Virus record (IMG/VR): IMGVR_UViG_3300042561_001378
Span: 1 to 64,000 of that record
DNA from: a virus
Length of the DNA stretch: 64,000 bases
Direction: 5' to 3' (one strand)
Below the pieces are notes generated by a model, which had not been told where the DNA came from, did not search any database, and saw nothing but the letters and a program-made list of their open reading frames with translations. Both the position numbers and the translations under genes were made by a program. Shown here piece by piece: positions 1-64,000 of this stretch. Position 1 is the first letter of the stretch. Each line of letters opens with the position of its first letter.

Positions 1-180
1 AACGGAGCCGAAGTCACCACGTCGATCGCGGCGGTGGATGCCTGGGTAAAAACTGCTATTCGCTTGGGCAAAATACCCAATCACAAGGCTGAGAGCATCA
101 CTCCGTTTCTGGCAAAACTTGAGGCATTGAAATACCTGAAATCTACTGGCGATAAAGCGTGGATTGTCACCTTGCGCTAA
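1..180 (+). CDS. C-terminal part of an unrecognised protein (cut by window edge)
   Basis: Frame 1 is open from the first base to a TAA at 178-180 and encodes the last 59 residues of a protein. The peptide is helical in character, with lysine and leucine at regular spacing (for example AESITPFLAKLEALKYL). I do not recognise the family. The start lies outside the window. The first copy of a repeated leader begins two bases after the stop, so this gene probably belongs to the same transcript as the small genes that follow. Confidence 0.7.
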   Translation, partial: NGAEVTTSIAAVDAWVKTAIRLGKIPNHKAESITPFLAKLEALKYLKSTGDKAWIVTLR

Positions 181-181
181 T

Positions 182-225
182 CAACACCCAGGGCTCCACG
201 GGGTTCTGGCTGGTGGTTCGCCGCC
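182..225 (+). repeat. Structured leader repeat, copy 1 of 3
   Basis: A 44-nt element lies upstream of the small gene at 255. Its core CCAGGGCTCC-ACG-type hairpin can pair with GGGTTCTGG using G-U wobbles, and is followed by CTGGTGGTTCGCC. Copies 2 and 3 have changes on both arms that mostly keep pairing. All copies begin CAACACCCAGG, and copies 1 and 3 also share GCTAAT just before it. Confidence 0.7.
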
Positions 226-254
226 AATGTAAACCTGATTTTTGGAGACAAGCA

Positions 255-365
255 ATGAGCCAGCAAAAAGACCAAAAAAGCAGCGACGACCGTAGTTTTC
301 CCGACGGCCTGACGAGAGAAGAAGTCCTAGAACGTCAGCAAGAACGACTGAAGGGAAAGAAATAG
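255..365 (+). CDS. Small charged protein, 36 aa
   Basis: ATG at 255 follows a purine-rich stretch (TTTGGAGACAAGCA, with GGAG about 8 nt upstream), a reasonable ribosome site. The product is 36 residues, rich in Lys, Arg, Gln and Asp, ending RLKGKK. The end of the gene (GGGAAAGAAATAGCTCACA) is nearly repeated at the end of the next small gene, so the two gene-plus-leader units look like a tandem duplication that has diverged. The function is unknown. Confidence 0.5.
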   Translation: MSQQKDQKSSDDRSFPDGLTREEVLERQQERLKGKK

Positions 366-378
366 CTCACAAGGAAGC

Positions 379-422
379 CAACACCCAGGGCTCCACGGAG
401 TTCTGGCTGGTGGTTCGCCGCC
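379..422 (+). repeat. Structured leader repeat, copy 2 of 3
   Basis: Second copy of the leader hairpin, upstream of the small gene at 450. Here the loop-proximal arm is CTCC-AC-GGAG, which pairs perfectly. The outer arm CCAG/CTGG is identical to the other copies. The element begins 13 bases after the stop of the preceding small gene. Confidence 0.7.
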
Positions 423-449
423 GCAATTTACCTGAATGGAAGGAAAATC

Positions 450-563
450 ATGCCAACACAAAAGCCCAAAGATGAAGACTATACCGTGATAGTTCCCACT
501 ACGCCGGGGAAACCGATAAGAACGGCTGAGTGGTGGGAAAGGCCGCAGACCGGAAAGAAATAG
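450..563 (+). CDS. Small protein, 37 aa
   Basis: ATG at 450 is preceded by GGAAGGAAAATC, which contains AAGGA at good spacing. The 37-residue product has an acidic start and a Trp pair near the end (EWWERPQTGKK). Its last codons and stop resemble those of the gene at 255, and the same leader repeat precedes it, so the pair probably arose by duplication. Function unknown. Confidence 0.5.
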   Translation: MPTQKPKDEDYTVIVPTTPGKPIRTAEWWERPQTGKK

Positions 564-575
564 CTCACAGCTAAT

Positions 576-618
576 CAACACCCAGGGGCTCACGGGTCTC
601 TGGCTGGTGGTTCGCCAC
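576..618 (+). repeat. Structured leader repeat, copy 3 of 3
   Basis: Third copy, upstream of the gene at 645. The primary sequence differs from copies 1 and 2 at several stem positions (CCAGGGGCTC against GGGTCTCTGG), but the CCAG/CTGG clamp and the downstream CTGGTGGTTCGCC block are retained. Confidence 0.65.
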
Positions 619-644
619 TCACTGATAATTCCAGGGAGACACCT

Positions 645-1016
645 ATGACCTACCGAAAATTCCCCAAGTACGATGCACGAAAATACGCCTGCGCATTCTT
701 TCCGTTCCTTCAAGCGCGGCATATCCACCACACCAGCTACAAAGGGCCAGAGCGCTTGTACTGGGACATGCTGCCATTGTCGGTGCCTGCCCATTGGCTG
801 ATTCATGGCGTGGCAGGGGGTGTGCTCACGATGCCCAAGGCGGTGACTCGCCAGAACTGGATCGCTCGCCGGTTGCCCCTGACCTGGCTCTGGAAGTACC
901 CCAATCCAGTGCAACGGATACTCCATGCATGGTGCAGAATACCGGGGTTCCTGAGGATTGCCGGGATACTGCTGGGGCTGGTGCTTTATATGGCTCCGGG
1001 ATTGCTAGGGCTGTGA
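645..1016 (+). CDS. HNH-like small phage protein
   Basis: The 123-residue product contains HHTSYKGPERLYWDMLPLS...HWLIHG around residues 28-55. This has the spacing of the His-His...Asp-Leu...His core of small phage HNH proteins (HH..Y..G.E...D...L....H..IH), but it lacks the usual zinc cysteines. The C-terminal 20 residues are hydrophobic (ILLGLVLYMAPGLLGL) and could be a membrane segment. ATG at 645 follows CCAGGGAGACACCT, with AGGGAG as ribosome site. It is the last gene before a strong terminator. The nuclease assignment is an inference from the pattern and may be a non-catalytic relative. Confidence 0.5.
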   Translation: MTYRKFPKYDARKYACAFFPFLQARHIHHTSYKGPERLYWDMLPLSVPAHWLIHGVAGGVLTMPKAVTRQNWIARRLPLTWLWKYPNPVQRILHAWCRIPGFLRIAGILLGLVLYMAPGLLGL

Positions 1017-1061
1017 CCTGGCTGATTGAAATATAGACGACTGACCCACCCACCCCAACAA

Positions 1062-1093
1062 AAAGCCCCCCGTAGTGGATACCGGGGGGCTTT
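1062..1093 (+). terminator. Rho-independent terminator
   Basis: An 11-bp stem (AAAGCCCCCCG with CGGGGGGCTTT) lies 45 bases after the stop at 1016 and closes the left-end small-gene operon. The A and T runs on both sides allow it to work in both directions, also for the minus-strand gene ending at 1203. Confidence 0.85.
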
Positions 1094-1202
1094 GACTATG
1101 AGGACATACCACCTACATAGTGTATCTCGTGGTCAGACTGTGACAAATAGCGGCTCCCTACGGGAACCTCATAGGCTCTGCCTTAACCTATAGTGCCACT
1201 CA

Positions 1203-1823
1203 CTACCCAACCGTGACACCCTCTTTCACAAATACGCCGTCAATCATCGCCCCATTCCGGCCCTCAATCTTTGCCAAGGCCAGGGCAAGACACTCCGGCC
1301 CCGACATTTCCAGCACGATCCGCGCTTCATCTTCGACGCACCGGGCGACGGCCCCGATTTCAGCGGGGATCCTGACGCTGTTTTCTTCCAGACTTTCACC
1401 TAATTCCGCCGCGTGTTGATCCACAAATGGCCAATTCTGCACCGCCCCGTTGGGCTGGCGCAGACACGCCTCAAGAGTTACCCCGTGCATCGCCGCCAGG
1501 ATAGTCAGCGTTACCAGCACATCGCCCATCTCCAGGGCAATGCGGGCAAGGCGGCGATCAAGTACCGCCTCACCTTCGACAATCAGGCCATGATCAGCGA
1601 GCAACCGCAACCGGGTGACTTTACTCACAATCAATTTCCGCCGCTCTAATTGGGCCTCCCCAATCTCCTCCAAGGTCTTCCGATACTGGCCCTGGGTAGT
1701 GCCCAGCAAGGGTCGGCCATCAGTGTGGGTGATCCGGCGATGGGTGGCCCAGGCCCGGATCTTGGGCTCAAGGTCGGCGTAGGTGGGGAGGGTCATAGGG
1801 CTACCGTGATTATTTACTATCAT
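1203..1823 (-). CDS. MazG-like nucleotide pyrophosphohydrolase
   Basis: 206 residues. It has the phage MazG pattern: KIRAWATHR near residue 22, EEIGE near residue 52, MGDVLVTLTILAAMHGVTLEACL in the middle, and the family-typical end GAMIDGVFVKEG. The EExxE and (E/L)xxD metal sites of the all-alpha NTP pyrophosphatase fold are visible, although the stretch between the second motif and the end is longer than in compact phage versions. Known members hydrolyse NTPs or dNTPs and are common phage accessory genes. ATG at 1823 overlaps the end of the upstream small gene by 14 nt; a later ATG at 1796 is possible. Confidence 0.7.
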   Translation of the reverse strand: MIVNNHGSPMTLPTYADLEPKIRAWATHRRITHTDGRPLLGTTQGQYRKTLEEIGEAQLERRKLIVSKVTRLRLLADHGLIVEGEAVLDRRLARIALEMGDVLVTLTILAAMHGVTLEACLRQPNGAVQNWPFVDQHAAELGESLEENSVRIPAEIGAVARCVEDEARIVLEMSGPECLALALAKIEGRNGAMIDGVFVKEGVTVG

Positions 1824-1992
1824 TCCTCTCCAAAAATTCTACTATTGCTTGCTCAATCACCGCCCGCAATGGACGGCCCGACTCTTGGCAGTACACCTGC
1901 AACGGCTGGTAGACTGCCCGCGCAATCGCAGTGGGCCGCACGGTATCACCGTCCAGCCCCTCAACCCGCTGCACCCCCTTGGGCCATGGCAT
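1810..1992 (-). CDS. Small DNA-binding-like protein, 60 aa
   Basis: The start at 1992 is chosen because GAGGTAAG lies at proper distance upstream. The sequence MPWPKGVQRV...RPTAIARAVYQPLQVYCQESGRPLRAVIEQAIVEFLERN has a short strand followed by two helices, as in ribbon-helix-helix proteins, with the AVIEQAIVEFLE helix at the end. It overlaps and is translationally coupled to the MazG-like gene downstream. An RHH regulator or antitoxin-like role is an inference. Confidence 0.6.
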   Translation of the reverse strand: MPWPKGVQRVEGLDGDTVRPTAIARAVYQPLQVYCQESGRPLRAVIEQAIVEFLERNDSK

Positions 1993-2081
1993 AAACTTAC
2001 CTCGTAGACTCCCCCCAGAATAGCAGAAACCAGCACCCATTGACTAACAATATACAGTTTGTGCAATATACAGGGAATAGG

Positions 2082-2111
2082 TTGACAATCAATACAGGGT
2101 GAGGCTACAGT
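2082..2111 (+). promoter_or_regulatory. Sigma-70-type promoter
   Basis: TTGACA at 2082-2087 and TACAGT at 2106-2111 are separated by 18 nt, upstream of the plus-strand genes at 2150 and 2339. Its spacer is unlike the spacer shared by the four promoters elsewhere in the window. Confidence 0.6.
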
Positions 2112-2149
2112 AGGCATGTTGAGATTCGCAGTTTTTTAGGAGAGTGGAT

Positions 2150-2290
2150 ATGTGGGTATATCAAGAGACCGAGCCGTTCCTCTACACCGTGGGGTTTTAT
2201 TCTCCAGATGGAACATGGCACACTGACAGCGACCACGCTGACCGGGACAAGGCCAGGGAGCGGGTGCATTACCTCAACGGCAACGATTAA
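2150..2290 (+). CDS. Conserved-type small phage protein, 46 aa
   Basis: ATG at 2150 follows TTAGGAGAGTGGAT, with AGGAG at 6-9 nt. The product begins MWVYQETEPFLYTVGFY, continues PDGTWHTDSDHADRDKA and ends RVHYLNGND. This pattern (TVGFY.PDG.W..ESDH.....A..RVHYLNG) is one I recognise from many small uncharacterised phage proteins; no function is known to me. It is the first gene behind the promoter at 2082. Confidence 0.75.
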   Translation: MWVYQETEPFLYTVGFYSPDGTWHTDSDHADRDKARERVHYLNGND

Positions 2291-2338
2291 CACCAGCGCA
2301 TCGCCGGGAGTAGCGCCCCGGCATTTTGGGAGATATCT

Positions 2339-2851
2339 ATGCCCAACTACGACGACCTAACCCGCGATGAGCTGATTGCAGCCCTGGCCGCCGCCAATGC
2401 CCGCGTAGAGGCCATGCGGATTGACCCTACCTATGGTGTACTGACCCGCGTGGCCCTTGACGCGGAGCCACCCCAGCACGGCGCAATCGTGTTCTGGGAT
2501 GTTGACCACATGCACGATCTAAACGAGCGATGGGGATACGAAGACGTAGACCGTCGCATCCGACTGGTTTGCAAGTCAATCAGAGAACGTGAAGATTGCA
2601 TCCTGGTGGCCCGGTGGTACTCCGGGGACGAACTTATCTACTGCTGCCCCATTGCCGATGCCGCCGCCGCCGCCGATCGCATTGTTGAGCTATTCAGGGC
2701 TCAGGGCATTGGCATTACCGCTGGGGTAGCCGAGATTGGACTCAATGGGTGGAAGGCTGCGGTCAGCGTGGCCTCCGGGCTGGTGCAAGCGGCGAAGAAG
2801 GCGGGTGACCGGGGCCGGGTGCATTTTATACTTAAAGCCCCAAAAGTATAA
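2339..2851 (+). CDS. GGDEF-domain protein (diguanylate-cyclase-like)
   Basis: 170 residues. After a short helical start, IVFWDVDHMHDLNERWGYED (residues 50-69) matches the metal- and nucleotide-binding DxDhFKxxND segment of GGDEF domains. RWYSGDELIYC near residues 98-108 occupies the GG(D/E)EF loop, reading SGDEL. GIGITAGVAEIG and the helix ending AAKKAGDRGRVHF complete the fold. The catalytic Asp and Glu of the signature are present, but the first Gly is Ser and the last Phe is Leu, so activity or substrate cannot be assumed. ATG follows GGGAGATATCT. Diguanylate cyclase, another nucleotide cyclase and a degenerate binding domain all remain possible. Confidence 0.75.
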   Translation: MPNYDDLTRDELIAALAAANARVEAMRIDPTYGVLTRVALDAEPPQHGAIVFWDVDHMHDLNERWGYEDVDRRIRLVCKSIREREDCILVARWYSGDELIYCCPIADAAAAADRIVELFRAQGIGITAGVAEIGLNGWKAAVSVASGLVQAAKKAGDRGRVHFILKAPKV

Positions 2852-2893
2852 TTCTGGAAATGCAAATTGTACTTGAGTAGAACACGCTGAGGC

Positions 2894-3097
2894 TCACGGC
2901 ATAGCCACCCACGCCGCCGGGTAAAACACCTGCACCAGGTCAGCGCCCCGCCATACCCTGAGGTTGCCGCTGCTGTTGCGATCGATGCTGTATCCTGGCC
3001 AATCCTCAAGGGGCAAAGGCAGGATAGAGGGGTCAGGCGGGGCCAGCCGTAGGCGGTCGAAGACGTAGCTAACAACAGCGCGATCGGTGTTTTCCAT
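2894..3097 (-). CDS. Small hypothetical protein, 67 aa
   Basis: Begins MENTDRAVVSYVFDRLRL and has a mixed strand-rich composition with SIDRNSSGNLRVWRGADLVQVFYPAAWVAMP at the end. The minus-strand -10-like TATACT at 3113-3118 faces it. I do not recognise the family. It is divergent to the small membrane protein at 3146. Confidence 0.55.
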   Translation of the reverse strand: MENTDRAVVSYVFDRLRLAPPDPSILPLPLEDWPGYSIDRNSSGNLRVWRGADLVQVFYPAAWVAMP

Positions 3098-3145
3098 GGC
3101 GGTGTGGCGGAGAGTATAATTACGATTCTACCGCGAGAGGTCGCC

Positions 3146-3331
3146 GTGACAAATGCCGTAGTCCGTCGTTTACTTTACTGGATATTCCATTTCACCTTTG
3201 CAGTGTTTTGGATGGCCGTAGGTGCTCTGTGGGAATGGTCTCCGCTGGGGACAGCGCTATGGGTTGGGCTAATGGCCTTTATCTGCGACATGCCAATCTA
3301 CTCTTTGGCCAAAGCCATGGCTGGGCGGTGA
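3146..3331 (+). CDS. Small two-helix membrane protein (holin-like?)
   Basis: The GTG start at 3146 is preferred over upstream starts because GAGAGG lies 5 nt before it and a TATAAT box at 3115-3120 would place the transcript start just upstream. The 61-residue product has two hydrophobic segments (LLYWIFHFTFAVFWMAVGAL and LGTALWVGLMAFICDMPIY) and a short basic tail. Size and topology are compatible with a class II-type holin, but no endolysin lies next to it, so this is only a possibility. A strong terminator follows. Confidence 0.5.
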   Translation: MTNAVVRRLLYWIFHFTFAVFWMAVGALWEWSPLGTALWVGLMAFICDMPIYSLAKAMAGR

Positions 3332-3411
3332 CACTCGTGACAAACCCGTGGTAGAATCGGGGTAGCTTATCGGTTGGTTGGTTGTGTGCTCCCTTGCGCG
3401 AATCTCCTAGG

Positions 3412-3462
3412 CCCCCAGCACCATTGCAGGCTCCATGCCTCGTGTGCTGGGGGTTTTGTTTT
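3412..3462 (+). terminator. Rho-independent terminator
   Basis: CCCCCAGCAC pairs with GTGCTGGGGG, followed by TTTTGTTTT. The T-rich tract points to plus-strand termination after the gene at 3146. The minus-strand adhesin gene ends at 3467, beside it. Confidence 0.85.
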
Positions 3463-3466
3463 GGGC

Positions 3467-4732
3467 CTACAACAATCCCTTCCGCTGAAACCATTCTAAA
3501 ATCTGCCGCACCTTATAGCCTCGCTTCAGTAGCGCCTCCATCACCTGTTCGTCGGTGAGTAGATAGGCAACCCTAGTGATTGCGCTCCAATTTATTGTCC
3601 CCGCCGAAGCGTATGCCGTTGTGTTGGCAAGATCGATGATGTTGAAATAACTAATATTTGATATATCACTGGATAGCGGGGAAAGCTGGAATGCCTTCCA
3701 GTTGCCGACACTGCTTTGGAATACTACAACCCAGCCCTTACTCCCAAGCGTCCCGCCACTACTACCACGGCCCCACTCGATTGCGAAAACTTTATTACTC
3801 AAATTAGTTGAAGTTACAGCGTGGGATGCTCCCGTCCAACGGCCTGCGGAATCTATAGCCGATCCATCGGTTGTTACAGCAGTCATACTGCCCCATCTAT
3901 CAACGCCTAGGGGCGAATCCACGATTGTTAGCGTAAGGTCAATAGTGGAAACCCCATCAACCACCGATGCGCTAATACTTGATAAGGGATCCCAAGTTAT
4001 ACCATCATGCCTTGTGAATGCTGCTGTTGCAGCAGCAGCGGCAGGTGTCCCACCGTACCGCTTAAAAATCGAATAAGTTGTGGTACACCTAGGCGCTAAT
4101 TGGGCAGTACTTGGGGCGACATCTGAAATGCCAATTACTAGAGCGGTTCCACCCTCAGAGGCAACCGCTGAAAGTGCCCTGACGACTTGGCTTGTACCGG
4201 CTGTTATCTGGTTCCTGTAACCAACGATTTGGCACGCACCTAAAGATACTGTCTTACCTAGTTCGGTAAGGTGATCGGGGTTCTCAGGGATTAACTGAAA
4301 TGCGCCGTCAAAGCCCCAAGCATAAATCAGTAAAACATTTGGTTCGGTCGTTGTTACTGTACCAGAATCCAAAAAAGCTGTGGTTGAGTTAGCGCTATCC
4401 GTAACGTTACTTACGTGGATTGGCGTTGTAGTATTTGCGGATCTAACAACCACAATGGTAACGTTCCAATCATCACTAGCCCCTGTAGCTGAGAAATCAG
4501 CCTCAGCACTACTAGCCGCCAGTTTCCGAAATGCTGTAGTTCTCTGCCCCTGGGCTGCTGCCTGAGTACCAATTTGAGTCCACCCGGTTGCCGCAATCGT
4601 TGTACCACCACCATCCTGAGTGACAATAGCCAGCAGAATATCATTGGCCTGATGCCCTACTGGAATGGGTTGAGTGTAGGAAGCTGATGCTGCTTCCGAA
4701 ACAGTAGATTCAGAGAGAATTGGATACGCCAT
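3467..4732 (-). CDS. Beta-rich virion protein / tail adhesin
   Basis: 421 residues dominated by Ser, Thr, Ala and Gly with alternating hydrophobics, typical of exposed phage fibre or adhesin domains. The first half (AYPILSESTVSEAASASYTQP to about residue 210) resembles a carbohydrate-binding-like beta sandwich; the second half carries a separate domain ending in a helical tail (EQVMEALLKRGYKVRQILEWFQRKGLL). It is the last gene of the minus-strand tail-tip operon. A receptor-binding role is inferred from position and composition. Confidence 0.65.
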   Translation of the reverse strand: MAYPILSESTVSEAASASYTQPIPVGHQANDILLAIVTQDGGGTTIAATGWTQIGTQAAAQGQRTTAFRKLAASSAEADFSATGASDDWNVTIVVVRSANTTTPIHVSNVTDSANSTTAFLDSGTVTTTEPNVLLIYAWGFDGAFQLIPENPDHLTELGKTVSLGACQIVGYRNQITAGTSQVVRALSAVASEGGTALVIGISDVAPSTAQLAPRCTTTYSIFKRYGGTPAAAAATAAFTRHDGITWDPLSSISASVVDGVSTIDLTLTIVDSPLGVDRWGSMTAVTTDGSAIDSAGRWTGASHAVTSTNLSNKVFAIEWGRGSSGGTLGSKGWVVVFQSSVGNWKAFQLSPLSSDISNISYFNIIDLANTTAYASAGTINWSAITRVAYLLTDEQVMEALLKRGYKVRQILEWFQRKGLL

Positions 4733-4876
4733 CTACCGCGCCCCCAACCATTGCACCGCCCGATCGCACCAGGCCAGTGCCCGCGCTACCGCCAGCGCTA
4801 GGTGCCACCGCCAGCCAGTGAGGGGGCGGAGTCGGGCTTCTTCGTCGGGGGTGGGTGGGCCTGGGGTATAGCTCAT
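4733..4876 (-). CDS. Small protein with MSYTPG start, 47 aa
   Basis: This open frame starts at 4876 and stops exactly at the base after the adhesin start codon, with no gap. The product begins MSYTPGPPTPDEEARLRPL and continues into a helix (WRWHLALAVARALAWCDRAVQWLGAR). The next upstream small frame begins with the same MSYTPG, suggesting paralogues. Ribosome sites are weak, so confidence is limited. Confidence 0.4.
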   Translation of the reverse strand: MSYTPGPPTPDEEARLRPLTGWRWHLALAVARALAWCDRAVQWLGAR

Positions 4877-4885
4877 GTCCCTAGG

Positions 4886-4990
4886 CTAGGGTGGCCCAGC
4901 CCATAGCCTAAGAAATTCGGCTCTTTTGGCAGGCAGATTTAGCAAATAATCAGCGCATGTCAGGGGTGGTGAGCCTGGGGTGTAGCTCAT
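4886..4990 (-). CDS. Small protein with MSYTPG start, 34 aa
   Basis: A 34-residue frame beginning MSYTPGSPPLTCADYL and ending RLWAGPP. The first six codons (ATGAGCTAYACCCCAGGC) match those of the adjacent frame at 4876, pointing to duplication. It has no recognisable function and could be a remnant. Confidence 0.3.
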   Translation of the reverse strand: MSYTPGSPPLTCADYLLNLPAKRAEFLRLWAGPP

Positions 4991-5058
4991 GGCATTACCG
5001 CGCTATCCCCATGCTCTAGCCCATGGTAAATTTATTGAAAGAATGGTATGGAGCGAGT

Positions 5059-5352
5059 ATGGACGTTAACCTAGCCATCTATGGCGGTGCAGTCTGCACG
5101 GGAGCCCTGGCGGCAGTGACCGCGCAATGGGTCTACAACGAATGGTTGTGGCGGCTCGATCGCAGTACAGTGACGACGCCCAGCATCAAAGACCCATCGG
5201 CCCAGGTGGCTGCGCTCAATGCCTTGCTGTCGATAATCCGAGATGAGGATGCGCGGGAGGCTGGGCCTGTGCGTCAACCACCGATGCCCTATCCAGAACT
5301 GGATGAGTGGGGAGTGATGCAGGACTATGAGGGGGATGAGGTGGTTAGCTAG
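5059..5352 (+). CDS. Possible small membrane-anchored protein
   Basis: A plus-strand frame between two minus-strand genes. From ATG at 5059 (an upstream ATG at 5023 is also possible) it encodes 97 residues with a hydrophobic N-terminal segment (AIYGGAVCTGALAAVTAQWVYN), then a charged tail ending MQDYEGDEVVS. It overlaps the end of the glycosyltransferase-like gene by 8 nt on the opposite strand. Codon pattern and TM segment support it moderately. Confidence 0.4.
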   Translation: MDVNLAIYGGAVCTGALAAVTAQWVYNEWLWRLDRSTVTTPSIKDPSAQVAALNALLSIIRDEDAREAGPVRQPPMPYPELDEWGVMQDYEGDEVVS

Positions 5353-6037
5353 GGTAGGTAGGTGATGCCCTCGATGGTGCGATCAGGTCGTAGTGAATAG
5401 CCGCCTTGCAAGGGTGGGTAGCGGCGTAGATGTAAGGTGGCCCGCTCTGTTTTTGGGTAACATTGCCCCCCATTATTCGATTCTCAGGCCAGGGCATAGG
5501 AGCAAATCCCAGATTGCTTAACGCCCATCCAATCACATAATCTTCTGCTGGCACCTCGCACCCTGCCAAGTCTGGCCTATAGATAGGGGCTTGATTCACT
5601 ATGGCATCCTCTTCTAGCAGCTTGCTATTCATCAGAGCTTCGAGCACCTCGCGGCTATACCCGGCGCAGGCTCCCACCACAACGGGCAATCCCTGGAACG
5701 GATCGACAAAACTTTTATTGCACTGCCCGAACCAATCAGCATCTGGGATTTGCTCAAAGGGTTTCCATACAAAAGTATCAGGGTCTAGGCCGATAAATAA
5801 ATCTGCATCCTGTTGCAAGCACAGCCGAAAATTTCTAGCTATGAATTGACCTAGCGATCCCTGCCTCTTTAACCGATCCCCCTCATAAACGACGGTGTCT
5901 GCTGATGGAGTTAAGGTGCTTGGCCCGTCAGTTATGGCTAGTGCTCTGTATCCGGGGTAATGCCTATCTAGCTGAGACATAAGCCGCAAAGCTAATGGCT
6001 CATCCCTATAAACATTGAAAAAAAAGCAAAGTTTCAT
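5345..6037 (-). CDS. Glycosyltransferase-like protein
   Basis: 230 residues starting MKLCFFFNVYRDEPLALRL. FIGLDPDTFVWKP around residues 83-95 has the DxD arrangement of GT-A-fold transferases. VVVGACAGYSREVLEAL and EDYVIGWALSNLGF match the acceptor-side helices of that fold. ATGA overlaps the stop of the upstream vWA-like gene, so it is translated with the tail-fibre operon. Phage enzymes of this kind can decorate virion proteins or host surface sugars; which applies here cannot be seen. Confidence 0.65.
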   Translation of the reverse strand: MKLCFFFNVYRDEPLALRLMSQLDRHYPGYRALAITDGPSTLTPSADTVVYEGDRLKRQGSLGQFIARNFRLCLQQDADLFIGLDPDTFVWKPFEQIPDADWFGQCNKSFVDPFQGLPVVVGACAGYSREVLEALMNSKLLEEDAIVNQAPIYRPDLAGCEVPAEDYVIGWALSNLGFAPMPWPENRIMGGNVTQKQSGPPYIYAATHPCKAAIHYDLIAPSRASPTYPS

Positions 6038-6771
6038 AGGTCACCAAATGCGGGCAATAGATTATATCCTAGCGCTGCAAAATAGATGTTCAAATAGTCC
6101 CTCATAACGGTGTATGAATATTCAACAGTAAATAAGTTCCTAGCGATTAATACTTCGTAGTCAAGCATTTGTGTCTCTAGCTCCGACTGGAAGCTATCAA
6201 GTCGGGGCTCTGGGTATCCCCCTGCGGTCGGGTCAAGAAAAACATATTCCAAGTGGGTATCGATAGGCGCTGTTAAATTAATAAAAAATTCTTGCGTCTC
6301 GACAGGGCTGCTGCCTCCGCTGCCGGGGTCTGCTGAGATGATTTGAGGAACGAACAACTTTGCGCCTAATATGCTTTTTGTGCCAGCAGATAAAAAGGAT
6401 TGAAAATTAATAAAATCTGAATTGTAAAAAACATTGCTATTCACTCCAGAATCACCACGATGATAATTAGGATCAGCTTCATCCTGAAAGTTCAAAATAA
6501 CTACTTTATTCCCAGCGGCTTGTAAAGAAAAATCCCGATACCATCTAAGATACCTTTCGTCGTCTTCTTCTGTTTTGGTAACGATAAATTCATCTACCTG
6601 TTCAGAAGATGTAAATGTACCGATATTTGTTAACTCCGTTTTGATTAAACCAAGGGCCGTAAACAAGCTAGGCACTTGATCAGGGCTTAACGAACCGGAA
6701 TCATCCACAATTAAAACGACCGAAAACGGTAACGGACTGCCCCCATACCAAATAAAACTCCCTAGCCCCAT
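6034..6771 (-). CDS. von Willebrand A-like domain virion protein
   Basis: Near the N terminus, PLPFSVVLIVDDSGSLS has a strand followed by DDSGS, the DxSxS metal-ion-dependent adhesion site of vWA domains. Later strands (GNKVVILNFQDEADPN, then ...YVFLDPTAGGYPEPRLDS) fit an alpha/beta Rossmann-like domain. ATG at 6771 overlaps the previous stop as TGATG; a GTG one codon upstream is the alternative. Inside a tail operon a cell-surface-binding role is likely, by inference. It is somewhat more AT-rich than its neighbours, like the glycosyltransferase-like gene. Confidence 0.6.
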   Translation of the reverse strand: MGLGSFIWYGGSPLPFSVVLIVDDSGSLSPDQVPSLFTALGLIKTELTNIGTFTSSEQVDEFIVTKTEEDDERYLRWYRDFSLQAAGNKVVILNFQDEADPNYHRGDSGVNSNVFYNSDFINFQSFLSAGTKSILGAKLFVPQIISADPGSGGSSPVETQEFFINLTAPIDTHLEYVFLDPTAGGYPEPRLDSFQSELETQMLDYEVLIARNLFTVEYSYTVMRDYLNIYFAALGYNLLPAFGDL

Positions 6772-7331
6772 CACCCACCCCTGACCACGACAGTGGCGTA
6801 ATAGATCCCCGTCCCTACGGCATCGACTCGGACTCCTACAAAGTCAGCAGGCTCAATCACCGTCACCCCGAGAGTCACAGCATTACCATTCACTAACAGC
6901 GTCCCGGTGCCCGCCGTCGCACTGCCCCCCGTCTCTGTGCGGTTTGAGACGGTGAAGCTCACGACCACATACTGAGCTTCGGCCCGAGGGATGATGCCGT
7001 AAACATTGTTGACCACTGGATCCGGTATCCCGATCGCCCGTTCGGTGGTCTCCGCTGCAATATCAGGCAACCGCCCTTGTATCGGTGGCACAGACGCGAT
7101 AGTGATAATGCCGATGGGGTTACCGGGGATAAACGCAACCGCCGCATCCAGCCGAGGTTGAGAATCCCCAATCACCCGGCCCTGCGCTCGTCGGCCCTGG
7201 GGGTCTTCCACGTTGCCGACCTGGCCCTCTTGCCCCTTGACCCAGCCCTTCCAATACCAAACTGCACCCTCGGGCTTTAGCGGGGCGATACGTTGGGCGG
7301 CGGCGGTATTGTACTGGCTAGGGGAGGGCAT
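6771..7331 (-). CDS. Putative virion structural protein
   Basis: 186 residues. The C-terminal half is beta-rich (AQYVVVSFTVSNRTETGG, TGTLLVNGNAVTLGVTVIEPADF, GIYYATVVVRGG), as in small Ig-like or fibronectin-like virion domains. It lies two bases downstream of the gene ending at 7334 and overlaps the next, so it belongs to the tail-tip operon. No specific family recognised. Confidence 0.6.
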   Translation of the reverse strand: MPSPSQYNTAAAQRIAPLKPEGAVWYWKGWVKGQEGQVGNVEDPQGRRAQGRVIGDSQPRLDAAVAFIPGNPIGIITIASVPPIQGRLPDIAAETTERAIGIPDPVVNNVYGIIPRAEAQYVVVSFTVSNRTETGGSATAGTGTLLVNGNAVTLGVTVIEPADFVGVRVDAVGTGIYYATVVVRGG

Positions 7332-7333
7332 GG

Positions 7334-8113
7334 CTAGGCGGCAGGGTCATCGGCGGCATAGAGCGGATAGTTGAGCTGCCCGGTAGCGCTGGCAGCAACG
7401 ATGGTCTGGGTGCTATCAAACCTAAAGAACTGGGCCACGGTGCCTGTGGTGTTCCCCGGCGTGGCACTGCCCCCCCTGATGATGGCACAGCCGCTATAGG
7501 TGATGTTGGCCCCATTGGTATTGTCGAGCAGAATAGGCACCGTCAGGACGGCATAGTGCGATCGAGTAGCCAGGGCCGCGTCTGGCTCTACCAGGATAGA
7601 GGGGCTGGCCATGTTGATGGTGGGCCGGTTGCTGGTACTGCCTGCGGTGGTAGGGTAGGCCGCGATTTCGTAGCGCTCTAGGTTTGCCACGTTGAGGAAT
7701 AGGTTGTACTGGCTCCCGGTGATGATTGCGCCGGGGGTGACTTCGACGGCAGTATGGGTGCCACTACCCTGGGTGGTAAGGTCGATCGCACTACCGATCG
7801 CCCCCGCTGTGGTCAGGGTCGCTACGGTGATCTGAGTAGTGCTCGCCACTGAGGCCACATAGTAGGCGGTCTCTGCAACCAAGGGGGCCGGGAGTACCCC
7901 GGTGGTTTCAAACCGGAGACAGGTGCCCACGGCATAGTCACTGCTGGGCACCGTGACTACATTGGTGCTGGTGTTGACGTCCGTTGTGGCAAAGGTGCGG
8001 ATGGCCCCGGTTGCGGCCATGTTCATCAACATCAGGTGGAAGCTATCGCCATTGCTTTTGTAGAGCAGGTTGAGGTGACGGGTTAGCTCGGATAGGGGTG
8101 TGATTGAGGCCAT
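7334..8113 (-). CDS. Putative virion structural protein
   Basis: 259 residues. N-terminal helix SELTRHLNLLYKSNGDSFHLMLMNM, then a Thr/Ala/Val-rich beta region that contains a segment common in phage fibres (CLRFETTGVLPAPL...YYVASVASTTQITVA). Likely a tail-tip or fibre subunit, from composition and position. It starts with ATG at 8113. Confidence 0.6.
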   Translation of the reverse strand: MASITPLSELTRHLNLLYKSNGDSFHLMLMNMAATGAIRTFATTDVNTSTNVVTVPSSDYAVGTCLRFETTGVLPAPLVAETAYYVASVASTTQITVATLTTAGAIGSAIDLTTQGSGTHTAVEVTPGAIITGSQYNLFLNVANLERYEIAAYPTTAGSTSNRPTINMASPSILVEPDAALATRSHYAVLTVPILLDNTNGANITYSGCAIIRGGSATPGNTTGTVAQFFRFDSTQTIVAASATGQLNYPLYAADDPAA

Positions 8114-8153
8114 GGGTTACGCCCTCCTTATGATTTCTGCGGTGGCGATCGGG

Positions 8154-8399
8154 TTAAACTTTGCGTGGGTAAGCAAGTCCTGATGCAGGTCGAACCGATC
8201 CGCCAGAATCCACAGGACGGCCTGACGCCATGGTTTTGATAAACACAGCCGTTAACGGGTTGTTTAAGGCGGCTTGAATATCCCCAATGTCTGTAACCGT
8301 CTCAAAAAATACCTGCGGACGAGCATCCATCAACTGCGTTGAGAATGTCCCCGCTGGCGTAGAAATGTTGGGATTGCTTGCTGCTGAGATCCAAGTCAT
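8154..8399 (-). CDS. Small virion-operon protein, 81 aa
   Basis: MTWISAASNPNISTPAGTF... with FFETVTDIGDIQAALNNPLTAVFIKTM. It lies between two structural genes, and its ATG overlaps the upstream stop as TAATG. Probably a small tail component; family not recognised. Confidence 0.5.
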   Translation of the reverse strand: MTWISAASNPNISTPAGTFSTQLMDARPQVFFETVTDIGDIQAALNNPLTAVFIKTMASGRPVDSGGSVRPASGLAYPRKV

Positions 8400-9234
8400 T
8401 ATGTTGTCTCCACTACCCAGTCGTTTTGTGAAATACCAAAGAACTGCCTACTGTTGGCGGCATAGGAAGTACCAAACCCAAAAGCCGTTGCTGATGCCAT
8501 CCACAATTTTGGATGCGCTGGATAGACCAATCTACCACTAGCGTCTGTGCCTCCTGAATAAGTGCCAGCAGCAATAAAAGCTAGCTTACACAAATGGCCC
8601 GAAATTGGAGTAGCTTGAATACTTGTTATAGCCTGCAAAGATCCAAGTTGAACATTTTGCACAATTCCGTATCTTCCCCCTCCGTCATCGCCCTCAACGG
8701 CCCAGTTGCCGTTAGTATCCTTGAAGATGGCTATAACATCTCTATACGCGGCGTTGTTTGCCATGTTCCAGCCAAGAATAAAAAATTCCTGACCTGAATC
8801 AGCCGAAGATGCAATTATAAACTCGGCCTGACCCCCTGAAATATACCACCCAATAGTAATATCCGAAGAAACAACGCTAGCGATTGCGCCGTATCCATCA
8901 TTTGTTGTATTGTCCGTCCAGCCAGATATCGGGAAAAGTTCAGCCCTTGCTCCAGACGTAGTATTTCCAGAAGCAATGGTGCTTGCAAAATGCAGCATGA
9001 AACCGGGTTGTGTTCCGTCAGTAAAACGGATAACCCACCCTACCCTAGTTCCTATTGAGTCAAGCGGATCCCGTAGAACGGTCACTTGCTTAGATGCATT
9101 GACACCATTAGCGTTGACAGCAGCAACCCAGGTGTCTAGCTTACTATTGATCTGCAACGGAGCATTAGCAGCATTCGTTGACTTCCAGTCGTATGTCCCT
9201 GATGCGAAGTTTTGGTATTCTACTGATACAGGCA

Positions 9235-9235
<1 letters not shown>
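8399..9235 (-). CDS. Putative tail fibre / virion protein
   Basis: 278 residues, Ser/Ala/Gly/Thr-rich, with aromatic residues at regular spacing and motifs such as GTYDWKSTNAANAPLQINS and SGQEFFILGWNMANNA. Composition is that of a beta-solenoid or lectin-like fibre domain. Start overlaps the fibre gene upstream as TAATG. Confidence 0.6.
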
Positions 9236-10990
<1,755 letters not shown>

Positions 10991-10998
<8 letters not shown>

Positions 10999-11410
10999 CG
11001 CTTTCCAGTATCAATAAATCGCCGGACTCTATTAAGAAACTGCCTTCAGATTCTAAGTCTAAAACATCTACAAGTTGCTGTTCAAAAGATGGTATCCCGC
11101 CCATCAACATCCCCCCCAGCACCCTAGGCACAAATTGATAATGGGGCGGGGCCAGGGGCACCGCCGCTACCGTCACCAAAAACGAATCAGTGGAGGTTGC
11201 CGGGGTCGGACTAGCGCTATCCTGAACGCCCCAGACCAAGGCCGTAGCCGTCTGTAGCGTCGTCGGGGTGCCTGTGATTAACCCAGTGCTGGCGTTCAGG
11301 CTAAGCCCAGCCGGGAGCCCTGAGGCAATGCTGTAGATGTAGGGCGGTGTGCCCCCGCTGGCGATTAGCTGGATTGAGACAGGCAGGCCAGTGATGAGGG
11401 ATGAGGTCAT
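10991..11410 (-). CDS. Putative Ig-domain virion protein
   Basis: 139 residues. [19 protein letters not shown], then [20 protein letters not shown], matches the putative Ig (He_PIG) pattern of cadherin-like adhesion domains. The tail [29 protein letters not shown] suggests a second small beta motif. Overlaps both neighbours in the tail-tip operon. Confidence 0.7.
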
Positions 11411-13380
11411 ACCAAATCCCCCATCGGCCCAGCTTGCAGACCGCCGGTTGTGTTAATGGGCCGTTTGGGCACCGTCACCGCAGACCCTAGCCTGCCAGCC
11501 TCCCGCCCGGTGTAGCCGAAGACTATGCGCCGGGGGGCGAACTCTAGGTACTCGGCATCACGGATCAAGGCCCGATCGCCGACGTGCTCCATCCTGGCTG
11601 GGGTCAAAGATTCGCCCGACACTACGGCCCTCTCCACATCAAACGAGAGCTGCCCAGTCTGCTTCAGGGCCAGTATCATCCGGGCGATCGCTGTCGCGTG
11701 TTGCCCGTCGGTGCCCCAGGCCCGTTGTATTGTCACACTGCGGCGTTTGCCGAGGTTGCTGGTTACAGCCTCATCCCGGCTCCTCACGTCGAGGGCGATG
11801 GGTTCTTTGGCAGGGCGAATGCTGGGGGGCTTCGGCGCGGCGTCAATGGTTCTGGCAACGGGTTTTTGGTTAGGGTCACGGACTAGGCCAGTATCGTCAC
11901 TCTTGCCAGTAATGGCCATCTCTGCGATCGAGTAGCCTACAATCTGCTGATACCGCCCGTCGGGCTTATAGGTGTTGCGCTCTAGCTCACGGCTGAGCAA
12001 CCGCACCGCTGTCACACTGGTTTCGACTTGGCCTGGTTCATCCGTCAGAGATAAGCTGACCAACGTCCCGTAGGTATCCAGCACCCGTTCAATCGGTACG
12101 CCCCTGGTGTCGTAGACAAACCGCTCCCGAGTGCCCTGCCCGCCGACCAGTGTAGTATCTCCGTAGTACGTTGAGGTTTTGGAGAACCGGGTTTTTGGCA
12201 CCCCGTTGTCTATTTCAATCCCACGGGATACTGCCATCACATCATTATTCGTCAGAGGCAGTCCCAGGCCATTGAAGGTTCGGGAAATCGTACCCTGACA
12301 GACCGTTACAAAAGCCGTGTTATTGGCTTGAGTTGCCGGGAATAGCCAAAATTGTCGAGCCCTAATTCTGTAGTCTTGACTCCATGATGTGCTCCCATCC
12401 CTGGGCTCATCTTCAATCCGCTCACAGACTAGAATGTCTGCCCCCGTCCCCGGCGATGGCGCGGCGGCTAGGGCGGTGGTCATAGGGTAAGTCTGCATGT
12501 CCTCCTCGTCTCCGCCGTCCTCTGTTGGCCGAGCGATGGTCGTTGAGAACACGGTCGCCGTCACCGACTCTACTGCCTCGTCCAGGGGCTGCACAGAGGG
12601 CTCAATCTGGGCTAATTGCTCCAAGGCCCACCGGCATGCAAGGGTCGCTTCGTCGGGGAGTGTCGGGTACTTCTGCACCTTGATGATTTCGTTGGCTGGG
12701 TCGCAGTAGAGCAGGTAACCTCGGGCAGCGGCAATGCTGGCGGCGTTGATGTAGGGGTTGCTGCCACGCTTTTGAGCCGCGATGAACCCATCAGGGCGAA
12801 GACTGCCGCCGTAGAATGTCGCGGTCAAGTCGGTGCTCACCCCCGAGAAGTCAATGTCTGCATCAACCAGGTAGGCTACGTTGCTGGCATCTTTGGGGGC
12901 CGTGAGTTCTGATTTTATCTGGTCAGTCCAGACTGAAAAACTGACGCTAATTAAGGTGGAGGTTCGAGTATTGGTTCGGCTCCGGGTAGTGCTGATCCGT
13001 CGCGTCGGCTGGGCTGGGAAGTCCCGATTCACCATGCCCAACTTGCAGGTCACCTCGATCTCAGTCTGCGCTGCGGCCAGGGCCGAATCCCATTGACTCA
13101 CTACGGCCTTGGCTACCCGCCAATACCAGGTATTCCCATTGGCCTGCACCTCGATCTGATTGCCGGGGTTAAAGTCTGCGTTGGTGGTGGGGTCGAGGTC
13201 AACCGGGGTAAGGCCATCGATGGCCAGCGTAAAGCCACCCTGCCAGAGTTTACCAAGGGGGTTATCGCTGTCGATGAGGGTTGACTCGATGCGGCCCTGG
13301 GTTAGGTAGGCAGTGTAGTCTGTGCCGTCGATGAGGACGGTAACGTCAGCGGTGAGATCGACAAAGCCTTTCCATACCAT
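11407..13380 (-). CDS. Tail hub / baseplate-like protein
   Basis: 657 residues, first gene of the minus-strand tail-tip operon. The N-terminal part ([25 protein letters not shown], later [24 protein letters not shown]) has the beta-barrel character of tail hub proteins in the gp27 / late-control-D class. The C-terminal part carries a second domain with [25 protein letters not shown], seen in such hubs before the final barrel ([28 protein letters not shown]). The assignment rests on order and domain character and was not searched. Confidence 0.6.
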
Positions 13381-13462
13381 GGGCCTATTCTACCCTGGGT
13401 ATCCGGCTATGCAGCGGGCATAGCTCACGGTACTTTCATGGGCTGTAGTGCTAACTTCTTAG

Positions 13463-13600
13463 CGCCTGTGCAGGGTGTGCAGGCCATGCAGGCCTCCGTT
13501 CAAATTATTTGGCTGTGTGTGCGGCGGAATTTTTTAGGAAACACACAGCACTTTCACGCTAGAAAACAGGGGTGTTTGCCCTGCATGGCCTGCACAGTGC
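13463..13600. mobile_element. Dispersed nested-palindrome element, copy A
   Basis: About 135 bp with a perfect 16-bp terminal inverted repeat (TGTGCAGGCCATGCAG at 13476 and its complement at 13581) and an inner inverted repeat (CTGTGTGT/ACACACAG). Three further copies lie at 27408, 57977 and 61569. It has no coding capacity. Structure and dispersal resemble a miniature inverted-repeat element or a repeated structured RNA. Confidence 0.75.
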
Positions 13601-13607
13601 TAATAAG

Positions 13608-13648
13608 TTAGCGCCCCTGGTAGATGGCGAATCTACCAGGGGCGCTAA
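13608..13648. terminator. Perfect 18-bp hairpin
   Basis: TTAGCGCCCCTGGTAGAT pairs perfectly with its complement across a 5-nt loop. There is no clear T run on either side. It lies 12 bases beyond the terminal repeat of element copy A, at the boundary between the two tail blocks. Confidence 0.7.
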
Positions 13649-13665
13649 TCCATCATTGAATCCCC

Positions 13666-13724
13666 GGCCTAACCGCTGGGGCAACTACCGAGGAATCCTT
13701 GGTAGTTGCCCCAGCGGTTAGGCC
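13666..13724. repeat. Perfect 24-bp inverted repeat
   Basis: GGCCTAACCGCTGGGGCAAC (first 20 of 24 bases) pairs perfectly with 13701-13724. The 11-nt loop itself contains AGGA-A-TCCT, which extends pairing to almost 29 bp. It lies just downstream of the minus-strand gene ending at 13737. Far longer than needed for termination; a replication, packaging or recombination site is also conceivable. Confidence 0.8.
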
Positions 13725-13736
13725 AGCCTCTTACGG

Positions 13737-13934
13737 TCATGGCGTGGCTTCACTGATTACCTTTAATTGCTCTATGGGCCAGTGGGCTGTATGCGTGGCA
13801 GGCGGCGGCGGTTGCAGCCTAGACCATTGGCATTCGTAGGGGGTGCCCTCATTGTGAGTGCTGATCTCAATCACGGTGTAGGTGCGATCGCTTCCTTTCA
13901 GTTGCACGGTATCACCGGGGTTTATTCGTGGCAT
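13737..13934 (-). CDS. Small SH3-like protein, 65 aa
   Basis: MPRINPGDTVQLKGSDRTYTVIEIS begins like small beta-barrel (SH3-like) proteins, with GDTVQLKG followed by YTVIEI, then QWSRLQPPPPATHTAHWPIEQLKVI. It is isolated between the palindromes and the GIY-YIG gene. Function unknown. Confidence 0.55.
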   Translation of the reverse strand: MPRINPGDTVQLKGSDRTYTVIEISTHNEGTPYECQWSRLQPPPPATHTAHWPIEQLKVISEATP

Positions 13935-14020
13935 GACTCATGGGAGTATCATGGCGGTAGCCCATCGCGGCGTTGACGCGCCCATGGGCAGTACCCTAAC
14001 CGAGTAGGCACTAGATCATT

Positions 14021-15052
14021 ATGGGCATTTATTTTGTCTCAAATGGCGAGTTCGTCAAGATTGGCTACACCAGCCGCAGCGCAGAATCAAGGATAAGAGC
14101 GCTTCAGACCGGGAATCATACTCCATTGCAACTACTAGCGTTTAATGACCAATGGGGCAAAGACAAGGAAACTGAGCTTCATTCAAAGTTTGCTAAATTC
14201 CGGCAAGGTGGGGAATGGTTCGCCCTGGCCGATGAACTAAGATTTTTTATTGAATCTATCAATCCTAAAGCGTTTGGAAAGACCAGAGCTAAGAGCATGA
14301 GGGCTAATCAATTGGCTATGCCATCAACCCCAGAAGCTAACGACAACTCAACCGAAGCTTGCTTTAATTGGTACAGAAGATTGTGGGATGAGTGCAACTC
14401 AGCCAAATTATTTAGAATATTGCACTGTAATGAAAAGTTTCTTGATGATGCAAAAGAACAACAAAAATGGATTAATGATGCTATTGAATTAGGGTATGAC
14501 GAGATAAGATGGCGGATCCCAGGTGAATCTGACGTTTATCCTGAGATGTACTTAGAAACCAATGGGATAGCGTTTCTGTTAATAGACGCATTAGCCAGCA
14601 TCCACGGCATTAATATGTCAAAACATCGGTATGCTAGCAGCGCAGAACTCTATCCATTGTTTAGACGCTATTTTGAAGCGACATTTTACAATGATAGGAA
14701 TTGGAAAGCCTACTCAAAATATGTTAAAGAATGTAGAGGAGAGGAGTCTGTTAACCAACGCTCAGATACATTCTGGTGTTTTGTTGACTGCGTAGTAGCT
14801 TGGTCATGGCTTAATAATGATCAACCCATTGTTAATTTGCAAGGGTTTTCTGACAAGGTTAAATTCTTTTGTGCAATTATGCCTACTCCGTACAGGGTAA
14901 AGCACATTGTAGAAAAAGACGTTGGGTTCTATTGCCATAGGGATGACTCAATCGCAGGCTTTATGAAATTTTGTGACTTTTATGGCTTTGAGCCGATTTA
15001 CGACTCAGAAGAAAGAACTGTGTCTATCAAGCAACAAAAGGATGCAGCATGA
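14021..15052 (+). CDS. GIY-YIG / T5orf172-like nuclease-domain protein
   Basis: 343 residues. The first 70 match the T5orf172 branch of GIY-YIG domains: GIYFVSNGEFVKIGYTSRSAESRIRALQTGN, then LLAFNDQWGKDKETELHSKF and GGEWFAL. Tyr, Gly-Tyr-Thr, Arg, Glu and the closing Trp-Phe of the fold are present. The remaining 270 residues are not recognised, with many aromatic and charged residues. The gene is clearly more AT-rich than its neighbours and sits at a module boundary, pointing to recent acquisition, as for homing-type nuclease genes. The last 4 nt overlap the next gene. Confidence 0.7.
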   Translation: MGIYFVSNGEFVKIGYTSRSAESRIRALQTGNHTPLQLLAFNDQWGKDKETELHSKFAKFRQGGEWFALADELRFFIESINPKAFGKTRAKSMRANQLAMPSTPEANDNSTEACFNWYRRLWDECNSAKLFRILHCNEKFLDDAKEQQKWINDAIELGYDEIRWRIPGESDVYPEMYLETNGIAFLLIDALASIHGINMSKHRYASSAELYPLFRRYFEATFYNDRNWKAYSKYVKECRGEESVNQRSDTFWCFVDCVVAWSWLNNDQPIVNLQGFSDKVKFFCAIMPTPYRVKHIVEKDVGFYCHRDDSIAGFMKFCDFYGFEPIYDSEERTVSIKQQKDAA

Positions 15053-15279
15053 AACCTAGCCGATGGGCCTTGTATGCCGAAAGCTCAGACATATTCTGGA
15101 AAGCTTGCATCCGTGGGCAATCTGCCTACTACGAATGGCTCCTAACTCCCATCTGGAATATCCCACGGCGGCTATACCTGCGATCGGTGTGCCGCCGTTG
15201 TCAGGTCATTGCGGATAGAATATCGCCATCACATATCACTGACCCCATCGCCACTTCATGCCGCAGGGCCTATCGTTGA
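15049..15279 (+). CDS. Small hypothetical protein, 76 aa
   Basis: ATGA overlap with the GIY-YIG gene supports translational coupling. The product MKPSRWALYAESSDIFWKAC...CRRCQVIADRIS is basic and Cys-containing without a recognisable fold. Its 3' end overlaps a small membrane-protein frame on the minus strand; one of the two may be spurious. Confidence 0.4.
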   Translation: MKPSRWALYAESSDIFWKACIRGQSAYYEWLLTPIWNIPRRLYLRSVCRRCQVIADRISPSHITDPIATSCRRAYR

Positions 15280-15394
15280 TGCTACAGAACTCTATGGGCT
15301 GTAGCTTTGCCCCCTGCCACGCCTGCCAGCCCATCACCGACGCGATCGCCACCAATGCCGCTACCCCAACCACAGCCGCTACTTTGTAAAACAT
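15236..15394 (-). CDS. Possible small membrane protein, 52 aa
   Basis: A minus-strand frame: MFYKVAAVVGVAALVAIASV is a clear hydrophobic segment after a short basic start, followed by a Cys-containing polar tail (FCSINDRPCGMKW). It lies divergent to the structural gene at 15396 and overlaps the end of the plus-strand gene at 15279. TM character favours reality. Confidence 0.4.
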   Translation of the reverse strand: MFYKVAAVVGVAALVAIASVMGWQAWQGAKLQPIEFCSINDRPCGMKWRWGQ

Positions 15395-15395
15395 A

Positions 15396-16148
15396 ATGGA
15401 TATCTCTAAAATTACTGCCCAGGCTACCCGCTACCGGGCCAGCATCGGGGCTAACTACCGGGCGGTGCGGTACAACGGCACCCAACTTAACGTTAACCCA
15501 ACGATTGATCATATGGGGCTAGACGTAGCCTTCCTCGCCACCGATGCAGTTCGCAACTCGATTGAGAAGTGGAAGTGCTACTTGTCCAAAGAAATCTTAG
15601 CCGAGTCCAAGATCCCCGCTACTGCCCTGGCTGACTACGACTTTGGAGCCTGGGAGATTTTTGAGGATGGAGCCTGGCTCAAAGTATTCATCCAGGATGT
15701 ACCCAAGCAACAAACCGGGCGATGGGAGCTCACCTTTGCCCGTGGCCTGGTCGAGGTGACAATGACCGTAACCTACCGAGTGGGCTCTGGCACCTTTACG
15801 ACAGACCCTGCCACAGGCAACCCCATCGAGGCCAGCACCGCCGCTACCTATTACGCCGTGGTATCCCAGGGCAGGGGCAGGGCTGCCGCCGTGGAGGTCG
15901 CAGGGCTACCAGCGGGGCGGCTATTCCTCGAAGGCCATTTCAGCACCGCTACCGGGGAACCAGCGTTGATGCCCGCTAACCTACAAATCCAAAAGCCCTG
16001 GCCTGCTGTGCTAGCGGTCGGCAATGGCCTAGAGGTCGAGGGTACATTCTCCGCAGCCCTGTCCGGGGCCAGCCCCTGGAATGCTACCGAACTAGGGCGC
16101 GGTGGTAAGCTGCAAGGGAACTTTATTAGCGCTGGGAGTGGCCGGTAA
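15396..16148 (+). CDS. Putative neck or tail structural protein
   Basis: 250 residues, first gene of the plus-strand tail block. N-terminal half helical (ITAQATRYRASIGANYRAVRYNGTQ), C-terminal half beta-rich and Gly-rich (VSQGRGRAAAVEVAGLPAGRLFLEGHFS, LGRGGKLQGNFISAG). No specific family recognised. TAATG overlap with the next gene supports an operon. Confidence 0.6.
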   Translation: MDISKITAQATRYRASIGANYRAVRYNGTQLNVNPTIDHMGLDVAFLATDAVRNSIEKWKCYLSKEILAESKIPATALADYDFGAWEIFEDGAWLKVFIQDVPKQQTGRWELTFARGLVEVTMTVTYRVGSGTFTTDPATGNPIEASTAATYYAVVSQGRGRAAAVEVAGLPAGRLFLEGHFSTATGEPALMPANLQIQKPWPAVLAVGNGLEVEGTFSAALSGASPWNATELGRGGKLQGNFISAGSGR

Positions 16149-16432
16149 TGGATGCCGAAATAAATAAGTTAGTCGAAGCTGGCGACGTTGAAGCCATTGA
16201 AGCGATCGCCGAAACCCATTATGCAAACGAAGCGATCGCCGCTAAATTCCGCGAAGTAGAAATGCTAGAGCCTGAGTTTACCCCGGCTGAAATCTCGGTA
16301 AATTCTCAGGGGTGGAAGTATTTTGTCGGGCTTACCCCTGGCCAATGTGTCTCCGTCGAGGGGGCTACCTACCAGGGCATCCCGATCGTCATTGATAGGG
16401 CTCAGATTGAGCCTGTGGTGATTGTGCCTTAG
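16148..16432 (+). CDS. Small tail-operon protein, 94 aa
   Basis: MDAEINKLVEAGDVEAIEAIAETHYANEAIAAKF is acidic and helical; then EFTPAEISVNSQGWKYFVGLTPGQCVSVEGATY and a strand-rich end. Coupled to the upstream gene by TAATG. Its stop overlaps by 4 nt the stop of a minus-strand regulator-like gene. Function unknown. Confidence 0.55.
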   Translation: MDAEINKLVEAGDVEAIEAIAETHYANEAIAAKFREVEMLEPEFTPAEISVNSQGWKYFVGLTPGQCVSVEGATYQGIPIVIDRAQIEPVVIVP

Positions 16433-16854
16433 AGCGTCACCTGATCCCCCATTACCAGTAGATAGAGTTGCTGAAAACTGAGCCCCAATGCAGCCCGCCG
16501 CGCTTCGAACCGTCGGCGGGTTTCTGCTATGGTCAGCCCTGTCTTTTCAGCCAGGGGTGCAAAGGTACTCCCGTCAAATTCTTCGGCCCACAGGCAAAAC
16601 AACTGCGCCGGTGGAATCTGCCAATCATGGGCCAGGGCGATGAGGTCATCGACGGCCCATGCGACTAGCCCCGATTCTCGCTTTGAATATTGGTGCAGGG
16701 TCAGGGCTGTTTGGGCTCGGTACGCGGCATCGACTGTTGGGTAGCCGAGCGATCGCCGGACTTCCCTAAACGCTGCCACCATCCGCCGCCGATTATTTGC
16801 CAAATCTGCCTGCCAAAAGAGCGTAATCCCCGCCCCTATAGTAGCCCAGCCCAT
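16429..16854 (-). CDS. HTH (Xre-like) protein on the opposite strand of the tail block
   Basis: 141 residues. RAQTALTLHQYSKRESGLVAWAVDDLIALAHDWQIPPAQLFCLW has the helix-turn-helix and closing-helix spacing of Xre/Cro proteins (..L...tyskrEsG....a...L..LA....ip..qLF). The C-terminal part, ITIAETRRRFEARRAALGLSFQQLYLLVMG, is helical. It faces against the tail operon and its start lies 12 bp from the start of the plus-strand gene at 16866, so it might regulate that point. A fortuitous frame remains possible. Confidence 0.5.
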   Translation of the reverse strand: MGWATIGAGITLFWQADLANNRRRMVAAFREVRRSLGYPTVDAAYRAQTALTLHQYSKRESGLVAWAVDDLIALAHDWQIPPAQLFCLWAEEFDGSTFAPLAEKTGLTIAETRRRFEARRAALGLSFQQLYLLVMGDQVTL

Positions 16855-16865
16855 AGTCTAGGGGC

Positions 16866-17258
16866 ATGGCTACACTCCGATGGAATCCCCCTAAACTCAC
16901 CGCCGCCACTGCCGTCTATACCTGGGGAGTGCCCTATGCTGCGGCCCAGCATGAGGGGGCAACCCTACGCAATGGTGGCACTATCCCGCCCCGTCCCTGG
17001 ACTGAGTACCCGTTAGAGAATGGTCTGAAACTCGATGAGGATTTGGCCAACAACTATCGACGTTCTCAAAACCTAGGTACAGCGTTCAAGGCTACGGCCA
17101 CCACCTACAACCGGGCCATGCAGGAAGCGATCGCGGCTTCGGTGTGGAACTGGCCCAGGCGTACTGTGCGGCGGTCGGGGGAGGTCGCTGGGTCACCGCG
17201 CAACATCGTGGATACAGGCGACTTGCTCAATTCCCAAAAACTGAGTTTTGAGCGATGA
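16866..17258 (+). CDS. Putative tail-completion / HK97 gp10-like protein
   Basis: 130 residues. The end SVWNWPRRTVRRSGEVAGSPRNIVDTGDLLNSQ matches the W.WPR.T.R..GE...SPRDIVDTG.L..S pattern of head-tail joining proteins that I have seen in phages of this gene order. ATG at 16866. The last 4 nt overlap the next gene (ATGA). Confidence 0.6.
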   Translation: MATLRWNPPKLTAATAVYTWGVPYAAAQHEGATLRNGGTIPPRPWTEYPLENGLKLDEDLANNYRRSQNLGTAFKATATTYNRAMQEAIAASVWNWPRRTVRRSGEVAGSPRNIVDTGDLLNSQKLSFER

Positions 17259-17641
17259 CCAAGTTTGCCACCGTCTCAGACCTACGCGGTTCTTTGGCTA
17301 CCTTGCTCAATGCTGAGCTAGGCACCTTTGAGAATGGGATCAAGCGCATCTGGGTACGGCCCCCTGACCCACCAGCGGGGGCGGCTGAGGGGCTAGAGTG
17401 CATCATCCAGCGCATCCCCGCAGGTGCTGTCCGGGGTAGCAGTGGGGGGCAGCGAAAAGACCTCCGGCGCTGGGTGGTGACCCTCACCAACTACGCCGAG
17501 GATGGGGCCATGGCCACCGCCACTGACAAGATCAAAGCCACCTATACCCTAGCCACGGCCCCCCGCTATGTGCCCCCCACTGACAAAAACTACGAAAGCA
17601 TAAGCTTCCAAATTTTCGATCCCACCCTCATTAATCCTTAG
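17255..17641 (+). CDS. Putative tail terminator-like protein
   Basis: 128 residues, alpha/beta: KFATVSDLRGSLATLLNAEL, then GLECIIQRIPAG, RRWVVTLTNYAEDGAMATATDKI and SISFQIFDPTLINP. Order (gp10-like, this, tail tube) and length fit the tail terminator slot. The family match itself is not certain. Confidence 0.5.
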   Translation: MTKFATVSDLRGSLATLLNAELGTFENGIKRIWVRPPDPPAGAAEGLECIIQRIPAGAVRGSSGGQRKDLRRWVVTLTNYAEDGAMATATDKIKATYTLATAPRYVPPTDKNYESISFQIFDPTLINP

Positions 17642-17650
17642 GAGTCAACC

Positions 17651-18604
17651 ATGGGTTTCCCCACTGCGCTATCTGCCTCAACTAATCCCCGGGTCTACGT
17701 TGCCCGCATCCCAACCGGCAACAGCCTGCCGACCTTGTACGGCTTCGCCAGCACCGATGCTGAAGCGGCGGGTAGCACCACTATCACCCTCGACCTAACC
17801 ACCGTTGACGGCGGCGCCGCATCGGGCACCGTTGAACTAGAACACGATCAACCCATCCTATTCCCCGCCGACGCTGTAGCGAACCCCGTACTCGTCAAGG
17901 GTGCTGGCACCTTAGGCAGCCACACGATCATTGTGGATAACGGTACTGCACTGCCCACCAATAGCGTAGCCGTCGGAGACTACATCACCTTCGCTGGCGA
18001 TGCCCAGCTATACCGCATCACAGCCCGTACCGCCGCCTCTACTGATTACACCATCCGGGTATTCCCTGCCCTCAAGTCTGCTCCCGCCGACAATGCCGTA
18101 GTGACGGTCTACAACCTGCTACGCCTCAACCTGGCCTCCGGCGTCCAGTTCGTGACCATCACCACCGCTGGCGTATCGGTGCCTGTGACCGGCTGTACCT
18201 ACAGCATGGCTGCCACTGCCGCCTCGCTAGCCACCCCTGCCTACAAGCAACTCCTGGGCATCGAGTCGTCTAGCCCAACCACTTCAGTCGAAACCGCTGA
18301 CGTAACCACCAACACCCTAGTCACGACCCTACGAGGCACCGTCGGCTTTGAGCTGGCCGTGGAGGGCATCGGTATCCCTGGCGATGCAGCCTTCCGTGAG
18401 ATTATCCAGCCATTCCTGCTAGACAAAGATCGGGCCGCTGAGTCCCTCTACACCCGCTATGAATCTTCAAGCGGCGCAAAGGTCTACCAAGGGCCAGGCT
18501 CATTGACCGAGGCCGACGCCGGGGAAACCGTCAACGAAGCCGACACCTACTCGGTCACCATGTCAATCTCAATAGGTTCTGACTTTGGTTACTGGATCCG
18601 TTAA
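17651..18604 (+). CDS. Major tail tube protein
   Basis: 317 residues. GFPTALSASTNPRVYVARIPTG begins the protein, followed by long beta strands rich in Thr, Val and Ala, and the closing NEADTYSVTMSISIGSDFGYWIR typical of tube subunits. The position just before the G/GT chaperone pair and the tape measure fixes the assignment. It has an insertion-like Ig-type region around residues 40-155. GGAGTCAACC precedes ATG. Confidence 0.75.
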   Translation: MGFPTALSASTNPRVYVARIPTGNSLPTLYGFASTDAEAAGSTTITLDLTTVDGGAASGTVELEHDQPILFPADAVANPVLVKGAGTLGSHTIIVDNGTALPTNSVAVGDYITFAGDAQLYRITARTAASTDYTIRVFPALKSAPADNAVVTVYNLLRLNLASGVQFVTITTAGVSVPVTGCTYSMAATAASLATPAYKQLLGIESSSPTTSVETADVTTNTLVTTLRGTVGFELAVEGIGIPGDAAFREIIQPFLLDKDRAAESLYTRYESSSGAKVYQGPGSLTEADAGETVNEADTYSVTMSISIGSDFGYWIR

Positions 18605-18839
18605 GTACCTCAGCTCTAGCCGCCTACACTGCATCGACTGTCAGGTCGTGGGTGGGCGGCTAGAGGCTGGCTGGGTCTACAGCGATGGCTATTTGATGCC
18701 CGTCGAAACCCTGACCGATGGCCATGGCTTTGAGGTAAGGGTCGCCATCCCTGAAGACATCCAAGCCCTACAGCAACCCTCTACTTTCTCATTCGCTAAC
18801 GAACCCGTGGAGTTCTATCTTGCCCATGAAAGCACTTGA
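18585..18839 (+). CDS. Small tail-operon protein, about 84 aa
   Basis: The frame overlaps the end of the tube gene by 20 nt and the start of the chaperone gene by 14 nt. Start is uncertain (TTG at 18585 is the only obvious one). LSSSRLHCIDCQVVGGRLEAGWVYSDG has a CxxC and a beta-rich body; FEVRVAIPEDIQALQQ follows. Function unknown. Confidence 0.5.
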   Translation: MVTGSVKYLSSSRLHCIDCQVVGGRLEAGWVYSDGYLMPVETLTDGHGFEVRVAIPEDIQALQQPSTFSFANEPVEFYLAHEST

Positions 18840-19533
18840 TTTAGTGGCTGCTCTGCCCAAACTGGGGGGCTTTAATCGCCTAGAGAAGGAAGAATATTAC
18901 CGCCTATTCCTGCAATCCAGTGAAGATACCGTGGCCCTGCTGACCATCGCCGCCGAGATTGCTGCCGACAAGGGCTGGAGTCAGGAAGAAGCAATCACCC
19001 GGCTCCAAAATATGGAGACTGGCAACCCTGAAGATTTATTGGCCCTATCCGACCATCTCCCCCGCATCCTGGAATTTGACCAAGCTAAGAAGCGGGCCAA
19101 AATCATGGAAGGGTTTGCCCTCGCCCAACTCATACTCATTTCGCGTTTGCCCGTGGCCTGGATTCGGGGCCAGTCTAAAGTCCTCGCCGCCTACGGCATA
19201 GAGATTGACTGCGATGCCCTAGGCGAGATTCCCCGCCGCGATTGGCTATCCAGTGACGTGCGCCGGGGGGCGATCGCCCAAATCGTTGACCTACTGCCCG
19301 AGCAATTTATCCGGCCCCTCGAAGACTTTGCCATTGCAGAATTGAACGAAGGCCGCACCGACTATGTTTCAGCAGAGGATAGGGACGAAACCCCTTTAGT
19401 CGTGCCCAGCGAATCCTTAGCGAATGCCGCACCGCCTTCGAAAGAGAGCGTGAGTTCTGGGATAAATGCTACTTCCGAATCCAGAGCGCTGGTGTTCAAG
19501 ACCCCTGTTACCACTGGCAAGAAATCGGCCTAA
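18826..19533 (+). CDS. Tail assembly chaperone (G-type)
   Basis: 235 residues from ATG at 18826. Helical: LVAALPKLGGFNRLEKEEYYRLFLQSS..., AKKRAKIMEGFALAQLILISRLPV, RRGAIAQIVDLLPEQFIRPLEDFAIAEL. It lies between the tube and tape-measure genes, where lambda-like phages keep the G chaperone. Near its end the codons ACC-CCT-TTA contain a slippery heptamer; downstream, a second frame opens immediately, giving a G-GT arrangement. Unshifted translation ends at 19533. Confidence 0.75.
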   Translation: MKALDLVAALPKLGGFNRLEKEEYYRLFLQSSEDTVALLTIAAEIAADKGWSQEEAITRLQNMETGNPEDLLALSDHLPRILEFDQAKKRAKIMEGFALAQLILISRLPVAWIRGQSKVLAAYGIEIDCDALGEIPRRDWLSSDVRRGAIAQIVDLLPEQFIRPLEDFAIAELNEGRTDYVSAEDRDETPLVVPSESLANAAPPSKESVSSGINATSESRALVFKTPVTTGKKSA

Positions 19534-19832
19534 CCCCTATCTGGCGAGTTCGGCAAATGGTATCGACGCTGATTGAGCAAGACGAACTCAAGGCCAGGGC
19601 TAGCAGCTATGCGATCGCCCGCTTTGCCCTGACTCAAATCAGCCGCAAGGGCACCAAAATATCCATCGAAGACTTCATGCCCTACGCCGATCCCAACGCC
19701 GCGCAGAAGCAGGGTGAGGGTATCCCGGCCAAGACCGTGGCGATCATGCGGCAATTGGTCAAGGGGCGAGCGTTACCAGCTCGGGTGGAGGCAGCAGCAA
19801 TACGGGCATTAGGGGGAATGGGCGATGGCTGA
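19383..19832 (+). CDS. T-type extension reached by -1 frameshift
   Basis: Frame 0 opens right after a TAG at 19380-19382 and runs to 19832. Its protein (AFEREREFWDKCYFRIQSAGVQDPCYHWQEIGLTP, IWRVRQMVSTLIEQDELKARASSYAIARFALTQI...) is clearly coding-like from its first residues, well before the internal ATG at 19557. It has no convincing start of its own before that ATG, so it is expected as the C-terminal half of a G-GT fusion made by a -1 shift at 19392-19398. The stop overlaps the tape-measure start. Confidence 0.75.
   Translation, partial: GRNPFSRAQRILSECRTAFEREREFWDKCYFRIQSAGVQDPCYHWQEIGLTPIWRVRQMVSTLIEQDELKARASSYAIARFALTQISRKGTKISIEDFMPYADPNAAQKQGEGIPAKTVAIMRQLVKGRALPARVEAAAIRALGGMGDG
19392..19398 (+). 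promoter_or_regulatory. Slippery heptamer CCCTTTA for -1 frameshift
   Basis: C-CCT-TTA fits X-XXY-YYZ exactly in the chaperone frame, and slipping back one base gives CCC-TTT. It lies 10 bases after the stop that bounds the second frame, so nearly all of that frame is available to the fusion. Confidence 0.75.
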
Positions 19833-22800
19833 TTTAGGTGAACTCGTACTCAGGCTTAGGGTTGACAGTAGTCAGTACACCCGCGACCTACTCAGGGCCA
19901 GGGCCCAGGCTGCTGCGCTCAAAGATATCCGGGTTGGCCTCCGGCTTGACAATAGCCAGTACACCCGTGACTTACTCAAAGCCAGGACACAGGCTCAGTC
20001 GCTGAAAGATATCCGGGTTGGTCTACAGCTTGACAGTAGCCAATACACCCGCGACCTACTCAGTGCCAGAGCCCAGGCTGAAGCGCTCAAAGATATCCGG
20101 GTTAATCTCCGGGCTGAGGGCCTCGGGGGCGTTGATGCTGGCCTACAGAGAGTCGGAGCCGGTACCCGTGATGTGAGAACATCGTTTTCTGTCTTGCAGG
20201 GGGCCATCCAGGGCGCAGCCCAGGCCATCACCCAAAGCCTGATTCAGATCGGCGGGTCATTGCTAAAGCTCCCTCTCAATATTGTGGGTGGGTCGCTTAA
20301 TAGCTTTGCGGGATTAGAGACAGAGCTAGTAAAATTAGGCGCATTGTCCACCCTGGGCCGAGAGGGCATACAACCCATAGCCGATGAAATCCAGAGGCTT
20401 GGCCAAGTTTCTACGAAAACGCAGGTAGAAGTCGCCCAGGCCGCAAATACTTTGTCTACGCTAGGCGTATCGCCTGATGAGATTCAAAAACGATTGCCTG
20501 GTATAGTTGCGCTCTCAGAAGCAACTGGAGCCGGTTTAGTTGAAGCGGCTAAGCTTAGTACATCCGCAGCTACCATTTTTGGGTTTTCATCTGATGAAAT
20601 CGCAGATCGATTAGCATCTTTAGCGATTGACAGCGCTGCGGATGTTGGAGACGTTCAACAGCTTTTACAACAAACTAGCGGTATCTTTAATCAGTTAGGA
20701 GATTCAGCAGATCCGGACGAACTATTAGCTTTTTTTGCTACACTCCGCGATGCAGACATAAGCGCAGACGTGGGGGCTACAGGTTTAGCGTCAGTAATTG
20801 AAACATTAGTAGACCCCAAAAAAGCTGACGAATTAAAAGAGCTAGGAGTTAGCGCATTCGACGCAGAAGGCAATTTCCTGGGGTTTGAAACTGTACTCAG
20901 GCAATTGGCAGCAACGCAAAAAACCTTGAACCCTAAAGATTTCACAGGTAAACTTATTGGTACTTTTGGGGCTGGAGGTATTGAAGCAATTGCAGGAGGA
21001 CTAGGCGGTTTAGATACAAGCTTTAATAAAGTATTTAATGGACTAAAAAATTCTGCTGGCAAAACTGATGTAATTACAGAAGAGCTACAAAAAGGACTTC
21101 CAGCCGCTATAGAACAATTTGGCGGATCCCTAGATACGCTTGATGTTGCATTTGGTGCATCTATTGCATCTATTCAAGAAGGGTTATTACGACTAGGGAC
21201 AACGTTGCTTAATACCTTAAGCGAGTCCGACATTTTTGAACAGCTTACTACCGCGTCCAATGGTTTCTTTGAGGCACTATCAAGCAACGAAGGGTTTGTT
21301 GCAGAGCTAGGCAAAACCCTCGTTGCCACATTGGGATCAGTCCTTAACGCCATTGCATCCGTCGTCACTCGAATCACAAACGAATTTGTAGCTAACCCTG
21401 AAGAGATCCTGGCCCGTGTTCAAGGTTTTGTGACTCAAGCTGGAGTCGTGATCACTAACGCCATTCTCGGGGCCGGTGCTGCCTTTCAGTTTATCGTCCA
21501 AAACTTTGACGCCATCGTCGCCGGGGTGCAGGCCCTGGGGGTTGTCATTGCCGCCGCGATCGCAGGCAATGTCATTGCCGGGGTAGTCTCGTTTGGGACG
21601 ACCCTAGTCACCATCGCTACCACCATCATCCCCCTAGTTTCAGGGGCATTTACCGCGCTATCAGGCATCGTCTCCGGGCTATTGCTGGCATTCAAAGCGG
21701 GGGGCATTGCCGGGGTAGTGTCTAGCCTTGGCGCTACCTTCTCCCTGTTCGCGGCATCGTTGGCCCCTCTACTGCCCATCATTGCCGCCGTGGCTGGGGC
21801 GATCGCATTAATCGTCGTCGCGTTCAAGGCATTGCGGTCGGAGCGGGGCCAGGAAATTCTAGGTGCGATCGGGGCCAAGGCCACAGAATTGTTTGACTCA
21901 TTCCGCAACAGCGAACCCGTAAAGGCGTTCTTAAATCTGCTGGATTCAATCAGGGATCTAGGAGTCGCGCTCATCCCAGTTATCAAAAATGTAGCCGGAG
22001 AAATAATTCGACTTACTGGGGTTGGGATTGAAAATATAAAGTCAGCTTTTGCCTCAACGGGGATCAGCGTCAATGATATTTACAAAACATTGTTACTCAT
22101 AAATCCTATTGCTGCCGGTACAATTGCTCTTGCCAAAACATTGCTTTCAATCGTTACCGACATTCTAAATAAGACCGCCACTGTCATTGACAACCTCACC
22201 GCTGCTATCAGTGGGCCGAAGAAATTTGAAGTATCAGGAGCTGATGAACGGGCAGATACGATAAGGGAACAGGGCGTCAATCAGTTGACAGTAGCAGAGA
22301 AAACCGCTGCTGCTGCTAAACCCGATGCCGATAAACCCGATGCCGATAAAGCTGCTGCCGATAAAGCTGCTGCCGATAAAGCTGCCGCCGATAAAGCTGC
22401 CGCCGATAAAGCCGCTGCCGATAAAGCTGCTGCCAATAAAGCTGCTGCCAATAAAGCCGCCGCCGATGCCCTCGCCGCTGCTGAGAAAAAGGCTGAGGAC
22501 GACAAGAACGCCCGCCAGACCGCCTTTGACAATGCCCGCATTGCCCGTGACATTGCCGCCGAAGATGCCAAACTAGCCCGTCAACGCGCGTTTGACGATA
22601 CCAAACGCGCCAATGCGATTGCCCTAGAAGTCGAGATTGAGCGGCGCAAGATAGCGACTGAGCAGGCGATCGAGGACATCAAGGAAGAAGGGCGTATTCG
22701 GGAAGAGGCATTCAACAAAAAGCAAAATGAAGACAAACTAGCCTTCGAGGATGACCTGGCTGCTCGTCGCACTGCCGCTGAACGCCAGTTTGCTCTAGAC

Positions 22801-23574
22801 GAAGCTGGGTCACTAGACGAGCGGAACAAGCTAGTCGAGGGCTTTGCCGCCGAAGATCGCAAGGCTGCGGTACTGGCCCCCTTTGAGCAAGAACAGCGCG
22901 ACTTTGAGGCACAGCAACTAGAAGAACGCCGCATCTTTGAAGAACAGCAACGCGCCCTTGATGCCGAAGCTGAAGAACTTAAGCGCCAGTCTGAGCTAGA
23001 AATCAACGCCCTCAACCTTGATGCCAAAAATCAAGAGATTGCCCTAGAGCGTGACTTCCAAAACAATGAACGCACCCTTGAGCGCCAAGCCAAAGAACAG
23101 GAGCGGGCTAGGGAGGCATCTTTTAACGCCACCGAGCGCAGGCTAGATGAAGAATCTGCCCGCAGGATTGAGGCACTCAAGTCCGGCAACGACGCCGCCG
23201 CCGTCACTGCCTTCCGTCGGGGTGGCACCTTCGCCGCTGGCCAAAACATTCTCGCGGGTGAGGCTGGCCCAGAGCTACTCAAGGTCGGCGGTAAGCAAGC
23301 CCTGGTCACCGAACCCAGCCTCATGCGCTTCGACTCCCCTGGCCGCGTCACCAGCGCACCCTCCACCCGGCGTAAACTATCCCAGGGGCAACTGAGTAGG
23401 GCCGGGGCTGGGGGTGAGCTCAAGGCCATGCGGAAGGCCCTGGAGCGATCGCTAGCTAGACCCCCCGCCGACATCAACACCACTGTGCAGGTGCAAGGGC
23501 TCAGTGCTGACCAGGTACGGCGGCAATTGGCCATGCACCAGTCAGACCTATACCGCAGCCTAGGGGGCCTCTGA
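19825..23574 (+). CDS. Tape measure protein
   Basis: 1249 residues. Residues about 5-100 hold three tandem ~30-residue repeats ending in SQYTRDLL.AR.QA..LKDIRV. A TP901-type tape-measure core follows (SFAGLETELVKLGALSTLG...; AQAANTLSTLGVSPDEI; DVQQLLQQTSGIFNQLGD). Several long hydrophobic helices lie around residues 540-670 (VQALGVVIAAAIAGNVIAG; LLPIIAAVAGAIALIVVAF). Residues about 833-885 are an AAADK pentapeptide repeat, then a Glu/Lys/Arg-rich coiled coil. By analogy, the length sets that of the tail. TGATG overlap with the next gene. Confidence 0.9.
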   Translation: MADLGELVLRLRVDSSQYTRDLLRARAQAAALKDIRVGLRLDNSQYTRDLLKARTQAQSLKDIRVGLQLDSSQYTRDLLSARAQAEALKDIRVNLRAEGLGGVDAGLQRVGAGTRDVRTSFSVLQGAIQGAAQAITQSLIQIGGSLLKLPLNIVGGSLNSFAGLETELVKLGALSTLGREGIQPIADEIQRLGQVSTKTQVEVAQAANTLSTLGVSPDEIQKRLPGIVALSEATGAGLVEAAKLSTSAATIFGFSSDEIADRLASLAIDSAADVGDVQQLLQQTSGIFNQLGDSADPDELLAFFATLRDADISADVGATGLASVIETLVDPKKADELKELGVSAFDAEGNFLGFETVLRQLAATQKTLNPKDFTGKLIGTFGAGGIEAIAGGLGGLDTSFNKVFNGLKNSAGKTDVITEELQKGLPAAIEQFGGSLDTLDVAFGASIASIQEGLLRLGTTLLNTLSESDIFEQLTTASNGFFEALSSNEGFVAELGKTLVATLGSVLNAIASVVTRITNEFVANPEEILARVQGFVTQAGVVITNAILGAGAAFQFIVQNFDAIVAGVQALGVVIAAAIAGNVIAGVVSFGTTLVTIATTIIPLVSGAFTALSGIVSGLLLAFKAGGIAGVVSSLGATFSLFAASLAPLLPIIAAVAGAIALIVVAFKALRSERGQEILGAIGAKATELFDSFRNSEPVKAFLNLLDSIRDLGVALIPVIKNVAGEIIRLTGVGIENIKSAFASTGISVNDIYKTLLLINPIAAGTIALAKTLLSIVTDILNKTATVIDNLTAAISGPKKFEVSGADERADTIREQGVNQLTVAEKTAAAAKPDADKPDADKAAADKAAADKAAADKAAADKAAADKAAANKAAANKAAADALAAAEKKAEDDKNARQTAFDNARIARDIAAEDAKLARQRAFDDTKRANAIALEVEIERRKIATEQAIEDIKEEGRIREEAFNKKQNEDKLAFEDDLAARRTAAERQFALDEAGSLDERNKLVEGFAAEDRKAAVLAPFEQEQRDFEAQQLEERRIFEEQQRALDAEAEELKRQSELEINALNLDAKNQEIALERDFQNNERTLERQAKEQERAREASFNATERRLDEESARRIEALKSGNDAAAVTAFRRGGTFAAGQNILAGEAGPELLKVGGKQALVTEPSLMRFDSPGRVTSAPSTRRKLSQGQLSRAGAGGELKAMRKALERSLARPPADINTTVQVQGLSADQVRRQLAMHQSDLYRSLGGL

Positions 23575-24050
23575 TGTCCAACAAATTCACGCTGATTCTT
23601 GCAGGGCAGACGAGCATTGTCCTTACCCATTCCGCCGGTCAACTGTTTGCCCCCGCGCAGCTAGGGTTCACCAGCGTGGGCGACACCAATCTTCGAGGCA
23701 TCTCACTGGTCGGCGCTACCCCGGTTCAACCCCTCGACCTGGTTTTCGACGCGGCCTTGACCAATGCGCAATTCTGCACCTTCCAGCAGTTTGCGTACCA
23801 GCAGGAGGTGGGGGGCCAGAAGGGGGATATCGTGCTTAGGAATGAATGGTATCGAATCAACGCCAACTGGGCTGCTGTCAATAACCGATCGACCGTGGGC
23901 AGCGCTGTCACCACCGCTGGCATATCTCAGAGTTACGTCCAGTATCCTGTGCTTCTGCTATTGCCAGAGGATTGGTTTGAGCCCCTGGGCCAGAACAGCG
24001 GGGGGCAGTGGTGGTCGGTGAAGTTTACGGCGAAGGAGCTGACGGCTTAG
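23574..24050 (+). CDS. Minor tail protein
   Basis: 158 residues, overlapping the tape-measure stop by one base. Beta-rich: SNKFTLILAGQTSIVLTHSAG, GNTNLRGIS-like loops, TFQQFAYQQEVGGQKGDIVLRNEWYR. It is the last gene of the plus-strand tail block, in the slot of distal tail proteins. Not assigned to a named family. Confidence 0.55.
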   Translation: MSNKFTLILAGQTSIVLTHSAGQLFAPAQLGFTSVGDTNLRGISLVGATPVQPLDLVFDAALTNAQFCTFQQFAYQQEVGGQKGDIVLRNEWYRINANWAAVNNRSTVGSAVTTAGISQSYVQYPVLLLLPEDWFEPLGQNSGGQWWSVKFTAKELTA

Positions 24051-24251
24051 CTTCCCATTCATCGGGCATGGGGTGAGGGGCTATGGGAGAGGCGGCAACA
24101 ATCGCGGTAGTACCACGGTTGAAAAATGCTGTAAAGTAGGGGTGGATTCCGTTGCAAGATTCCCCCCTACTTATGGTGCCTGTGCACATCTCTACTTTAA
24201 GGGATGTGCTTGGTAGCTAGGAAGGGATTGTCCTCTTACCACAGCAAAACC
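24051..24251 (+). other. Intergenic region with two hairpins
   Basis: A stem AAGTAGGGG/CCCCTACTT (24134-24172) lies after the tail block, followed by GCACATC/GATGTGC (near 24185-24208). The first may end the tail transcript. No clear -35/-10 pair is visible for the genes that follow. Confidence 0.5.
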
Positions 24252-24866
24252 ATGAAAACTGCCCAAGTTAAAATCACAGGCCAAGCACCCTACACTCAGT
24301 CTCGGTTCCACGGTGAAGCCAAGCTACCCCGTGAAGGTAGCGAAGATTACGAAAACCGGACATGGCCAGGGAAGGCCCACCTGAATGAGGCTGAACAGGT
24401 CACGATACCTGCGCTGGCTTTCAAAAAGTGCCTTGCAGAAGCTGCAAAGTATCTATCTGAACAGATCCCAGGCAAGGGCAAGGCCACCTATACCAAGCAC
24501 TTCCAGAGCGGGGTGATCGTGCTGACTGATAGCGTTGTCTCTTACAAGGGCCAGCCGGTCACCAAAGCCTTGCTTGACGTTCCCAAAAGCGGATATTACG
24601 GAAACAGAATGTTTGTCCCCTCTGACGGGGTGGCAGGTTCTGGTAAACGGGTGTTTCGCACATTCCCGACCGTTGCTGACGGCTGGGAATGTGTTGTTGA
24701 ATTCTTGATTATGGATGACATCATTACCCAGCCTGTCTTCCAGAAACACCTAACAATGGCTGGGATGTTGATTGGAGTCGGTGCCTTCCGGGTTCGTAAT
24801 GGCGGGGTGATGGGCCGGTTTAAGTCTGAAATTCTGAGTTGGACAGAAGACAAAGAGGTAGCATGA
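24252..24866 (+). CDS. RAMP/Cas7-like-featured phage protein beside the pentamer array
   Basis: 204 residues from ATG at 24252. It begins with a strand and 'TGQAPYTQSRFHGEAKLP'. VTIPALAFKKCLAEAAKYL (near 50-68) resembles the IPGSSLKGALR helix that opens RAMP domains. PGKGKATYTKHFQSGVIVL follows, then NRMFVPSDGVAGSGKRVFRTFP, and near the end IGVGAFRVRNGGVMGRFKSE, a Gly-rich loop as in RAMP folds. I know similar uncharacterised phage proteins (AFK..L.EAAK.L....PGKGK.T..KHF). RNA binding is an inference. ATGA couples it to the next gene, and the array begins directly after that one. Confidence 0.6.
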   Translation: MKTAQVKITGQAPYTQSRFHGEAKLPREGSEDYENRTWPGKAHLNEAEQVTIPALAFKKCLAEAAKYLSEQIPGKGKATYTKHFQSGVIVLTDSVVSYKGQPVTKALLDVPKSGYYGNRMFVPSDGVAGSGKRVFRTFPTVADGWECVVEFLIMDDIITQPVFQKHLTMAGMLIGVGAFRVRNGGVMGRFKSEILSWTEDKEVA

Positions 24867-25387
24867 TGGACGTTTTGACAGACAGCACCCCCGCCTTTGT
24901 GGGGAAACGCTCAATCTACACCCAGCTATTGATCCAGGCCATGCGGGATGTACCAGACGGGGAAACCTTCACCTACACCCAAGCCATGACCATCACTGGA
25001 CTGAGTGCAACCAAGACAAAAACCTATCTCCTTTCAGCGATCCAGTCGCTGTTGAGAGATTACGGCATTGTCTATAACTGTTGCCGAAACGTGGGATATA
25101 CCCGCTTAACGCCTGAAGAAGTGCCCACTGTAGCGAACACCAAAAACCTCACCAAGATGAGGGGAACCACTGGACGTTACAGGGATACCCTTGAAGCTGT
25201 AGACCCTGGCACCCTATCCCAAGAGGCCCAGACTAAGCACACCCTGGGAATGCTCAATGTCCACCTTATGGAGGGCGTCATTAGCCGCAAATCCCAGCGG
25301 GCGATTGGGAAACAGGTAGTGCAGTCAAAACCTGAACTGCCAGACAGAGACAGGATGATCGCCCTGTATAAAGGGCTGTTCTCCTAG
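24863..25387 (+). CDS. Winged-helix-like protein coupled to the RAMP-like gene
   Basis: 174 residues. ATG at 24863 overlaps the previous stop, with AGAGGTA as ribosome site. The first 100 residues (LIQAMRDVPDGETFTYTQAMTITGLSATKTKTYLLSAIQSLLRDYGIVYNCCRNVGYTRLTPEEVP) read as a winged helix: helix, turn, recognition helix, then a beta wing ending GYTRL. The second half (LTKMRGTTGRYRDTLEAVDPGTLSQEAQTKHTLGML) is helical. A DNA- or RNA-binding partner or regulator of the upstream protein is plausible. Its stop at 25385-25387 borders the repeat array. Confidence 0.65.
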   Translation: MMDVLTDSTPAFVGKRSIYTQLLIQAMRDVPDGETFTYTQAMTITGLSATKTKTYLLSAIQSLLRDYGIVYNCCRNVGYTRLTPEEVPTVANTKNLTKMRGTTGRYRDTLEAVDPGTLSQEAQTKHTLGMLNVHLMEGVISRKSQRAIGKQVVQSKPELPDRDRMIALYKGLFS

Positions 25388-25496
25388 GGGCAGATCAACT
25401 CAACTCATCTCGCATCTTCTCGTCTCCCCTCGACTCCTCTCATCTCTTCTCTCCTCTCCTCTGCTCGACTCTACTCCACTCTTCTCGACTCAACCG

Positions 25497-26901
25497 AACC
25501 CCGTCAGCGATGGCGGGGTTTCTCATGGGCGGGGGTGGGGGTATAATGAGGGGCAGATCAACTCGCATCGACTCTGCTCCCCTCATCTCAACTCGCCTCG
25601 CCTCGTCTCATCTCATCTCGACTCTTCTCGTCTCGCCTCAGCTCAGCACAAGGCAACTCAACCGAACCCCGTCAGCGATGGCGGGGTTTCTCATTGCGGG
25701 GGTATGGCATAATGGGGGGACAGCTCATCTCCACTCAACTCACCTCCTCTTAACTCGGCTCTTCTCGTCTCCGCTCTCCTCGTCTCCTCTCGACTCTTCT
25801 CGTCTCGCCTCAGCTCAGCACAAGGCGGCTCAACCAAACCCCGCCAGCGATGGCGGGGTTTCTCATTGCGGGGGTATGGCATAATGGGGGGACAACTCAA
25901 CTCTCCTCTCCTCCACTCGGCTCTGCTCCCCTCGCCTCTTCTCGACTCGACTCAACCGAACCCCGTCAGCGATGGCGGGGTTTCTCATGGCGGGGGGTGT
26001 GGCATAATGAGGGGACAACTCGTCTCAACTCCTCTCACCTCGGCTCGCATCTGCTCGTCTCTACTCATCTCTTCTCCCCTCATCTCGGCTCATCTCGACT
26101 CGACTCAACTCAGCTCATCTCTTCTCGTCTCGCCTCAGCTCAGCACAAGGCAGCTCAACCAAACCCCGTCAGCGATGGCGGGGTTTCTCATTACAGGGGT
26201 ATGGCATAATGGGGGGACATCTCAGCTCCGCTCATCTCCCCTCGACTCATCTCGTCTCGACTCGTTTCCTCTCCCCTCGACTCGACTCGACCAAACCCCG
26301 TCATTGCTGGCGGGGTTTCTCATTGCGGGGGTATGGCATAATGGGGGGACAACTCGCCTCGGATCGCCTCACCTCGGCTCAACTCGGCTCGTCTCAACTC
26401 CCCTCGACTCGACTCAACCGAACCCCGTCAGCGATGGCGGGGTTTCTCATGGCAGGGGTGTGGCATAATGGGGGGACAGCTCAGCTCATCTCAACTCCCC
26501 TCGCCTCTACTCACCTCGACTCACATCTGCTCGGCTCATCTCGTCTCGCCTCAGCTCAGCACAAGGCAGCTCAACCAAACCCCGTCAGCGATGGCGGGGT
26601 TTCTCATGGGCAGGGTATGGCATAATGAGGGGACATCTCAGCTCCGCTCGGCTCTGCTCTGCTCGGCTCGCCTCGGCTCATCTCGCCTCACCTCGCCTCT
26701 GCTCATCTCGACTCAACCGAACCCCGTCAGCAATGGCGGGGTTTCTCGTGGGCGGGGTATGGCATAATGGGGGGACAGCTCATCTCGACTCGTCTCGGCT
26801 CAGCTCGTCTCCACTCGACTCCGCTCGCCTCCTCTCGACTCATCTCGACTCCTCTCCGCTCTTCTCGACTCAACCAAACCCCGTCAGTGATGGCGGGGTT
26901 T
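25497..26901 (+). terminator. Ten array hairpins (AACCCCG...CGGGGTT)
   Basis: All ten are nearly identical, including the loop (TCAGCGATGG with few changes). Some changes sit in the loop (TCATTGCTGG at 26294) and one in the stem keeps pairing (CCGCC at 25837). The stem resembles the free-standing terminator at 61530 (AACCCCGTCATGGTGGCGGG), which ends in five Ts; in the array only TTTCTCAT follows, so termination may be partial. Confidence 0.75.
25522..26768 (+). promoter_or_regulatory. Nine array linkers with extended -10 boxes
   Basis: Linkers read GGG-TATGGCATAATGGGGGGAC or close variants; the first has a perfect TATAAT. The TG-G-CATAAT arrangement is an extended -10. The boxes lie at 25542, 25708, 25880, 26003, 26205, 26337, 26464, 26621 and 26763. 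No -35 is evident. Transcripts would begin at the G run and enter the pentamer tract directly. Confidence 0.6.
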
Positions 26902-27135
26902 CTCATTGCGCCACTGCCACACCACCCCAGGCCGTCGCGGGCTTTCCCCTGTCCCCAGATCCAGCACCTCGACCTCGACCCCGCCCGACCTCAGCACTAC
27001 AGCATCGACACACCACCGCCCCACCAGCAGGCTCATCCCCGGTGGGTACAGATAAACCCAGGGGCACCATACCGCCAGCCCCCAGCGATCGCACCGCAGT
27101 CCCCATCGTTCGGCCTGGCCCTTTTCCATACTCAT
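26884..27135 (-). CDS. Small hypothetical protein, 83 aa
   Basis: ATGA overlap with the gene at 27132 supports translation. MSMEKGQAERWGLRCDRWGLAVWCPW..., VDAVVLRSGGVEVEVLDLGTG; Trp- and Val-rich. Its last codons run into the last hairpin of the array, so transcripts of the two meet head-on. Family not recognised. Confidence 0.5.
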   Translation of the reverse strand: MSMEKGQAERWGLRCDRWGLAVWCPWVYLYPPGMSLLVGRWCVDAVVLRSGGVEVEVLDLGTGESPRRPGVVWQWRNEKPRHH

Positions 27136-27353
27136 CCCTCGTCCATCCACAGCACCCCCACCCACGGGGTATTAATCTCAGCCTCGCGCCGTACCCAGTC
27201 CAGCGCCACACAGGGCCGCGCATCCTCGCCCCACCACTGACACACCGGGCGAAACGTGATCGACACATCGCCAAACTGCCAGCAGTCCGCCACCTTTACC
27301 CCGCAAGTGTAGTAGCGGAGCCAGGGGTAAAAAGTTCGCAGTAGGGGTGACAT
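27132..27353 (-). CDS. Small hypothetical protein, 73 aa
   Basis: MSPLLRTFYPWLRYYTCGVKVADCWQFGDVSITFRPVCQWWGEDARPC..., rich in aromatics and Cys. Coupled to the downstream gene by ATGA. Function unknown. It faces the array from the right. Confidence 0.5.
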   Translation of the reverse strand: MSPLLRTFYPWLRYYTCGVKVADCWQFGDVSITFRPVCQWWGEDARPCVALDWVRREAEINTPWVGVLWMDEG

Positions 27354-27730
27354 GGCGTGGGGCTTGTAGGGCTACCGTGATTCTACCGCAGGCCACCCGG
27401 TCGCAACCCTGTACAGGGTGTGCAGGCCATGCAGGCCTCCGTTGAAATTATTTTGCTGTGTGTGCGGCGGAATTTTTTCGGAAACACACAGCACTTTCAC
27501 GCTAGAAACCGGGGGTGTTTGCCCTACACGGCCTGCACAGCCCTAGTGCGATCGCCCTAAAACCCCTGTTCTCTCGTTGCGGCCCATCATTCCCGGCGCA
27601 TCAGTACAGGAGGTACAGGGCACTATTCCCCAACCTTTTCTTATATACTTTTACTGTGCATAGACAGCACAAAACAGACCACGTTGCCGGGGTCTTTTTG
27701 AAATTGTAGCACCTTGCACGGCCCTGAACC
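27354..27730. other. Non-coding stretch with element copy B
   Basis: About 375 bases without a supported gene. It contains the dispersed element (27408-27543) and an AT-rich segment with TATATACTTTTACTGTGCATAGA, which may hold a promoter for the gene at 27731. A frame starting inside the element (27515) is not convincing. Confidence 0.5.
27408..27543. mobile_element. Dispersed nested-palindrome element, copy B
   Basis: Same orientation as copy A. Ends TGTGCAGGCCATGCAGG and CCTACACGGCCTGCACA, with mismatches on the right arm; the inner CTGTGTGT/ACACACAG hairpin is kept. Flanking sequence outside the ends (GGTCGCAACCCTG) also resembles that of copy D in reverse. Confidence 0.75.
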
Positions 27731-27916
27731 ATGACCCTAGACCCCGGCGATCGCTGTTACTACTGCACCGGCAAAACCCTGGACCCTGCCGTTGTGGTGG
27801 GGTGCCCCATGGACGTGCTGGTGTTGCGGGTAGATTGGGGCGATCGCTGCACCGACATGGGCCTAGAGTGGGCACCGGGTAGCGAGGAGTGGGACAGGAT
27901 TGCGCCGCCGTTCTGA
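27731..27916 (+). CDS. Small hypothetical protein, 61 aa
   Basis: MTLDPGDRCYYCTGKTLDPAVVVGCPMDVLVLRVDWGDRCTDMGLEW...: CYYC and other Cys residues with a small strand-rich body, possibly an SH3-like or ribbon domain. Its last 70 bases are repeated at 28350-28418, marking a duplication around the next gene. Confidence 0.5.
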   Translation: MTLDPGDRCYYCTGKTLDPAVVVGCPMDVLVLRVDWGDRCTDMGLEWAPGSEEWDRIAPPF

Positions 27917-27917
27917 G
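27848..27917 (+). repeat. 70-bp direct repeat, left copy
   Basis: Nearly identical to 28350-28418 (three or four mismatches seen by eye, e.g. ACATGG/ACCTGG, TGCGCC/TGTACC). It is the 3' end of the gene at 27731. Confidence 0.85.
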
Positions 27918-27986
27918 GCGGGGCAGAGTGTTAGGCCGCTAATCCTGACCAGCCCGGTAAAATAAAAAAGCCGTTTGCTAGGTGGC

Positions 27987-28367
27987 ATGATGCCTGAAAA
28001 TAATTTGTTGGTAAAAACCGATGGCGGCTGGGTGTGGGCCGACAACCCTTTAGCGACTCAGGCCAGGAAAGAATTTGAGACTTCCGTGTTTGCTCTAGAT
28101 AACGAGAACACGTCTAAGGTACTCGCGGAGATGCTGGTTGCGGCGATCGGGGCTGGTGCCGTGGGGGAAGATTTTCAGGATCTGATAATAAAAGTGGTCA
28201 CCGGGGCCATTACCAAGATCCAAGAAGATGCCCGGAGTGCCTGGGCATTTGTTCACGAGAATACTGGCCTTGATTCTCTTGACGAGACGGATCTTACATA
28301 CAACTGGCCAAAGGGCGAGTTTTCCCTAGCTGAGCCTGTGACTGAAAATGCACCGACCTGGGCCTAG
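27987..28367 (+). CDS. Helical protein inserted within a direct repeat, 126 aa
   Basis: ATG at 27987 directly follows AGGTGGC; a second ATG comes immediately after. MMPENNLLVKTDGGWVWADNPLATQARKEF..., then KVLAEMLVAAIGAGAVGEDFQDLIIKVVTGAITKIQEDARSAW: amphipathic helices. The last codons read into the right copy of the 70-bp repeat, so the gene appears to have entered by an event that duplicated the end of the previous gene. Function unknown. Confidence 0.6.
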   Translation: MMPENNLLVKTDGGWVWADNPLATQARKEFETSVFALDNENTSKVLAEMLVAAIGAGAVGEDFQDLIIKVVTGAITKIQEDARSAWAFVHENTGLDSLDETDLTYNWPKGEFSLAEPVTENAPTWA

Positions 28368-28418
28368 AGTGGGCACCGGGTAGCGAGGAGTGGGACAGGA
28401 TTGTACCGCCGTTCTGAG
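28350..28418 (+). repeat. 70-bp direct repeat, right copy
   Basis: Second copy of the end of the gene at 27731. It supplies the last codons and stop of the gene at 27987 in a different frame. Confidence 0.85.
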
Positions 28419-28430
28419 TGGTGAAAAGGC

Positions 28431-28557
28431 GCGACCTGGGCCATAGCAATTCGCCAGAGGTCTTCCCGTCCACGCCAACTGTACCGGGGTTGTGATTGAC
28501 AAGGCCATGGTTGGCAGCCCTACCCTGCGGTATTACAAAGGCTATGGCCCAGGTCGC
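28431..28557 (+). ncRNA. Long-range stem-loop (possible structured RNA)
   Basis: GCGACCTGGGCCATAGC at 28431 is perfectly complementary to 28541-28557, enclosing 93 nt. Inside, GCCAAC (28474) can pair with GTTGGC (28510). No coding frame fits. It lies just before the promoter at 28595. A structured RNA or a regulatory site is possible. Confidence 0.45.
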
Positions 28558-28594
28558 CCTGCCATTCTACCAAGCGACCCTCCAGCAGTTAGGG

Positions 28595-28624
28595 TTGACA
28601 GTCACGAAAGGTGTTTGTTATAGT
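28595..28624 (+). promoter_or_regulatory. Repeated early-type promoter, copy 1
   Basis: TTGACA, an 18-nt spacer (GTCACGAAAGGTGTTTGT) and TATAGT. The spacer holds CAC-GAAAG-GTG, an inverted repeat shared with copies at 36006, 43812 and 45165. The first frame behind it (ATG at 28654) encodes only about 23 residues. Confidence 0.85.
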
Positions 28625-28753
28625 GATTGTATCCGCAACTGAGGACGCCCACCGATGACTGCCCAATGGGCAAGTACAGCATGGCCCGGTTATCCGCGCC
28701 GCCTAGCCCCACCCGCCCATCCCTGATGGGCTATCCACCACTGAACAACCGCC

Positions 28754-28954
28754 ATGAAAATCTATCAATCAAATGTTTCAAAGTTGGTCGAGTCACTTAC
28801 GCCCGCCCAAGTTTTAGCCCTAGGCGGGGTGCTCTTAGAGCATCCTGAATTACTATCAAGCGCTTTGACTCAGGCATACACAGCCATGCCTGAGTCAAAG
28901 CAGATTGAAGCCCGTCAACAAATGAACAGGCTATTTTGTGACCGCATCGAATAA
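28754..28954 (+). CDS. Small helical protein, 66 aa
   Basis: MKIYQSNVSKLVESLTPAQVLALGGVLLEHPELLSSALTQAY...: predicted helices with a coding-like hydrophobic pattern. Second frame downstream of the promoter at 28595. Function unknown. Confidence 0.55.
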   Translation: MKIYQSNVSKLVESLTPAQVLALGGVLLEHPELLSSALTQAYTAMPESKQIEARQQMNRLFCDRIE

Positions 28955-28997
28955 TGACCGCCGCGCCAAGTTCATATCACCGCAACCGAGACTAACC

Positions 28998-29204
28998 ATG
29001 CAATACCCTGAATCGCCCGAGTGGCAGGCCCTAGCGCTTGCCTTTGAAGAGTGTATGCAGCTAGAAGGGCAGGGCCTCCCAATGGCTGCTCATATCCAAC
29101 GGCTCAGGGCAGCGAGTGAGGCCAACACCACCCACTGGGGTGATCAATGGCAAAAACACAATGCCATCCGCAACTACCTGAAATCGTGGGACGTTACCCT
29201 ATGA
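28998..29204 (+). CDS. Small hypothetical protein, 68 aa
   Basis: ATG at 28998. MQYPESPEWQALALAFEECMQLEGQGLPMAAHIQRLRAAS...: helical and acidic, ending LKSWDVTL. Ends in ATGA shared with the next gene. Unrecognised. Confidence 0.55.
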   Translation: MQYPESPEWQALALAFEECMQLEGQGLPMAAHIQRLRAASEANTTHWGDQWQKHNAIRNYLKSWDVTL

Positions 29205-29458
29205 CCACCTACATCCTTGAGCGTGGCAGCTACCAGGCCGCGTCCCTGGGCTACTCCTACGCCCGTCGGGCTCAGTCCGTGGCTCAGACGCTGCGGTGGC
29301 ACCAGGTAGCCATCATTGACGCGGAGAACATCACTGAGGCCGTAGAAGAAGCTACCCTGGCGATCGCTCAATGGAGCGGCCAGGGCTTTACCGGGCCACG
29401 TTGGCGGGTGGAGGGCCGTGGCGCTGCAATCCACGAAAACCAAGAAATATACCCATGA
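29201..29458 (+). CDS. Small hypothetical protein, 85 aa
   Basis: MTTYILERGSYQAASLGYSYARRAQSVAQTLRW..., AENITEAVEEATLAIAQWSGQG. Alpha/beta, about the size of small phage accessory proteins. ATGA overlap with the gene before it. Confidence 0.55.
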   Translation: MTTYILERGSYQAASLGYSYARRAQSVAQTLRWHQVAIIDAENITEAVEEATLAIAQWSGQGFTGPRWRVEGRGAAIHENQEIYP

Positions 29459-29482
29459 TCCCGCCCTTTCTGCGATCGCCCC

Positions 29483-29674
29483 ATGGCCCGCAACGGCACC
29501 ACCAACGACCACCAGCGCTGGCGCTGCCGTGCTTGCGGCCATGGCCTCACCAATGGCCCCAATACCCACGGAGGCTACCGCCACGGCCAGCAGGGGCGCA
29601 CTGGGGCAGATAGGGTGAGGGATTGCAGGGAGAGGCAGCGATCGAGCGACGGTGAGCCTAGCAGTACCCTCTGA
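29483..29674 (+). CDS. Zinc-ribbon-like small protein, possibly degenerate
   Basis: MARNGTTNDHQRWRCRACGHGLTN has the second half (QRWRC..CG) of the zinc ribbon seen intact in the gene at 44947 (CPHC...TQRWMCPQC). The first CxxC would lie upstream, where the same frame reads PFCDRPMARNG after a stop; thus the N-terminal knuckle looks lost by frameshift. The end is Arg- and Ser-rich. Confidence 0.4.
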   Translation: MARNGTTNDHQRWRCRACGHGLTNGPNTHGGYRHGQQGRTGADRVRDCRERQRSSDGEPSSTL

Positions 29675-29685
29675 GGACAGGCACT

Positions 29686-29720
29686 AAAAAACCCCCAGCG
29701 TGTGCCGGGGGTTTTGTTTT
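29686..29720. terminator. Bidirectional terminator
   Basis: AAAAACCCCC pairs with GGGGGTTTT, with A run before and TTTTGTTTT after. It separates the plus-strand small genes from the minus-strand gene ending at 29732. Confidence 0.85.
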
Positions 29721-29731
29721 GGCCTCGTGGC

Positions 29732-29932
29732 CTAGCGCTTTAGCGCTGTAGCTGCAATCTGTAGCGCGGCGGCTACGTTTGCGTCGAAGTCCATCTCGCG
29801 TAGCCTGGCTTCGTTGTGCCGCTCACGGATGGCGGCCATCCGTGAGCGGTGCGCTCTCAGTGCCCCCTGCATCCGCTCCTGAATGAACTGGGCATCGGTG
29901 GCCATTTCCTGAATCATTGTTTGGTTTTCCAT
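29732..29932 (-). CDS. Small coiled-coil protein, 66 aa
   Basis: MENQTMIQEMATDAQFIQERMQGALRAHRSRMAAIRERHNEARL...: a long charged helix. Within the gene, 29819-29849 is a perfect 14-bp inverted repeat (CCGCTCACGGATGG, 3-nt spacer). AAGGA lies 12 nt before ATG. Function unknown. Confidence 0.55.
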   Translation of the reverse strand: MENQTMIQEMATDAQFIQERMQGALRAHRSRMAAIRERHNEARLREMDFDANVAAALQIAATALKR

Positions 29933-30311
29933 GGTCGTTTGCGTCCTTGCGTGCGTACCTCTCTACTGTACCCTCACAATCGCCCACAACAAAGCCCTTG
30001 CAGTATGGGCGTTTCAGCGATCAGGCTGGCAAAACTCCCCTAAATCTGGCCCTGGGATCGCTGTTTTTGAGGCTACTTAGTACATGCGCTCATAAAGATT
30101 CCGTGAAGCGATCGGTGTTTCTTTATAAAGCTAAATTAAAGCATCGCTACAAATGTACTACTCTTGTCAGAATGCCCGCCTAGTATGGCTTTTGGGTGTC
30201 AATAGGGTTTACGCAGTCTTCATATAAAGATTGGGAATTGGCCTCAAAGCCTTATAGTGTGGGCCCTTGAGAACTTTACAGCATGGCGAGCTTCACAATT
30301 GGGTTGTCCCG
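29933..30311. other. Non-coding stretch
   Basis: About 380 bases. A minus-strand TACAGT -10-like box (29965-29970, reading towards 29932) is visible. The rest, relatively AT-rich, shows no coding frame, tRNA or clear hairpin that I can support. TTATAG near 30250 may be a plus-strand -10. Confidence 0.4.
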
Positions 30312-30452
30312 ATGGCACAGAAAAACCCCAGGATGCACAGCGACGGCCCCCACCGCTGGGAGTGCTTTGCTTGTAGCAAGGGTGCCTCAATCGACGGCGG
30401 GCCAGGCTGGGGCGCGTCGAGGGGCTGGGTGGAGGTTACTCTGCCGCCATAG
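30312..30452 (+). CDS. Possible small protein with CxxC, 46 aa
   Basis: MAQKNPRMHSDGPHRWECFACSKGASIDGGPGW...: WECFAC resembles a zinc knuckle. Overlaps by 17 nt the end of the convergent gene at 30436. Weak ribosome site; low confidence. Confidence 0.3.
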   Translation: MAQKNPRMHSDGPHRWECFACSKGASIDGGPGWGASRGWVEVTLPP

Positions 30453-30789
30453 CTGCAATAACAGCTTCCCAATCAACTGAGTCACCAGGGGCAAACGCGG
30501 CCCAGTTTGATGCCACCACAATGTCCACAGCTTCAGGCGGCGTATCGGGGTGGTGAGGGTTGGCACAGCGCACCCACAGGATAGGGCTAAGGGCTGAGCT
30601 TGCACCTAAGGCTACCCCTAAGGCTTCTCTACTGGGGACACCTTCAGAGGCCAGCTCACAGGCCACGAAATCAGCGTAATAGTGCGTAGGCTCATCCTCG
30701 GGAAATGGCCGGAAAGTGGCGACAATGCCATCAGGGTTGGCAAAGGCAGGGCTACGGCATCGAGAGGCACGACTAGCCAGTATTGCCAA
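30436..30789 (-). CDS. Hypothetical virion-operon protein, possible N-terminal frameshift
   Basis: 117 residues. FANPDGIVATFRPFPEDEPTHYYADFVACELASEGVPSREALGVALG is clearly coding. The only in-frame start is TTG at 30789, whereas the good ribosome site AGGAGG leads to an ATG at 30806 in another frame (MLSKSIWQYWLVVPLD...), which overlaps the previous stop as TAATG. The natural start is probably 30806, with an indel or shift between residues 15 and 30. Function unknown. Confidence 0.55.
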   Translation of the reverse strand: MAILASRASRCRSPAFANPDGIVATFRPFPEDEPTHYYADFVACELASEGVPSREALGVALGASSALSPILWVRCANPHHPDTPPEAVDIVVASNWAAFAPGDSVDWEAVIAAMAAE

Positions 30790-30805
30790 ATTGATTTACT
30801 TAGCA

Positions 30806-32065
30806 TTAGTAACCTCCTGTAACGGTGATCGTCCAGCCCCGCCCCCGCATGGCATTAATAGCCGCATTACCTGTAGCAGATGGGGCACTGCCACCGCTCT
30901 GGTTAAAGGTGCCGTTGCTGGTGTTGTTGGAGTTAATCGATACCAGGATGTTGTCAATGCTGCCTTGAGTTAGGGCTGTATTTGTGAATGAGTTGGTAAA
31001 GTTGGTGGCTGAGCAACCATTGAAAAAGCTTGCCGGAAATGTAGTTAGCCCTGTGCAACCACGCCAAGCCTCACTAAAGGTTGTTCCGGCTGCTGTATTG
31101 ATTAATGGGAATGAAGTTAGCCCTGTGCAACCTTGCCAAGTAGCAAAAAAGGTTGTTCCGGCTGCTGTATTGATTAATGGAAATGTAGTTAGCCCTGAGC
31201 AAACACGCCAAGCCTCACTAAAGGTTGTTCCGGCTGCTGTATTGATTAATGGGAATGAAGTTAGCCCTGAGCAGCCATTCCAAGCACTAAAAAAGCTTGT
31301 TCCGGCTGCTGTATTGATCAATGGAAATGAAGTTAGCCCTGAGCAATTTCGCCAAGCATTACTAAAGTTTGTTGCGGCTGCTGTATTGATCAATGGAAAT
31401 GAAGTTAGCCCTGAGCAGCCATTCCAAGCACTAAAAAAGCTTGTTCCGGCTGCTGTATTGATTAATGGAAATGAAGTTAGAAAACTAAAATCTCTGAAGT
31501 AGTTTAAAAAGCTCGTAATGCTTGCGAAGTCATTATCTACGGCTCCTTCTGCCACCACAAACGCTTTAATCCGGCCAATGTCTGCGCTGTCAAACGCGCC
31601 CGAAACCCAGTGGATCATCCCTGGGATATTCCGCACAGTTAGCGATGCTGGGATATTGCCGATAGAATTTAATATTCCGGCATTGGTAGCTATTACAATA
31701 TTCGCCCCAGTAGCAGCGGTAGGGCTACCCTGTAGTGTTTTGGTGTAGTCTCCCACTAACCTGGTAGGGCTCGCAGCCAAGGTAGGACGGTTTACAGAAT
31801 TGCTCTGAGTCCAGGTTCGTGCCACCGCATTATCTTTAATCGCCGCTACAGCATCGCCTGTGAGTGCTGGTACGGTTGCCGCAGTATCGCTAAAGGCGGC
31901 AAAGGCATCTAGCCAAATATTAGCTTTGGCAAAGCTGGCGATCGTGGCTTGATCTATCCAGCCCGCAGACGATCTCCGCCCCGCAGGCAGGGCCGTGAGA
32001 GCGGAGAAGTTGAGGCCCGCCGCCCCCGATCGCACCAACCCCAACCCGAGTCCCATGCTTGGCAT
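30806..32065 (-). CDS. Virion protein with tandem BspA-like repeats
   Basis: 419 residues. Between about residues 195 and 350 there are seven repeats of roughly 24 residues with the core LTSFPLINTAAGT.F..AW..CSG. This LxxLP.. pattern, with a conserved Cys, is that of BspA/DUF285-type leucine-rich surface repeats. The DNA repeats (72 bp) are almost identical, so copy number can change by recombination. The C-terminal cap (NAINAMRGRGWTITVTGGY) is also usual for these proteins. Last structural gene of the head-side operon; likely an exposed binding protein. Confidence 0.75.
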   Translation of the reverse strand: MPSMGLGLGLVRSGAAGLNFSALTALPAGRRSSAGWIDQATIASFAKANIWLDAFAAFSDTAATVPALTGDAVAAIKDNAVARTWTQSNSVNRPTLAASPTRLVGDYTKTLQGSPTAATGANIVIATNAGILNSIGNIPASLTVRNIPGMIHWVSGAFDSADIGRIKAFVVAEGAVDNDFASITSFLNYFRDFSFLTSFPLINTAAGTSFFSAWNGCSGLTSFPLINTAAATNFSNAWRNCSGLTSFPLINTAAGTSFFSAWNGCSGLTSFPLINTAAGTTFSEAWRVCSGLTTFPLINTAAGTTFFATWQGCTGLTSFPLINTAAGTTFSEAWRGCTGLTTFPASFFNGCSATNFTNSFTNTALTQGSIDNILVSINSNNTSNGTFNQSGGSAPSATGNAAINAMRGRGWTITVTGGY

Positions 32066-32322
32066 TAGCCCACCCTATAGCCAGTACATTGTCCAGCCGA
32101 TAGCGTCACCGTTGCGGCCAATTTATCGCCAAAGGTCTGGACTTGCCCCGCCGCCAGCGCATAGCCGCTGTAGTTGGAGGGCAGGCCAGTGGTGCTAAAT
32201 GTGCAACCGTTAGCGCTTGCCTGGATAGCGCTGAACGGCCCGGTCGTCGATGCCGTGGTTGTGATCGGGATTGGTGTTCCCCCGATTAATTTTTGATCGG
32301 CATTGGTGATAGTATTTTTCAC
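32065..32322 (-). CDS. Small virion-associated protein, 85 aa
   Basis: GTG start at 32322. KNTITNADQKLIGGTPIPITTTASTTGPFSAIQAS...: Thr/Ala/Ser-rich small beta protein ending ATVTLSAGQCTGYRVG. TAATG overlap with the repeat protein gene. Similar small decoration-type proteins occur at this place, but no family is assigned. Confidence 0.6.
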   Translation of the reverse strand: MKNTITNADQKLIGGTPIPITTTASTTGPFSAIQASANGCTFSTTGLPSNYSGYALAAGQVQTFGDKLAATVTLSAGQCTGYRVG

Positions 32323-32324
32323 AA

Positions 32325-32546
32325 CTATTTGGCCCCTTTCAACTCGCTACTCAGCTTTACAATGCGATTGGTTTTGCCGTCTTGTTTGATGACAACAGCG
32401 GGGTTTTCTTTGCTGCCATTGCGAACGATGGTAGAGTCTCCAGACTTGATTTCAACGCGCCCGGTGCTCACTCGGGTAACGGTGCCAGTGCCAGTGCCAG
32501 TGCCATAGTTCCAGGTAACGGTACTGCCTTTTTTAGGGGTTGCCAT
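32325..32546 (-). CDS. Tudor-like (DUF2945-type) small protein
   Basis: 73 residues. KKGSTVTWNYGTGTGTGTVTRVSTG, then NPAVVIKQDGKTNRIVKLSSEL, follows the pattern of the hypervirulence-associated Tudor/DUF2945 family (KGD.V.W....G...G.V.......NP..V.....G....K...EL). Role in phages unknown; it sits in the head operon. Confidence 0.65.
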   Translation of the reverse strand: MATPKKGSTVTWNYGTGTGTGTVTRVSTGRVEIKSGDSTIVRNGSKENPAVVIKQDGKTNRIVKLSSELKGAK

Positions 32547-32875
32547 TACTTTTTCTCCTGTCGCTTTACAAAAGCGGCGGCTGACTTGATTGCAGCCTTG
32601 CCACCCCAGCCCATCACGGCCTGGATAGCTTTGGAGTCGGCGGCAGTCTTGCCCTGGGCGGCTGCTTTATCAGCGGCGGGGACATGGCGGGCAAATGCGG
32701 CAACACGCTTGGCAGTCTCTAGGGTCATCGGCTCCCCGCTGGCGAATTGAGCAGCCCGCTTAACCCCGGTTGGAGTCATGGCGCGGCGGCTAGGCGGTAG
32801 CTCTTGCCGGAGCTCCAGCACCCGCTTGGCCTGGGTCTGTGCTGATTTCGGGGGTATCCATTTAGGGGTTGCCAT
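32546..32875 (-). CDS. Conserved phage head-operon protein, 109 aa
   Basis: ELPPSRRAMTPTGVKRAAQFASGEPMTLETAKRVAAFARHV, later KAIQAVMGWGGKAAIKSAAAFVKR, matches a pattern I recognise in phage head proteins (PPS.RGMT..G..RA..L..G...S..T...M..F...H....W.GWGG..A..WA...). Function unknown. TAATG overlap with the next gene. Confidence 0.65.
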   Translation of the reverse strand: MATPKWIPPKSAQTQAKRVLELRQELPPSRRAMTPTGVKRAAQFASGEPMTLETAKRVAAFARHVPAADKAAAQGKTAADSKAIQAVMGWGGKAAIKSAAAFVKRQEKK

Positions 32876-32877
32876 TG

Positions 32878-33273
32878 CTATTCCTCTGGGCTAGTGTAAA
32901 TTTCCTCAGCCTCGCTTTGCCCGTACTCGGCAACCAGGATAGGCAGCACCGCTTCATCCCATCCGTTAGCAGGACGGGCAATGCCGTGGCCTTCTGCGAT
33001 CGCTTTCAGGGTACGCCAGTTACCATCCTCGGCTAGTCCCTGGAGTTCGGCTAGGCGGGCATCGATGGAGGGCCGGTCTACTTGCCCTTGGGTGGCTTCT
33101 TCGGCTTGCTCTTGGGCTTCATTTTGTATGGCATTGTTTTCAATGGGTAAAGGGGTCAGTGCATGGGCGGCAGCATCTTCCCACGGTGCATCTACACCAG
33201 GGCGATAGTCTGATTGGTTAATGATCAGTCGATGGCCGCCGCGATTGATTTCGATGGTGGGAAGAGTCGCCAT
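32878..33273 (-). CDS. Head-operon protein, 131 aa
   Basis: MATLPTIEINRGGHRLIINQSDYRPG...; acidic middle, then RLAELQGLAEDGNWRTLKAIAEGHGI. It resembles small phage proteins that report on surface loops, but I do not assign a family. Tight spacing to both neighbours. Confidence 0.55.
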   Translation of the reverse strand: MATLPTIEINRGGHRLIINQSDYRPGVDAPWEDAAAHALTPLPIENNAIQNEAQEQAEEATQGQVDRPSIDARLAELQGLAEDGNWRTLKAIAEGHGIARPANGWDEAVLPILVAEYGQSEAEEIYTSPEE

Positions 33274-33275
33274 AA

Positions 33276-33674
33276 TTATGCCGCGTGAGTAATTGCGCCA
33301 GAAATCGCCAGTTGTCCGGATTGCATCACCAGCACCAGATGGCTAGTCAATGCCCCAGCTTCGGTGATGCTGATATCCGCCCTACCGCTGGAGTTGGTCA
33401 CCAGGTAACCTGCCAGTTTGGTCACTGAGGCGATTAGCAAACCCCTGGAGTTAGCGATCGCCACGGCTCCACTAGCCGCTGTACCGATGGTTAATCCAGT
33501 GGCCGTCCCTGCAATGTACCAAGGCACCATTACTGATTTAGTCAGCGGGGTGCCTTCGCGGTCGAGGAGTTGGATTTCGGTGATGATTGCGTTAGTAGCT
33601 TCAGCGCCTACGGTGAACCGTGCCCCATAGGGTTGGGCCTCAAGCTCTGCCCAGTTTGTGATGATTTCAGCCAT
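33276..33674 (-). CDS. Putative capsid decoration protein
   Basis: 132 residues, strand-rich (FTVGAEATNAIITEIQLLD, ADISITEAGALTSHLVLVMQSGQLAISGAI). First gene downstream of the coat gene in transcription order, the usual place of decoration or stabilisation proteins. Inference from position. Confidence 0.5.
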   Translation of the reverse strand: MAEIITNWAELEAQPYGARFTVGAEATNAIITEIQLLDREGTPLTKSVMVPWYIAGTATGLTIGTAASGAVAIANSRGLLIASVTKLAGYLVTNSSGRADISITEAGALTSHLVLVMQSGQLAISGAITHAA

Positions 33675-33736
33675 GGTATTTCACCAGATAAAGAAAAGGA
33701 TAGGGGCCATTGCTGACCCCATCAAACTAGGCAGGT

Positions 33737-34882
33737 TTAGCCTGCGATCCTACAGGCCAAGGCCGGACGAACGGCCTTAACCCCGTACAAACAATCAATC
33801 GAAAACACAGTGCGTTTCCATTCCCGTTGGATTTCAAACCGCATTGCCAGTCCCGAGACATCATCCACCAAGGGCTGAATCAGTGAACCTGGAGTTTCCA
33901 AGTCCATCATTGGGCGGCTCGCAAACGCAAACGCTTCCCGATGAAAGGCCAGGTTCGTACTATGGGAGCCGACAAACGTTACCACAGCACCATCCGTCAC
34001 GTTAGCAACTAGGGGAGGCTGAATGCCCACTGTGGTCTCGTTGGCGGTAGGCGCATCGGCAGTCACGCTGGTGACTACATACTGCTGGGTATTGCCTGCG
34101 ACCGTGAACACATCGCCCACCACAGGCAGGGTAGCTAGGTCAGCGCCAGAGGCGTTGTCCAGCACCAGGGAGACGGCCCCGGCGGTAGCGTTGGCGTCGA
34201 TCGCAGCCGTCGCGGGAGCCCCCAGGGTATGGGTCGGGACTTGCTGATCTTGATACCAGTCAAAGCCCAGGGCTCGGGTAATGGTGCCATCGCGCAGCGC
34301 TTCAGAATCGCCAGACTCATTGACCTTTTGCAACACCGAAAGGCCGAGGGCGTTGGCATAGCCAAATGGGTCTAGAACCATGCGCCGCTCGTCCATGGGG
34401 GCCAAGGCACTGTTGAGGACTCGGGCAGCTTGCTGGGCCTCTAGGGTGGAGGTACCGAAGGGGTTAACGCCAGCGGTGCCCACAACGTTGTAGACCTCTT
34501 TGTAGAGAGCAAAGATTTCAGAGTTGATCTTATTGGCCAGGGCCTTAACAGCTTTCTCAATGGCTCGGGGCCGGGTGCCTTCTTGCACCTCTTTGATTTC
34601 CTTGTCGGTCATCACAAAAGTAGCAGCCTGGAATTTGTTTAGGACTAGCTGCTTTTTGGTGTTGGCTACATCAGAGATGATGTTGCTCGCTGGGGTAGCG
34701 CCAGGGGTGACATCAAACGCCGTCATATCGTTGAGGTCGTTAATGTCAATGGTGCTGCCCTGGGCCGCTGCATCGGAGCTGTAGCTATTGTTGATTAGGT
34801 TGGGGAGCACACAAGTTTCTCGCAATACTGAAAGGATATTGGCGAGAATTTGAGGAGTGAGATTTGTAATATCGTTAGCCAT
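33737..34882 (-). CDS. Major capsid protein, P22-coat-like
   Basis: 381 residues. N-terminal NLTPQILANILSVLRETCVLPNLINNSY and the region QLVLNKFQAATFVMTDKEIKEV fit the P22 coat fold; residues 215-300 include an inserted Ig-like/accessory domain (AGAVSLVLDNASGADLATLPVVGDVFTVAG). The end, LAFHREAFAFASRP...WKRTVFSIDCLYGVKAVRPALACRI, is the signature of the P22 coat family. It lies just downstream of the scaffold gene. Confidence 0.85.
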   Translation of the reverse strand: MANDITNLTPQILANILSVLRETCVLPNLINNSYSSDAAAQGSTIDINDLNDMTAFDVTPGATPASNIISDVANTKKQLVLNKFQAATFVMTDKEIKEVQEGTRPRAIEKAVKALANKINSEIFALYKEVYNVVGTAGVNPFGTSTLEAQQAARVLNSALAPMDERRMVLDPFGYANALGLSVLQKVNESGDSEALRDGTITRALGFDWYQDQQVPTHTLGAPATAAIDANATAGAVSLVLDNASGADLATLPVVGDVFTVAGNTQQYVVTSVTADAPTANETTVGIQPPLVANVTDGAVVTFVGSHSTNLAFHREAFAFASRPMMDLETPGSLIQPLVDDVSGLAMRFEIQREWKRTVFSIDCLYGVKAVRPALACRIAG

Positions 34883-35070
34883 GATCGTTCCACATTGAAT
34901 AGGGCAAAGAGGTTTGTAGCGTCTCTACCTGCATCGCAGTGGATACCCATCGGGTGTCCGGCGCTGAAAAGGGGGCAATGGTCATCGACCATCACCCCCC
35001 AATAGTACCCAATTTTTCGCAGTTGTGCTAAGGGATTACCGCAAGAGTATCATGGGCGAACGTTGACGTG

Positions 35071-35937
35071 CTAGCGAATGTTGACGCGCTGCTTCCCGCT
35101 TGCGATCGCCTTGAGCTCTGCGGGGGACATGCTGCCCATATGGGTCAGGTCGTCCCGTGACATGATTATGTCACCGCCTCGGCCATTGCCTCCGACCACG
35201 CCAGCGCCCGAGGATTTATTGTAGGCGGCGACCATGGTCTGCAAGACAGATCCATACCGGCCTTGCTGGATTTGCCGAATAAAGTCTCGCAAGTCGGCCT
35301 TCTTCACCTCGCCTGGTGCGCTGGGATCATCGACAAACCCCAGGGGCTTTCCATCGGGGCCAGTGATCGACTTCACCTCAGACCGATAACTCACCACAGT
35401 TTCACCACGCATGATAGGAATATACTCAAACTCGACGTGGGACGTGATAAAAGATTCAAACATACCGGACTCTGCCTCGTTGGCGGGTGAGAATCCAGCC
35501 TGCTGGCCGATGGCGGTAATAGTCTGCGATCGCGCTGTTTCCTGAAGGCTTTGGGTGAGTAGGTTGATCCGTTGGTCGTAGGCCTGTTTTAATTCAGCCT
35601 TTTCCCGCTCCGTCTGCAATCGCACTTCAGCTTCTTTCTTTTGCCGTTGCTCTTCCTCAACTTCTTGCCGCTCCAACTGAGCTAACTTTTGGCGCAATTC
35701 GGCAGGGTCAGCACCGCCCAAAAGTTCGTCAAATAAATCTGCCTTCTTAGCCTTACTCTTGAGATCTTGATTATCTGCCTTGATCCGTTCGAGGGCAGAT
35801 TTCAGCGCAGCCACGTCGCTAGCTGGAATCATCCCAGACTCATCAGGGATATCACGGATCCCTACAGAATCAGGGATCACTGTACTGGCATCGCCAGCCG
35901 CCGCCACGTCGGGGGCGTTTGTGAGGTCATCAGCCAT
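35071..35937 (-). CDS. Scaffolding protein
   Basis: 288 residues. Central coiled coil (LERIKADNQDLKSKAKKADLF...LAQLERQEVEEEQRQKKEAEVRLQTEREK). The C terminus (MSRDDLTHMGSMSPAELKAIASGKQRVNIR) is basic, as in P22-type scaffolds that contact coat protein. Gene order portal - head protein - scaffold - coat supports the call. Confidence 0.75.
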   Translation of the reverse strand: MADDLTNAPDVAAAGDASTVIPDSVGIRDIPDESGMIPASDVAALKSALERIKADNQDLKSKAKKADLFDELLGGADPAELRQKLAQLERQEVEEEQRQKKEAEVRLQTEREKAELKQAYDQRINLLTQSLQETARSQTITAIGQQAGFSPANEAESGMFESFITSHVEFEYIPIMRGETVVSYRSEVKSITGPDGKPLGFVDDPSAPGEVKKADLRDFIRQIQQGRYGSVLQTMVAAYNKSSGAGVVGGNGRGGDIIMSRDDLTHMGSMSPAELKAIASGKQRVNIR

Positions 35938-36005
35938 TTGTAATACTCGTAATCGGTACGACTACAAGTTTAGCTCAAACCCAAAAACTAATTCCCCCAA
36001 AGTTC

Positions 36006-36035
36006 TTGACAGTCACGAAAGGTGTTTGGTAGTAT
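36006..36035 (+). promoter_or_regulatory. Repeated early-type promoter, copy 2
   Basis: TTGACA, spacer GTCACGAAAGGTGTTTGG and TAGTAT. Same CAC-N5-GTG spacer core as the others. It drives a single small gene within the minus-strand head block. Confidence 0.85.
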
Positions 36036-36065
36036 GGATGCATACACCGCAAAGGACACCAATCC

Positions 36066-36215
36066 ATGACCGACATTCGCAGCACCTTCTACTCTGCTAC
36101 CGGCCTCGTCAACACCCAGGAATGGGACGCCGCTGGCCCCGAGGACACCATCACAGTGCACGAGGGTAAACGCCGCGACACCTACCAAAAGAAATTCTGG
36201 AGTGTCGCCTACTAG
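36066..36215 (+). CDS. Small protein, 49 aa, antisense insertion in head block
   Basis: MTDIRSTFYSATGLVNTQEW, then DTITVHEGKRRDTYQKKFWSVAY. It has its own promoter (36006) and terminator (36223) and lies between the scaffold and head-morphogenesis genes, so it is a self-contained expression unit (moron). Function unknown. Confidence 0.65.
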   Translation: MTDIRSTFYSATGLVNTQEWDAAGPEDTITVHEGKRRDTYQKKFWSVAY

Positions 36216-36222
36216 CCCACCG

Positions 36223-36246
36223 CCCCTCACCCGAGGGGTTTTTTTT
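36223..36246 (+). terminator. Rho-independent terminator
   Basis: CCCCTC-ACCC-GAGGGG followed by eight Ts. Its stem recurs without the T run at 44571 and 44903. Confidence 0.9.
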
Positions 36247-36248
36247 GA

Positions 36249-37493
36249 CTACTTCTCGACCCATGCCCGGATTGTTCTAAAGCCCAATTCGTAGAAAGCC
36301 ACCAGCCTGTGACGGCCATCTGTGATGTCATAGCCAGGGGGTATGTTGAACTCGTTCCCCGGCTCCGCAAACGATAGCCTAGGCGCTGTGAACGGTTCGC
36401 CAGATTCAGACGATCGCAGAATGTCCGTTTTTAGCCGGTCAATCCTGGCCCGTTCGTTGGGGTTGCTCAGGTCAATCGGTAGGCCATTGCGCCGCCAATC
36501 TTCGTAGATAGTTCCTACCTCAACCGTTCGCAGTCGTTCATTAGATGGCATCGACGTTGGCTTAGCCCATTTGAGCGCGGCTGCGGTACGTTCTGATGGG
36601 GGCGTCTGCTGCTCAGGCCCAGTCTGTAGTGTTGCGGTAGGTTGTGCCTGTGGCGGCGCTGTAGCTGGCATCGGTAGGCGATCGCTCAAAGTAGCCATGC
36701 GATACTCAACCCGACAACGGCAACGGCCCCTACACCGGCAGGCCACACCCACCGGGGTAACCTCAGCAGCCGGTATCCAATCAGGACGGGCAAGGCCTGG
36801 GCAATCAGGGCAGTGGTCGGCGGCAGGGTCAAGCATCCGCCGCGCCATCCACCGACCATCGAGGTGGCTTTGGTGCTGGGCATCAAAAAAACTAACCCCA
36901 GCGCTGTAGCCATACCGCCCCGCCCGGTATCGTGCCATTTTCTCCGAGACTTCGCCGTCGGCAATACCCTGGGCCAGATTAGCTAGTCCATCAAGGTCAG
37001 CCACTATCTGCTGTCGCAATCGTTCTAGGTGTTCTGGAGTGAGCTGCCCCGCTGTACCGGCCCCAGCCTGGGCCATCCTAAAATGCGATCGCACAATATC
37101 CCGGCCCATGGCCCGTTGCCATTGCTCCAGGCTCACGTCTCCGGCCACCATGCGATCGGTGAGGCGTTGCATCCGGGCTTGGTTCTGGGCCTGCTCAGCC
37201 AGTACCCGGCGTTGAAGGTCGGTGGTCCTCAGCGGCGATCGCCCTTGGTAGTATCGCCCATCCCGCGCACTGTAGGCCAAGCCCCTAGGCGCAATATTGG
37301 CCAGCAGGGCCAGCAACAGGGTGGCTACCAATAGCTCCTCGAGGGCGTTGCTAGATTCCCGGTTAGCATCATCGATGAGGGTCTGTAGCTCTGCCGTATC
37401 GTAGGGCGGCTCAAGGGCGTCTGTTCCTACCAGGGCCTCAAGTTCAGCTAGGGGGTAGGCAGTGCCGTTGATGGTGAGGGTTTCTACGGCCAT
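36249..37493 (-). CDS. Mu F-like head morphogenesis protein with ParB-like tail
   Basis: 414 residues. The head domain includes AQAGAGTAGQLTPEHLERLRQQI, FFDAQHQSHLDGRWMARRML and HCPDCPGLARPDWIPAAEVTPVG, then a CRCRGRCRCRVEY zinc-like end, the usual mark of minor head proteins of the Mu F class. After a Pro/Thr-rich linker (about 285-315), the last 95 residues end YDITDGRHRLVAFYELGFRTIRAWVEK, a ParB/sulfiredoxin-like domain with the DGRHR core. The fusion may be functional or a late acquisition. Confidence 0.75.
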   Translation of the reverse strand: MAVETLTINGTAYPLAELEALVGTDALEPPYDTAELQTLIDDANRESSNALEELLVATLLLALLANIAPRGLAYSARDGRYYQGRSPLRTTDLQRRVLAEQAQNQARMQRLTDRMVAGDVSLEQWQRAMGRDIVRSHFRMAQAGAGTAGQLTPEHLERLRQQIVADLDGLANLAQGIADGEVSEKMARYRAGRYGYSAGVSFFDAQHQSHLDGRWMARRMLDPAADHCPDCPGLARPDWIPAAEVTPVGVACRCRGRCRCRVEYRMATLSDRLPMPATAPPQAQPTATLQTGPEQQTPPSERTAAALKWAKPTSMPSNERLRTVEVGTIYEDWRRNGLPIDLSNPNERARIDRLKTDILRSSESGEPFTAPRLSFAEPGNEFNIPPGYDITDGRHRLVAFYELGFRTIRAWVEK

Positions 37494-37909
37494 CAGAACA
37501 AAATATTCCCGCCCTCGGTCACCGCCCCCAGTACATCCTGCGGGTCGATCAAGTCTTTCAGCTTGGCCTTAAGCGCTGCCAGCTTGTTGGTGTAGGCGGT
37601 ACTCTCTTGCACTCCAGAGGGCGATCGAGTAATAGACAACTCCCCAGGGATTGACACACTGGAGATCCCATCGTTAGCCGTCAACCCCAGGTCTAAATCT
37701 TCATCGGGGTCGCCGTACAGGGCCACCTGTAGCGCCTCAATCCGTTCCAGCAACCGCTGCACCTGGGCCACCACAGCATCACCATACTGTGCGTCAAAAA
37801 CCTCGACATCGCGCAGCAACGTTTGGAGCCGGGATGACTCAGTGCGCTGGTGTCGCTCCAGGTTCAAGGCTTCGGCGATGGCGCGGCGGTTCGCGGCGGT
37901 GAATGGCAT
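37493..37909 (-). CDS. Small head-operon protein, 138 aa
   Basis: Helical (RLQTLLRDVEVFDAQYGDAVVAQVQRLLERIEALQVALYG), then a short Ser-rich loop and helix NKLAALKAKLKDLIDP. It lies between portal and head protein and overlaps both neighbours at start/stop. Function unknown; possibly an adaptor. Confidence 0.55.
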   Translation of the reverse strand: MPFTAANRRAIAEALNLERHQRTESSRLQTLLRDVEVFDAQYGDAVVAQVQRLLERIEALQVALYGDPDEDLDLGLTANDGISSVSIPGELSITRSPSGVQESTAYTNKLAALKAKLKDLIDPQDVLGAVTEGGNILF

Positions 37910-39435
37910 TACTGCACCCCCACGGTAGGTTGACCAGGTGTAGCCGCAGATAGACCCAGTGTACCACCAACCAACGGCTCACCCTGGCCTGCCACTGCTT
38001 CCATTTCTTCAGTATAAACGCCCAATTCTTTGCGTTTCACGTCGTATTCAGCTTTGTTCAAGGCTCCGGCCAAGAACTCACTCTGCCAGAACATCAACTC
38101 TTGGGCCGTCGGCGGGGTTGAGAGCACTGATTCAGATATGGTGATGCCACCCACAGGATTTTCAGGGCTCCAGTCAGGGTTACTAAATCGTTCCCACAGG
38201 TCAAAAACTGACTGCACTGCTGATTCCTTACGGCGGGCGATATTGCGTAGACCCAACCGGGATTGGATAGTTTCGATCTCAGCCTCCGTCGCAGTTCTGG
38301 CGATCGTGCCATTGCTCAAAAAAGCCTGGGCCATATCATCCATCGCCGCTAACCGATCCCGTTGCCCTTCCCGAGTGGAGGCGATCGCAGTCCCAGCGGG
38401 CTCCAGTAGGTTGAGCGATGCCCCACCCGCTAACGTAATCACCCGACCACTCCCGGCTAGGTCTGGCTCCTTCTCCGGGGCCGCGCCAGGGTACGATTTC
38501 ACTAGCATGGCGTAGTTGCAACGGTCTTCAGCCGTGTTGAGGCTGCTGTGCTTGTTAAAAAACTCTAGGTTGAAATCAACCAGGGGCATGTACTCAGGAG
38601 TCCCGCCCCGGTCATTGTCATTGTCCACGCCAGCAAATAACAGCGGATCCCCATAGGGCGAATACCATACCAGGGGCACTCGGGGCAGGGGACGGCCAGA
38701 AGCGTCGAAGATGGGGCTAGGAGGCTTAGTCTGCATCAACTCACTGCCCAGCCCCTTTGCAGCCCTGGGAACATCTTCCCATTCTTCATACAGGCATTGG
38801 TAGCGCTGTTCAGCCCCACCGGGTAGCCGGATAGGGGTGCCTAGCTGCTCCAGCGAAAAGACCCAGTACCGATTCCGCACGGTGTACCCAAACCGGCCCT
38901 CTGGCACCGACACAGACCGCCGGATACTGATGAGCGATATCTCTAGGTGGCCATCAACCAGCATAGTCTGAGGGGCACACACATCCCGCAGGTTGATCGG
39001 GATAAACCGGGGGCGTCGTGCCTGGCGTTGCTCGTCGCGGCTCTCCGCTGGGGGAGTATCGACCAGGCCCAGAACGCCGTTGTAAAGCAAGGCCTCAATG
39101 TCCCAATCCAACAACACCGACTCCAGACTATTCCCCTGGCCGTCGAAGTCGTCTCGGGCATCTAGCACCGCCTGGGGTACATCGTCGTCGAGGACAAATT
39201 CACTGAGCAAACCAGAGTGGGCCTTGACGGCGGGGCTCAGTTTATTGGCAAAGGCCACTGATTCAATCCGGGCCTCATAAACCTTGTCGTGCTCGCCCAA
39301 CTGCTGCCGTAGGTAACGACGCTTCAGCTCGTCAGTGTGAAGACCATGGTAAACGTCCCCCAGTCGGAGCCATAGGGGGCTCAAATATGTTTGCCAATAC
39401 GAGGGCCGCCAGTCTGGTTGGTCTGTTTTTGCCAT
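37909..39435 (-). CDS. Portal protein (DUF4055-type)
   Basis: 508 residues. WRPSYWQTYLSPLWLRLGDVYHGLHTDELKRRYL opens the protein, followed by ESVAFANKLSPAVKAHSGLL and LLDWDIEALLYNGVLGLVDTP, the pattern of DUF4055 portal proteins. FFNKHSSLNTAEDRCNYAMLVKSY and GASLNLLEPAG fit the stem and crown helices. Located between terminase and head protein. Confidence 0.8.
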   Translation of the reverse strand: MAKTDQPDWRPSYWQTYLSPLWLRLGDVYHGLHTDELKRRYLRQQLGEHDKVYEARIESVAFANKLSPAVKAHSGLLSEFVLDDDVPQAVLDARDDFDGQGNSLESVLLDWDIEALLYNGVLGLVDTPPAESRDEQRQARRPRFIPINLRDVCAPQTMLVDGHLEISLISIRRSVSVPEGRFGYTVRNRYWVFSLEQLGTPIRLPGGAEQRYQCLYEEWEDVPRAAKGLGSELMQTKPPSPIFDASGRPLPRVPLVWYSPYGDPLLFAGVDNDNDRGGTPEYMPLVDFNLEFFNKHSSLNTAEDRCNYAMLVKSYPGAAPEKEPDLAGSGRVITLAGGASLNLLEPAGTAIASTREGQRDRLAAMDDMAQAFLSNGTIARTATEAEIETIQSRLGLRNIARRKESAVQSVFDLWERFSNPDWSPENPVGGITISESVLSTPPTAQELMFWQSEFLAGALNKAEYDVKRKELGVYTEEMEAVAGQGEPLVGGTLGLSAATPGQPTVGVQ

Positions 39436-39452
39436 GGCCGTATTCTAGCCCA

Positions 39453-40910
39453 TCACCACATCGCGGAAGCACCGAGAGAGATCCGGCCCTCAACGATAGA
39501 ATCCATCACTGCAAATGCCATCGCCATCGCCATCACTCGGTCATCATGGCCTGTTTCTGCCTTCCGTTCTCGCAATGAGAATGCCTTCATCTCCCGAATC
39601 CCTTCCCAGTCTTTCGGGTAGATGGCCTCGCCCCGTTCCACAGCGATCGCAATGCGGTCAGTGTTAGTCACCTTAGAGACTGGGCTAGTGTTGATGTTCT
39701 CAAACCGGGTCAAGGGTCGCTGTTTACTCAGGTTCTCCAGCACTACCTTTCCGCCGCTGTTGCCCTCCACCGCTACCAGCAAGGGTTTGTAGCGATCGCA
39801 GTAGTCCATGGTAGCAGTCATGCTCAACTCCACCGACCGCTGGCCCTCGGCGTACTCTGCCACCAGACTAGGTACTCCATGGGTAATGTCCCAGACCTGC
39901 GCCACAAACCTATCATCGCCGCCGAAGTTAGGGTCTACGCCCATCACATACCGGTGCCCTGACACTGGCCCCGCCCAGGCTCCCATGGCCTGCGCGTCAA
40001 CCGCCGCCGTGTTGAACAATTTCCCGCCAGTGCTGTCGTCAAAGGATATGTTAAATTCTCGTTGGGTCTGGGCTTCGGTGATCCGCTGTTTCTCCCGAAC
40101 CTCAATCAAGTAGTTGTCATTTTTCCCATGCAGCGGGTGAGCACGCCAATGGATGATCGCCTTACCCCAGCCCTGTTCATCAACCCATTCTTGGTAGGGC
40201 TCAATCAGTTCTTCCCGCATCTGGCGGCAAATATCTAGGGCATCCACGTCCCCGTTATTTTCAGTAAATGTCTCATAGTAAAGCCCTGTTTTGGCGTTAG
40301 GGGTGCTCAGCAAAATAGTGTGAGCCTGGCCTTGTTGCTCCGGCACCGACTGCGCCGGAGTGCTAGCCCCAAACAGCTCCTCAAACCCCGACACAAAGGC
40401 GCACTCGTCAAATAAAATATCCCAGATTGATTCCAGGCCCCGCCCACTGTTCTGGCTAGCGGTGCGAAACACAATCCGCCCCCCGCCCTCCACGGCGATG
40501 TCCTTCACGTTGTTGCTAGATAGCGGGATTCCAGCACTCGCTGCCATCAACCGTACCCGTCGGGCAATGTTGGCCGTATCGTCCTGGCCCTTACTGAATA
40601 CCGCTGCAAAGTAGGTCGGGTACATGCAGGCTTTATGCAAAAACTTACTGGCGACCATCTCAGTCAAACCATGCTGTCTCGGCTTGACGATGACCACACC
40701 CCGGCATCGGTCTATCAGGTCACTAATGCTCGCCTGGAATGAGTACGGGTCAAACGGCACCATCCTTGTTCCCGACCGAATACGGGTCAGTCGGGCAAAG
40801 CTGGGCCAGTCTTTTGGGATGTGGGCCAGGTGGGAGGGCACAGTTTGCAGCGATCGCCGTCGTCGCAGTTCAAGCTCAGCCCTTGCCCTGGTCGCTAAAT
40901 CAGCCACCAT
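39453..40910 (-). CDS. terL: Terminase large subunit
   Basis: 485 residues. ATPase: VVIVKPRQHGLTEM (Walker-A-like, residues about 72-85), DILFDECAF (Walker B), LLSTPNA (coupling motif). Nuclease: MGVDPNFGGDD, LLVAVEGNSGG and ETGHDDRVMAMAMA supply the acidic metal residues. Overlaps the small subunit gene by 11 nt. Packages DNA into the prohead through the portal encoded next. Confidence 0.9.
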   Translation of the reverse strand: MVADLATRARAELELRRRRSLQTVPSHLAHIPKDWPSFARLTRIRSGTRMVPFDPYSFQASISDLIDRCRGVVIVKPRQHGLTEMVASKFLHKACMYPTYFAAVFSKGQDDTANIARRVRLMAASAGIPLSSNNVKDIAVEGGGRIVFRTASQNSGRGLESIWDILFDECAFVSGFEELFGASTPAQSVPEQQGQAHTILLSTPNAKTGLYYETFTENNGDVDALDICRQMREELIEPYQEWVDEQGWGKAIIHWRAHPLHGKNDNYLIEVREKQRITEAQTQREFNISFDDSTGGKLFNTAAVDAQAMGAWAGPVSGHRYVMGVDPNFGGDDRFVAQVWDITHGVPSLVAEYAEGQRSVELSMTATMDYCDRYKPLLVAVEGNSGGKVVLENLSKQRPLTRFENINTSPVSKVTNTDRIAIAVERGEAIYPKDWEGIREMKAFSLRERKAETGHDDRVMAMAMAFAVMDSIVEGRISLGASAMW

Positions 40911-41397
40911 TGGCTAACTTCTCCAGTGCAGCGTCTGGCAGGTTGCTGATGTCGATAACTTCCTGTCGTTCGGTGGCCAGGCCCTCGGTCATGCGTTCAA
41001 TATCGATCGCAACCTTGGCCAGGCTCAGAACGTCCCCTGGCTTAAGCCCTGTTGGGGTATCAGCTTCCTGCTTCTTCCGTATCAACACCAGCTCCCGTTG
41101 GGCGATCGCGCCCATCAACTTAGCGAGGCCAGCATGGCGGGTGAGCATCTCGGCAGCGTCGATGATTTTCTGGGCCTGAGCAACGGTAGCCTGAACGTTA
41201 GGTACAGTCCCTGCCAGTGTACCTAGATTCTCTCTGTAGCGCTTCCGCTGATCTGGCCAATCCTCTTGACTGGCACGGTTTCTAAGGCTTGAGTACGCAG
41301 GTGCTCCGGTGTACTTTGACAGCCGTTTATAGTCCAGGTCATCAGGCCCCTGAACAAACTGATCGCGCCAAATCTTCCAGTTAACTTTTGCTGCCAT
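40900..41397 (-). CDS. terS: Terminase small subunit
   Basis: 165 residues. VNWKIWRDQFVQGPDDLDYKRLSKYTGAPAYSSLRNRASQEDWPDQRKRY is an HTH-type DNA-binding start as in phage small terminases (W.....W..Q...YR......), followed by a long helical oligomerisation region. First gene of the head operon. Confidence 0.75.
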   Translation of the reverse strand: MAAKVNWKIWRDQFVQGPDDLDYKRLSKYTGAPAYSSLRNRASQEDWPDQRKRYRENLGTLAGTVPNVQATVAQAQKIIDAAEMLTRHAGLAKLMGAIAQRELVLIRKKQEADTPTGLKPGDVLSLAKVAIDIERMTEGLATERQEVIDISNLPDAALEKLANGG

Positions 41398-41468
41398 CGC
41401 TCAATAATAACAACCCTCCACCCGGTAGCGTATCGTGGGGGATACCTAATCCGCCATAGAAACACGAA

Positions 41469-41495
41469 ACCCCCGGCACTATTGCAGCCGGGGGT
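41469..41495 (-). terminator. Terminator upstream of the packaging genes
   Basis: ACCCCCGGC/GCCGGGGGT stem. In the minus direction TTTCGTGTTTCT follows, so it separates the radical SAM operon from the packaging operon. Confidence 0.7.
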
Positions 41496-41630
41496 CGGTG
41501 CCTGAGCTCGCGTCACTGGCCGGAGGACTGTGTGGTTGGTGGAGCGGGGCAGCCTCGCCGCTTGTGTTCTTATTATGGCATTCCTGGCCCACCAATAGGT
41601 AAAGCCAGGATAAAGTTTCTGTAAAGATAA

Positions 41631-41819
41631 TTAGCTCCTGAACCGGTCAATGTTTCGGAACGATCGGCCTGTAGCTGGGTCGATTCTACGCGCTGCCGCC
41701 GTTTGTGCCCTACGGCCCGCCGCTGTTGATGTGATAGTTTCTCTGGCACTACCGCCACCGCTGCCTCTTCTCCCGCCGCCGCTTCTACCGCCGCCTCCGC
41801 CGCCTCCAGCCATGATCAT
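41631..41819 (-). CDS. Gly/Arg-rich small protein coupled to radical SAM gene, 62 aa
   Basis: ATG at 41819 overlaps the radical SAM stop (ATGA), with AAAGGAC as ribosome site. The product starts MIMAGGGGGGGRSGGGRR, continues with a Ser/Ala/Thr segment and ends RIDPATGRSFRNIDRFRS. Low complexity and basic. It could be a nucleic-acid-binding peptide, or a substrate of the enzyme next to it; neither is shown. Confidence 0.6.
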   Translation of the reverse strand: MIMAGGGGGGGRSGGGRRGSGGGSARETITSTAAGRRAQTAAARRIDPATGRSFRNIDRFRS

Positions 41820-43045
41820 AAGTCCTTTACGATTTTGTTCCATTCTAAGCTAGGGTTCCCATTCCAGACCAGCACCGGATACCCATTCTCGTCTACCCAG
41901 TCCTCACCCTCTGGCGTTACCGCATACTGTAGTCCAAGGTTGCGACCGGGGCTAAACTTTATCCGTGAATCTTGCCATGCCATTCTCAGGATATCGGCGT
42001 AGGTTTTCTTATGATCCCACTTCTCCCCGTCCTCATTAGCGATCGTCATGCATAGGTTGTAGTTCGTGCTGCAAATATAGTGCCCAGTTTGGTGCGCGCC
42101 GGCTGGCATACTAGGCGATAGCCAGTCTACAAAGTCGTCAACGGTCAGGATAGCCCCAGGCTCAAGGTAGTCGCAACAGGCATTAACAAAATCCTGCATG
42201 GTGGGAAATGTTTTTTCGTAGCATTCATGAAATGGAGCAAAAAAGTCTGAGCGTCGGCATTGATTCATCACGAACGGGTTAAGGCCACGCTCGCAGGCTT
42301 CGTCAGCTACCCAGTTCACGTAATCTACATCGGTCGGGTCTGCCTTTTTGCCAGAGGCCCGCTTGATGAGTTTGGGGTCTAGGGCTTCTATTTCCTTGGG
42401 CTTTAGCTTGCGGGTTTGGTTGCTGTTGAGGTGTAGTTCTTGCAGCCAAACACCATGCACGCCAGCGGCCTTAAGCCGGTCTAGCTGGGCCTCCTCATCC
42501 TTGCACCATTCAGGAACGCATGGGTTCCAACCCACCACCACCTGATGGCCCTTGCTGCGGAGTAGGGCGATTAGTTCAAGCCGCTCAGTGATGCTGGGAG
42601 CCCCAGGGGCGATCTTTTTCACCAATTCGTCTTGATCGCTCTCGATGGTGATGTAGAAAACGGTGGGGGTTTTCAGTAAGTCAAGGGCTTTATCAATGCC
42701 CCGCCCGCCCTTAGTCTGGATAGCCACGGGTACCCCTAGCTCACACATCACCTCGAGTACTGGCAAGAATTGGCGATAGTTGCTGACAGCGAAGGGGTCT
42801 ACCCGATTGCTCACTAACACGGGGTAACCCTGTTGCAGCAACGTGGCGGTTAAGGTAGATCGCTCCCGGTACGTGGCCAGCATATTCATGGTGGCGGGGA
42901 TGTCTGCGCGGCGATTGCGCTTGTTGAGGTTTGCGAAACAGTAGGCACAGGCGGCGGAGCAATAGTTAAAACTCAGCTCTAAAGGGATTGGTGAGACTAG
43001 AAACTCACCATAGAAGGGGGTGAATGTATCGCCAGTTTGGGCCAT
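41816..43045 (-). CDS. Radical SAM protein
   Basis: 409 residues. PLELSFNYCSAACAYCFANLNKR (residues about 21-43) has the CxxxCxxC cluster site with the usual CxYC ending. Barrel strands follow: YPVLVSNRVDPF, VPVAIQTKGGRG, VFYITIESD, HQVVVGWNPC, GVWLQELHL. The closest general resemblance is the spore-photoproduct-lyase-like branch, whose members act on DNA or other substrates. Extra Cys residues lie at about 193-197 and 267-302. TAATG overlap with the ParB-like gene. Confidence 0.8.
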   Translation of the reverse strand: MAQTGDTFTPFYGEFLVSPIPLELSFNYCSAACAYCFANLNKRNRRADIPATMNMLATYRERSTLTATLLQQGYPVLVSNRVDPFAVSNYRQFLPVLEVMCELGVPVAIQTKGGRGIDKALDLLKTPTVFYITIESDQDELVKKIAPGAPSITERLELIALLRSKGHQVVVGWNPCVPEWCKDEEAQLDRLKAAGVHGVWLQELHLNSNQTRKLKPKEIEALDPKLIKRASGKKADPTDVDYVNWVADEACERGLNPFVMNQCRRSDFFAPFHECYEKTFPTMQDFVNACCDYLEPGAILTVDDFVDWLSPSMPAGAHQTGHYICSTNYNLCMTIANEDGEKWDHKKTYADILRMAWQDSRIKFSPGRNLGLQYAVTPEGEDWVDENGYPVLVWNGNPSLEWNKIVKDL

Positions 43046-43656
43046 TACACCTCACCCCGCATAAGCTTAAGAAATGCCGCCTTGTCAGAACCTGCCCCGA
43101 TTGATTCTTTAATGATATTCCACTCTTTGATCTCGCTGCTACTGAGCACGATCGCCAGTGGAGTCCCACCCTCGCTGATGGCAAAAACATCCTCATCGTC
43201 CGGGGTGAATCGGGATGTAGATGTATCGGCATCTACGCCCCACCCCTCGATCTCATCCGACGTGAACCATGGCGTCAGGTCAAGTTCTTCGCCAATTTCA
43301 GCCAGGGCATCGGTATCCCAATCGCTCAAATCAGACGCCCGGTTATCGGCGATCGCATAGCTCTTCCAGTCCTTCTCATCCAGGTCATCGGCCACCACTA
43401 CCACCAGCTCATCGGCGCGGCGTTCGATGATTCGCACTTTGTCAATACCAATCTGCCCAGCCTCCTCCAGGGTGCCGTTGCCTGCCCGGACGATGATCCG
43501 CCCATCGGGTAGGCGCTGACCTACCAGGCTCCGCAATGGGCCAAACTTTTGCAGCGACTCCTTAATCATGTAACTGCTGCGCTCAGTCCGTACCCTGGCG
43601 TTTTGCGGGTCAAACTCTACTGCGGAGATGGGGAGAACATTGTCAGAGTCAGCCAT
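43045..43656 (-). CDS. ParB-like nuclease-domain protein
   Basis: 203 residues. LPISAVEFDPQNARVRTERS...IKESLQKFGPLRSLVGQRLPDGRIIVRAGNGTLEEAGQIGIDKVRII is the ParB/sulfiredoxin N-terminal domain, with GNGTLEA in place of G.HR...A. LDEKDWKSYAIADNRASDLSDWD follows, as in phage ParB-like proteins linked to methylases. First gene of the three-gene operon with the radical SAM gene. Confidence 0.8.
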   Translation of the reverse strand: MADSDNVLPISAVEFDPQNARVRTERSSYMIKESLQKFGPLRSLVGQRLPDGRIIVRAGNGTLEEAGQIGIDKVRIIERRADELVVVVADDLDEKDWKSYAIADNRASDLSDWDTDALAEIGEELDLTPWFTSDEIEGWGVDADTSTSRFTPDDEDVFAISEGGTPLAIVLSSSEIKEWNIIKESIGAGSDKAAFLKLMRGEV

Positions 43657-43811
43657 GGGCTACCTAAGAATAAAGGCCCTGAGTACGCAGGGCCGGAGTG
43701 CTCTTGTCCGTCGCTCTGGGGTCTGCTCCAGAAACAACGACTCCATTCTATCAGCCAGGATCTCGCGGGACTACTGTAATGACACCAGTACAAAGTAGTA
43801 CAGAATGGTTC

Positions 43812-43841
43812 TTGACAGTTACGAAAGGTGTTTGTTATAGT
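43812..43841 (+). promoter_or_regulatory. Repeated early-type promoter, copy 3
   Basis: TTGACA, spacer GTTACGAAAGGTGTTTGT and TATAGT. One change in the spacer (TAC for CAC) reduces the inverted repeat. Confidence 0.85.
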
Positions 43842-43872
43842 GGTTACATACCACCGCAAAGGACACCGACCG

Positions 43873-44070
43873 ATGACTACTGCAATGCGCCAAACCATTT
43901 CTAATAACAGCAGCGCCACCATAACTACCGCTGCATCAACCAATAAATTCAGCATTCGCCTAGAAGACCGGCTAGACAATGAAACCCACACCGTCACTAT
44001 ATTTCACGCAGAAGAAGCCCGCCGCCTAGCCGCTGCCTTGCTGCTATGGGCTGACAACGCTGACGCCTAA
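43873..44070 (+). CDS. Small protein, 65 aa
   Basis: MTTAMRQTISNNSSATITTAASTNKFSIRLEDRLDNETHTVTIFHAEEARRLAAALLLWAD. Strand-strand-helix: KFSIRLED, THTVTIFH and the final helix AEEARRLAAALLLW. First gene behind promoter copy 3. The N-terminal MTTAM resembles that of the gene at 45224. Function unknown. Confidence 0.65.
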   Translation: MTTAMRQTISNNSSATITTAASTNKFSIRLEDRLDNETHTVTIFHAEEARRLAAALLLWADNADA

Positions 44071-44078
44071 CCCACCCC

Positions 44079-44118
44079 GCCAGTTGGAGTAGAGGGGGTT
44101 CGATTCCCCCTCCTGGCA
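44079..44118 (+). ncRNA. tRNA-like hairpin (T-arm and acceptor end)
   Basis: GAGGGGG-TTCGATT-CCCCCTC is a canonical T-arm with its GTTCGATTCC loop, directly followed by CTGGCA, which pairs with GCCAG at 44079-44083. There is no D arm or anticodon. Either a tRNA relic, a tRNA-mimicking structure or a phage attachment core identical to the 3' end of a host tRNA gene. Confidence 0.6.
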
Positions 44119-44167
44119 TCGCCCCACCCACTACACGGGGCCATTCACCACACTGAGGATTCACACC

Positions 44168-44530
44168 ATGACCGCATTTGAGATTTTCATGTACGCCGCT
44201 GCAATCCTGACCGTGCTGTGGCTCCGTGCTGAGCCCCAGACACCCACCCCGATCGCCGCCGCAATGGTGCTGCCAGTTGACGACCTTCCCACCCTGCCAA
44301 AGTTGCTGGCCCAGACCGAGGTGTTGACTGCCCGCTCGGTGCCAGCCGCCGCCGCTGAGATGGCTGCGCCGGTTGCGATCGTCCGGGTCGAGGTACCCAC
44401 ACCTGACTGGGCCAAGATGAGCGGCGCAGAGTTGCGCCGCGAATGCGCCAAAAGGAATATCGCATGGCGCAATGCCCACGGCACAGGTAAGCACTTGCTG
44501 AAAGGAGAAATGATCAAGGCCCTGTGCTAA
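44168..44530 (+). CDS. Membrane-anchored protein with SAP/HeH-like end, 120 aa
   Basis: N-terminal membrane segment (FEIFMYAAAILTVLWL), an Ala/Pro/Val-rich linker, and PDWAKMSGAELRRECAKRNIAWRNAHGTGKHLLKGEMIKAL at the end, which follows the helix-extended-helix pattern of SAP/HeH DNA-binding motifs. A link between DNA and membrane is conceivable. Same small-gene operon. Confidence 0.6.
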   Translation: MTAFEIFMYAAAILTVLWLRAEPQTPTPIAAAMVLPVDDLPTLPKLLAQTEVLTARSVPAAAAEMAAPVAIVRVEVPTPDWAKMSGAELRRECAKRNIAWRNAHGTGKHLLKGEMIKALC

Positions 44531-44570
44531 GTCAAAACCTGGGGAGGTGACTAACCCAGGCTCACCCCGA

Positions 44571-44585
44571 CCCTCACCCGAGGGG
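44571..44585 (+). repeat. Intergenic hairpin repeat (CCCTC-ACCC-GAGGG)
   Basis: The same block (ACCCTCACCCGAGGGGCACC) recurs between the next two genes at 44902, and its stem appears with a T run as terminator at 36223. Probably RNA-end or processing hairpins between small genes. Confidence 0.6.
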
Positions 44586-44615
44586 CACCCACCACCCCTA
44601 CTAGGACACCAACCG

Positions 44616-44894
44616 ATGACTAACGCAACCGCCCCGATCCAAACTGCAAGAGATTTCTACGCCCTCAATATTCCCACAACCAAGATTGCCAATATTAACC
44701 GTCAGCTAGAAGGCTACCCAATTGTCATAAGCCCATACATCTCCCAAGACGGCGGCGTGTGGAAGCTGTACGGATACGAGGCCAACAACCTGGGGAACAA
44801 GCAAGTCGCGTTTGCTAAGACCGTCAATGAATTAATGGAAACTGTCAACGACATGATCAACGCCAACGAAATTAGAATGCGGCCCTACGCCTAA
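44616..44894 (+). CDS. Small hypothetical protein, 92 aa
   Basis: MTNATAPIQTARDFYALNIPTTKIANINRQLEGYPIVISPYISQDGGVWKLYGYEANN...: alpha/beta, coding-like. ATG preceded by ACTAGGACACCAACCG, as for other genes of this operon. Unrecognised. Confidence 0.6.
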   Translation: MTNATAPIQTARDFYALNIPTTKIANINRQLEGYPIVISPYISQDGGVWKLYGYEANNLGNKQVAFAKTVNELMETVNDMINANEIRMRPYA

Positions 44895-44902
44895 CCCCCC
44901 GA

Positions 44903-44917
44903 CCCTCACCCGAGGGG
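44903..44917 (+). repeat. Intergenic hairpin repeat, second copy
   Basis: Copy of the 44571 hairpin, followed by the same CACCCACCACC. Confidence 0.6.
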
Positions 44918-44946
44918 CACCCACCACCCACTACCAGGCCCACACC

Positions 44947-45168
44947 ATGATCGTTATCTGCCCCCATTGCCACTACAGCCCCTGCCACCGCCACGACAAG
45001 ACCAGGGCGGGCACCCAGCGGTGGATGTGCCCACAATGCCTCAAAGCCCACAGTGAGAGCTACAGGAAGGGGCGGCCTAGCCTTGGCGATCGAGCCATGA
45101 CTGCCGCTGAACGAATGCGGCGAAGTAGGGCCAACAGGGCCAAAAAGAAAGGTACTGAGGGGGGTTGA
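44947..45168 (+). CDS. Zinc-ribbon protein, 73 aa
   Basis: VICPHCHYSPCHRHDKTRAGTQRWMCPQC forms a two-knuckle ribbon (CPHC and CPQC), followed by GRPSLGDRAMTAAERMRRSRA, the usual phage tail of this kind of protein. The fold resembles InsA-type ribbons of transposases, but here it stands alone. Its 3' end overlaps promoter copy 4. Confidence 0.7.
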   Translation: MIVICPHCHYSPCHRHDKTRAGTQRWMCPQCLKAHSESYRKGRPSLGDRAMTAAERMRRSRANRAKKKGTEGG

Positions 45169-45194
45169 CAGTCACAAAAGGTGTGGGTTATTAT
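45165..45194 (+). promoter_or_regulatory. Repeated early-type promoter, copy 4
   Basis: TTGACA, spacer GTCACAAAAGGTGTGGGT and TATTAT. The CAC-N5-GTG core is kept. -35 overlaps the stop of the zinc-ribbon gene. Confidence 0.85.
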
Positions 45195-45223
45195 GGATGC
45201 ATACACCGCCTGGGAGGGCCTTT

Positions 45224-45484
45224 ATGACTACTGCAATCGCCGCCGCCAATTCTTACGACGATATCTGCCTCTGGATTAATCAGAAATGTGGCCTACAAAC
45301 CCTTTCTGATTACGTCAACCTTTCGCTGGCGGTCGTCCACGCTGGCCAAGGAGGCACCCCGGTACAAGACCTGATTGACCATGTATCAATCATGGCTGAA
45401 TGGCTGCCCGCCGAAGACCAGGCAATTTTCTCTATCGGGATTCTTGATCGATACCGGGATGGAATCCGGTCAATAGAATTTTAG
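45224..45484 (+). CDS. Small protein, 86 aa
   Basis: ATG at 45224 after GGGAGGGCCTTT. MTTAIAAANSYDDICLWINQKCGLQTLSDYVNLSLAVVHAGQGGTPVQDLIDHVSIMAEWL...: helical and acidic. It is the only gene between promoter copy 4 and the terminator at 45509. Function unknown. Confidence 0.65.
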   Translation: MTTAIAAANSYDDICLWINQKCGLQTLSDYVNLSLAVVHAGQGGTPVQDLIDHVSIMAEWLPAEDQAIFSIGILDRYRDGIRSIEF

Positions 45485-45508
45485 GGAAACCCGCAGCCCA
45501 TTAACTGA

Positions 45509-45543
45509 CCACCCTCACCACCCCGGCGAGGGTGGTTTTTTAT
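45509..45543 (+). terminator. Rho-independent terminator
   Basis: CCACCCTC pairs with GAGGGTGG, then TTTTTTATTG. Ends the small-gene transcript before the FHA gene. Confidence 0.9.
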
Positions 45544-45632
45544 TGCACATCAGGGGAGGGTCAGGGCCAGAATCTCACAGTAGAATCATAGGAGCATCTA
45601 CGCCCTACCCTTGCCCTGCCCTGAGATGCCCT

Positions 45633-46427
45633 GTGAGTCAGCCTACTCCATTATCTTTGGTCTTCGGCCCTGACTTTGGGGCCTCACACCGCCATCCTGA
45701 TGGAGCGGTACGGTATTGGCGCGATCGGCTGGCAGGCCATATCCGAGTTTTTAAGCCAGTAGTTGGCGGGGTGGAGCGCAATATGTTTGAGCTGGGCCGT
45801 CACCCTAGCTGCTGGCTGCGGATTGGCTGGGAGTCTGTGTCGGGCCACGAGCGGCAACGCACCAATGAGGAGGGCTACCCACTATTTGGCGCAATCAGCC
45901 GGGTGATGGTGACCATTGCCTGGGCCAGCGAAACAGACTACCCCTGGATTAGCCATAGTAAATGGCTCGTGATGCCGGGGGGCGTGTACGTGGGCAAAGA
46001 CGGCCACCGCGAATCTAGCACCGCCCGCAATGGGGTTTATCTCAATGGGCACAGGCTCAGCGATGGCGACAATCCTGAATCACTATTTGAGCCAGGGCAA
46101 CACGAAGCCTATCTGTCCCTGGGCAAAACCGGGCGGATCATTGTTGTGGATGGCCCCCTCGACGAACATAGCACCGGCTGGCCCGCGCAGATCTGGACTG
46201 GTGCCAATTGGCCTGATGGTGAGGCCGAAGAACCCAGCACCGACCTTACCCCGCAACGCATCCAAGTAGAGGGCCAGGTAGCAGCCGCGAAAGCTGACGT
46301 AACCGGGCGCACCATGGCAGACCTAGCCGCGATTGTGCTTTACGGCCCTGAAGGCGTGGATGCTCGCCTGTGGTGGGTATTCTGCGGAGTAGTCGGGGCT
46401 GTGGTGTTGTGGATCTTGGAGCGATAA
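45633..46427 (+). CDS. FHA-domain membrane protein
   Basis: GTG at 45633 is proposed; upstream sequence reads poorly as protein. In 264 residues: FELGRHPSCWLRIGWES (about 59-75) with the conserved GR, AISRVMVTIAWAS, WLVMPGGVYV, TARNGVYLNGHRLSDGD (S/T-N-G core near 135-150): the FHA order of GR...S.(R).h........NG..VN. A C-terminal helix RLWWVFCGVVGAVVLWIL is a membrane anchor. FHA domains bind phosphothreonine. TAATG overlap couples it to the EAL gene. Confidence 0.75.
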   Translation: MSQPTPLSLVFGPDFGASHRHPDGAVRYWRDRLAGHIRVFKPVVGGVERNMFELGRHPSCWLRIGWESVSGHERQRTNEEGYPLFGAISRVMVTIAWASETDYPWISHSKWLVMPGGVYVGKDGHRESSTARNGVYLNGHRLSDGDNPESLFEPGQHEAYLSLGKTGRIIVVDGPLDEHSTGWPAQIWTGANWPDGEAEEPSTDLTPQRIQVEGQVAAAKADVTGRTMADLAAIVLYGPEGVDARLWWVFCGVVGAVVLWILER

Positions 46428-47152
46428 TGCCTCACTCTTATAGATCCGTAAAAACAGCGATCCTCACTGGGGCAATCGGGCTGCATTATCAACCAATCCA
46501 CAGGCTGAGCGATGGGCAATTGCTAGGCTATGAGGCCCTGGCCCGGTGGGGTAATGTGCCGCCGCCACAAATCGCGGCCCTGGTTGAGGAGCACAGCTTA
46601 GAACTGCTCTGGGTACGTCGCCAGCTCCACGATATTGATAAAATCCTCACTGAAATTTATCCACCAATATGGATCAGCTTTAACTTAGATCAAAAGGTTT
46701 TAGCGATTGAATCGCTGCCCTACTTGCTCAACACCAGCCCTCACCAACTGGGCATCCACGTTGAGGTGTTGGAGTCCGTAAAACTGCACCCCCAGGCCGT
46801 CGCGGCCCTGAAAAAAATATCGCACAAGCATATCCTCAAAGCCGACGATATTGGCAGCCTAGATCATGCCTGGATTGATCGACTAATCGGGGAACACGCG
46901 GCCATTTTCCACGGCATCAAACTATGCCAAGGCTTGACCCGCAACATCCTGACCAACCCCCGGACGGCCATTGCGTGCAGAGTGTTTCTTGACCTGGCGC
47001 AATCGTGCCAACTGGAAACCATCGCAGAATGGGTTGAGTCTGAGGAACAAGCCCAGCAGCTTTTAGCCTGGGGCTGCGATGCGGGCCAGGGCAGCTTGTT
47101 TGGCCTAGCAAAACCCTGGGAGTATTGGCGGGAAAAGTACCACGGCCATTAA
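46427..47152 (+). CDS. EAL-domain c-di-GMP phosphodiesterase-like protein
   Basis: 241 residues covering one EAL domain. IGLHYQPIHRLSDGQLLGYEALARWG has the EAL motif. Other catalytic positions appear kept: FNLDQ (Asn), HVEVLES (Glu), LKADDIGSLDHAW (DD), GIKLCQGL (Lys), IAEWVESEEQA (Glu) and CDAGQGSLFGLAKP (Gln). Known active EAL enzymes cleave cyclic di-GMP to linear pGpG. The gene is translationally coupled to the FHA membrane protein, which may place it at the membrane or connect it to a host kinase signal. Confidence 0.85.
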   Translation: MPHSYRSVKTAILTGAIGLHYQPIHRLSDGQLLGYEALARWGNVPPPQIAALVEEHSLELLWVRRQLHDIDKILTEIYPPIWISFNLDQKVLAIESLPYLLNTSPHQLGIHVEVLESVKLHPQAVAALKKISHKHILKADDIGSLDHAWIDRLIGEHAAIFHGIKLCQGLTRNILTNPRTAIACRVFLDLAQSCQLETIAEWVESEEQAQQLLAWGCDAGQGSLFGLAKPWEYWREKYHGH

Positions 47153-47178
47153 AAAACCCCAGCCTCGGGGCCGGGGGT
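47151..47178 (-). terminator. Terminator for the gene at 47197
   Basis: In the minus direction CCCC-GGCC-CCGA-GGCT-GGGG is followed by TTTTTT. The EAL stop lies beside it on the other strand, so it serves a convergent junction. Confidence 0.8.
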
Positions 47179-47196
47179 GCGCTCTTGGAGGGTGGC

Positions 47197-47460
47197 CTAG
47201 ACCTCGACGCCGGGGCCGTCGGGGGTGGGTTCGACGGCAGGGGCCGCGATGGGCTCAACGTAGATAGTTGGGATGGCGTCAACCAACCCTTGCAGCTCAA
47301 GCATAGCCGCGCTGTAGTCGGGTTCAGCCGGGGGGAGATCGATCAACTCTTGGATCTTCGCCTTTAACTCAGACACAGCGGCGTCAACTTGTTGCTGTTC
47401 TTGTGCAATCCGCTCAAACCCGGATTGCACAAGGGCCTTGTAGTCATCTAGAGTTGCCAT
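47197..47460 (-). CDS. Coiled-coil small protein, 87 aa
   Basis: ATG at 47460 (MATLDDYKALVQSGFERIAQEQQQVDAAVSELKAKIQELID). One helix rich in Gln and Glu, then a Pro/Val-rich tail (IYVEPIAAPAVEPTPDGPG). Such small coiled-coil proteins are common in phage operons. Function unknown. Confidence 0.6.
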   Translation of the reverse strand: MATLDDYKALVQSGFERIAQEQQQVDAAVSELKAKIQELIDLPPAEPDYSAAMLELQGLVDAIPTIYVEPIAAPAVEPTPDGPGVEV

Positions 47461-47553
47461 AATTTTTCTCAAAATTCCAGGGATTTGCCAGGGCCAAATA
47501 GGCATGGATCGTTACCAATGCCGACGCCCCTATTCTACGGTACTCCCACGAGA

Positions 47554-47811
47554 TTACGTTGGCTGTACTGTCTCCTCGGGGAAACATTCACGGCTACCCT
47601 TCTCGCATTCTGCAAGAAACACCCACCCCCCTGCGGGGGACTGCCGACCCTCGCGGGAGCAGTCTTTGTGATCCTCATCCTCGCTGCCACATTGCAGCAA
47701 CTGAGCAAGGATCCGGCCTGTACCCAGGTCTGCGTTGGCGGGCTGCGACACATCCCCGCAAGCGGGGGCGATCAACAGGGCAAATAGGGCGATGGTCAAA
47801 AATTGAGTCAT
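47554..47811 (-). CDS. Small exported or lipid-anchored protein, 85 aa
   Basis: MTQFLTIALFALLIAPACGDVSQPA: hydrophobic signal followed by a lipobox-like APAC. The mature part is Cys-rich (LLQCGSEDEDHKDC, FLAECEKGSRECF). A small envelope protein, e.g. for superinfection exclusion or lysis, would fit; no direct evidence. Confidence 0.55.
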   Translation of the reverse strand: MTQFLTIALFALLIAPACGDVSQPANADLGTGRILAQLLQCGSEDEDHKDCSREGRQSPAGGWVFLAECEKGSRECFPEETVQPT

Positions 47812-47837
47812 GTTGTCTCCTAGTGATTTTCCAAAAT

Positions 47838-47862
47838 ACCCCCCGGAGGTTAGCCGGGGGGT
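47838..47862 (-). terminator. Hairpin after the gene at 47888
   Basis: ACCCCCCGG/CCGGGGGGT stem with TATTTTGG following in the minus direction. Confidence 0.65.
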
Positions 47863-47887
47863 GTGCGATTACGGGAGTGCTATGAGA

Positions 47888-48337
47888 TTAAGCGGGCACA
47901 CAAAAGGCGGCGACCTGCATTGCAATCAGTCGCTGGCTTTTTTGATGCTCGTCAATAATCCCCAACATAGCCTTGACGGGACTATGAGCGGTCAATCGGG
48001 ACTTGCCCACCGATACACTCTGGCCCCGAGTGTAGAAAGTTCCCACGCATTCACGGCCCCAATACACCCGGCTCACTACCTCAAATGCTTCGGTGCGGTG
48101 CTCAACCGTATAACCGTCAACCCCTGCGGGCATAAGGCACGGCATAACTTGGCCTGGGTAAACCAGGCCAAACCATTTACTGTCGTTCTCAGGCCATACC
48201 CGGCCAACCCTGGAACCTGGTTTCTGCCGACCCGCCATATTAAATGCAAGGTCTGCATCGCCAGGGCCAACCTCAACCGCTCCCAGAACCCGAGTCACAA
48301 CCCCGTCAATCTCAGCCAGCCAATTGCGTGTATCCAT
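47888..48337 (-). CDS. Hypothetical protein, 149 aa
   Basis: MDTRNWLAEIDGVVTRVLGAVEVGPGDADLAFNMAG..., later YTVEHRTEAFEVVSRVYWGRECVGTFYTRG. Strand-rich and coding-like. Divergent from the Xre-like gene at 48419, sharing its operator region. Not recognised. Confidence 0.55.
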   Translation of the reverse strand: MDTRNWLAEIDGVVTRVLGAVEVGPGDADLAFNMAGRQKPGSRVGRVWPENDSKWFGLVYPGQVMPCLMPAGVDGYTVEHRTEAFEVVSRVYWGRECVGTFYTRGQSVSVGKSRLTAHSPVKAMLGIIDEHQKSQRLIAMQVAAFCVPA

Positions 48338-48362
48338 CTGCTCAAATCTCCTAAATCCTTAA

Positions 48363-48411
48363 CTATCACGATAGTACCGTGCTATCCTCAACTAGGCAAG
48401 TACCTAGTTGA
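48363..48411. promoter_or_regulatory. Operator region between divergent genes
   Basis: CTATC-AC-GATAG (48363-48374) and TCAACTAGG-N6-CCTAGTTGA (48388-48411) are two palindromes, the second perfect and ending 7 nt before ATG. Likely binding sites of the Xre-like protein that follows or of another regulator here. Confidence 0.65.
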
Positions 48412-48418
48412 GGGATTT

Positions 48419-48616
48419 ATGGAATCATTGCAAAAGCTCCGAAAAGCCAAGAACCTAACCCAGCTTGGCCTAGCCGAATCGCTGGGCGTAGACGTTGCGA
48501 CGATTAGTGGGTGGGAGAGGGGCAAGCACCAGCCCACCCCCTCAATACGAGAGCGCTACGCTGAGGCCCTGGGCATTACCGTGAAAGCACTACAGGAGAT
48601 CATAAAACTGCCGTGA
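48419..48616 (+). CDS. Xre-family HTH regulator, 65 aa
   Basis: LQKLRKAKNLTQLGLAESLGVDVATISGWERGKHQPTPSIRERYAEALGITVKALQEI is a complete Cro/CI-type HTH with TQ..LA..LGV....IS.WE.G...P. Preceded by palindromic operators. Probably a small repressor of the divergent promoters. Confidence 0.8.
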   Translation: MESLQKLRKAKNLTQLGLAESLGVDVATISGWERGKHQPTPSIRERYAEALGITVKALQEIIKLP

Positions 48617-48693
48617 AATAAAGCGGCATTGATCACAGTATGGCTGGGCGCGGCGGGGTATATTAATGAATAATTTTAGGCAATTACCCTGAT

Positions 48694-48918
48694 ATGTCCC
48701 TGGCCCTGGAGCAAGCCAAATACGAAGCGCGGTTCCTAGAGCGGCAGCCGCTAGTCTTTGAAAAACTGCGGCTCCAATACGCCTTAGATATTGAGACTGA
48801 CGCGGCTAACCAGGTGTACCGGATCCAGTGCCATGGGGACTCCGAGGCAGCGGCCCTCGTTGATCGAATCAAGGGCCAGTTAAACGTGCGTCGTGGATGG
48901 GGCGTTGAGGTTATTTAA
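48694..48918 (+). CDS. Small hypothetical protein, 74 aa
   Basis: MSLALEQAKYEARFLERQPLVFEKLRLQYALDIETDAANQVYRIQCHGDSEAAALVDRI. The AT-rich stretch GTATATTAATGAATAATTT upstream may hold the promoter. Overlaps the end of the convergent regulator-like gene by 39 nt. Confidence 0.5.
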   Translation: MSLALEQAKYEARFLERQPLVFEKLRLQYALDIETDAANQVYRIQCHGDSEAAALVDRIKGQLNVRRGWGVEVI

Positions 48919-49833
48919 GTTTGGGGCTGCTGCCATATAGATATTGACCATCCCCTCCACCAGCCCCGCCGCGCCATTGAGCAATTCTCCCTCGTTGTGG
49001 TTTGGGATATCCCATCCACACAGCAGCGCCTGCACCCGGCTGGGGTCGATCTTAGTGGCCGCTGCAACCTTGGCAATATCAGCCTCAGTTGGCGGGATGC
49101 TGAGGCCCATAGGCTTAAGCAACATCAACAGCAAAGGATTCGCCGGATCACACGGCAGATCTGGCTCTGGCTCCACCTCTGGCGCGGCATCATCTACCGC
49201 CTGGGCCAGTTCCATCAACCTATCTAGTACCGCATTGCCGAGGGTTTGGAGCTGTTCAGCGTCATCAAGGGCATCAACTGTATTGAGGATAGCGCCCATA
49301 GTGAGCCCCCCCGGCACTGGCATATCGCCGCCGAGTATTGTGGCAGCATTGGGCCACTCCAAGGCATCATGCCGCCCAGGGCCTACGCCTGGGGGTGGGG
49401 CTACTCCAGGGCCGTACAGTAGCCAATCGTAGCCAGCCGACAATGCTGACTGCGGGGTATCGCCCCAGATCCGATGCCGGTCTTTGGGTGCCCTGGGGCC
49501 GGGTTTGGCAAAATTGTCATAGGCGCTGATCAGTTGCTTGTCCCGATCGCTGCCCTCTGCTACCTCGTTGGTGATGGCCTGCAAATAGAGTGCAATCTTG
49601 AGCACTGAGCGAGGCTCAAATGCCGTGGCACCCTTAAGCCAGCGAGTAATTGAGGTAGCCGTGATTCGGCCCCGCACGCCAGCCCCGACCGTGATGTCGC
49701 TCATGTCCCTCGACATTGCAGCATCGGTGTACTCCCAGCCGCGCACGGCGATCGAGGCATCAATGGCATAGCGCATCATGCCCGCCAGGTTGGGCGCGAA
49801 TTTTTGGGCAATATGCGACGATTTCGGGGCCAT
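48880..49833 (-). CDS. Repressor-like protein with HTH, 317 aa
   Basis: Start chosen at ATG 49833 (MAPKSSHIAQKFAPNLAGMM). GVRGRITATSITRWLKGATAFEPRSVLKIALYL (about residues 53-85) is HTH-like (..tsItrWlkG...p....l..ia..L). A long Ala/Pro/Gly-rich middle follows and a C-terminal helical region. Divergent to an Xre gene with palindromic sites between, as in an immunity region. No peptidase motif of LexA/CI type is evident. Confidence 0.55.
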   Translation of the reverse strand: MAPKSSHIAQKFAPNLAGMMRYAIDASIAVRGWEYTDAAMSRDMSDITVGAGVRGRITATSITRWLKGATAFEPRSVLKIALYLQAITNEVAEGSDRDKQLISAYDNFAKPGPRAPKDRHRIWGDTPQSALSAGYDWLLYGPGVAPPPGVGPGRHDALEWPNAATILGGDMPVPGGLTMGAILNTVDALDDAEQLQTLGNAVLDRLMELAQAVDDAAPEVEPEPDLPCDPANPLLLMLLKPMGLSIPPTEADIAKVAAATKIDPSRVQALLCGWDIPNHNEGELLNGAAGLVEGMVNIYMAAAPNLNNLNAPSTTHV

Positions 49834-49875
49834 ACAGCACCAGGGTAGATTTAGGCATACAGTACACAGTACCAC

Positions 49876-49982
49876 GTAGGAGTACTACAGCAATCAGTAC
49901 CAACCCCACACCCCGGTATAAAGCCTGCGTAAAGCTCTAGAATCTTGCAGTACTGCCATGATATTGTGTAGGAGTCCTACAC
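49876..49982. promoter_or_regulatory. Operator cluster of the 49.9-kb switch
   Basis: GTAG-GAGTA-CTAC (49876-49888), GCAGTACTGC (49947-49956) and the perfect GTGTAGGA-G-TCCTACAC (49966-49982) share GTAGGA and GTAC cores. They lie between the divergent regulators. Confidence 0.7.
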
Positions 49983-50002
49983 CAAGGGAAGGGCTGAAAC
50001 CT

Positions 50003-50278
50003 ATGCCCAAGGCGAGATTAAAGGAAACGCGGCGGGATGATATTGTTCCTGCCACGCTGCGAAAGTGGCGAAAAAATCATGGCAAGGTGCTCGGGATTGA
50101 GTACACCCAGGGCCATGTGGCGCTTGCTTGCAGCGTGACACTGCGAACGGTGCAGAGTTGGGAACAGGGCTGGCGCAGACCGGGGCCGACGGTAGACCCG
50201 GAAAGCCTAGCCCATGCCTACGGGGTGACGGTGGCTGCTGTTGACATTTTGCTAGGAGGTGCTCATCGTGGCCAATAA
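50003..50278 (+). CDS. Xre-family HTH protein, 91 aa
   Basis: ATG at 50003 after AAGGGAAGGGCTG. RRDDIVPATLRKWRKNHGKVLGIEYTQGHVALACSVTLRTVQSWEQGWRRPGP...: HTH with TQ..VA......RTVQSWEQG..RP. Counterpart of the repressor-like gene on the other strand. Confidence 0.75.
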   Translation: MPKARLKETRRDDIVPATLRKWRKNHGKVLGIEYTQGHVALACSVTLRTVQSWEQGWRRPGPTVDPESLAHAYGVTVAAVDILLGGAHRGQ

Positions 50279-50864
50279 GCCAAATTGGGCACCAATCAAA
50301 GACCCAGCGGCCATCCTGGCCCACAACATTGCAATCTTGCGGGAAAACGGTGTCCCGCCAATGGAGATTGCAATCAGCCTAAAGTGTTCCTTCGAGGATG
50401 CTGGGGTAACTGATCAACCCATCCGCCCTAAGCACGATCGCCGGTCGCAACCGGTATCAGAGGCCCAGGTGTTATCGGCCATAGCCGAGGTTGCGGCTAG
50501 GCCACTGGGGCCAACCCGGCGATGCCGCCAAATAATGCTCCTGTTAGGAGTTGGTGAAAAGCGATTCGCCGCGTTTCGCCAACAATGGCCAGCGGTTGAG
50601 GCCGCTTGCCAAGAGCTCTACAAAACAAACCAAACAACCTCACCAACTGAGCAGTCGGCTAGATCCCAGGCGACCCTAACTGCCGTTATTGAATGGGCCG
50701 ATGCCCAAATGGCGGCGGGGGAGGGCGTTAGTCTCCACGCCGCCTGCCGGAGTGCTCAGAAGGGCAATGGATGGCTCAGTGTGCTCTGCTGCAAGGGTGA
50801 TGCCAGGGCAATTGAGTTGCGGGAACGGATCCGCAAATACAACAAGGAAAAGGACAACGCATGA
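50268..50864 (+). CDS. Hypothetical regulator-operon protein, 198 aa
   Basis: GTG at 50268 with AGGAGG 8 nt upstream. AAILAHNIAILRENGVPPMEIAISLKCSFEDAG near the start; GPTRRCRQIMLLLGVGEKRFAAFRQQWPAVEAAC in the middle looks like a second helix-turn-helix. No family assigned. Confidence 0.6.
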   Translation: MANKPNWAPIKDPAAILAHNIAILRENGVPPMEIAISLKCSFEDAGVTDQPIRPKHDRRSQPVSEAQVLSAIAEVAARPLGPTRRCRQIMLLLGVGEKRFAAFRQQWPAVEAACQELYKTNQTTSPTEQSARSQATLTAVIEWADAQMAAGEGVSLHAACRSAQKGNGWLSVLCCKGDARAIELRERIRKYNKEKDNA

Positions 50865-51007
50865 ACATTTGGAAATGGACAACGCCTAATGGCCAATGGG
50901 GTCTTGTGAAAGCCGACGATGATGACATCGCATGGTTTGCAGTGATTTGTTTGACAGGGCAAGCGCCTGAAGCAGTGGAGTGGGTGCGGGAGGTGACCGC
51001 GCCATGA
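50861..51007 (+). CDS. Small protein, 48 aa
   Basis: ATGA-coupled to the previous gene. MNIWKWTTPNGQWGLVKADDDDIAWFAVICLTGQAPEAVEWVREV. Small alpha/beta. Coupled again by ATGA to the next gene. Function unknown. Confidence 0.6.
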   Translation: MNIWKWTTPNGQWGLVKADDDDIAWFAVICLTGQAPEAVEWVREVTAP

Positions 51008-51198
51008 CCATTTACTTAGACGATGTATTGCAGCGCTACCCTCGGGGCCGTGCAATTGACTTGCCTGTGGATGTGCTGACAGCAGTCGCCAGCAGGGCTC
51101 GGATCACAATCGGATCTCAGGATTGGAAGGCACGAGCCGCCAAGGTAGTAGATCAGTACAGGAGACAACGCAATGACGACCCCAACCACAACGATTAA
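51004..51198 (+). CDS. Small protein, 64 aa
   Basis: MTIYLDDVLQRYPRGRAIDLPVDVLTAVASRARITIGSQDWKARAAKVV. Helical with basic residues; coupled by ATGA. Overlaps the next gene by 26 nt. Unrecognised. Confidence 0.55.
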   Translation: MTIYLDDVLQRYPRGRAIDLPVDVLTAVASRARITIGSQDWKARAAKVVDQYRRQRNDDPNHND

Positions 51199-51517
51199 GA
51201 TCATCACCCCCCAGGGTGAGGTCAAAGACAAGCAGGTCGCCTTAGTGGTGGCCTACACAAACAGCCCGCTGGCGATCACAGCCAGCGCCCACGACCCAAA
51301 CTCATACTCCATCACGCATCTGCCCAGCGGGCATAGGCTAGGGCCAAGCCACCCAGACCAGGGCGAATTGACCCAGTTACTTGAGCGGCTGATTGCACTG
51401 CCCTGGAGCAATGATCCAGCTAAAGCAATTGACCCCACGTTGCTTGCCTCAGCAATTGCCATTAGCCAGGATTGGATTAAATGTTTTGGCCTACCTACCA
51501 GCAAGACAACACCATGA
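51173..51517 (+). CDS. Hypothetical protein, 114 aa
   Basis: MTTPTTTIKIITPQGEVKDKQVALVVAYTNSPLAITASAHDPNSYSITHLPSGHRLGP...: beta N-terminal half, helical C-terminal half (LTQLLERLIALPWSN). Similar small proteins with the 'SITHLPSG' segment occur in phages; function unknown. Confidence 0.6.
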   Translation: MTTPTTTIKIITPQGEVKDKQVALVVAYTNSPLAITASAHDPNSYSITHLPSGHRLGPSHPDQGELTQLLERLIALPWSNDPAKAIDPTLLASAIAISQDWIKCFGLPTSKTTP

Positions 51518-51556
51518 TCCAGCCGCACCTGGCCGCGCATGTGCCGGGGCTATAGC

Positions 51557-51685
51557 ATGATCACCGCTATGGCCCACGCCATCATCACCACCGCAGTCCT
51601 GGCCCAGGCCGCGATCGCACTGACAGTTATGCTCCGGGCCTGGGGGCACAACCCAGAAAAAAAAAATCTCACAGTAATCGTATAA
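51557..51685 (+). CDS. Single-TM small protein, 42 aa
   Basis: MITAMAHAIITTAVLAQAAIALTVMLRAW is hydrophobic and likely membrane-spanning, with a polar tail. Ends just before a TATAAT box at 51691. Low to moderate support. Confidence 0.4.
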   Translation: MITAMAHAIITTAVLAQAAIALTVMLRAWGHNPEKKNLTVIV

Positions 51686-51718
51686 GATGCTATAATCATG
51701 TAAACACCAGGGGGATGT

Positions 51719-51955
51719 ATGAAATTTCGCTTTTTGCTGGCCGAGCTAATGGCCCAGCGCCAGCTAACTCAGCAGGCGTTAGGCGAAGCAACGGGGCTTA
51801 GCCCTGTGACTATCGGCAGTTGGTATCATGGCCGCGCTACTAGGGCCGACCTGGGCACGGCTGCAACGCTGATGCAATACTTTGGGCTTTCCTCCCTGGA
51901 GCAGTTGATCCAGGCGGAACCTGATTCTTCAGGGTGTGACAATCTCGCGGCGTGA
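51719..51955 (+). CDS. Xre-family HTH protein, 78 aa
   Basis: MKFRFLLAELMAQRQLTQQALGEATGLSPVTIGSWYHGRATRADLGTAATLMQYFGL: HTH with LTQ..L...TGLS..TI..W..GR. TATAAT at 51691-51696 lies 23 nt before ATG and CAGGGGGAT gives a ribosome site. Fourth HTH regulator within 4 kb; it may control the replication operon that follows. Confidence 0.8.
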   Translation: MKFRFLLAELMAQRQLTQQALGEATGLSPVTIGSWYHGRATRADLGTAATLMQYFGLSSLEQLIQAEPDSSGCDNLAA

Positions 51956-52011
51956 CCGTGAGCGGGCAGTCCTGGAACCCCGTTCAAAGCTAGGAGCCAT
52001 AACCTTTATCA

Positions 52012-53352
52012 ATGGATGGATTCACTATGTTTTTCACCAACCAATCCGTAGAACTCAGCGCAGACGATCTGGCCTTTATTGAGGGACATGAATCAGTTGG
52101 CGGTGGTTTGCCGTACCTGCAATCGCTGACTCATCCCAATGAGGATGCGGTCGATGTTAAAGACGCCCGACCCTGGGGGTTCTACATCAACAAAGAACAG
52201 GCCGAAGGAATTAACTTTGTCCCTGATACCAACTGGAAGCCCATCACCTTCTACACCGTAGAGGGCAGCGGGTTTGATAAGGCCGTGCTTGAGATGAAGC
52301 CCGCCAAGCGCACCGCCTACGAAAAAGAAGGCAAGACCATCACTGAGCATAAAGGGTTTACTTCTACTACTCTAATGTTTCACCTCATCTACCAATCAGA
52401 TACGGAGGTGGAGCGTAAGGACGAATACCAGGGCAAGCCCTATTACAAGTTTGTGGGGTTGCGGTTTGGTGATGAAGACTACAACGCCACGATGGAGGCG
52501 CTATTAGCCGAGCGTGATGGCGATGGCAACGCCACCCACCGCTGGAGCCAGCGGTATATGTTCATCCTGGTTGATGCTGATGGCAAGCCACTGCATGATG
52601 GCGTCATTACCTGGCGGGCCAAGGGCGGGGCTGGGGGTGCCTTCTCCATGGAAATGCGGGAGGTATTCAAAGACCTCATTGATGCATGGGCAAAAGGCAA
52701 GGGCAATAGCCGATTACGCATGTTCCCTTCCAACAATCGCCACGCTGGAGACATGCGTTCCCTAGTACGGTTAGGGATGCAGTTCGACCTATATAAATCG
52801 GGGGCAGACCGTGCTCCTTACCTGAGCCCCATTAGCCGAGTCCTACCTACGGGTGACCCTGCCGAGACCAAACCAAAGGATGCAAAGCGGGGTAAGGATG
52901 GCGATCGCACTATCAAGCTCTACCCGTCGCTGCTAGTCCATGGCAATTTAACACCGATGATGGTGGCCCCAACCTCTGAGCTAGGCCAGCGGATCAATGC
53001 CGCGATTGAGGAGTATGCCTCATTCCCATTGCCGAACCAAGGCAAGGACGGCGAGGCTGAAACCGTCGCACCGTCCGGCCCTATTGCCTGGCATGGGTCG
53101 GGTATCGTTGACGCCGCCAGCGTCACATACCGCACTGATGGGTGGGCCGTTATGCAGCTCTTAACTGAATCTGCGGCCATCACCCTGATGGTTGAGGATC
53201 AGGAACTGGCAGACACATTGGTAGGGGCCGTGGGTAACGTTACGGTTGAGGGTGCCCGCTATCCAGACGGCACTGTTCACGTCGCCAGCGCATTAGTATC
53301 GGCACCTACGGCTGTTACTACTGAGCAAACGGCCCTAGTCGCTGGGTTCTAA
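52012..53352 (+). CDS. DUF5895-like protein (ssDNA-binding candidate)
   Basis: 446 residues (a second ATG at 52027 gives 441). GGGLPYLQSLTHPN...WGFYINKEQAEGINFVPDTNWKPITFYTVEGS and FTSTTLMFHLIYQSD match the general order of the cyanobacterial DUF5895 family, as I remember it: short 'lPYLQ' motif, then conserved beta core. First gene of the replication block; similar proteins in plasmids and phages sit beside helicases. A single-strand-binding or annealing role would fit but is not shown. Confidence 0.6.
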   Translation: MDGFTMFFTNQSVELSADDLAFIEGHESVGGGLPYLQSLTHPNEDAVDVKDARPWGFYINKEQAEGINFVPDTNWKPITFYTVEGSGFDKAVLEMKPAKRTAYEKEGKTITEHKGFTSTTLMFHLIYQSDTEVERKDEYQGKPYYKFVGLRFGDEDYNATMEALLAERDGDGNATHRWSQRYMFILVDADGKPLHDGVITWRAKGGAGGAFSMEMREVFKDLIDAWAKGKGNSRLRMFPSNNRHAGDMRSLVRLGMQFDLYKSGADRAPYLSPISRVLPTGDPAETKPKDAKRGKDGDRTIKLYPSLLVHGNLTPMMVAPTSELGQRINAAIEEYASFPLPNQGKDGEAETVAPSGPIAWHGSGIVDAASVTYRTDGWAVMQLLTESAAITLMVEDQELADTLVGAVGNVTVEGARYPDGTVHVASALVSAPTAVTTEQTALVAGF

Positions 53353-53360
53353 TCGCCAAA

Positions 53361-53395
53361 AAATAGCCGTGGTGCGACCAACACCACGGCTATTT
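53361..53395 (+). terminator. Terminator-type hairpin
   Basis: ATAGCCGTGGTG pairs with CACCACGGCTAT, then TTGATTT. Directly after the DUF5895-like gene; may reduce expression of the helicase genes. Confidence 0.75.
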
Positions 53396-53432
53396 GATTT
53401 ACAGTCCAGAGTAGGGAGATACAACTAAAAAT

Positions 53433-55223
53433 ATGATTACTACAGATTGTAGCACAGAGACTACACAGCACGAACAGATCGCCGCTGCCCTTGCCACTGC
53501 GATTGAGCATGGGATGGTGGTGTGGGATCCCCGTGTTGAATGGGATAGCGAGGATCCAGACTATGAGGCACTGACCGAGTTATCGCCACACCGCGCTGCG
53601 TTGAGGCGGTTGGGCATCGTATTCCCCACTAAGGCCCGCTACCGCGATCGCCTTGAGGTAGTGCCCCAGGGTGCTGAGACTTGGGCGGTGCACAACCTCA
53701 CCAAGGGCACGGAGTACACCGTTACCACCAAAGGCCTACGGCTGGACTGCACCTGCGATCAGTACGGCAATGGATTCTGTAAGCACCGGGAGGCGGTGGA
53801 GGATTGGCGGGACGAGCATGGCCGTGCGGTGGTTCCCCCGGCATGGGTTGACGACACAGACCCCCAGTCCGCAATGCTTGAGGTGATGGGCGTCATTGCA
53901 ACACCCCCCGCCCGAACCTACGACTTCACCCCACACTGGACGGTGCCATTCCCGCCCAGTGATGAGCAATCGGCAGCGCTCCAGGCCATGGCGGCATGGT
54001 ACGACAGCCAAGACCCTATCTTTAGGCTCACGGGCTATGCAGGCACCGGCAAAAGCACAGCTATCCAGGCCTTTATCAAATACCTGCAAGCCCTTACCCT
54101 GCCCCCTCGGATTGCCGTCGCGGCCCCCATCAACAAGGCCGTAAAGGTACAGCAACGAATCCTAAGGGCTTGGGGCCTTGGCTCTATTCCCACCCACACC
54201 TGCGCTCAACTCTTTGGGGTCAAGCGCAAGGTAATTGACGGGGTGGAGGAGTTTAGCGTAGACCCTGATGCCTACCCCTATTACAAGGACTACAACATCA
54301 TTGCCATTGACGAAGCCAGCACGATCAACGCTGAGCTTTGGGGCATCCTCTTAGACGCGGCCCACAGTGGGTTAATGGCCCCCCGATTCATCGTCATGGG
54401 TGACCCGGCGCAGCTACCCCCGATCAACGAAGGCGAGTCCCTGGCCTTCCGCCACGCCTGCCCCAGTGCCCACCTAGCCACCGTACAGCGCTACGATGGC
54501 CCGGTCGCTGAGCTAGCCGACAACTTCAGACAGCACCTCGATCGCGCCATATTCCCCACCTTCACTACAGCCTTCGACCCTGAGACCAGGAAAGGGGTCT
54601 ATGCCTGCGACCGCCCTACCTGGGAGGCGTTGATCAAAAAGGTGTTCACCTCTGACGAGGCCCGCCGCGATCCAGACATGGCTAAGATTCTGGCTTACCG
54701 CAACGTCCGGGTCGATGCCCTCAACGTGATGGTACGCAATGCCCTGGGCTACCGTACCCCGTGGGTGGTGGGTGAGCGGATTATTGCCCTGGCCCCCTAT
54801 GCAATCCCTGGACAAATGGTGCTGAGTACCTCGGACGAGGCAGCCATCCTCAGCATTTATGAAATTACTCTCATGGGACTACCGTGCTGGCAACTCACCC
54901 TAGATAATGGGGGAGCCATCCCGGTGCCCAAAGACCCCGCCGCATTCAAGGCCCAACTTGATGAGCTAAAAAAGACAAAGCAGCACGGTAAGTATTGGCT
55001 CCTAAAGGAGTCAGTTGCTGATGTGACCTACGCCTACGCTCTCACAGGCCACCGGGCGCAGGGCAGTACCTACCGCTATGCCTTCGTCGATGTGGCAGAC
55101 CTGGCCCGCTGCAAGGGCATGGCGAGGACGGTTGACGGCGATCGGGTTTATGAAAAAAACCAATTGGCCTATGTTGCCTTTTCGAGGCCCACTGAACGGT
55201 TGATTTTGAATACAGGTAAATAG
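53433..55223 (+). CDS. SWIM zinc-finger and RecD/Dda-like SF1 helicase
   Basis: 596 residues. LDCTCDQYGNGFCKHREAVEDW (about 105-126) is a SWIM finger (CxC...CxH). The helicase follows: FRLTGYAGTGKST (Walker A), IIAIDEASTINAELWG (DEAS), FIVMGDPAQLPPI (motif III), ADNFRQH, and at the end YAYALTGHRAQGSTYRYAFVD with YVAFSRPTERLIL (motifs V/VI). Dda/RecD2-type enzymes unwind DNA 5' to 3'. The SWIM finger is unusual in such a helicase. Next gene starts 9 nt downstream. Confidence 0.85.
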   Translation: MITTDCSTETTQHEQIAAALATAIEHGMVVWDPRVEWDSEDPDYEALTELSPHRAALRRLGIVFPTKARYRDRLEVVPQGAETWAVHNLTKGTEYTVTTKGLRLDCTCDQYGNGFCKHREAVEDWRDEHGRAVVPPAWVDDTDPQSAMLEVMGVIATPPARTYDFTPHWTVPFPPSDEQSAALQAMAAWYDSQDPIFRLTGYAGTGKSTAIQAFIKYLQALTLPPRIAVAAPINKAVKVQQRILRAWGLGSIPTHTCAQLFGVKRKVIDGVEEFSVDPDAYPYYKDYNIIAIDEASTINAELWGILLDAAHSGLMAPRFIVMGDPAQLPPINEGESLAFRHACPSAHLATVQRYDGPVAELADNFRQHLDRAIFPTFTTAFDPETRKGVYACDRPTWEALIKKVFTSDEARRDPDMAKILAYRNVRVDALNVMVRNALGYRTPWVVGERIIALAPYAIPGQMVLSTSDEAAILSIYEITLMGLPCWQLTLDNGGAIPVPKDPAAFKAQLDELKKTKQHGKYWLLKESVADVTYAYALTGHRAQGSTYRYAFVDVADLARCKGMARTVDGDRVYEKNQLAYVAFSRPTERLILNTGK

Positions 55224-55232
55224 GAACACCCC

Positions 55233-56135
55233 ATGGTTGCTAGCCCCATAGTTTCACGGGAGACTCACGATAATTTGTCTCCCGACCACTTCCCCTACTT
55301 CCTCGAACGCGGATTCAACTTTGACCACATCCAGCTAATCCAGTCCTGGGGTGTTCGCTCGATCAACCTACAGGAGTCCCTACGGCTAGGGATCAAAAAG
55401 TACGACCCTGGCACCAAAAGACACCTCAGTGATGGGGGTATCTGGTTCCCCTTCACCAGCACCTATGGCCAGGTCAGGTTCAACACCCCCCTAACCCTCA
55501 AGTCAGGGGAGACATTCAAATACCTCAGCCCTCGACAACCAGCAAAGGCCTGGATACCGCCAGGGGGCCATGGGTTTGGGTCAGTGGAGGCCATCACCGA
55601 GGGCTGGGCCGATGCCGCTGCGCCGACGGTAAGGGGCGTGCGCACCGCCGCGATCGTGGGAACCTACAACGTAATCTACAGCATCGACAAAGACTGTGGT
55701 GTGCCCCTTATCTACGACTCTGATGGGTGGATGAAACCCCAGGTAATGAGGGCTTTGATCCTGGGAGCACTCTGGACGAATGGCCGGGTAAATCTTTTCC
55801 CGCAAATGGAGGCTTACCCCAGCGGTGGGGGCAGTGAGTTTTTTAGGTCGGGCCGTACCATTGCCGACTACCAACAGCTCATCAATGAGGCCCTGACCCC
55901 TCACCAGTTGATCAAAAAATGGATCGGGTTCTGGCCCCAGATGGATAGGGCCACTCAGACCAAGGCGATCGGAGTAGCGGCTGAGGCCGCTTACTGGATT
56001 CGCAACCCTGACCAGGTGCTGAAATACCTGGAGCAATGCCGAGAGGAAAAGATCCCGGTTGAAGTTGGCACCAGTATTTACCACGAAGAAACCCACATTG
56101 ACTTCCTATCCCAGGCCATCGAGGAACCAACATGA
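55233..56135 (+). CDS. Primase-like TOPRIM (DUF3854-type) protein
   Basis: 300 residues. SVEAITEGWADAAAPTVRGVRTAAIVGTYNV has the Glu-Gly start of a TOPRIM domain (EG..DA); PLIYDSDGWMKPQV has the DxD. The N-terminal half (RLGIKKYDPGTKRHLSDGGIWFPFTS, GQVRFNTPL) fits the DUF3854-like lead. Followed by an SF3 helicase with ATGA overlap, the usual primase-helicase neighbourhood. Confidence 0.7.
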   Translation: MVASPIVSRETHDNLSPDHFPYFLERGFNFDHIQLIQSWGVRSINLQESLRLGIKKYDPGTKRHLSDGGIWFPFTSTYGQVRFNTPLTLKSGETFKYLSPRQPAKAWIPPGGHGFGSVEAITEGWADAAAPTVRGVRTAAIVGTYNVIYSIDKDCGVPLIYDSDGWMKPQVMRALILGALWTNGRVNLFPQMEAYPSGGGSEFFRSGRTIADYQQLINEALTPHQLIKKWIGFWPQMDRATQTKAIGVAAEAAYWIRNPDQVLKYLEQCREEKIPVEVGTSIYHEETHIDFLSQAIEEPT

Positions 56136-58414
56136 GCCGCCTAGCCCAGATCGCTGATACTGACCTTGATGCCCTGCTATACGACATCCGCACAGCTACC
56201 AAAATTTACGACAAACGAGACTTTAATAAAAAAGTAGTGGGCAAGGCTGAGCAAAAAATGCTCAAACTGGTTCAGGCCGTCGCCGTCAAAGAACGCCAGG
56301 ACATTGAAGACGAAGACCGCTACACCCTGCCCAGCGGTATCACTATTGAGCAGCACCTATTTAACTTGACATTTTGCGACAAAGAACGGCCCATCAAGGT
56401 GATTGACCACGCCTTTAGGCAGTACGACCCAGAGTATGGGTACTGGGCCAGCATTCCAGACGAAGAACTAGAACAGCGGGTGCTCCAAAACGCTGAGCTA
56501 TCCCATTACCCACCGACCAAGACCGGGCCAGGGCGATCGCTGGCAACGGCGGCGAATGTGGAAAAGGCGATGAAGTTTGCGGGTAAGAAGTTATTCGCTT
56601 CGACCCACAAGACCAACAGCAAACACCTGATCGCATTTCGGAACTATACCGTTTGCACCAAGACAGGCGACACCAGAGACCACAATCCTGATTACCACAT
56701 CACCACATGCCTACCCTATGACTATGCCCCTGGGGCTGCCTGCCCCCCGGCGATGCTGGGCTACATTGCCAGTAGCTTTGGTGACTCCCAGGTTGAATAC
56801 GTCCGGGCTGCGCTAGGGCTGATCCTCGACCTGACGGCCCCTGACCGGTTTATCCATCTAACGGGTTCAAGTGGTTCTGGCAAGGGGGTTTTTACCCGGC
56901 TGATTATGAAGTTCTTTGGGTCTGAGTCGGTAGGTTCACCCAACAATTTCAAGATTTTTGCCAACCCCGACCAGGTGCACCAATACCTATCCGGGAAAAG
57001 ACTACTGGCCATTGATGACATCGTAGGGTTTATTGGTGAAGAGATTGGCCGGTTTTACACCGCCGTCGAGCGCACCGCGATGAATGCCCGGTGTTTATTC
57101 CAACCCAAGGGCTATACCCAGCAGTTTGATTGCCGGTATACCGTGGCTAGCGTGGGTCAGCTATCGGCCAAATACAGCAACTCTAAAGGCTGGGAACGGC
57201 GGGTTTTCCCATTGCCGACGGTTAGGGCATCCAGGCAAGAGGAGGACGAACGGCTAGAAATTGAACTAGAGAACTGCATAGCCGACATCGTGAGCTGGGC
57301 TTTGGGTCAGGATAAATCCCTGAGAAACGATATCCTACGCCACCCCGCCAAATACAATCCCGCCGCCGCCGAGTACTTCAGAGATGCCGCATTCAGCAGC
57401 AGCAGCGCCTGGGCCTTTATTGACGAATGCCTAGAGCCTAGAATCCCCAGCGTTACCGATGCCTTTGACGACCAGGGCGTCAACGAGACTGAACTTTACC
57501 TGGCCTACAAGGCCTATACCGCTGCCGTGGGTAAGCCGCCGATGAGCCGTGATGGGTTTGTCCATGAGCTGCGCCAGGTGCTGCCCCTGAACTGGGTCGA
57601 TCGCCGGTCGGGTGGCAAGGTCAAGCGGCGGTTTGTTTATATCCGATTGCGCCCTGCCTTTGAGTTTGGTGAGTTTGGGGCGACCTGCAACATGGAGGCC
57701 CGAGGTTATGACGGGGTGCTCCAGTTTAGGGAATGGTCAGCCAAGTATGGGTTTATGCATCCATACGACCCCGGTGATCTTCTTGAGCTTCTTTATGGTT
57801 GCCGCCTCAAGTGGAATGATCACCCACGCCCATGGATAGCTGAGTCAAACGATGGTGAATCGCTAGTGTGCATCCATTCAGATGATGAAATTGGCTCAAG
57901 GCTATTCGCCGAAGTCCCAGCATCCGAGCTAAGTCGATGGCCAAACGACCCACCTCAGCCACCCCCATCAGAGCCTTGTGCAGACCATGCAGGGCAAACA
58001 GGCCTGCTTTCTAGCGTAGAACCCGTGTGTGTTTCCGAAAAAATTCCGCCGCACACACAGCCAAATAATTTCAACGAAGGCCTGCATGGCCTGCACACCC
58101 CGCACAGCACAGACCCAGAGCCCGTTAGCCCGTCACAAGGTTGTTTTGATGGCGATGGGCAAGTGGTGACGCCATGGCTTACCCCTGGCAAACCAGCGTG
58201 GTGGACGGATTTTGAGCAGCGATTGATCGAGGCCACCACCTGGGAGCAATTGCAGCAGGCTAAGACCAAGACCTCAGCGAGCAGGCGCAGCCAGATTATG
58301 AACACCTGGGACAGGGATGGGCGCTACGAATGGCTCAAGGGCAAGGCCGCACGGTTAGAGACTGAGGCTCAGGGCCAGCAACAGCAGGGGCTCAACGTGG
58401 GGGGTATGGAATGA
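56132..58414 (+). CDS. SF3 (D5-like) replicative helicase with inserted repeat element
   Basis: 760 residues. DRFIHLTGSSGSGKGVFTRLIMKFFGSES (Walker A near 242), GKRLLAIDDIVGF (Walker B), YTVASVGQL (sensor Asn replaced) and KGWERRVFPLP. The C-terminal HTH-like region runs to about residue 510. Residues about 616-660 are encoded by copy C of the dispersed element, read without a stop. The last 40 residues (TWDRDGRYEWLKGKAARLETEA) recur in a chimeric gene at 60147. ATGA overlaps at both ends. Confidence 0.85.
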   Translation: MSRLAQIADTDLDALLYDIRTATKIYDKRDFNKKVVGKAEQKMLKLVQAVAVKERQDIEDEDRYTLPSGITIEQHLFNLTFCDKERPIKVIDHAFRQYDPEYGYWASIPDEELEQRVLQNAELSHYPPTKTGPGRSLATAANVEKAMKFAGKKLFASTHKTNSKHLIAFRNYTVCTKTGDTRDHNPDYHITTCLPYDYAPGAACPPAMLGYIASSFGDSQVEYVRAALGLILDLTAPDRFIHLTGSSGSGKGVFTRLIMKFFGSESVGSPNNFKIFANPDQVHQYLSGKRLLAIDDIVGFIGEEIGRFYTAVERTAMNARCLFQPKGYTQQFDCRYTVASVGQLSAKYSNSKGWERRVFPLPTVRASRQEEDERLEIELENCIADIVSWALGQDKSLRNDILRHPAKYNPAAAEYFRDAAFSSSSAWAFIDECLEPRIPSVTDAFDDQGVNETELYLAYKAYTAAVGKPPMSRDGFVHELRQVLPLNWVDRRSGGKVKRRFVYIRLRPAFEFGEFGATCNMEARGYDGVLQFREWSAKYGFMHPYDPGDLLELLYGCRLKWNDHPRPWIAESNDGESLVCIHSDDEIGSRLFAEVPASELSRWPNDPPQPPPSEPCADHAGQTGLLSSVEPVCVSEKIPPHTQPNNFNEGLHGLHTPHSTDPEPVSPSQGCFDGDGQVVTPWLTPGKPAWWTDFEQRLIEATTWEQLQQAKTKTSASRRSQIMNTWDRDGRYEWLKGKAARLETEAQGQQQQGLNVGGME
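57977..58109. mobile_element. Dispersed nested-palindrome element, copy C (inside helicase gene)
   Basis: Inverted relative to copies A and B. TTGTGCAGACCATGCAGGGC at the left end, CCTGCATGGCCTGCACA at the right; the inner GTGTGTGTTTCC...CACACACAG is kept. The reading frame of the helicase passes through without a stop, adding about 44 residues rich in Pro, Asn and His. Confidence 0.8.
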
Positions 58415-60147
58415 TGGCCGCCTATTACAACGAGATCGACCCAAACGCAGCGCAGTGGTTGAGGGAATTAATCAAGATGGGCGCGATCGCCCCTGGTGAC
58501 GTAGACGAACGGAGTATTGAAGATGTCTTTCCAGATGACCTTAGAACTTACAGTCAATGCCACTTCTTCGCCGGAGTCGGGGGATGGTCACTCGCCCTCA
58601 GGCTTGCAGGATGGCCAGACGATCGCCCCGTGTGGACAGGTAGCGCCCCCTGCCAACCGTTCAGCGCGGCAGGCAAAGGAGGCGGGATTGCTGACGAGCG
58701 GCACCTATGGCCAGCGCTCTTTTGGCTCATCAGCCAGTGTCGCCCTGAGACAGTCTTTGGTGAGCAAGTTGCATCAAAGGATGGCCTCGGATGGTGGGAT
58801 ATTGTTTCGGCTGACCTGGAAGGAGCGGGTTACGCCTGCGGGGCAAACGATCTATGCGCTCCGGGGCTCGCCGCAGTCGCCAAAATCCCAGTTGACTTTG
58901 TTGATGAATTTACTGGAAAACCATTTACGGTCTTACTCCGAGATGTACCCAGCAGTGCGCCCCATCTTCGTCAACGCCTTTACTGGGTGGCAAACACCGA
59001 CAGTCCAGGACGGCAATGGCAGGGACAGACACAATCAGCGGGGCGGGGGCATAACCCTATCGCTATTGGGGGAGAGCAGGTTAGCCCCCTGGCCAACGCC
59101 CAATGTCCCGAACGGGGGGCGATCGCCGAAGGATGGGGCAGTGAGCAGCACGGGGCAGTCGGAGAACGGCAAGCGCCAAGTGGATCTACAAATGGCAGCA
59201 CGGTTAGCACCCTGGCCCACCCCGAAAGTGCAGAATGCGAATGCACCAGGGGAACACGGGCAGGGCGGGCAGGATCTACAGACCGTCGCCCTTGGGACAA
59301 CCCCATCTGGCTCCCCTGCGCCGACGGAAAAGCGCGGCCAGCTCAATCCAGCATTTTCAAGATGGTTGATGGGATATCCTGTAGAATGGGATATAGCGGC
59401 TATCAATGCGTATCGCTTAAGGAAGAAGAGGAAATAGAAGATGGGCCGACCACGAAAGCTAGATCCAGAGAAGTACTGCGAAATGTGCGGGATTCTGTTG
59501 ATCCGGAAGGTTTACGGGGGTGTGAGGTTGGAAGATCTTTCGACTTTCAAGAAGCGGAAGTATTGCAACCAGAAATGCATGGGCGAAGCGATGGAGGGGA
59601 CGATCAAGGTAGAGAACCCCAAGAATTACCGCCGTCAATCTGTGAAGACCCGCAAGGGGAATTGCGAGAAATGCGGCAGGGGGGATTCTTTGCTGCATGT
59701 CCATCACAAAGACCACAATCCCATGAACAACGACCCGTTGAACTTGACGACGTTGTGCGGTTCCTGTCACCGTCTTTGTCATTCGCCCAACTACACGGAG
59801 ATGGGCGAACCGAATCAGCCTTGCAGAATTTGTGGCAAACAATCGGCGAGGCAGCAGCTTTGCAATACCCACTTAACCAGGCTGAAGAAGCATGGCGATC
59901 CCTTGCTGAAGAAGGTAAAGCAAGGCTCAGAATGGGTTTTGACCCGTGTAGATGGGTAGAAATTCAGCAATACACCAATCCGTTGGTTAATGGGCTACCC
60001 CGTGGAGTGGGATATAGCGGCGATATTAGCCCACAGACAGCGCAAAACACGGCAGAAGGGCGGGGAATGAGACTAAAGGGGTATGGCAACGCCATAGTCC
60101 CTCAACTGGCCGCTGAGTTTGTTGCAGCAACTATGGAGTGTCTGTAA
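58411..60147 (+). CDS. C5 cytosine methyltransferase, overprinted and interrupted in frame
   Basis: Frame 1 encodes 578 residues. Motif I: CHFFAGVGGWSLALRLAGW (51-69). Motif IV: GSAPCQPFSAAGKGG. Motif VI-like: VFGEQVASKDG. Motif VIII: APHLRQRLYWVAN. DNPIWLPCADGKARPAQSSIFKMVDG, then, after about 200 residues that fit no methylase, NPLVNGLPRGVGYSG...RLKGYGNAIVPQLAAEFVAA (motif X). The extra 200 residues coincide with an HNH gene in frame 2 and a duplicated segment. Whether the long form is active is unclear. TAATG overlap with the next gene. Confidence 0.75.
   Translation: MMAAYYNEIDPNAAQWLRELIKMGAIAPGDVDERSIEDVFPDDLRTYSQCHFFAGVGGWSLALRLAGWPDDRPVWTGSAPCQPFSAAGKGGGIADERHLWPALFWLISQCRPETVFGEQVASKDGLGWWDIVSADLEGAGYACGANDLCAPGLAAVAKIPVDFVDEFTGKPFTVLLRDVPSSAPHLRQRLYWVANTDSPGRQWQGQTQSAGRGHNPIAIGGEQVSPLANAQCPERGAIAEGWGSEQHGAVGERQAPSGSTNGSTVSTLAHPESAECECTRGTRAGRAGSTDRRPWDNPIWLPCADGKARPAQSSIFKMVDGISCRMGYSGYQCVSLKEEEEIEDGPTTKARSREVLRNVRDSVDPEGLRGCEVGRSFDFQEAEVLQPEMHGRSDGGDDQGREPQELPPSICEDPQGELREMRQGGFFAACPSQRPQSHEQRPVELDDVVRFLSPSLSFAQLHGDGRTESALQNLWQTIGEAAALQYPLNQAEEAWRSLAEEGKARLRMGFDPCRWVEIQQYTNPLVNGLPRGVGYSGDISPQTAQNTAEGRGMRLKGYGNAIVPQLAAEFVAATMECL
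58523..59437 (+). CDS. Overprinted protein in the +1 frame of the methyltransferase gene
   Basis: 304 residues from ATG at 58523, entirely inside the methyltransferase gene in frame 2. It starts MSFQMTLELTVNATSSPESGDGHSP and ends LNPAFSRWLMGYPVEWDIAAINAYRLRKKRK; I recall the NPAFSRWLMGYP end in uncharacterised phage proteins found with such methylases. Strong support: a second copy of the end at 59981-60025 encodes the identical RWLMGYPVEWDIAAI with nine codon changes, all silent in frame 2 but changing residues in frame 1. The function is unknown. Confidence 0.75.
   Translation: MSFQMTLELTVNATSSPESGDGHSPSGLQDGQTIAPCGQVAPPANRSARQAKEAGLLTSGTYGQRSFGSSASVALRQSLVSKLHQRMASDGGILFRLTWKERVTPAGQTIYALRGSPQSPKSQLTLLMNLLENHLRSYSEMYPAVRPIFVNAFTGWQTPTVQDGNGRDRHNQRGGGITLSLLGESRLAPWPTPNVPNGGRSPKDGAVSSTGQSENGKRQVDLQMAARLAPWPTPKVQNANAPGEHGQGGQDLQTVALGTTPSGSPAPTEKRGQLNPAFSRWLMGYPVEWDIAAINAYRLRKKRK
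59441..59959 (+). CDS. HNH endonuclease gene inside the methyltransferase locus
   Basis: 172 residues. GNCEKCGRGDSLLHVHHKDHNPMNNDPLNLTTLCGSCHRLCHS is a complete HNH with two CxxC knuckles (CEKC, CGSC), His-His and Asn. N-terminal CEMCG...YCNQKC and C-terminal PCRICGKQSARQQLCNTHLTRLKKHG are extra zinc motifs. It begins 3 nt after the stop of the overprinted gene and is followed by a second copy of that gene's end, as expected of a mobile homing-type gene. Same frame as the overprinted gene. Confidence 0.8.
   Translation: MGRPRKLDPEKYCEMCGILLIRKVYGGVRLEDLSTFKKRKYCNQKCMGEAMEGTIKVENPKNYRRQSVKTRKGNCEKCGRGDSLLHVHHKDHNPMNNDPLNLTTLCGSCHRLCHSPNYTEMGEPNQPCRICGKQSARQQLCNTHLTRLKKHGDPLLKKVKQGSEWVLTRVDG
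59960..60070 (+). pseudogene. Second 3' end of the overprinted gene
   Basis: Frame 2 from 59960 to the TGA at 60068-60070 reads ...NTPIRWLMGYPVEWDIAAILAHRQRKTRQKGGE. It lacks a start and repeats the end of the gene at 58523. It was probably the original 3' end, separated by insertion of the HNH gene, which brought or created the first copy. Confidence 0.7.
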
Positions 60148-60320
60148 TGTTCTTCCCAAAATCTCATAGTCTTCCCGTGATGGGAGACACGGTACGCATC
60201 GACCACAACCCCGAACCCTACACCTGGGACAGTGATGGCCGCTACGAATGGCTCAAGGGCAAGGCAGACAGGTTGGAGACTGAAGCAAATAACGCAACAC
60301 AAGGGAGCTTAGGGCAATGA
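60147..60320 (+). CDS. Chimeric small protein, 57 aa
   Basis: The first 26 residues (MFFPKSHSLPVMGDTVRIDH...) equal the start of the gene at 60451, apart from one residue; the rest (TWDSDGRYEWLKGKADRLETEA) equals the end of the SF3 helicase. The DNA repeats (60148-60223 with 60451-60526; 60222-60290 with 58303-58370) are nearly identical, so this is a recent recombination product beside the methyltransferase insertion. Probably without function of its own. Confidence 0.6.
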   Translation: MFFPKSHSLPVMGDTVRIDHNPEPYTWDSDGRYEWLKGKADRLETEANNATQGSLGQ

Positions 60321-60451
60321 CATTTCTAATCAGCATTGGGCAGTGGAGCGGGATTTATTTTTATAACGGGTTTACCACTAGGCTGTGCCTTGGGTGGGTA
60401 GCTTTCACGTTCATTCCATTAGACGACACGGAAATAATGCAGCACAAATAA
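60317..60451 (+). CDS. Conserved-type small phage protein, 44 aa
   Basis: MTFLISIGQWSGIYFYNGFTTRLCLGWVAFTFIPLDDTEIM matches a pattern I recognise in many phage small proteins (F.I..G.WGG.Y...G...R.CLGW.A.TF.P.D.D). ATGA and TAATG overlaps on both sides. Function unknown. Confidence 0.7.
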   Translation: MTFLISIGQWSGIYFYNGFTTRLCLGWVAFTFIPLDDTEIMQHK

Positions 60452-60954
60452 TGTTCTTCCCAAAATCTCATAGTCTTCCCGTGATGGGAGACACGGTACG
60501 CCTCGACCACAACCCCGAACCCTACACCGTGGGCATGGTGACACCCGATCGCACCTGGTATCACCTCATAGAGCTAGATGAGCCGGTGCGGGTGGAGTGT
60601 TTGGCCTGGTATCCACGGGTGGGGGACAGGGTAGAGGTGCTGTTTTGCCCCTACTTCAAATGGCTACGAAGCCGCTTTGACCATCACTGGTCGAGGTGGT
60701 GGGCGGAACCGGGGGAGCGGCGGGCGATCGAGGCGACCCTAGACCGGATCAAAGCCGCGATGAAAGAGGGTGTTCGCTACCGGGTGGGTGACCTGATGAA
60801 GGTTGAGGGCGACTTAGCAGAGGTGCAGTTTGGCAGCACCGCCGAAGTGTTGCCGATGAATTGTGTAGCAGTAGCGAGGGTTTTGATAGATGCAACAGTT
60901 AAAGGCAACACCGGGGACGACACAGCGGATCGGACTGGTCGAGAAGCCGCCTAA
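60451..60954 (+). CDS. Hypothetical protein, 167 aa
   Basis: MFFPKSHSLPVMGDTVRLDHNPEPYTVGMVTPDRTWYHLIELDEPVRVECLAWYPRVGDRVEVLFCPYFKW...: two small barrel-like segments (GDTVRLDH...; GDRVEVLF..., GDLMKVEGDLAEVQFG), suggesting repeated SH3-like units. Its start is the donor for the chimeric gene at 60147. Function unknown. Confidence 0.6.
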   Translation: MFFPKSHSLPVMGDTVRLDHNPEPYTVGMVTPDRTWYHLIELDEPVRVECLAWYPRVGDRVEVLFCPYFKWLRSRFDHHWSRWWAEPGERRAIEATLDRIKAAMKEGVRYRVGDLMKVEGDLAEVQFGSTAEVLPMNCVAVARVLIDATVKGNTGDDTADRTGREAA

Positions 60955-61501
60955 TGTGAAGCTCAAACCCATCTCCGAAGATGAACTACGGGAGGGGGCC
61001 GAATGGATGGCGATGCTATCTAAAGACTATGGATTTAAACCAGGGGCTATTAAATCCAAGAGCACCCAGAGCTACACCAGGGGCCTCACCACTGCCTGCA
61101 TACGGGCGATGAACCGTTACCACGACCGAGAGACATGTTTCCCCGCCAGCGAAACCTACAACGCCGCCACTGGGCGGAGCGGGGATATTCTGGGCATCGT
61201 TGACGCGATTGTGATGGAGGTGGCCCCAGTACCCCGGAACCGATGGGTGCAGGCGTGCGGTCGAGACTGGCAAAGCCACATCACCAAAATGGCCGACTAT
61301 GACCACGTCAATCGGGTGCGGCAAATCCTGGCGAACGAAACCCACACACTCGAACTCTGGGGATGGGTACAGTTCCCTGGATTCACCAAAGGGGGCGGCA
61401 GGGCCAAAACCATGTTCTGGTATCCCAGGGTGCAGGTGATTACCCTTGACTTCATCCTAGGCCAGGAGCCGCCGCGATTCGTGCGGTTCTGGGAGGCGTA
61501 A
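60890..61501 (+). CDS. Hypothetical protein, possibly nuclease-like, 203 aa
   Basis: Overlaps the previous gene by 65 nt. HTLELWGWVQFPGFTKGGGRAKTMFWYPRVQVITLDFILGQEPP near the end resembles the strand arrangement of PD-(D/E)xK-like phage enzymes, but I cannot place the acidic residues. ITKMADYDHVNRVRQILANE lies upstream. Last gene of the methylation segment, before a terminator. Confidence 0.5.
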   Translation: MQQLKATPGTTQRIGLVEKPPNVKLKPISEDELREGAEWMAMLSKDYGFKPGAIKSKSTQSYTRGLTTACIRAMNRYHDRETCFPASETYNAATGRSGDILGIVDAIVMEVAPVPRNRWVQACGRDWQSHITKMADYDHVNRVRQILANETHTLELWGWVQFPGFTKGGGRAKTMFWYPRVQVITLDFILGQEPPRFVRFWEA

Positions 61502-61529
61502 CCTGTAACCCTTGCCCCGTAACGCATAC

Positions 61530-61556
61530 AACCCCGTCATGGTGGCGGGGTTTTTC
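61530..61556 (+). terminator. Rho-independent terminator
   Basis: AACCCCGTC-ATGGT-GGCGGGGTTTTTCTTT. Its stem closely resembles the ten hairpins of the pentamer array. Confidence 0.9.
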
Positions 61557-61568
61557 TTTGTTCGATCG

Positions 61569-61707
61569 CCCTGTGCAGGCCGTGCACCCCAAACACCCCC
61601 GGTTTCTAGCGCAGAAGTCGTGTGTGTTTCCTAAAAAATTCCGCCGCACACACACCCAAATAATTTCAACGGAGGCCTGCATGGCCTGCACACCCTGCAC
61701 AGGGCGA
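61569..61707. mobile_element. Dispersed nested-palindrome element, copy D
   Basis: Orientation as copy C. CTGTGCAGGCCGTGCA at the left, GGCCTGCATGGCCTGCACA at the right; TTTCTAGCG and GTGTGTGTTTCC...CCGCACACACA inside. Lies between a terminator and the next promoter. Confidence 0.8.
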
Positions 61708-61729
61708 CCAGGATTGCGACCCAGAACCC

Positions 61730-61758
61730 TTGACGCTATCATGGCGCTGTCGTACAAT
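61730..61758 (+). promoter_or_regulatory. Sigma-70-type promoter of the right-end operon
   Basis: TTGACG and TACAAT separated by 17 nt, 23 nt before the ATG at 61782. It lacks the spacer of the four repeated promoters. Confidence 0.75.
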
Positions 61759-61781
61759 TGTCGTGCAAGTCTTAGGAGATT

Positions 61782-61958
61782 ATGGACGCAATGACTAAGG
61801 CAGGATTGTTTGCAATGCTTGATGCCTTGCAGGAAGAAAACAGACATCTGCAAACAAGTCTTTGTTATTGCAAAGACTTGTTGGTGATTTACCAAACAGG
61901 TTTTTTAGACATTTGCCGCCAAGATGGACGCATTGGAGAGGCTAAGCATAATGGCTAG
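61782..61958 (+). CDS. Small protein, 58 aa
   Basis: TTAGGAGATT precedes ATG. MDAMTKAGLFAMLDALQEENRHLQTSLCYCKDLLVIYQTGF...: coiled-coil start, Cys pair. A perfect 12-bp inverted repeat (AACAAGTCTTTG at 61853, 6-nt loop) lies in the gene and could act on the RNA. Overlaps the next gene by 8 nt. Confidence 0.6.
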   Translation: MDAMTKAGLFAMLDALQEENRHLQTSLCYCKDLLVIYQTGFLDICRQDGRIGEAKHNG

Positions 61959-62163
61959 TTACAGGTTACAAGTCAGGCTTTGTGAGCCTGATTTGCTCAG
62001 ACGGATAAATGCCGCTGCTGCCAGGGAGAGGCTGTTTAGGCCGGAATGGGTGCGGCGAAAATTGCGGGCTGCCGTAGAGCAGTCTGAGGCTGCCCAACAA
62101 AAGGCCGAAGCTGCTGCCGACTATGCAGCGGCGTTAGCCAGGGGGGAGGGTGCGCCGTTATGA
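61951..62163 (+). CDS. Small helical protein, 70 aa
   Basis: MASYRLQVRLCEPDLLRRINAAAARERLFRPEWVRRKLRAAVEQSEAA: a strand followed by two helices, as in ribbon-helix-helix regulators (YRLQVRL..., WVRRKLRAAVE), then a charged tail. ATGA overlap with the next gene. Confidence 0.6.
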   Translation: MASYRLQVRLCEPDLLRRINAAAARERLFRPEWVRRKLRAAVEQSEAAQQKAEAAADYAAALARGEGAPL

Positions 62164-62513
62164 TTCTTTCTTTTGGTTGGACAGCCCAATACCTCCCGCC
62201 CGCTGGGGCTAAAGACACCACCCGGCGCATTTGGAAGCCCAAAACCCTAGCCATTTGGCATCGGGCCTGGGACGAAGGGCGGCTAGAGCACGTTGCTGTA
62301 GACAAGTGCTTAGCTTATGGAGGCAAGCGGATTGGGCGGATCAAGCTCACAGCCCGGCCTGAGTTAGAGCCGCTGTACAAGATGCCGGAGTCAGACTTGA
62401 TCCGCGAGGGCGGCATGTGTTCTACAGTGCCTGGGTTTATTGATGCCTATTTTGGCGGCAATGCGGATCAAGAGGTAGCGGTAGTGCGGTTCAAGTTTGA
62501 GGCGATTGTATGA
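62160..62513 (+). CDS. ASCH-like protein, 117 aa
   Basis: MILSFGWTAQYLPPAGAKDTTRRIWKPK, then VAVDKCLAYGGKRIGRIKLTARPE, PESDLIREGGMCSTVPGFIDAYFGG, and VAVVRFKFEAI follow the ASCH pattern (K..T.R.W.......G......G.......LT.......L...EG........F......VV.RF.F). ASCH domains bind RNA or nucleotides. Confidence 0.6.
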   Translation: MILSFGWTAQYLPPAGAKDTTRRIWKPKTLAIWHRAWDEGRLEHVAVDKCLAYGGKRIGRIKLTARPELEPLYKMPESDLIREGGMCSTVPGFIDAYFGGNADQEVAVVRFKFEAIV

Positions 62514-62764
62514 AAACCACAATTGACCTCGATCGCCTTGCCGCCTTGACCGCCTCATTGGAATCAGGGCACCCCATTGAGGCGGTGTTGCGTAAACATG
62601 GGATCTACGAGCGTTGGAGTGCCTACGACGTGGTAATTCGGCAACAAAAGAACTGGCGTTTTTTGATGTCGGCGACCAATAATGCTTACCAAAAACAATG
62701 GGCAGAGGCGGTGAAGGAATTGGAGCCGTGCATTAGGGCAATGGCTAAGGAGTTGGGGCTATGA
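62510..62764 (+). CDS. Small hypothetical protein, 84 aa
   Basis: MKTTIDLDRLAALTASLESGHPIEAVLRKHGIYERWSAYDVVIRQQKNWRFLMSAT...: helical, coupled at both ends by ATGA. SAYDVVI may be part of an HTH. Unrecognised. Confidence 0.55.
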   Translation: MKTTIDLDRLAALTASLESGHPIEAVLRKHGIYERWSAYDVVIRQQKNWRFLMSATNNAYQKQWAEAVKELEPCIRAMAKELGL

Positions 62765-63366
62765 CAACCATGACCGCTCTTGACTACACCCCGACCATTG
62801 CACCCCGCCGCAAGGCCCGTAAGTACACCAGCGAGGAACGGCAGTGCTGGAGAACGCCCAACACGCCAGATCAGCCTGTGCTGCACTTGGTAGCCCGTGC
62901 CCTTGGTGGTGAGATTGGAATTGACGTTACCGCCGACGCCGATCGCAGCGTACCCGCCCAGCACCACATTACAAAGGCTATGGACTGCACCAGCTTATTA
63001 AGCTGGCCCATGACAACGCGAAATTTTACAGCGTTTATGAATCCACCCTTTGAAAATCCGCATGTTTACCTAGACATGCTTCGACGATCAATGGATCCTG
63101 AGTTTGGCGTGGTCACCCAATCAATCGCGCTGCTTAAAACAGGCACTTTGCACAACCAAAAGTCAGGGGCCATCATCAAGGCTAACGCTAGCGCCGTCTG
63201 CCATTGGGGCGCGGGCAAAGTCGGGCGAATGGGGTTTATTGACTGCGACGGCTACCAGGTCACCGGGGCCGATTTTGACACAGTGCTGGTTTACTTTGGC
63301 AAGGATCCGTTTTTGTTTTGCCAGGTCTTTGAGCATTACGGGCTGGTGTCAAAGGTGGTGCTATGA
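62761..63366 (+). CDS. Dam-like phage N6-adenine methyltransferase
   Basis: 201 residues. CWRTPNTPDQPVLHLVARALGGEIGIDVTADAD opens in the style of phage Dam proteins (W.TP...F..L....G..F.LD..A). TAFMNPPFENPHVYLDML holds the NPPF catalytic motif. AVCHWGAGKVGRMGFID and LVYFGKDPF complete the domain. Adjacent to the Zn/HTH gene; may protect phage DNA against host restriction. Confidence 0.75.
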   Translation: MTTMTALDYTPTIAPRRKARKYTSEERQCWRTPNTPDQPVLHLVARALGGEIGIDVTADADRSVPAQHHITKAMDCTSLLSWPMTTRNFTAFMNPPFENPHVYLDMLRRSMDPEFGVVTQSIALLKTGTLHNQKSGAIIKANASAVCHWGAGKVGRMGFIDCDGYQVTGADFDTVLVYFGKDPFLFCQVFEHYGLVSKVVL

Positions 63367-64000
63367 GGCTGGCAGCTATGAAAGACATCACCTGCACCTA
63401 CTGCACCAAGCCATTTACCGCCAAGCGGCTGCGAGAATGCTGCGATCGCTCTTGTGCGGCTAGGCTAGCGCAGACCCGTCGAGGGCTTACCCCGTGGGAA
63501 CCCGAGGCTGAAATGTGGCTAGAGGAAAAGGCAGGAACATTGCCATTTTTTACCCTGTGCCGCCGGTTTAATACCATGGCCCGACGTAAGGGCTGGGGAG
63601 AGCGCAGTGAGAATGCAATGCACGTCAAGGTGCAACGGCTCAATCTGAGCAAAAAATGCACCGAAGACAATATGACCCGCAGGGAATTGGCCAGGGTATT
63701 GGCCATCAAACCTGATCGGGTTAGGGCATGGACTAGGGCCGGGTTACCGTGGCAAAAAGTCGCCCGCAATCAGGCGGCAATCCGTGTTGCTGACCTACGG
63801 GAGTTCCTACTGGCTAACCCGGAGCGAGCAACAGGTGTCCCTCAGCAAGAACTAGGGTGGCTGATTGGGGAGAGCGCAGCTGCGATTATTGCCAATGCTG
63901 AGCACTCCCAACGAGGTTACCCACGCCCAGTTATATGCATTGATACTGGGGAAAAATACCCTGGCATTAAGGCCGCAGCCCGCGCAAAGTTCGTGGTGCA
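63363..64000 (+). CDS. Zinc-finger, HTH and NUMOD1-like protein (cut by window edge)
   Basis: Open from ATG at 63363 to the end (212 residues seen). ITCTYCTKPFTAKRLRECCDRSC is a zinc finger with CxxC and CCxxxC. NMTRRELARVLAIKPDRVRAWTRAGLPW is an HTH. The last residues VICIDTGEKYPGIKAAARAKFVV match NUMOD1, a DNA-binding module of homing-type nucleases. The catalytic part, if any, lies outside the window. Confidence 0.65.
   Translation, partial: MRLAAMKDITCTYCTKPFTAKRLRECCDRSCAARLAQTRRGLTPWEPEAEMWLEEKAGTLPFFTLCRRFNTMARRKGWGERSENAMHVKVQRLNLSKKCTEDNMTRRELARVLAIKPDRVRAWTRAGLPWQKVARNQAAIRVADLREFLLANPERATGVPQQELGWLIGESAAAIIANAEHSQRGYPRPVICIDTGEKYPGIKAAARAKFVV

What the first reader, a model, noticed from the sequence alone, without database searches (positions are those of the whole stretch)
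25389..26905. Tandem array of ten small-RNA-like units made of NNCTC pentamers kept in exact 5-nt register
Seen directly: each unit is a tract of 12-25 pentamers NNCTC, where CTC is fixed and the two leading bases vary, ended by one nearly invariant hairpin and followed by a linker with an extended -10. Hairpin starts are 168, 172, 122, 203, 132, 127, 157, 142 and 157 bp apart. Seven of nine are 2 mod 5; the other two are explained exactly by linkers longer by 6 and 1 nt. So every tract is a multiple of five, although none of the spacing keeps a reading frame. Random slippage in a repeat would not preserve free dinucleotides and fixed CTC together over ten units. I know no described element of this design. 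Inference: promoter-tract-terminator units give short RNAs whose CUC steps, every 5 nt, are bound by a repeating protein or pair with GAG-containing targets.
Basis: partly seen in the sequence, partly recalled or inferred. Interest (0 to 1): 0.95.

Follow-up and report, generated by a model that had tools for sequence, protein, structure and literature searches.

The report
Phage VIPR guide array, CTC code
The strange CTC-every-five-bases array is a set of ten guide RNAs of a VIPR system, a CRISPR-like weapon that viruses of bacteria seem to use against each other. It was first described in a 2026 preprint, and here it uses a different fixed triplet from the GG-pyrimidine named there.

Summary
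In detail: ten tracts of NNCTC pentamers, each ended by one near-invariant hairpin, all in 5-nt register. It is not a wholly unknown element. The two genes directly upstream are a RAMP-fold protein (24252-24866) and a winged-helix-like partner (24863-25387). A profile of the first protein's family matches the solved 'SUSP1 Vipr protein' (PDB 36pp, E 2e-9), and its predicted fold matches Csm3/Cas7 CRISPR backbone proteins. The locus is therefore a VIPR system (preprint PMC13142463): Vipr, a vap gene and vrRNA guides whose free dinucleotides pair with DNA. New here: the fixed triplet is CTC, not GGY. Among 80 viral loci found from the protein alone, 46 carry 5-nt-periodic tracts (period 6: one; periods 4, 7, 8, 9 and shuffles: none). 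The triplet switches between lineages (GGC, CTC, CGC, GAC, GTC, GTT, CAC, AGT) and tracks residues of the Vipr 'SPYSQS..H' motif. Two loci with identical Vipr proteins keep the triplet and replace the dinucleotides. No natural target was found, so DNA targeting by the CTC form is inferred. Verdict: a new variant of a very recently described kind.

The parts
24252..24866 (+). vipr gene: RAMP-fold guide-binding protein, 204 aa (ATG 24252; the open frame extends back to 24204)
   Evidence: PHROG 4652; family profile hits PDB 36pp SUSP1 Vipr, E 2.2e-9; AF2 pLDDT 94; Foldseek best hits are type VII Cas7 and Csm3, E 6e-8 and weaker
24863..25387 (+). vap gene: winged-helix-like partner, overlaps the vipr stop codon (ATGA)
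   Evidence: PHROG 5926; homologue near vipr in 69 of 80 related loci; AF2 pLDDT 93; only weak fold matches, mostly winged-helix regulators, none E<=1e-3
25390..25523 (+). vrRNA unit 1: 20-pentamer tract plus tail hairpin
25524..25553 (+). linker 1 with TATAAT -10-like box at 25542-25547
25554..25691 (+). vrRNA unit 2 (carries the shared 3' block)
25721..25863 (+). vrRNA unit 3 (carries the shared 3' block); preceded by TATGGCATAATGGGGGGACA linker
25893..25985 (+). vrRNA unit 4 (12 NNCTC)
26016..26188 (+). vrRNA unit 5 (28 pentamers; looks like a fusion of two units, internal GACTCGACTCAA end)
   Evidence: fusion is inference
26218..26320 (+). vrRNA unit 6
26350..26447 (+). vrRNA unit 7
   Evidence: tail folds at -18.5 kcal/mol, z -4.05
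26477..26604 (+). vrRNA unit 8 (carries the shared 3' block)
26634..26746 (+). vrRNA unit 9
26776..26903 (+). vrRNA unit 10

Best explanation
The locus is a VIPR system of a tailed phage, probably of a cyanobacterium, with a CTC/NN code in place of GGY/NN. Each of ten units is transcribed as a short vrRNA: a tract of (NNCUC)n followed by a constant hairpin tail. Vipr, a RAMP, would coat the tract with one subunit per 5 nt, holding the fixed CUC and leaving each NN free. The NN together would pair with double-stranded DNA that follows NNxNNxNN (1-nt skip), so that the complex, helped by the winged-helix Vap, blocks transcription of a rival phage or other mobile element. Shown here: anatomy, homology, predicted fold, fixed triplet against hypervariable NN, orientation. 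Taken from the preprint on GGY relatives: RNA production, RNA-protein complex, 1-nt skip rule, repression. Inferred: that the CTC form behaves the same way, and who its targets are.
For: The period-5 array is real. Unbiased clustering of open frames from contigs that share high-entropy CTC tracts picked one protein family, adjacent to the tract in 6 otherwise mostly unrelated phages. The profile of that family hits PDB 36pp 'SUSP1 Vipr protein'; the AF2 model (pLDDT 94.4) is Csm3/Cas7-like. Searching with the protein alone, 46 of 80 viral loci have period-5 tracts (98 tracts), against 0 loci at periods 4, 7, 8, 9, one at period 6 and 0 in shuffles. All but one of those tracts run in the vipr sense. 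Named phages with homologues carry tracts too: wV8 (GGT), LESphi2 (GGC), LittleE (GGC). With Vipr 100% identical, L159 and L160 keep GAC in every pentamer while NN and tract length differ. A vap homologue is present in 69 of 80 loci. The published description matches the architecture.
Against: The triplet is CTC, not the GGY of the published text; the clause 'or a related consensus' could not be checked because the supplement is not readable here. Several window tracts (17-28 pentamers) exceed the published 9-16. [quoted passage not shown] No transcript data exist for this phage.
Confidence: 0.92

Rival explanations
1. The RNAs are a protein sponge: they titrate an RNA-binding protein through repeated CUC, as CsrB does for CsrA, and NN is free because it is never read.
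For: Fixed motif with free spacers, many copies, hairpin ends.
Against: A sponge does not explain why dinucleotides are replaced between phages with identical protein and near-identical flanks, nor the homology to a guide-RNA-binding RAMP shown in the preprint to use NN for pairing.
Confidence: 0.04
2. The other strand is used: (GAGNN)n is a TRAP-type binding site, the RNA being read by an 11-subunit TRAP ring.
For: GAG every 5 nt is the known TRAP site design (own knowledge), and (GAGNN)n stretches of that look occur on one strand in Alicyclobacillus and Limnochordia contigs.
Against: No TRAP (PF02081) in this or the ten other tract-bearing records; hairpin tails and -10 boxes lie on the CTC strand; related phages use GGC, GAC, GTC and others in the same sense.
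Confidence: 0.01
3. The tracts are hypervariable low-complexity coding or slippage repeats.
For: NNCTC contains no stop codon in any + frame, so frames through the array stay open.
Against: Unit spacing keeps no reading frame; slippage gives uniform units, whereas NN entropy is 3.78 bits with 167 of 184 CTC. Simple pentamer repeats also exist in the collections but have near-zero NN entropy.
Confidence: 0.02

Closest known systems
VIPR systems (Vipr + vap + vrRNA; phage SUSP1, Pseudomonas fulva prophage), preprint PMC13142463
   Same: RAMP protein of ~200 aa, adjacent predicted DNA-binding gene, guide RNAs of fixed-triplet/free-dinucleotide pentamers, constant 3' structured tail, phage-borne
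   Different: Triplet CTC not GGY; ten units in one array; tracts of 12-28 pentamers against 9-16; tail hairpin of its own sequence; targets unknown
Class 1 CRISPR backbone proteins (Csm3/Cas7)
   Same: Same fold class by Foldseek; filament on guide RNA expected
   Different: About 6-nt spacing and contiguous guides in CRISPR; no CRISPR array or further cas genes seen beside this locus
TIGR-Tas arrays (PMC12045711)
   Same: Phage-borne tandem guide arrays that target DNA
   Different: Tas proteins have a Nop domain (own knowledge) and the guides are not made of pentamers
CsrB/RsmZ sponge RNAs; TRAP binding sites
   Same: Regularly repeated protein-binding triplets
   Different: No free-dinucleotide guide code (own knowledge); no TRAP (PF02081) found in these records

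Membership tests
VIPR | Vipr: RAMP-fold protein with RRM core and glycine-rich loop | tested here: met
   Profile hit to 36pp SUSP1 Vipr E 2.2e-9; AF2 plus Foldseek to Csm3/Cas7; conserved GIGRFRPRNNG.GRF-type loop. The thumb domain was not examined separately.
VIPR | vap gene next to vipr | tested here: met
   24863-25387; homologues in 69 of 80 loci; winged-helix-like model. Which vap class of the paper it belongs to could not be checked.
VIPR | vrRNA tract of pentamers with a fixed triplet and hypervariable dinucleotides | tested here: met
VIPR | Triplet is GGY in the strict form | tested here: not met
   CTC in 167 of 184 pentamers. The paper allows 'a related consensus', so strict GGY is not defining; one protein tree holds GGC, CTC, CGC and GAC members.
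VIPR | Invariant structured 3' tail | tested here: met
   Ten near-identical hairpins; tail z-score -4.05
VIPR | Carried by phages | tested here: met
   78-kb virus record with portal, terminase, capsid and tape measure genes
VIPR | NN pair with DNA under a 1-nt skip rule | tested here: inconclusive
   No target found
VIPR | vrRNA expressed and bound by Vipr | not testable with these tools
   Needs RNA sequencing and pull-down
TRAP regulation | TRAP protein (PF02081) | tested here: not met
   0 of 11 tract-bearing virus records
Known RNA families (Rfam 15) | Match above gathering score | tested here: not met
   None in the window or 12 related loci

The most novel reading that the evidence does not exclude
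The fixed triplet of VIPR guides is itself an evolvable lock-and-key. Lineages have switched repeatedly among GGC, GGT, GAC, GTC, GTT, CGC, CTC, CAC and AGT (always ending in a pyrimidine) through a few residues of the Vipr SPYSQS..H motif. This would give mutually orthogonal Vipr/vrRNA pairs, so that co-infecting phages cannot use or be confused by each other's guides.
Probability: 0.5. Interest if true: 0.8.

Novelty: new variant of a known kind. Interest (0 to 1): 0.66.

Why it matters
VIPR is proposed as the ancestor of CRISPR effector complexes. Within one Vipr family the triplet presumed to be read by the protein changes while the period of 5 and the free dinucleotides stay. That gives a natural series for working out how RAMPs read guide RNA, and possibly a set of orthogonal programmable DNA binders. 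It also identifies PHROG 4652 (so far 'unknown function') as Vipr and PHROG 5926 as a linked vap in many environmental phages.

Tried and rejected
TRAP site on the other strand: no TRAP protein. Known RNA family: none. Pfam and NCBIfam: no hit to either protein. Simple pentamer microsatellites: separated by dinucleotide entropy. The exact window hairpin and end motif occurs in no other viral contig. Target search under the 1-nt skip rule: held DNA with skips 0, 1, 2 as control (the top skip-1 hits for guides 1, 9 and 10 lie in loci that were fetched with parts of those guides, so they are no evidence); viral scans with parts of guides 1, 10 and 9 gave hits whose remaining positions match at most 11 of 24, 11 of 22 and 4 of 14; genomes of the phylum around G011 with guides 1 and 5 gave only 3-mismatch hits. 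Residue-triplet correlation: the rule 'residue 15 not S/T if and only if the middle base is A' held 5/5 vs 0/34 in the first set, but only 3 of 5 GAC loci in a second set obey it, with 0 of 13 exceptions on the other side. It is a strong association, not a strict code, and the tree gives too few independent switches on well-supported branches for a formal sign test.

Full report
OBSERVATION. The window is bases 1-64000 of a 78,143-base virus record. Between 25389 and 26905 there are ten tracts of NNCTC pentamers, each ended by a hairpin of the form AACCCCGYCAGCGATGGCGGGGTTT, with small changes in the loop of three units. CTC holds 167 of 184 pentamers, while all 16 dinucleotides occur (entropy 3.78 bits). 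The longest exact run is 19 pentamers, against 2 elsewhere in the window and at most 5 in 500 dinucleotide-preserving shuffles. Nothing comparable is found at periods 4, 6, 7 or 8.

RELATIVES. A scan of the viral collection for ten CTC at 5-nt spacing gave 63 stretches. Most are uniform microsatellites, but about eight have high-entropy dinucleotides, and a second scan added one more, L073. Their tracts usually start CG(N)CTC and end CTCAAC, and often lie just before a hairpin. Clustering all open frames of those contigs showed one protein family next to the tract in six otherwise mostly unrelated phages (only G003 and G006 share many genes). In the window this is 24204/24252-24866, in PHROG 4652, with no Pfam or NCBIfam match.

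INDEPENDENT TEST. Searching with that protein alone gave 80 viral loci (284 relatives in all). Without using CTC, 46 of the 80 carry tracts in which some fixed triplet recurs every 5 nt with variable dinucleotides (98 tracts). Periods 4, 7, 8 and 9 give none, period 6 gives one, and shuffled loci give none. Period 10 hits are taken to be the same tracts counted at double period (inference). The triplet differs by lineage: of 39 distinct labelled proteins, GGC 14, CTC 8, CGC 7, GAC 4, AGT 2, GTC 2, GTT 1, CAC 1; phage wV8 uses GGT, LESphi2 and LittleE use GGC. All but one of the 98 tracts run in the vipr sense; one in L184 (contig G006) runs on the opposite strand, and contig G002 also has a tract on the strand opposite its vipr gene. 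A second gene, the window's 24863-25387 (PHROG 5926), has homologues in 69 of the 80 loci.

IDENTITY. The family profile matches one solved structure, 36pp 'SUSP1 Vipr protein' (E 2.2e-9); the window's protein alone, without the profile, does not reach it. AlphaFold2 gives pLDDT 94.4, and Foldseek finds 166 PDB chains at E<=0.001, led by type VII Cas7 and Csm3. The only paper held on it, a preprint of April 2026 (PMC13142463), describes VIPR: a RAMP protein, a vap gene, and vrRNAs of GGY/NN pentamers with a constant structured tail. The NN pair with double-stranded DNA under a 1-nt skip rule, repressing competing phages and satellites. The window's locus fits the architectural features tested, except the strict triplet. 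The text speaks of GGY 'or a related consensus'; whether CTC is included there could not be read.

HYPERVARIABILITY. Loci L159 and L160 have identical Vipr proteins and near-identical flanks. Every listed pentamer keeps GAC, but the upstream tract is 34 pentamers in one and 26 in the other with different dinucleotides; the last three (AA AA GA) are shared. L173, L177 and L182 show the same with GGC. The constant last dinucleotides suggest a short handle next to the tail (inference); in several window units the same place reads GACTC(GACTC)AACC.

TRIPLET AND PROTEIN. On a tree of 39 Vipr proteins the triplet needs 13 changes (shuffled mean 22.6, never as low in 200), so it is inherited but switches often; L170 (GAC) sits inside a well-supported GGC group. 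In the motif SPYSQS[KR].H, residue 15 is A/G/L in all five members whose middle base is A and S/T in all 34 others (Fisher p 1.7e-6), and residue 20 is His in all 16 members whose first base is C but only 4 of 23 others. In a second set of loci, 3 of 5 GAC members obey the first rule and 0 of 13 others break it. I read this as evidence that the motif contacts the triplet. It is not a proven code: related sequences inflate such counts, and these positions were picked from all columns.

TARGETS. [quoted passage not shown] Coverage was limited to a few guides and collections, so this is inconclusive. Only 1 of 386 genomes of the phylum around G011 gave a weak Vipr match. G011 is the genome of Candidatus Obscuribacter, and its placement in Cyanobacteriota is own knowledge. 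The host of the window's phage is likely a cyanobacterium: 50 copies of GCGATCGC in 78 kb, the HIP1 motif (own knowledge).

CONTEXT. The module lies just downstream of a tape measure gene (19825-23574) in a tailed phage with portal, terminase and major head genes. Units 2-10 follow linkers with TATAAT or CATAAT boxes, so each unit could have its own promoter; no terminator with a U-run was found, so termination at the hairpin is inferred.

VERDICT. Real, and explained: a VIPR guide array with a variant triplet. What remains of high interest is the changing triplet and its link to the protein.

Noticed in passing
L057/L039 (G007 136256-136702, G004), L050 (G005 ~8256-8308), L073 (G009): High-entropy CTC tracts in virus contigs where no Vipr of this family was found (profile search of the open frames). 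They may be orphan guide arrays or belong to another Vipr type; in G007 they sit among structural genes, on the opposite strand.
   Followed up: partly
L312, L313, L319: Loci with seven to ten tracts beside vipr (GGC or GAC), larger arrays than most; L153 has one 38-pentamer GGC stretch 4.3 kb downstream.
   Followed up: no
window 25389-26905, units 2, 3, 5, 8: Four units share the same 3' block with two non-CTC pentamers (AGCAC AAGGC), and unit 5 looks like a fusion of two units, suggesting recombination between units.
   Followed up: no
L100 7424-7490, L094 1989-2030, L082 2187-2220: Alicyclobacillus and Limnochordia contigs carry (GAGNN)n on one strand, perhaps TRAP-binding leaders; not verified.
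   Followed up: no
L218 4456-4513 and 5849-5906 (phage wV8): Repeats annotated only as DR_4 in a Felix O1-type phage flank the vipr-vap pair, abut or overlap GGT/NN tracts and look like vrRNA tails.
   Followed up: partly
window 31035-31480; 22306-22467; 19862-20103: Other tandem repeats: a 72/144-bp repeat of unknown role, and 15-bp and 84-bp repeats inside the tape measure gene.
   Followed up: no
L261 (G021 C118:4291-4674): Weak Vipr match (E 2e-6) with an internal TGA in a genome of the phylum around G011, perhaps a decayed prophage copy.
   Followed up: no

What the first reader, a model, noticed from the sequence alone, without database searches (positions are those of the whole stretch)
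58411..60147. Methyltransferase gene fully overprinted by a second gene whose frame is the one under selection
Frame 1 encodes a C5 methyltransferase with motifs I, IV, VIII and X; frame 2 (58523-59437) encodes a 304-residue protein. A duplicated 45-bp segment allows a direct test: copies at 59366-59410 and 59984-60028 encode the same 15 residues RWLMGYPVEWDIAAI in frame 2 with nine differing codons, all silent. In frame 1 the same changes replace most residues (for example VDGISCRM against VNGLPRGV). So in this stretch purifying selection acts on frame 2. The end of the methylase domain is thus constrained by two proteins.
Basis: seen in the sequence. Interest (0 to 1): 0.8.

Follow-up and report, generated by a model that had tools for sequence, protein, structure and literature searches.

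The report
Endonuclease gene hidden inside overlapping methyltransferases
A phage gene for a DNA-methylating enzyme carries its partner subunit in a second reading frame, and a DNA-cutting parasite gene has moved into the same stretch, apparently without breaking either protein: it brought a new end for one subunit and left the other subunit's frame free of stop codons all the way through.

Summary
The overlap is real, but the finding is larger than reported. Frame 1 (alpha, C5-methyltransferase motifs I, IV, VIII, X) and frame 2 (beta, motif IX) form a nested two-subunit C5 methyltransferase, organised like M.EcoHK31I. The pair occurs in all ~90 related viral loci read and ~200 phage records. 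Both frames are under purifying selection, not frame 2 alone. Copy 1 is a grafted beta C-terminus that ends beta just before the HNH start codon. Copy 2 is the displaced resident end. Alpha's frame stays open through the HNH gene to motif X. In 29 non-redundant loci with this insertion the HNH gene has 0 stops in alpha's frame where 175 are expected; T-ending codons before AA/AG/GA codons number 0/802, against 751/2317 elsewhere. The insert is patchily distributed (at least 11 forced changes on the alpha tree). The closest published case is the ShiLan 'hidden HNH' in mycobacteriophage methylases, which has a different host gene and a different HNH. I rate this a new variant of that known kind. 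Homing activity and alpha read-through are inferred, not shown biochemically.

The parts
58411..60147 (+). alpha subunit gene (frame 1, 578 aa): C5-MTase motifs I-VIII, residual TRD region, about 207 residues read through the HNH insert, then motif X. Its start overlaps the stop of the upstream D5-type primase/helicase gene (58414).
   Evidence: PHROG 363, 1.7e-67; M.HhaI
58567..58584 (+). alpha motif I, FAGVGG
   Evidence: sequence; invariant F53-A54-G55 and G57 in the alignment
58648..58665 (+). alpha motif IV, PCQPFS (catalytic Cys)
58960..58980 (+). alpha motif VIII region, PHLRQRL
60079..60147 (+). alpha motif X region, GYGNAIVPQLAAEFVAATMECL, after the insert and still in frame
   Evidence: high-confidence helix 564-577 in the model
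58523..59437 (+). beta subunit gene (frame 2, +1 of alpha, 304 aa), nested in alpha
   Evidence: 52 of 52 beta homologues match PHROG 1008
59342..59389 (+). beta motif IX, LNPAFSRWLMGYPVEW
   Evidence: same motif directly before motif X in single-chain MTases such as L115
59360..59437 (+). grafted beta C-terminus carried by the insert (copy 1, RWLMGYPVEWDIAAI + NAYRLRKKRK + TAG)
   Evidence: same design in the other inserted loci read
59427..59431 (+). AGAGG, Shine-Dalgarno-like, in beta's last codons, 9 nt before the HNH ATG
   Evidence: sequence
59441..59959 (+). HNH endonuclease gene (172 aa, same frame as beta, +1 of alpha), starting 3 nt after beta's stop
   Evidence: (PHROG 1271, 3.7e-12)
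59981..60070 (+). displaced resident beta C-terminus (copy 2, RWLMGYPVEWDIAAILAHRQRKTRQKGGE*), untranslated in frame 2 as far as can be seen, still used in frame 1 by alpha

Best explanation
The locus is a nested two-subunit C5-cytosine methyltransferase invaded by a mobile HNH endonuclease gene. Alpha (frame 1) supplies motifs I-VIII and X. Beta (frame 2) supplies motif IX and probably the rest of the target-recognition part. The HNH gene entered at the motif-IX codons of beta. The element keeps both subunits usable by two different means. (1) At its left end it carries its own version of beta's C-terminus, with motif IX, a basic tail and a stop codon; that tail also holds the likely ribosome-binding site, and the HNH gene starts 3 nt after beta's stop, so HNH is probably translated by termination-reinitiation from beta. 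(2) Its length is a multiple of three and its codons avoid every stop in alpha's frame, so ribosomes reading alpha pass through the whole HNH gene and still make motif X, leaving about 207 extra, probably disordered, residues between the TRD region and motif X. The displaced resident beta end remains as copy 2. Shown here: the anatomy, the conservation, selection on each frame, stop avoidance, patchy distribution and an occupied/empty pair. Inferred: cleavage and homing at the motif-IX site, coupled translation, and activity of the insert-bearing alpha with beta.
For: Alpha and beta are nested in the same relative frame in all ~90 viral loci inspected and beta homologues occur in 206 phage records. 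Both frames are under purifying selection. HNH genes lie at the motif-IX position, in +1 of alpha, with alpha open throughout, in 32 of 37 HNH-bearing loci. Stop avoidance in alpha's frame: 0/802 versus 751/2317 T-ending codons (Fisher 1.6e-114); window alone 0/40 versus 34/88 (2e-7); HNH relatives outside these loci 289/1059 versus 845/2471. Expected stops 174.9, observed 0. HNH start codon 0, 3 or 6 nt after the beta stop in 20 of 21 loci read with a stop, SD-like pentamer in 13 of those 20; five others are beta-HNH fusions. Patchiness: 20 changes of HNH presence on the alpha tree, at least 11 forced by well-supported branches. HNH divergence does not follow alpha (r = 0.13, p = 0.21), the right-hand beta remnant follows alpha (p = 0.007), the left tail leans towards HNH (p = 0.03; 0.055 given alpha). 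Occupied/empty pair L089/L041: 541 bp replaces 16 bp directly after the LMGLP codons, net 525 = 3 x 175. Counter-case L180: a second copy of the motif IX-X region follows the HNH, and the MTase frame there does contain stops. Alpha model resembles M.HhaI and M.HaeIII; no Rfam intron; no intein domain in Pfam.
Against: No protein, RNA or cleavage data. The beta model is low-confidence (pLDDT 62) and matches no solved structure, so beta as TRD plus motif IX rests on the motif and the M.EcoHK31I precedent. Alpha's frame inside the insert shows only weak amino-acid constraint beyond stop avoidance (N/S 0.88/0.44 versus 1.19/0.68 for the third frame). The left-tail/HNH association is borderline (n = 15). 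No close relative of this window was available; nearest alpha about 50% identical.
Confidence: 0.8

Rival explanations
1. Simple overprinting with an in-situ duplication: beta is the selected frame, alpha in this stretch is tolerated, and the 45-bp repeat is a local duplication that diverged under selection on frame 2.
For: All ten differences are silent in frame 2, and frame 1 differs at as many residues as expected without constraint.
Against: An HNH gene lies between the copies, at the same site as in ~30 other loci; copy 2 is beyond beta's stop; alpha is constrained over the overlap; alpha's frame avoids stops throughout the insert.
Confidence: 0.04
2. The insert is a self-splicing intron or an intein, so alpha is restored by splicing.
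For: Insertion at a conserved site, patchy distribution and an endonuclease gene are typical of both.
Against: No Rfam match; the only Pfam domain found in alpha is DNA_methylase, no intein domain; an intron would not need stop avoidance in alpha's frame (0/802). The published analysis of the similar ShiLan insert also found neither.
Confidence: 0.05
3. The HNH protein is not a homing enzyme but a working partner of the methyltransferase, such as a restriction nuclease.
For: HNH nucleases occur in restriction systems; five loci have beta and HNH fused in one frame.
Against: Most alpha/beta pairs lack it; presence changes at least 11 times on the tree; HNH relatedness does not follow alpha; relatives of the same HNH sit in unrelated MTases and, for a more distant HNH, in terminase inteins; the graft of a host-gene end is a signature of invasion.
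Confidence: 0.08
4. Alpha is no longer made as one chain: it ends inside the insert or motif X is made separately, and the open frame is a relic.
For: The read-through segment is predicted disordered and weakly conserved.
Against: Zero stops where 175 are expected across 29 loci, many highly diverged, means continuing selection for an open frame.
Confidence: 0.05

Closest known systems
M.EcoHK31I (two-polypeptide C5-MTase, YGGCCR)
   Same: The larger subunit holds motifs I-VIII and X, the smaller one motif IX (PMC3404938); here alpha and beta divide the motifs the same way.
   Different: Phage-borne; alpha's TRD region here is predicted disordered; an HNH gene is inserted. Sequence homology could not be tested, since the M.EcoHK31I sequence and the original paper are not held.
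M.AquI (two-polypeptide C5-MTase)
   Same: Split C5-MTase with motifs I-VIII in the larger subunit.
   Different: In M.AquI the small subunit carries IX and X; here X stays with alpha. A relative found here, L106, does show the AquI-like division.
ShiLan domain: hidden out-of-frame HNH in mycobacteriophage methylase gp65, and Pacc40 gp60 (PMC11855218)
   Same: HNH gene out of frame inside a phage methylase, host frame free of stops, no splicing element, patchy distribution, first residues of the insert resemble those after the insertion site.
   Different: ShiLan gp65 is a DPPY-type amino-methylase with an unlike HNH in another frame. Here the host is a C5-MTase with two overlapping subunits, the 5' repeat is a replacement beta end with motif IX and a stop, and the HNH start lies next to beta's stop, which offers an answer to their open question of how the hidden HNH is translated.
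Free-standing phage HNH homing endonucleases (mobE and others)
   Same: MobE splits nrdA of phage Aeh1, which still makes working reductase, and T4 mobE overlaps the upstream stop codon, suggesting coupled translation (PMC2988022).
   Different: MobE splits the host gene in Aeh1; here one subunit is re-ended and the other is read through.
Fungal mitochondrial atp6 insertion carrying a foreign C-terminus plus endonuclease gene (Allomyces; from memory, not checked)
   Same: An endonuclease element that brings a replacement 3' end for its host gene.
   Different: Mitochondrial, single host frame, no read-through.

Membership tests
Two-subunit C5-MTase of M.EcoHK31I type | Motifs I-VIII and X in the larger chain | tested here: met
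   Motif conservation and M.HhaI profile and fold matches
Two-subunit C5-MTase of M.EcoHK31I type | Motif IX only in the smaller chain | tested here: met
   LNPxxSRWLMGxPxxW strongly conserved in beta; same motif precedes motif X in the single chain of L115. No profile match of beta to solved MTases, so it rests on the motif
Two-subunit C5-MTase of M.EcoHK31I type | Smaller chain encoded in another frame over the larger gene | tested here: met
   That M.EcoHK31I itself is nested is from memory; the original paper is not held
Two-subunit C5-MTase of M.EcoHK31I type | Sequence homology to M.EcoHK31I | not tested
   sequence not in the collections used
Two-subunit C5-MTase of M.EcoHK31I type | Both chains needed for methylation | not testable with these tools
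   needs expression and methylation assay
ShiLan-type hidden HNH insertion | HNH gene out of frame inside a phage methylase gene | tested here: met
ShiLan-type hidden HNH insertion | Host frame stop-free over the insert, no intron or intein | tested here: met
   38; 3
ShiLan-type hidden HNH insertion | Insert start resembles the sequence after the insertion site | tested here: met
   copies 1 and 2, 35 of 45 nt and 15 of 15 frame-2 residues identical
ShiLan-type hidden HNH insertion | Same HNH lineage and same host methylase family as ShiLan gp65 | tested here: not met
   ShiLan gp65 is DPPY-type with an unlike HNH; ShiLan not among the matches of the window HNH
Homing endonuclease element | Patchy presence at a conserved site, moving independently of the host gene | tested here: met
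Homing endonuclease element | Nicks or cuts the empty allele and is copied into it | not testable with these tools
   needs biochemistry or mixed infection
Group I/II intron | Ribozyme core | tested here: not met
   no Rfam match up to E = 1
Intein | Splicing domain in the host frame | tested here: not met
   only DNA_methylase found in alpha by Pfam

The most novel reading that the evidence does not exclude
There is a widespread class of homing endonuclease elements that live inside overlapping or single C5-methyltransferase genes without splicing. They encode the endonuclease in the +1 frame of a host gene whose own frame is kept open through it and, where a second overlapping subunit exists, carry a replacement end for that subunit that doubles as the endonuclease's ribosome-binding site. 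The same trick occurs inside inteins of phage terminases.
Probability: 0.6. Interest if true: 0.75.

Novelty: new variant of a known kind. Interest (0 to 1): 0.62.

Why it matters
It shows a route by which a selfish gene can invade a place that already codes for two proteins and apparently damage neither, so one stretch of DNA is read as an endonuclease and as part of a methyltransferase subunit. It turns the published 'hidden HNH' curiosity of a few actinophages into a recurrent, statistically testable pattern in ~30 loci, gives a reason for the unexplained repeat at the insert's start, and proposes how the hidden gene is translated. It also means that many phage genes annotated simply as 'DNA methyltransferase' or 'hypothetical protein' are half of an overlapping pair or hide an endonuclease.

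Tried and rejected
In-situ duplication: rejected because of the HNH insert. Intron: Rfam empty. Intein: no domain. Homology of beta to solved structures by profile or fold: nothing, inconclusive because the model is poor. ShiLan as a true relative: host gene and HNH differ. First motif scans used too narrow patterns. One summary of the HNH stop null crashed after printing the main table and was redone by codon shuffling. Original M.EcoHK31I paper not held.

Full report
What is in the window. The window lies in a 78,143-base virus record. Frame 1 from 58411 to 60147 is open for 578 codons and carries C5-methyltransferase motifs I, IV, VIII and X. Frame 2 from ATG 58523 to TAG 59437 encodes 304 residues and matches PHROG 1008, 'DNA methyltransferase', at 7e-25; frame 1 matches PHROG 363 at 1.7e-67. 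Three nucleotides after beta's stop, in the same frame, a 172-residue HNH endonuclease gene runs from 59441 to 59959 (PHROG 1271, 3.7e-12). Downstream of it the end of beta appears a second time.

The copies are at 59360-59404 and 59981-60025, 621 nt apart. They encode the same 15 residues in frame 2 with nine codons and ten nucleotides different, all silent. Frame 1 differs at 8 of 14 residues, which is what random frame-2-silent recoding gives, 8.25 +/- 0.73. The test is sound as far as it goes, but copy 2 lies behind beta's stop and behind the HNH gene, so its silent differences most likely arose while it was the end of a working beta. Copy 1 is best seen as a graft from another beta that came with the endonuclease.

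The overlapping pair. Close and distant relatives were taken from viral contigs. In all ~90 loci alpha is accompanied by beta in +1, nested inside it, and beta generally ends with LNPxxSRWLMGxPxxW, the motif-IX signature, while alpha holds I-VIII and X. Beta homologues were found in 206 phage records, and 52 of 52 sampled betas match PHROG 1008. The division of motifs is that of M.EcoHK31I: larger chain I-VIII and X, smaller chain IX (PMC3404938). In single-chain C5-MTases such as L115 the same kind of motif (LSPRFTEFMMGLPDGW) stands directly before motif X. Alpha profile and model match M.HhaI and M.HaeIII. The beta model is poor and matches nothing.

Which frame is selected. In 45 independent pairs of homologues, differences were sorted by their effect in both frames. 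N/S in alpha is 0.61 (where beta changes) and 0.33 (where beta is silent); in beta 0.88 and 0.47; in the unused third frame 1.28 and 0.77. Doubly silent changes are 3.0 times expectation. Alpha is more constrained than beta in the first half (0.42/0.22 against 0.81/0.43) and about equal in the second (0.83/0.48 against 0.88/0.51). Both proteins are maintained.

The insert recurs. Other alpha/beta loci proved to have an HNH gene in the same place. A scan with six aligned HNH proteins returned 79 viral and 27 genomic loci. In 37 loci an alpha-like N-terminus lies upstream of the HNH; in 32 of them HNH is in +1 of alpha and alpha continues without a stop past the HNH. L106 and L107 keep the frame before HNH open but have the N-terminal part in another frame; L117 and L127 are other layouts; L180 has stops and carries a second copy of the motif IX-X region after the HNH. 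Of 56 HNH relatives with 210 nt or more, 45 have no stop in the frame before HNH, including all 28 with motif X following in that frame.

Selection for an open alpha frame. A stop in alpha's frame arises where an HNH codon ending in T is followed by a codon starting AA, AG or GA. In 29 non-redundant inserted genes, with 3,119 codons that could end in T, T occurs 0 of 802 times before such codons and 751 of 2317 times elsewhere (Fisher 1.6e-114). In the window alone the figures are 0/40 and 34/88. In HNH relatives outside such loci they are 289/1059 and 845/2471. Synonymous shuffling predicts 174.9 stops in alpha's frame; none is present. For the window 8.7 are expected, P <= 5e-5. Amino-acid constraint in alpha's frame inside the insert is weak, and the model shows it mostly disordered while the motif-X helix is confident. 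I conclude that alpha is read through the endonuclease gene and that the segment acts as a tolerated spacer.

Fate of beta and translation of HNH. In 20 of 21 loci read with a beta stop, the first start codon in the HNH frame lies 0, 3 or 6 nt after it (L121 is the exception: its first start is followed at once by a stop); five loci have beta and HNH fused. An SD-like pentamer lies 3-14 nt before the start in 13 of those 20, within beta's basic tail; in the window it is AGAGG at 59427-59431. Termination-reinitiation is the natural reading, as proposed for T4 mobE (PMC2988022).

Mobility. On a tree of 119 alphas, 33 with HNH, presence needs 20 changes, at least 11 forced by well-supported branches; the bootstrap had not settled, so the number is rough. 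In 15 loci HNH relatedness does not follow alpha (r = 0.13, p = 0.21); the right-hand beta remnant follows alpha (partial r = 0.32, p = 0.007) and not HNH; the left tail leans to HNH (p = 0.034, or 0.055 given alpha). L089 and L041, about 91-95% identical around the site, give an occupied and an empty allele: 541 bp replaces 16 bp directly after the LMGLP codons. These are marks of a homing element that targets the motif-IX codons.

What is known. Arsenault, Gosselin and Gogarten 2025 (PMC11855218) described the ShiLan domain, an out-of-frame HNH inside a mycobacteriophage methylase whose frame stays open, with an unexplained similarity between the insert's start and the sequence after the site, and left open how the HNH is translated. 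I read ShiLan gp65: it is a DPPY-type amino-methylase with an unlike HNH in another frame. The present case is the same kind of thing in another enzyme class, with a two-subunit overlapping host, a functional reason for the repeat, and a plausible translation route. I found no report of the alpha/beta/HNH arrangement in the papers held, which leave out most subscription journals and preprints.

Limits. There is no wet evidence for read-through, coupling, methylation or cleavage. The pair counts treat changes singly and do not correct for multiple hits. No close relative of the window was available. M.EcoHK31I homology could not be tested.

Noticed in passing
L135 2318-2695, L139 488-871, L144 2501-2959, L152 2336-2671: HNH genes of a more distant family lie in +1 frame inside inteins of phage terminase large subunits. 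The intein frame, with its N- and C-terminal splicing motifs, has no stop over the HNH where 3.5-8.2 are expected: inteins whose endonuclease is encoded out of frame.
   Followed up: partly
L206 1339-3144, L178 1339-3183, L179 1219-3084, L119 3-1229, L115 1432-3144: Single-chain C5-MTases of a Staphylococcus phage, two bacterial MAGs and two viral contigs hide an HNH of the same family next to motif IX, with the MTase frame open.
   Followed up: partly
L106 1354-3135 and L117 2423-3001: L106 shows an AquI-like split pair (I-VIII in one frame, TRD-IX-X in another) with the HNH hidden in the second chain. L117 has an HNH at motif VIII of another overlapping pair, with motif VIII duplicated around it.
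   Followed up: partly
L010 2889-4600 (Cyanophage Cy-LDV1): An endonuclease VII-like gene follows alpha and ends with a second copy of alpha's motif-X tail (GPQVAAEVIGAYLDVRGAA), a possible parallel case with another nuclease family.
   Followed up: no
L011 3900-5750 (Cylindrospermopsis phage Cr-LKS3): The DPPY-type DNA methylase downstream of alpha/beta appears to hold a ShiLan-like hidden HNH (FVRSDGYVAVRV...LEHRVVMEAHLGR) in another frame, in a cyanophage.
   Followed up: no
L039, L063, L012 and the epsilon15 group (L009, L020, L033 and others), between motifs IX and X: Beta tails and alpha linkers with partial repeats (for example AARLGRV...SNRVGRLKGYGN) but no HNH; these look like scars of lost insertions.
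   Followed up: no
L127 611-2458: A C5-MTase that appears to carry both an intein (CFVAGTPVLTKRG...VHNC) and a downstream hidden HNH.
   Followed up: no
60138-60320 and 60385-60954: Two nearly identical stretches (MFFPKSHSLPVMGDTVR(I/L)DHNPEPYT...) follow alpha, and the tail of the upstream primase gene (TWDRDGRYEWLKGKAARLETEA) recurs in the first of them, suggesting local duplications around the locus.
   Followed up: no
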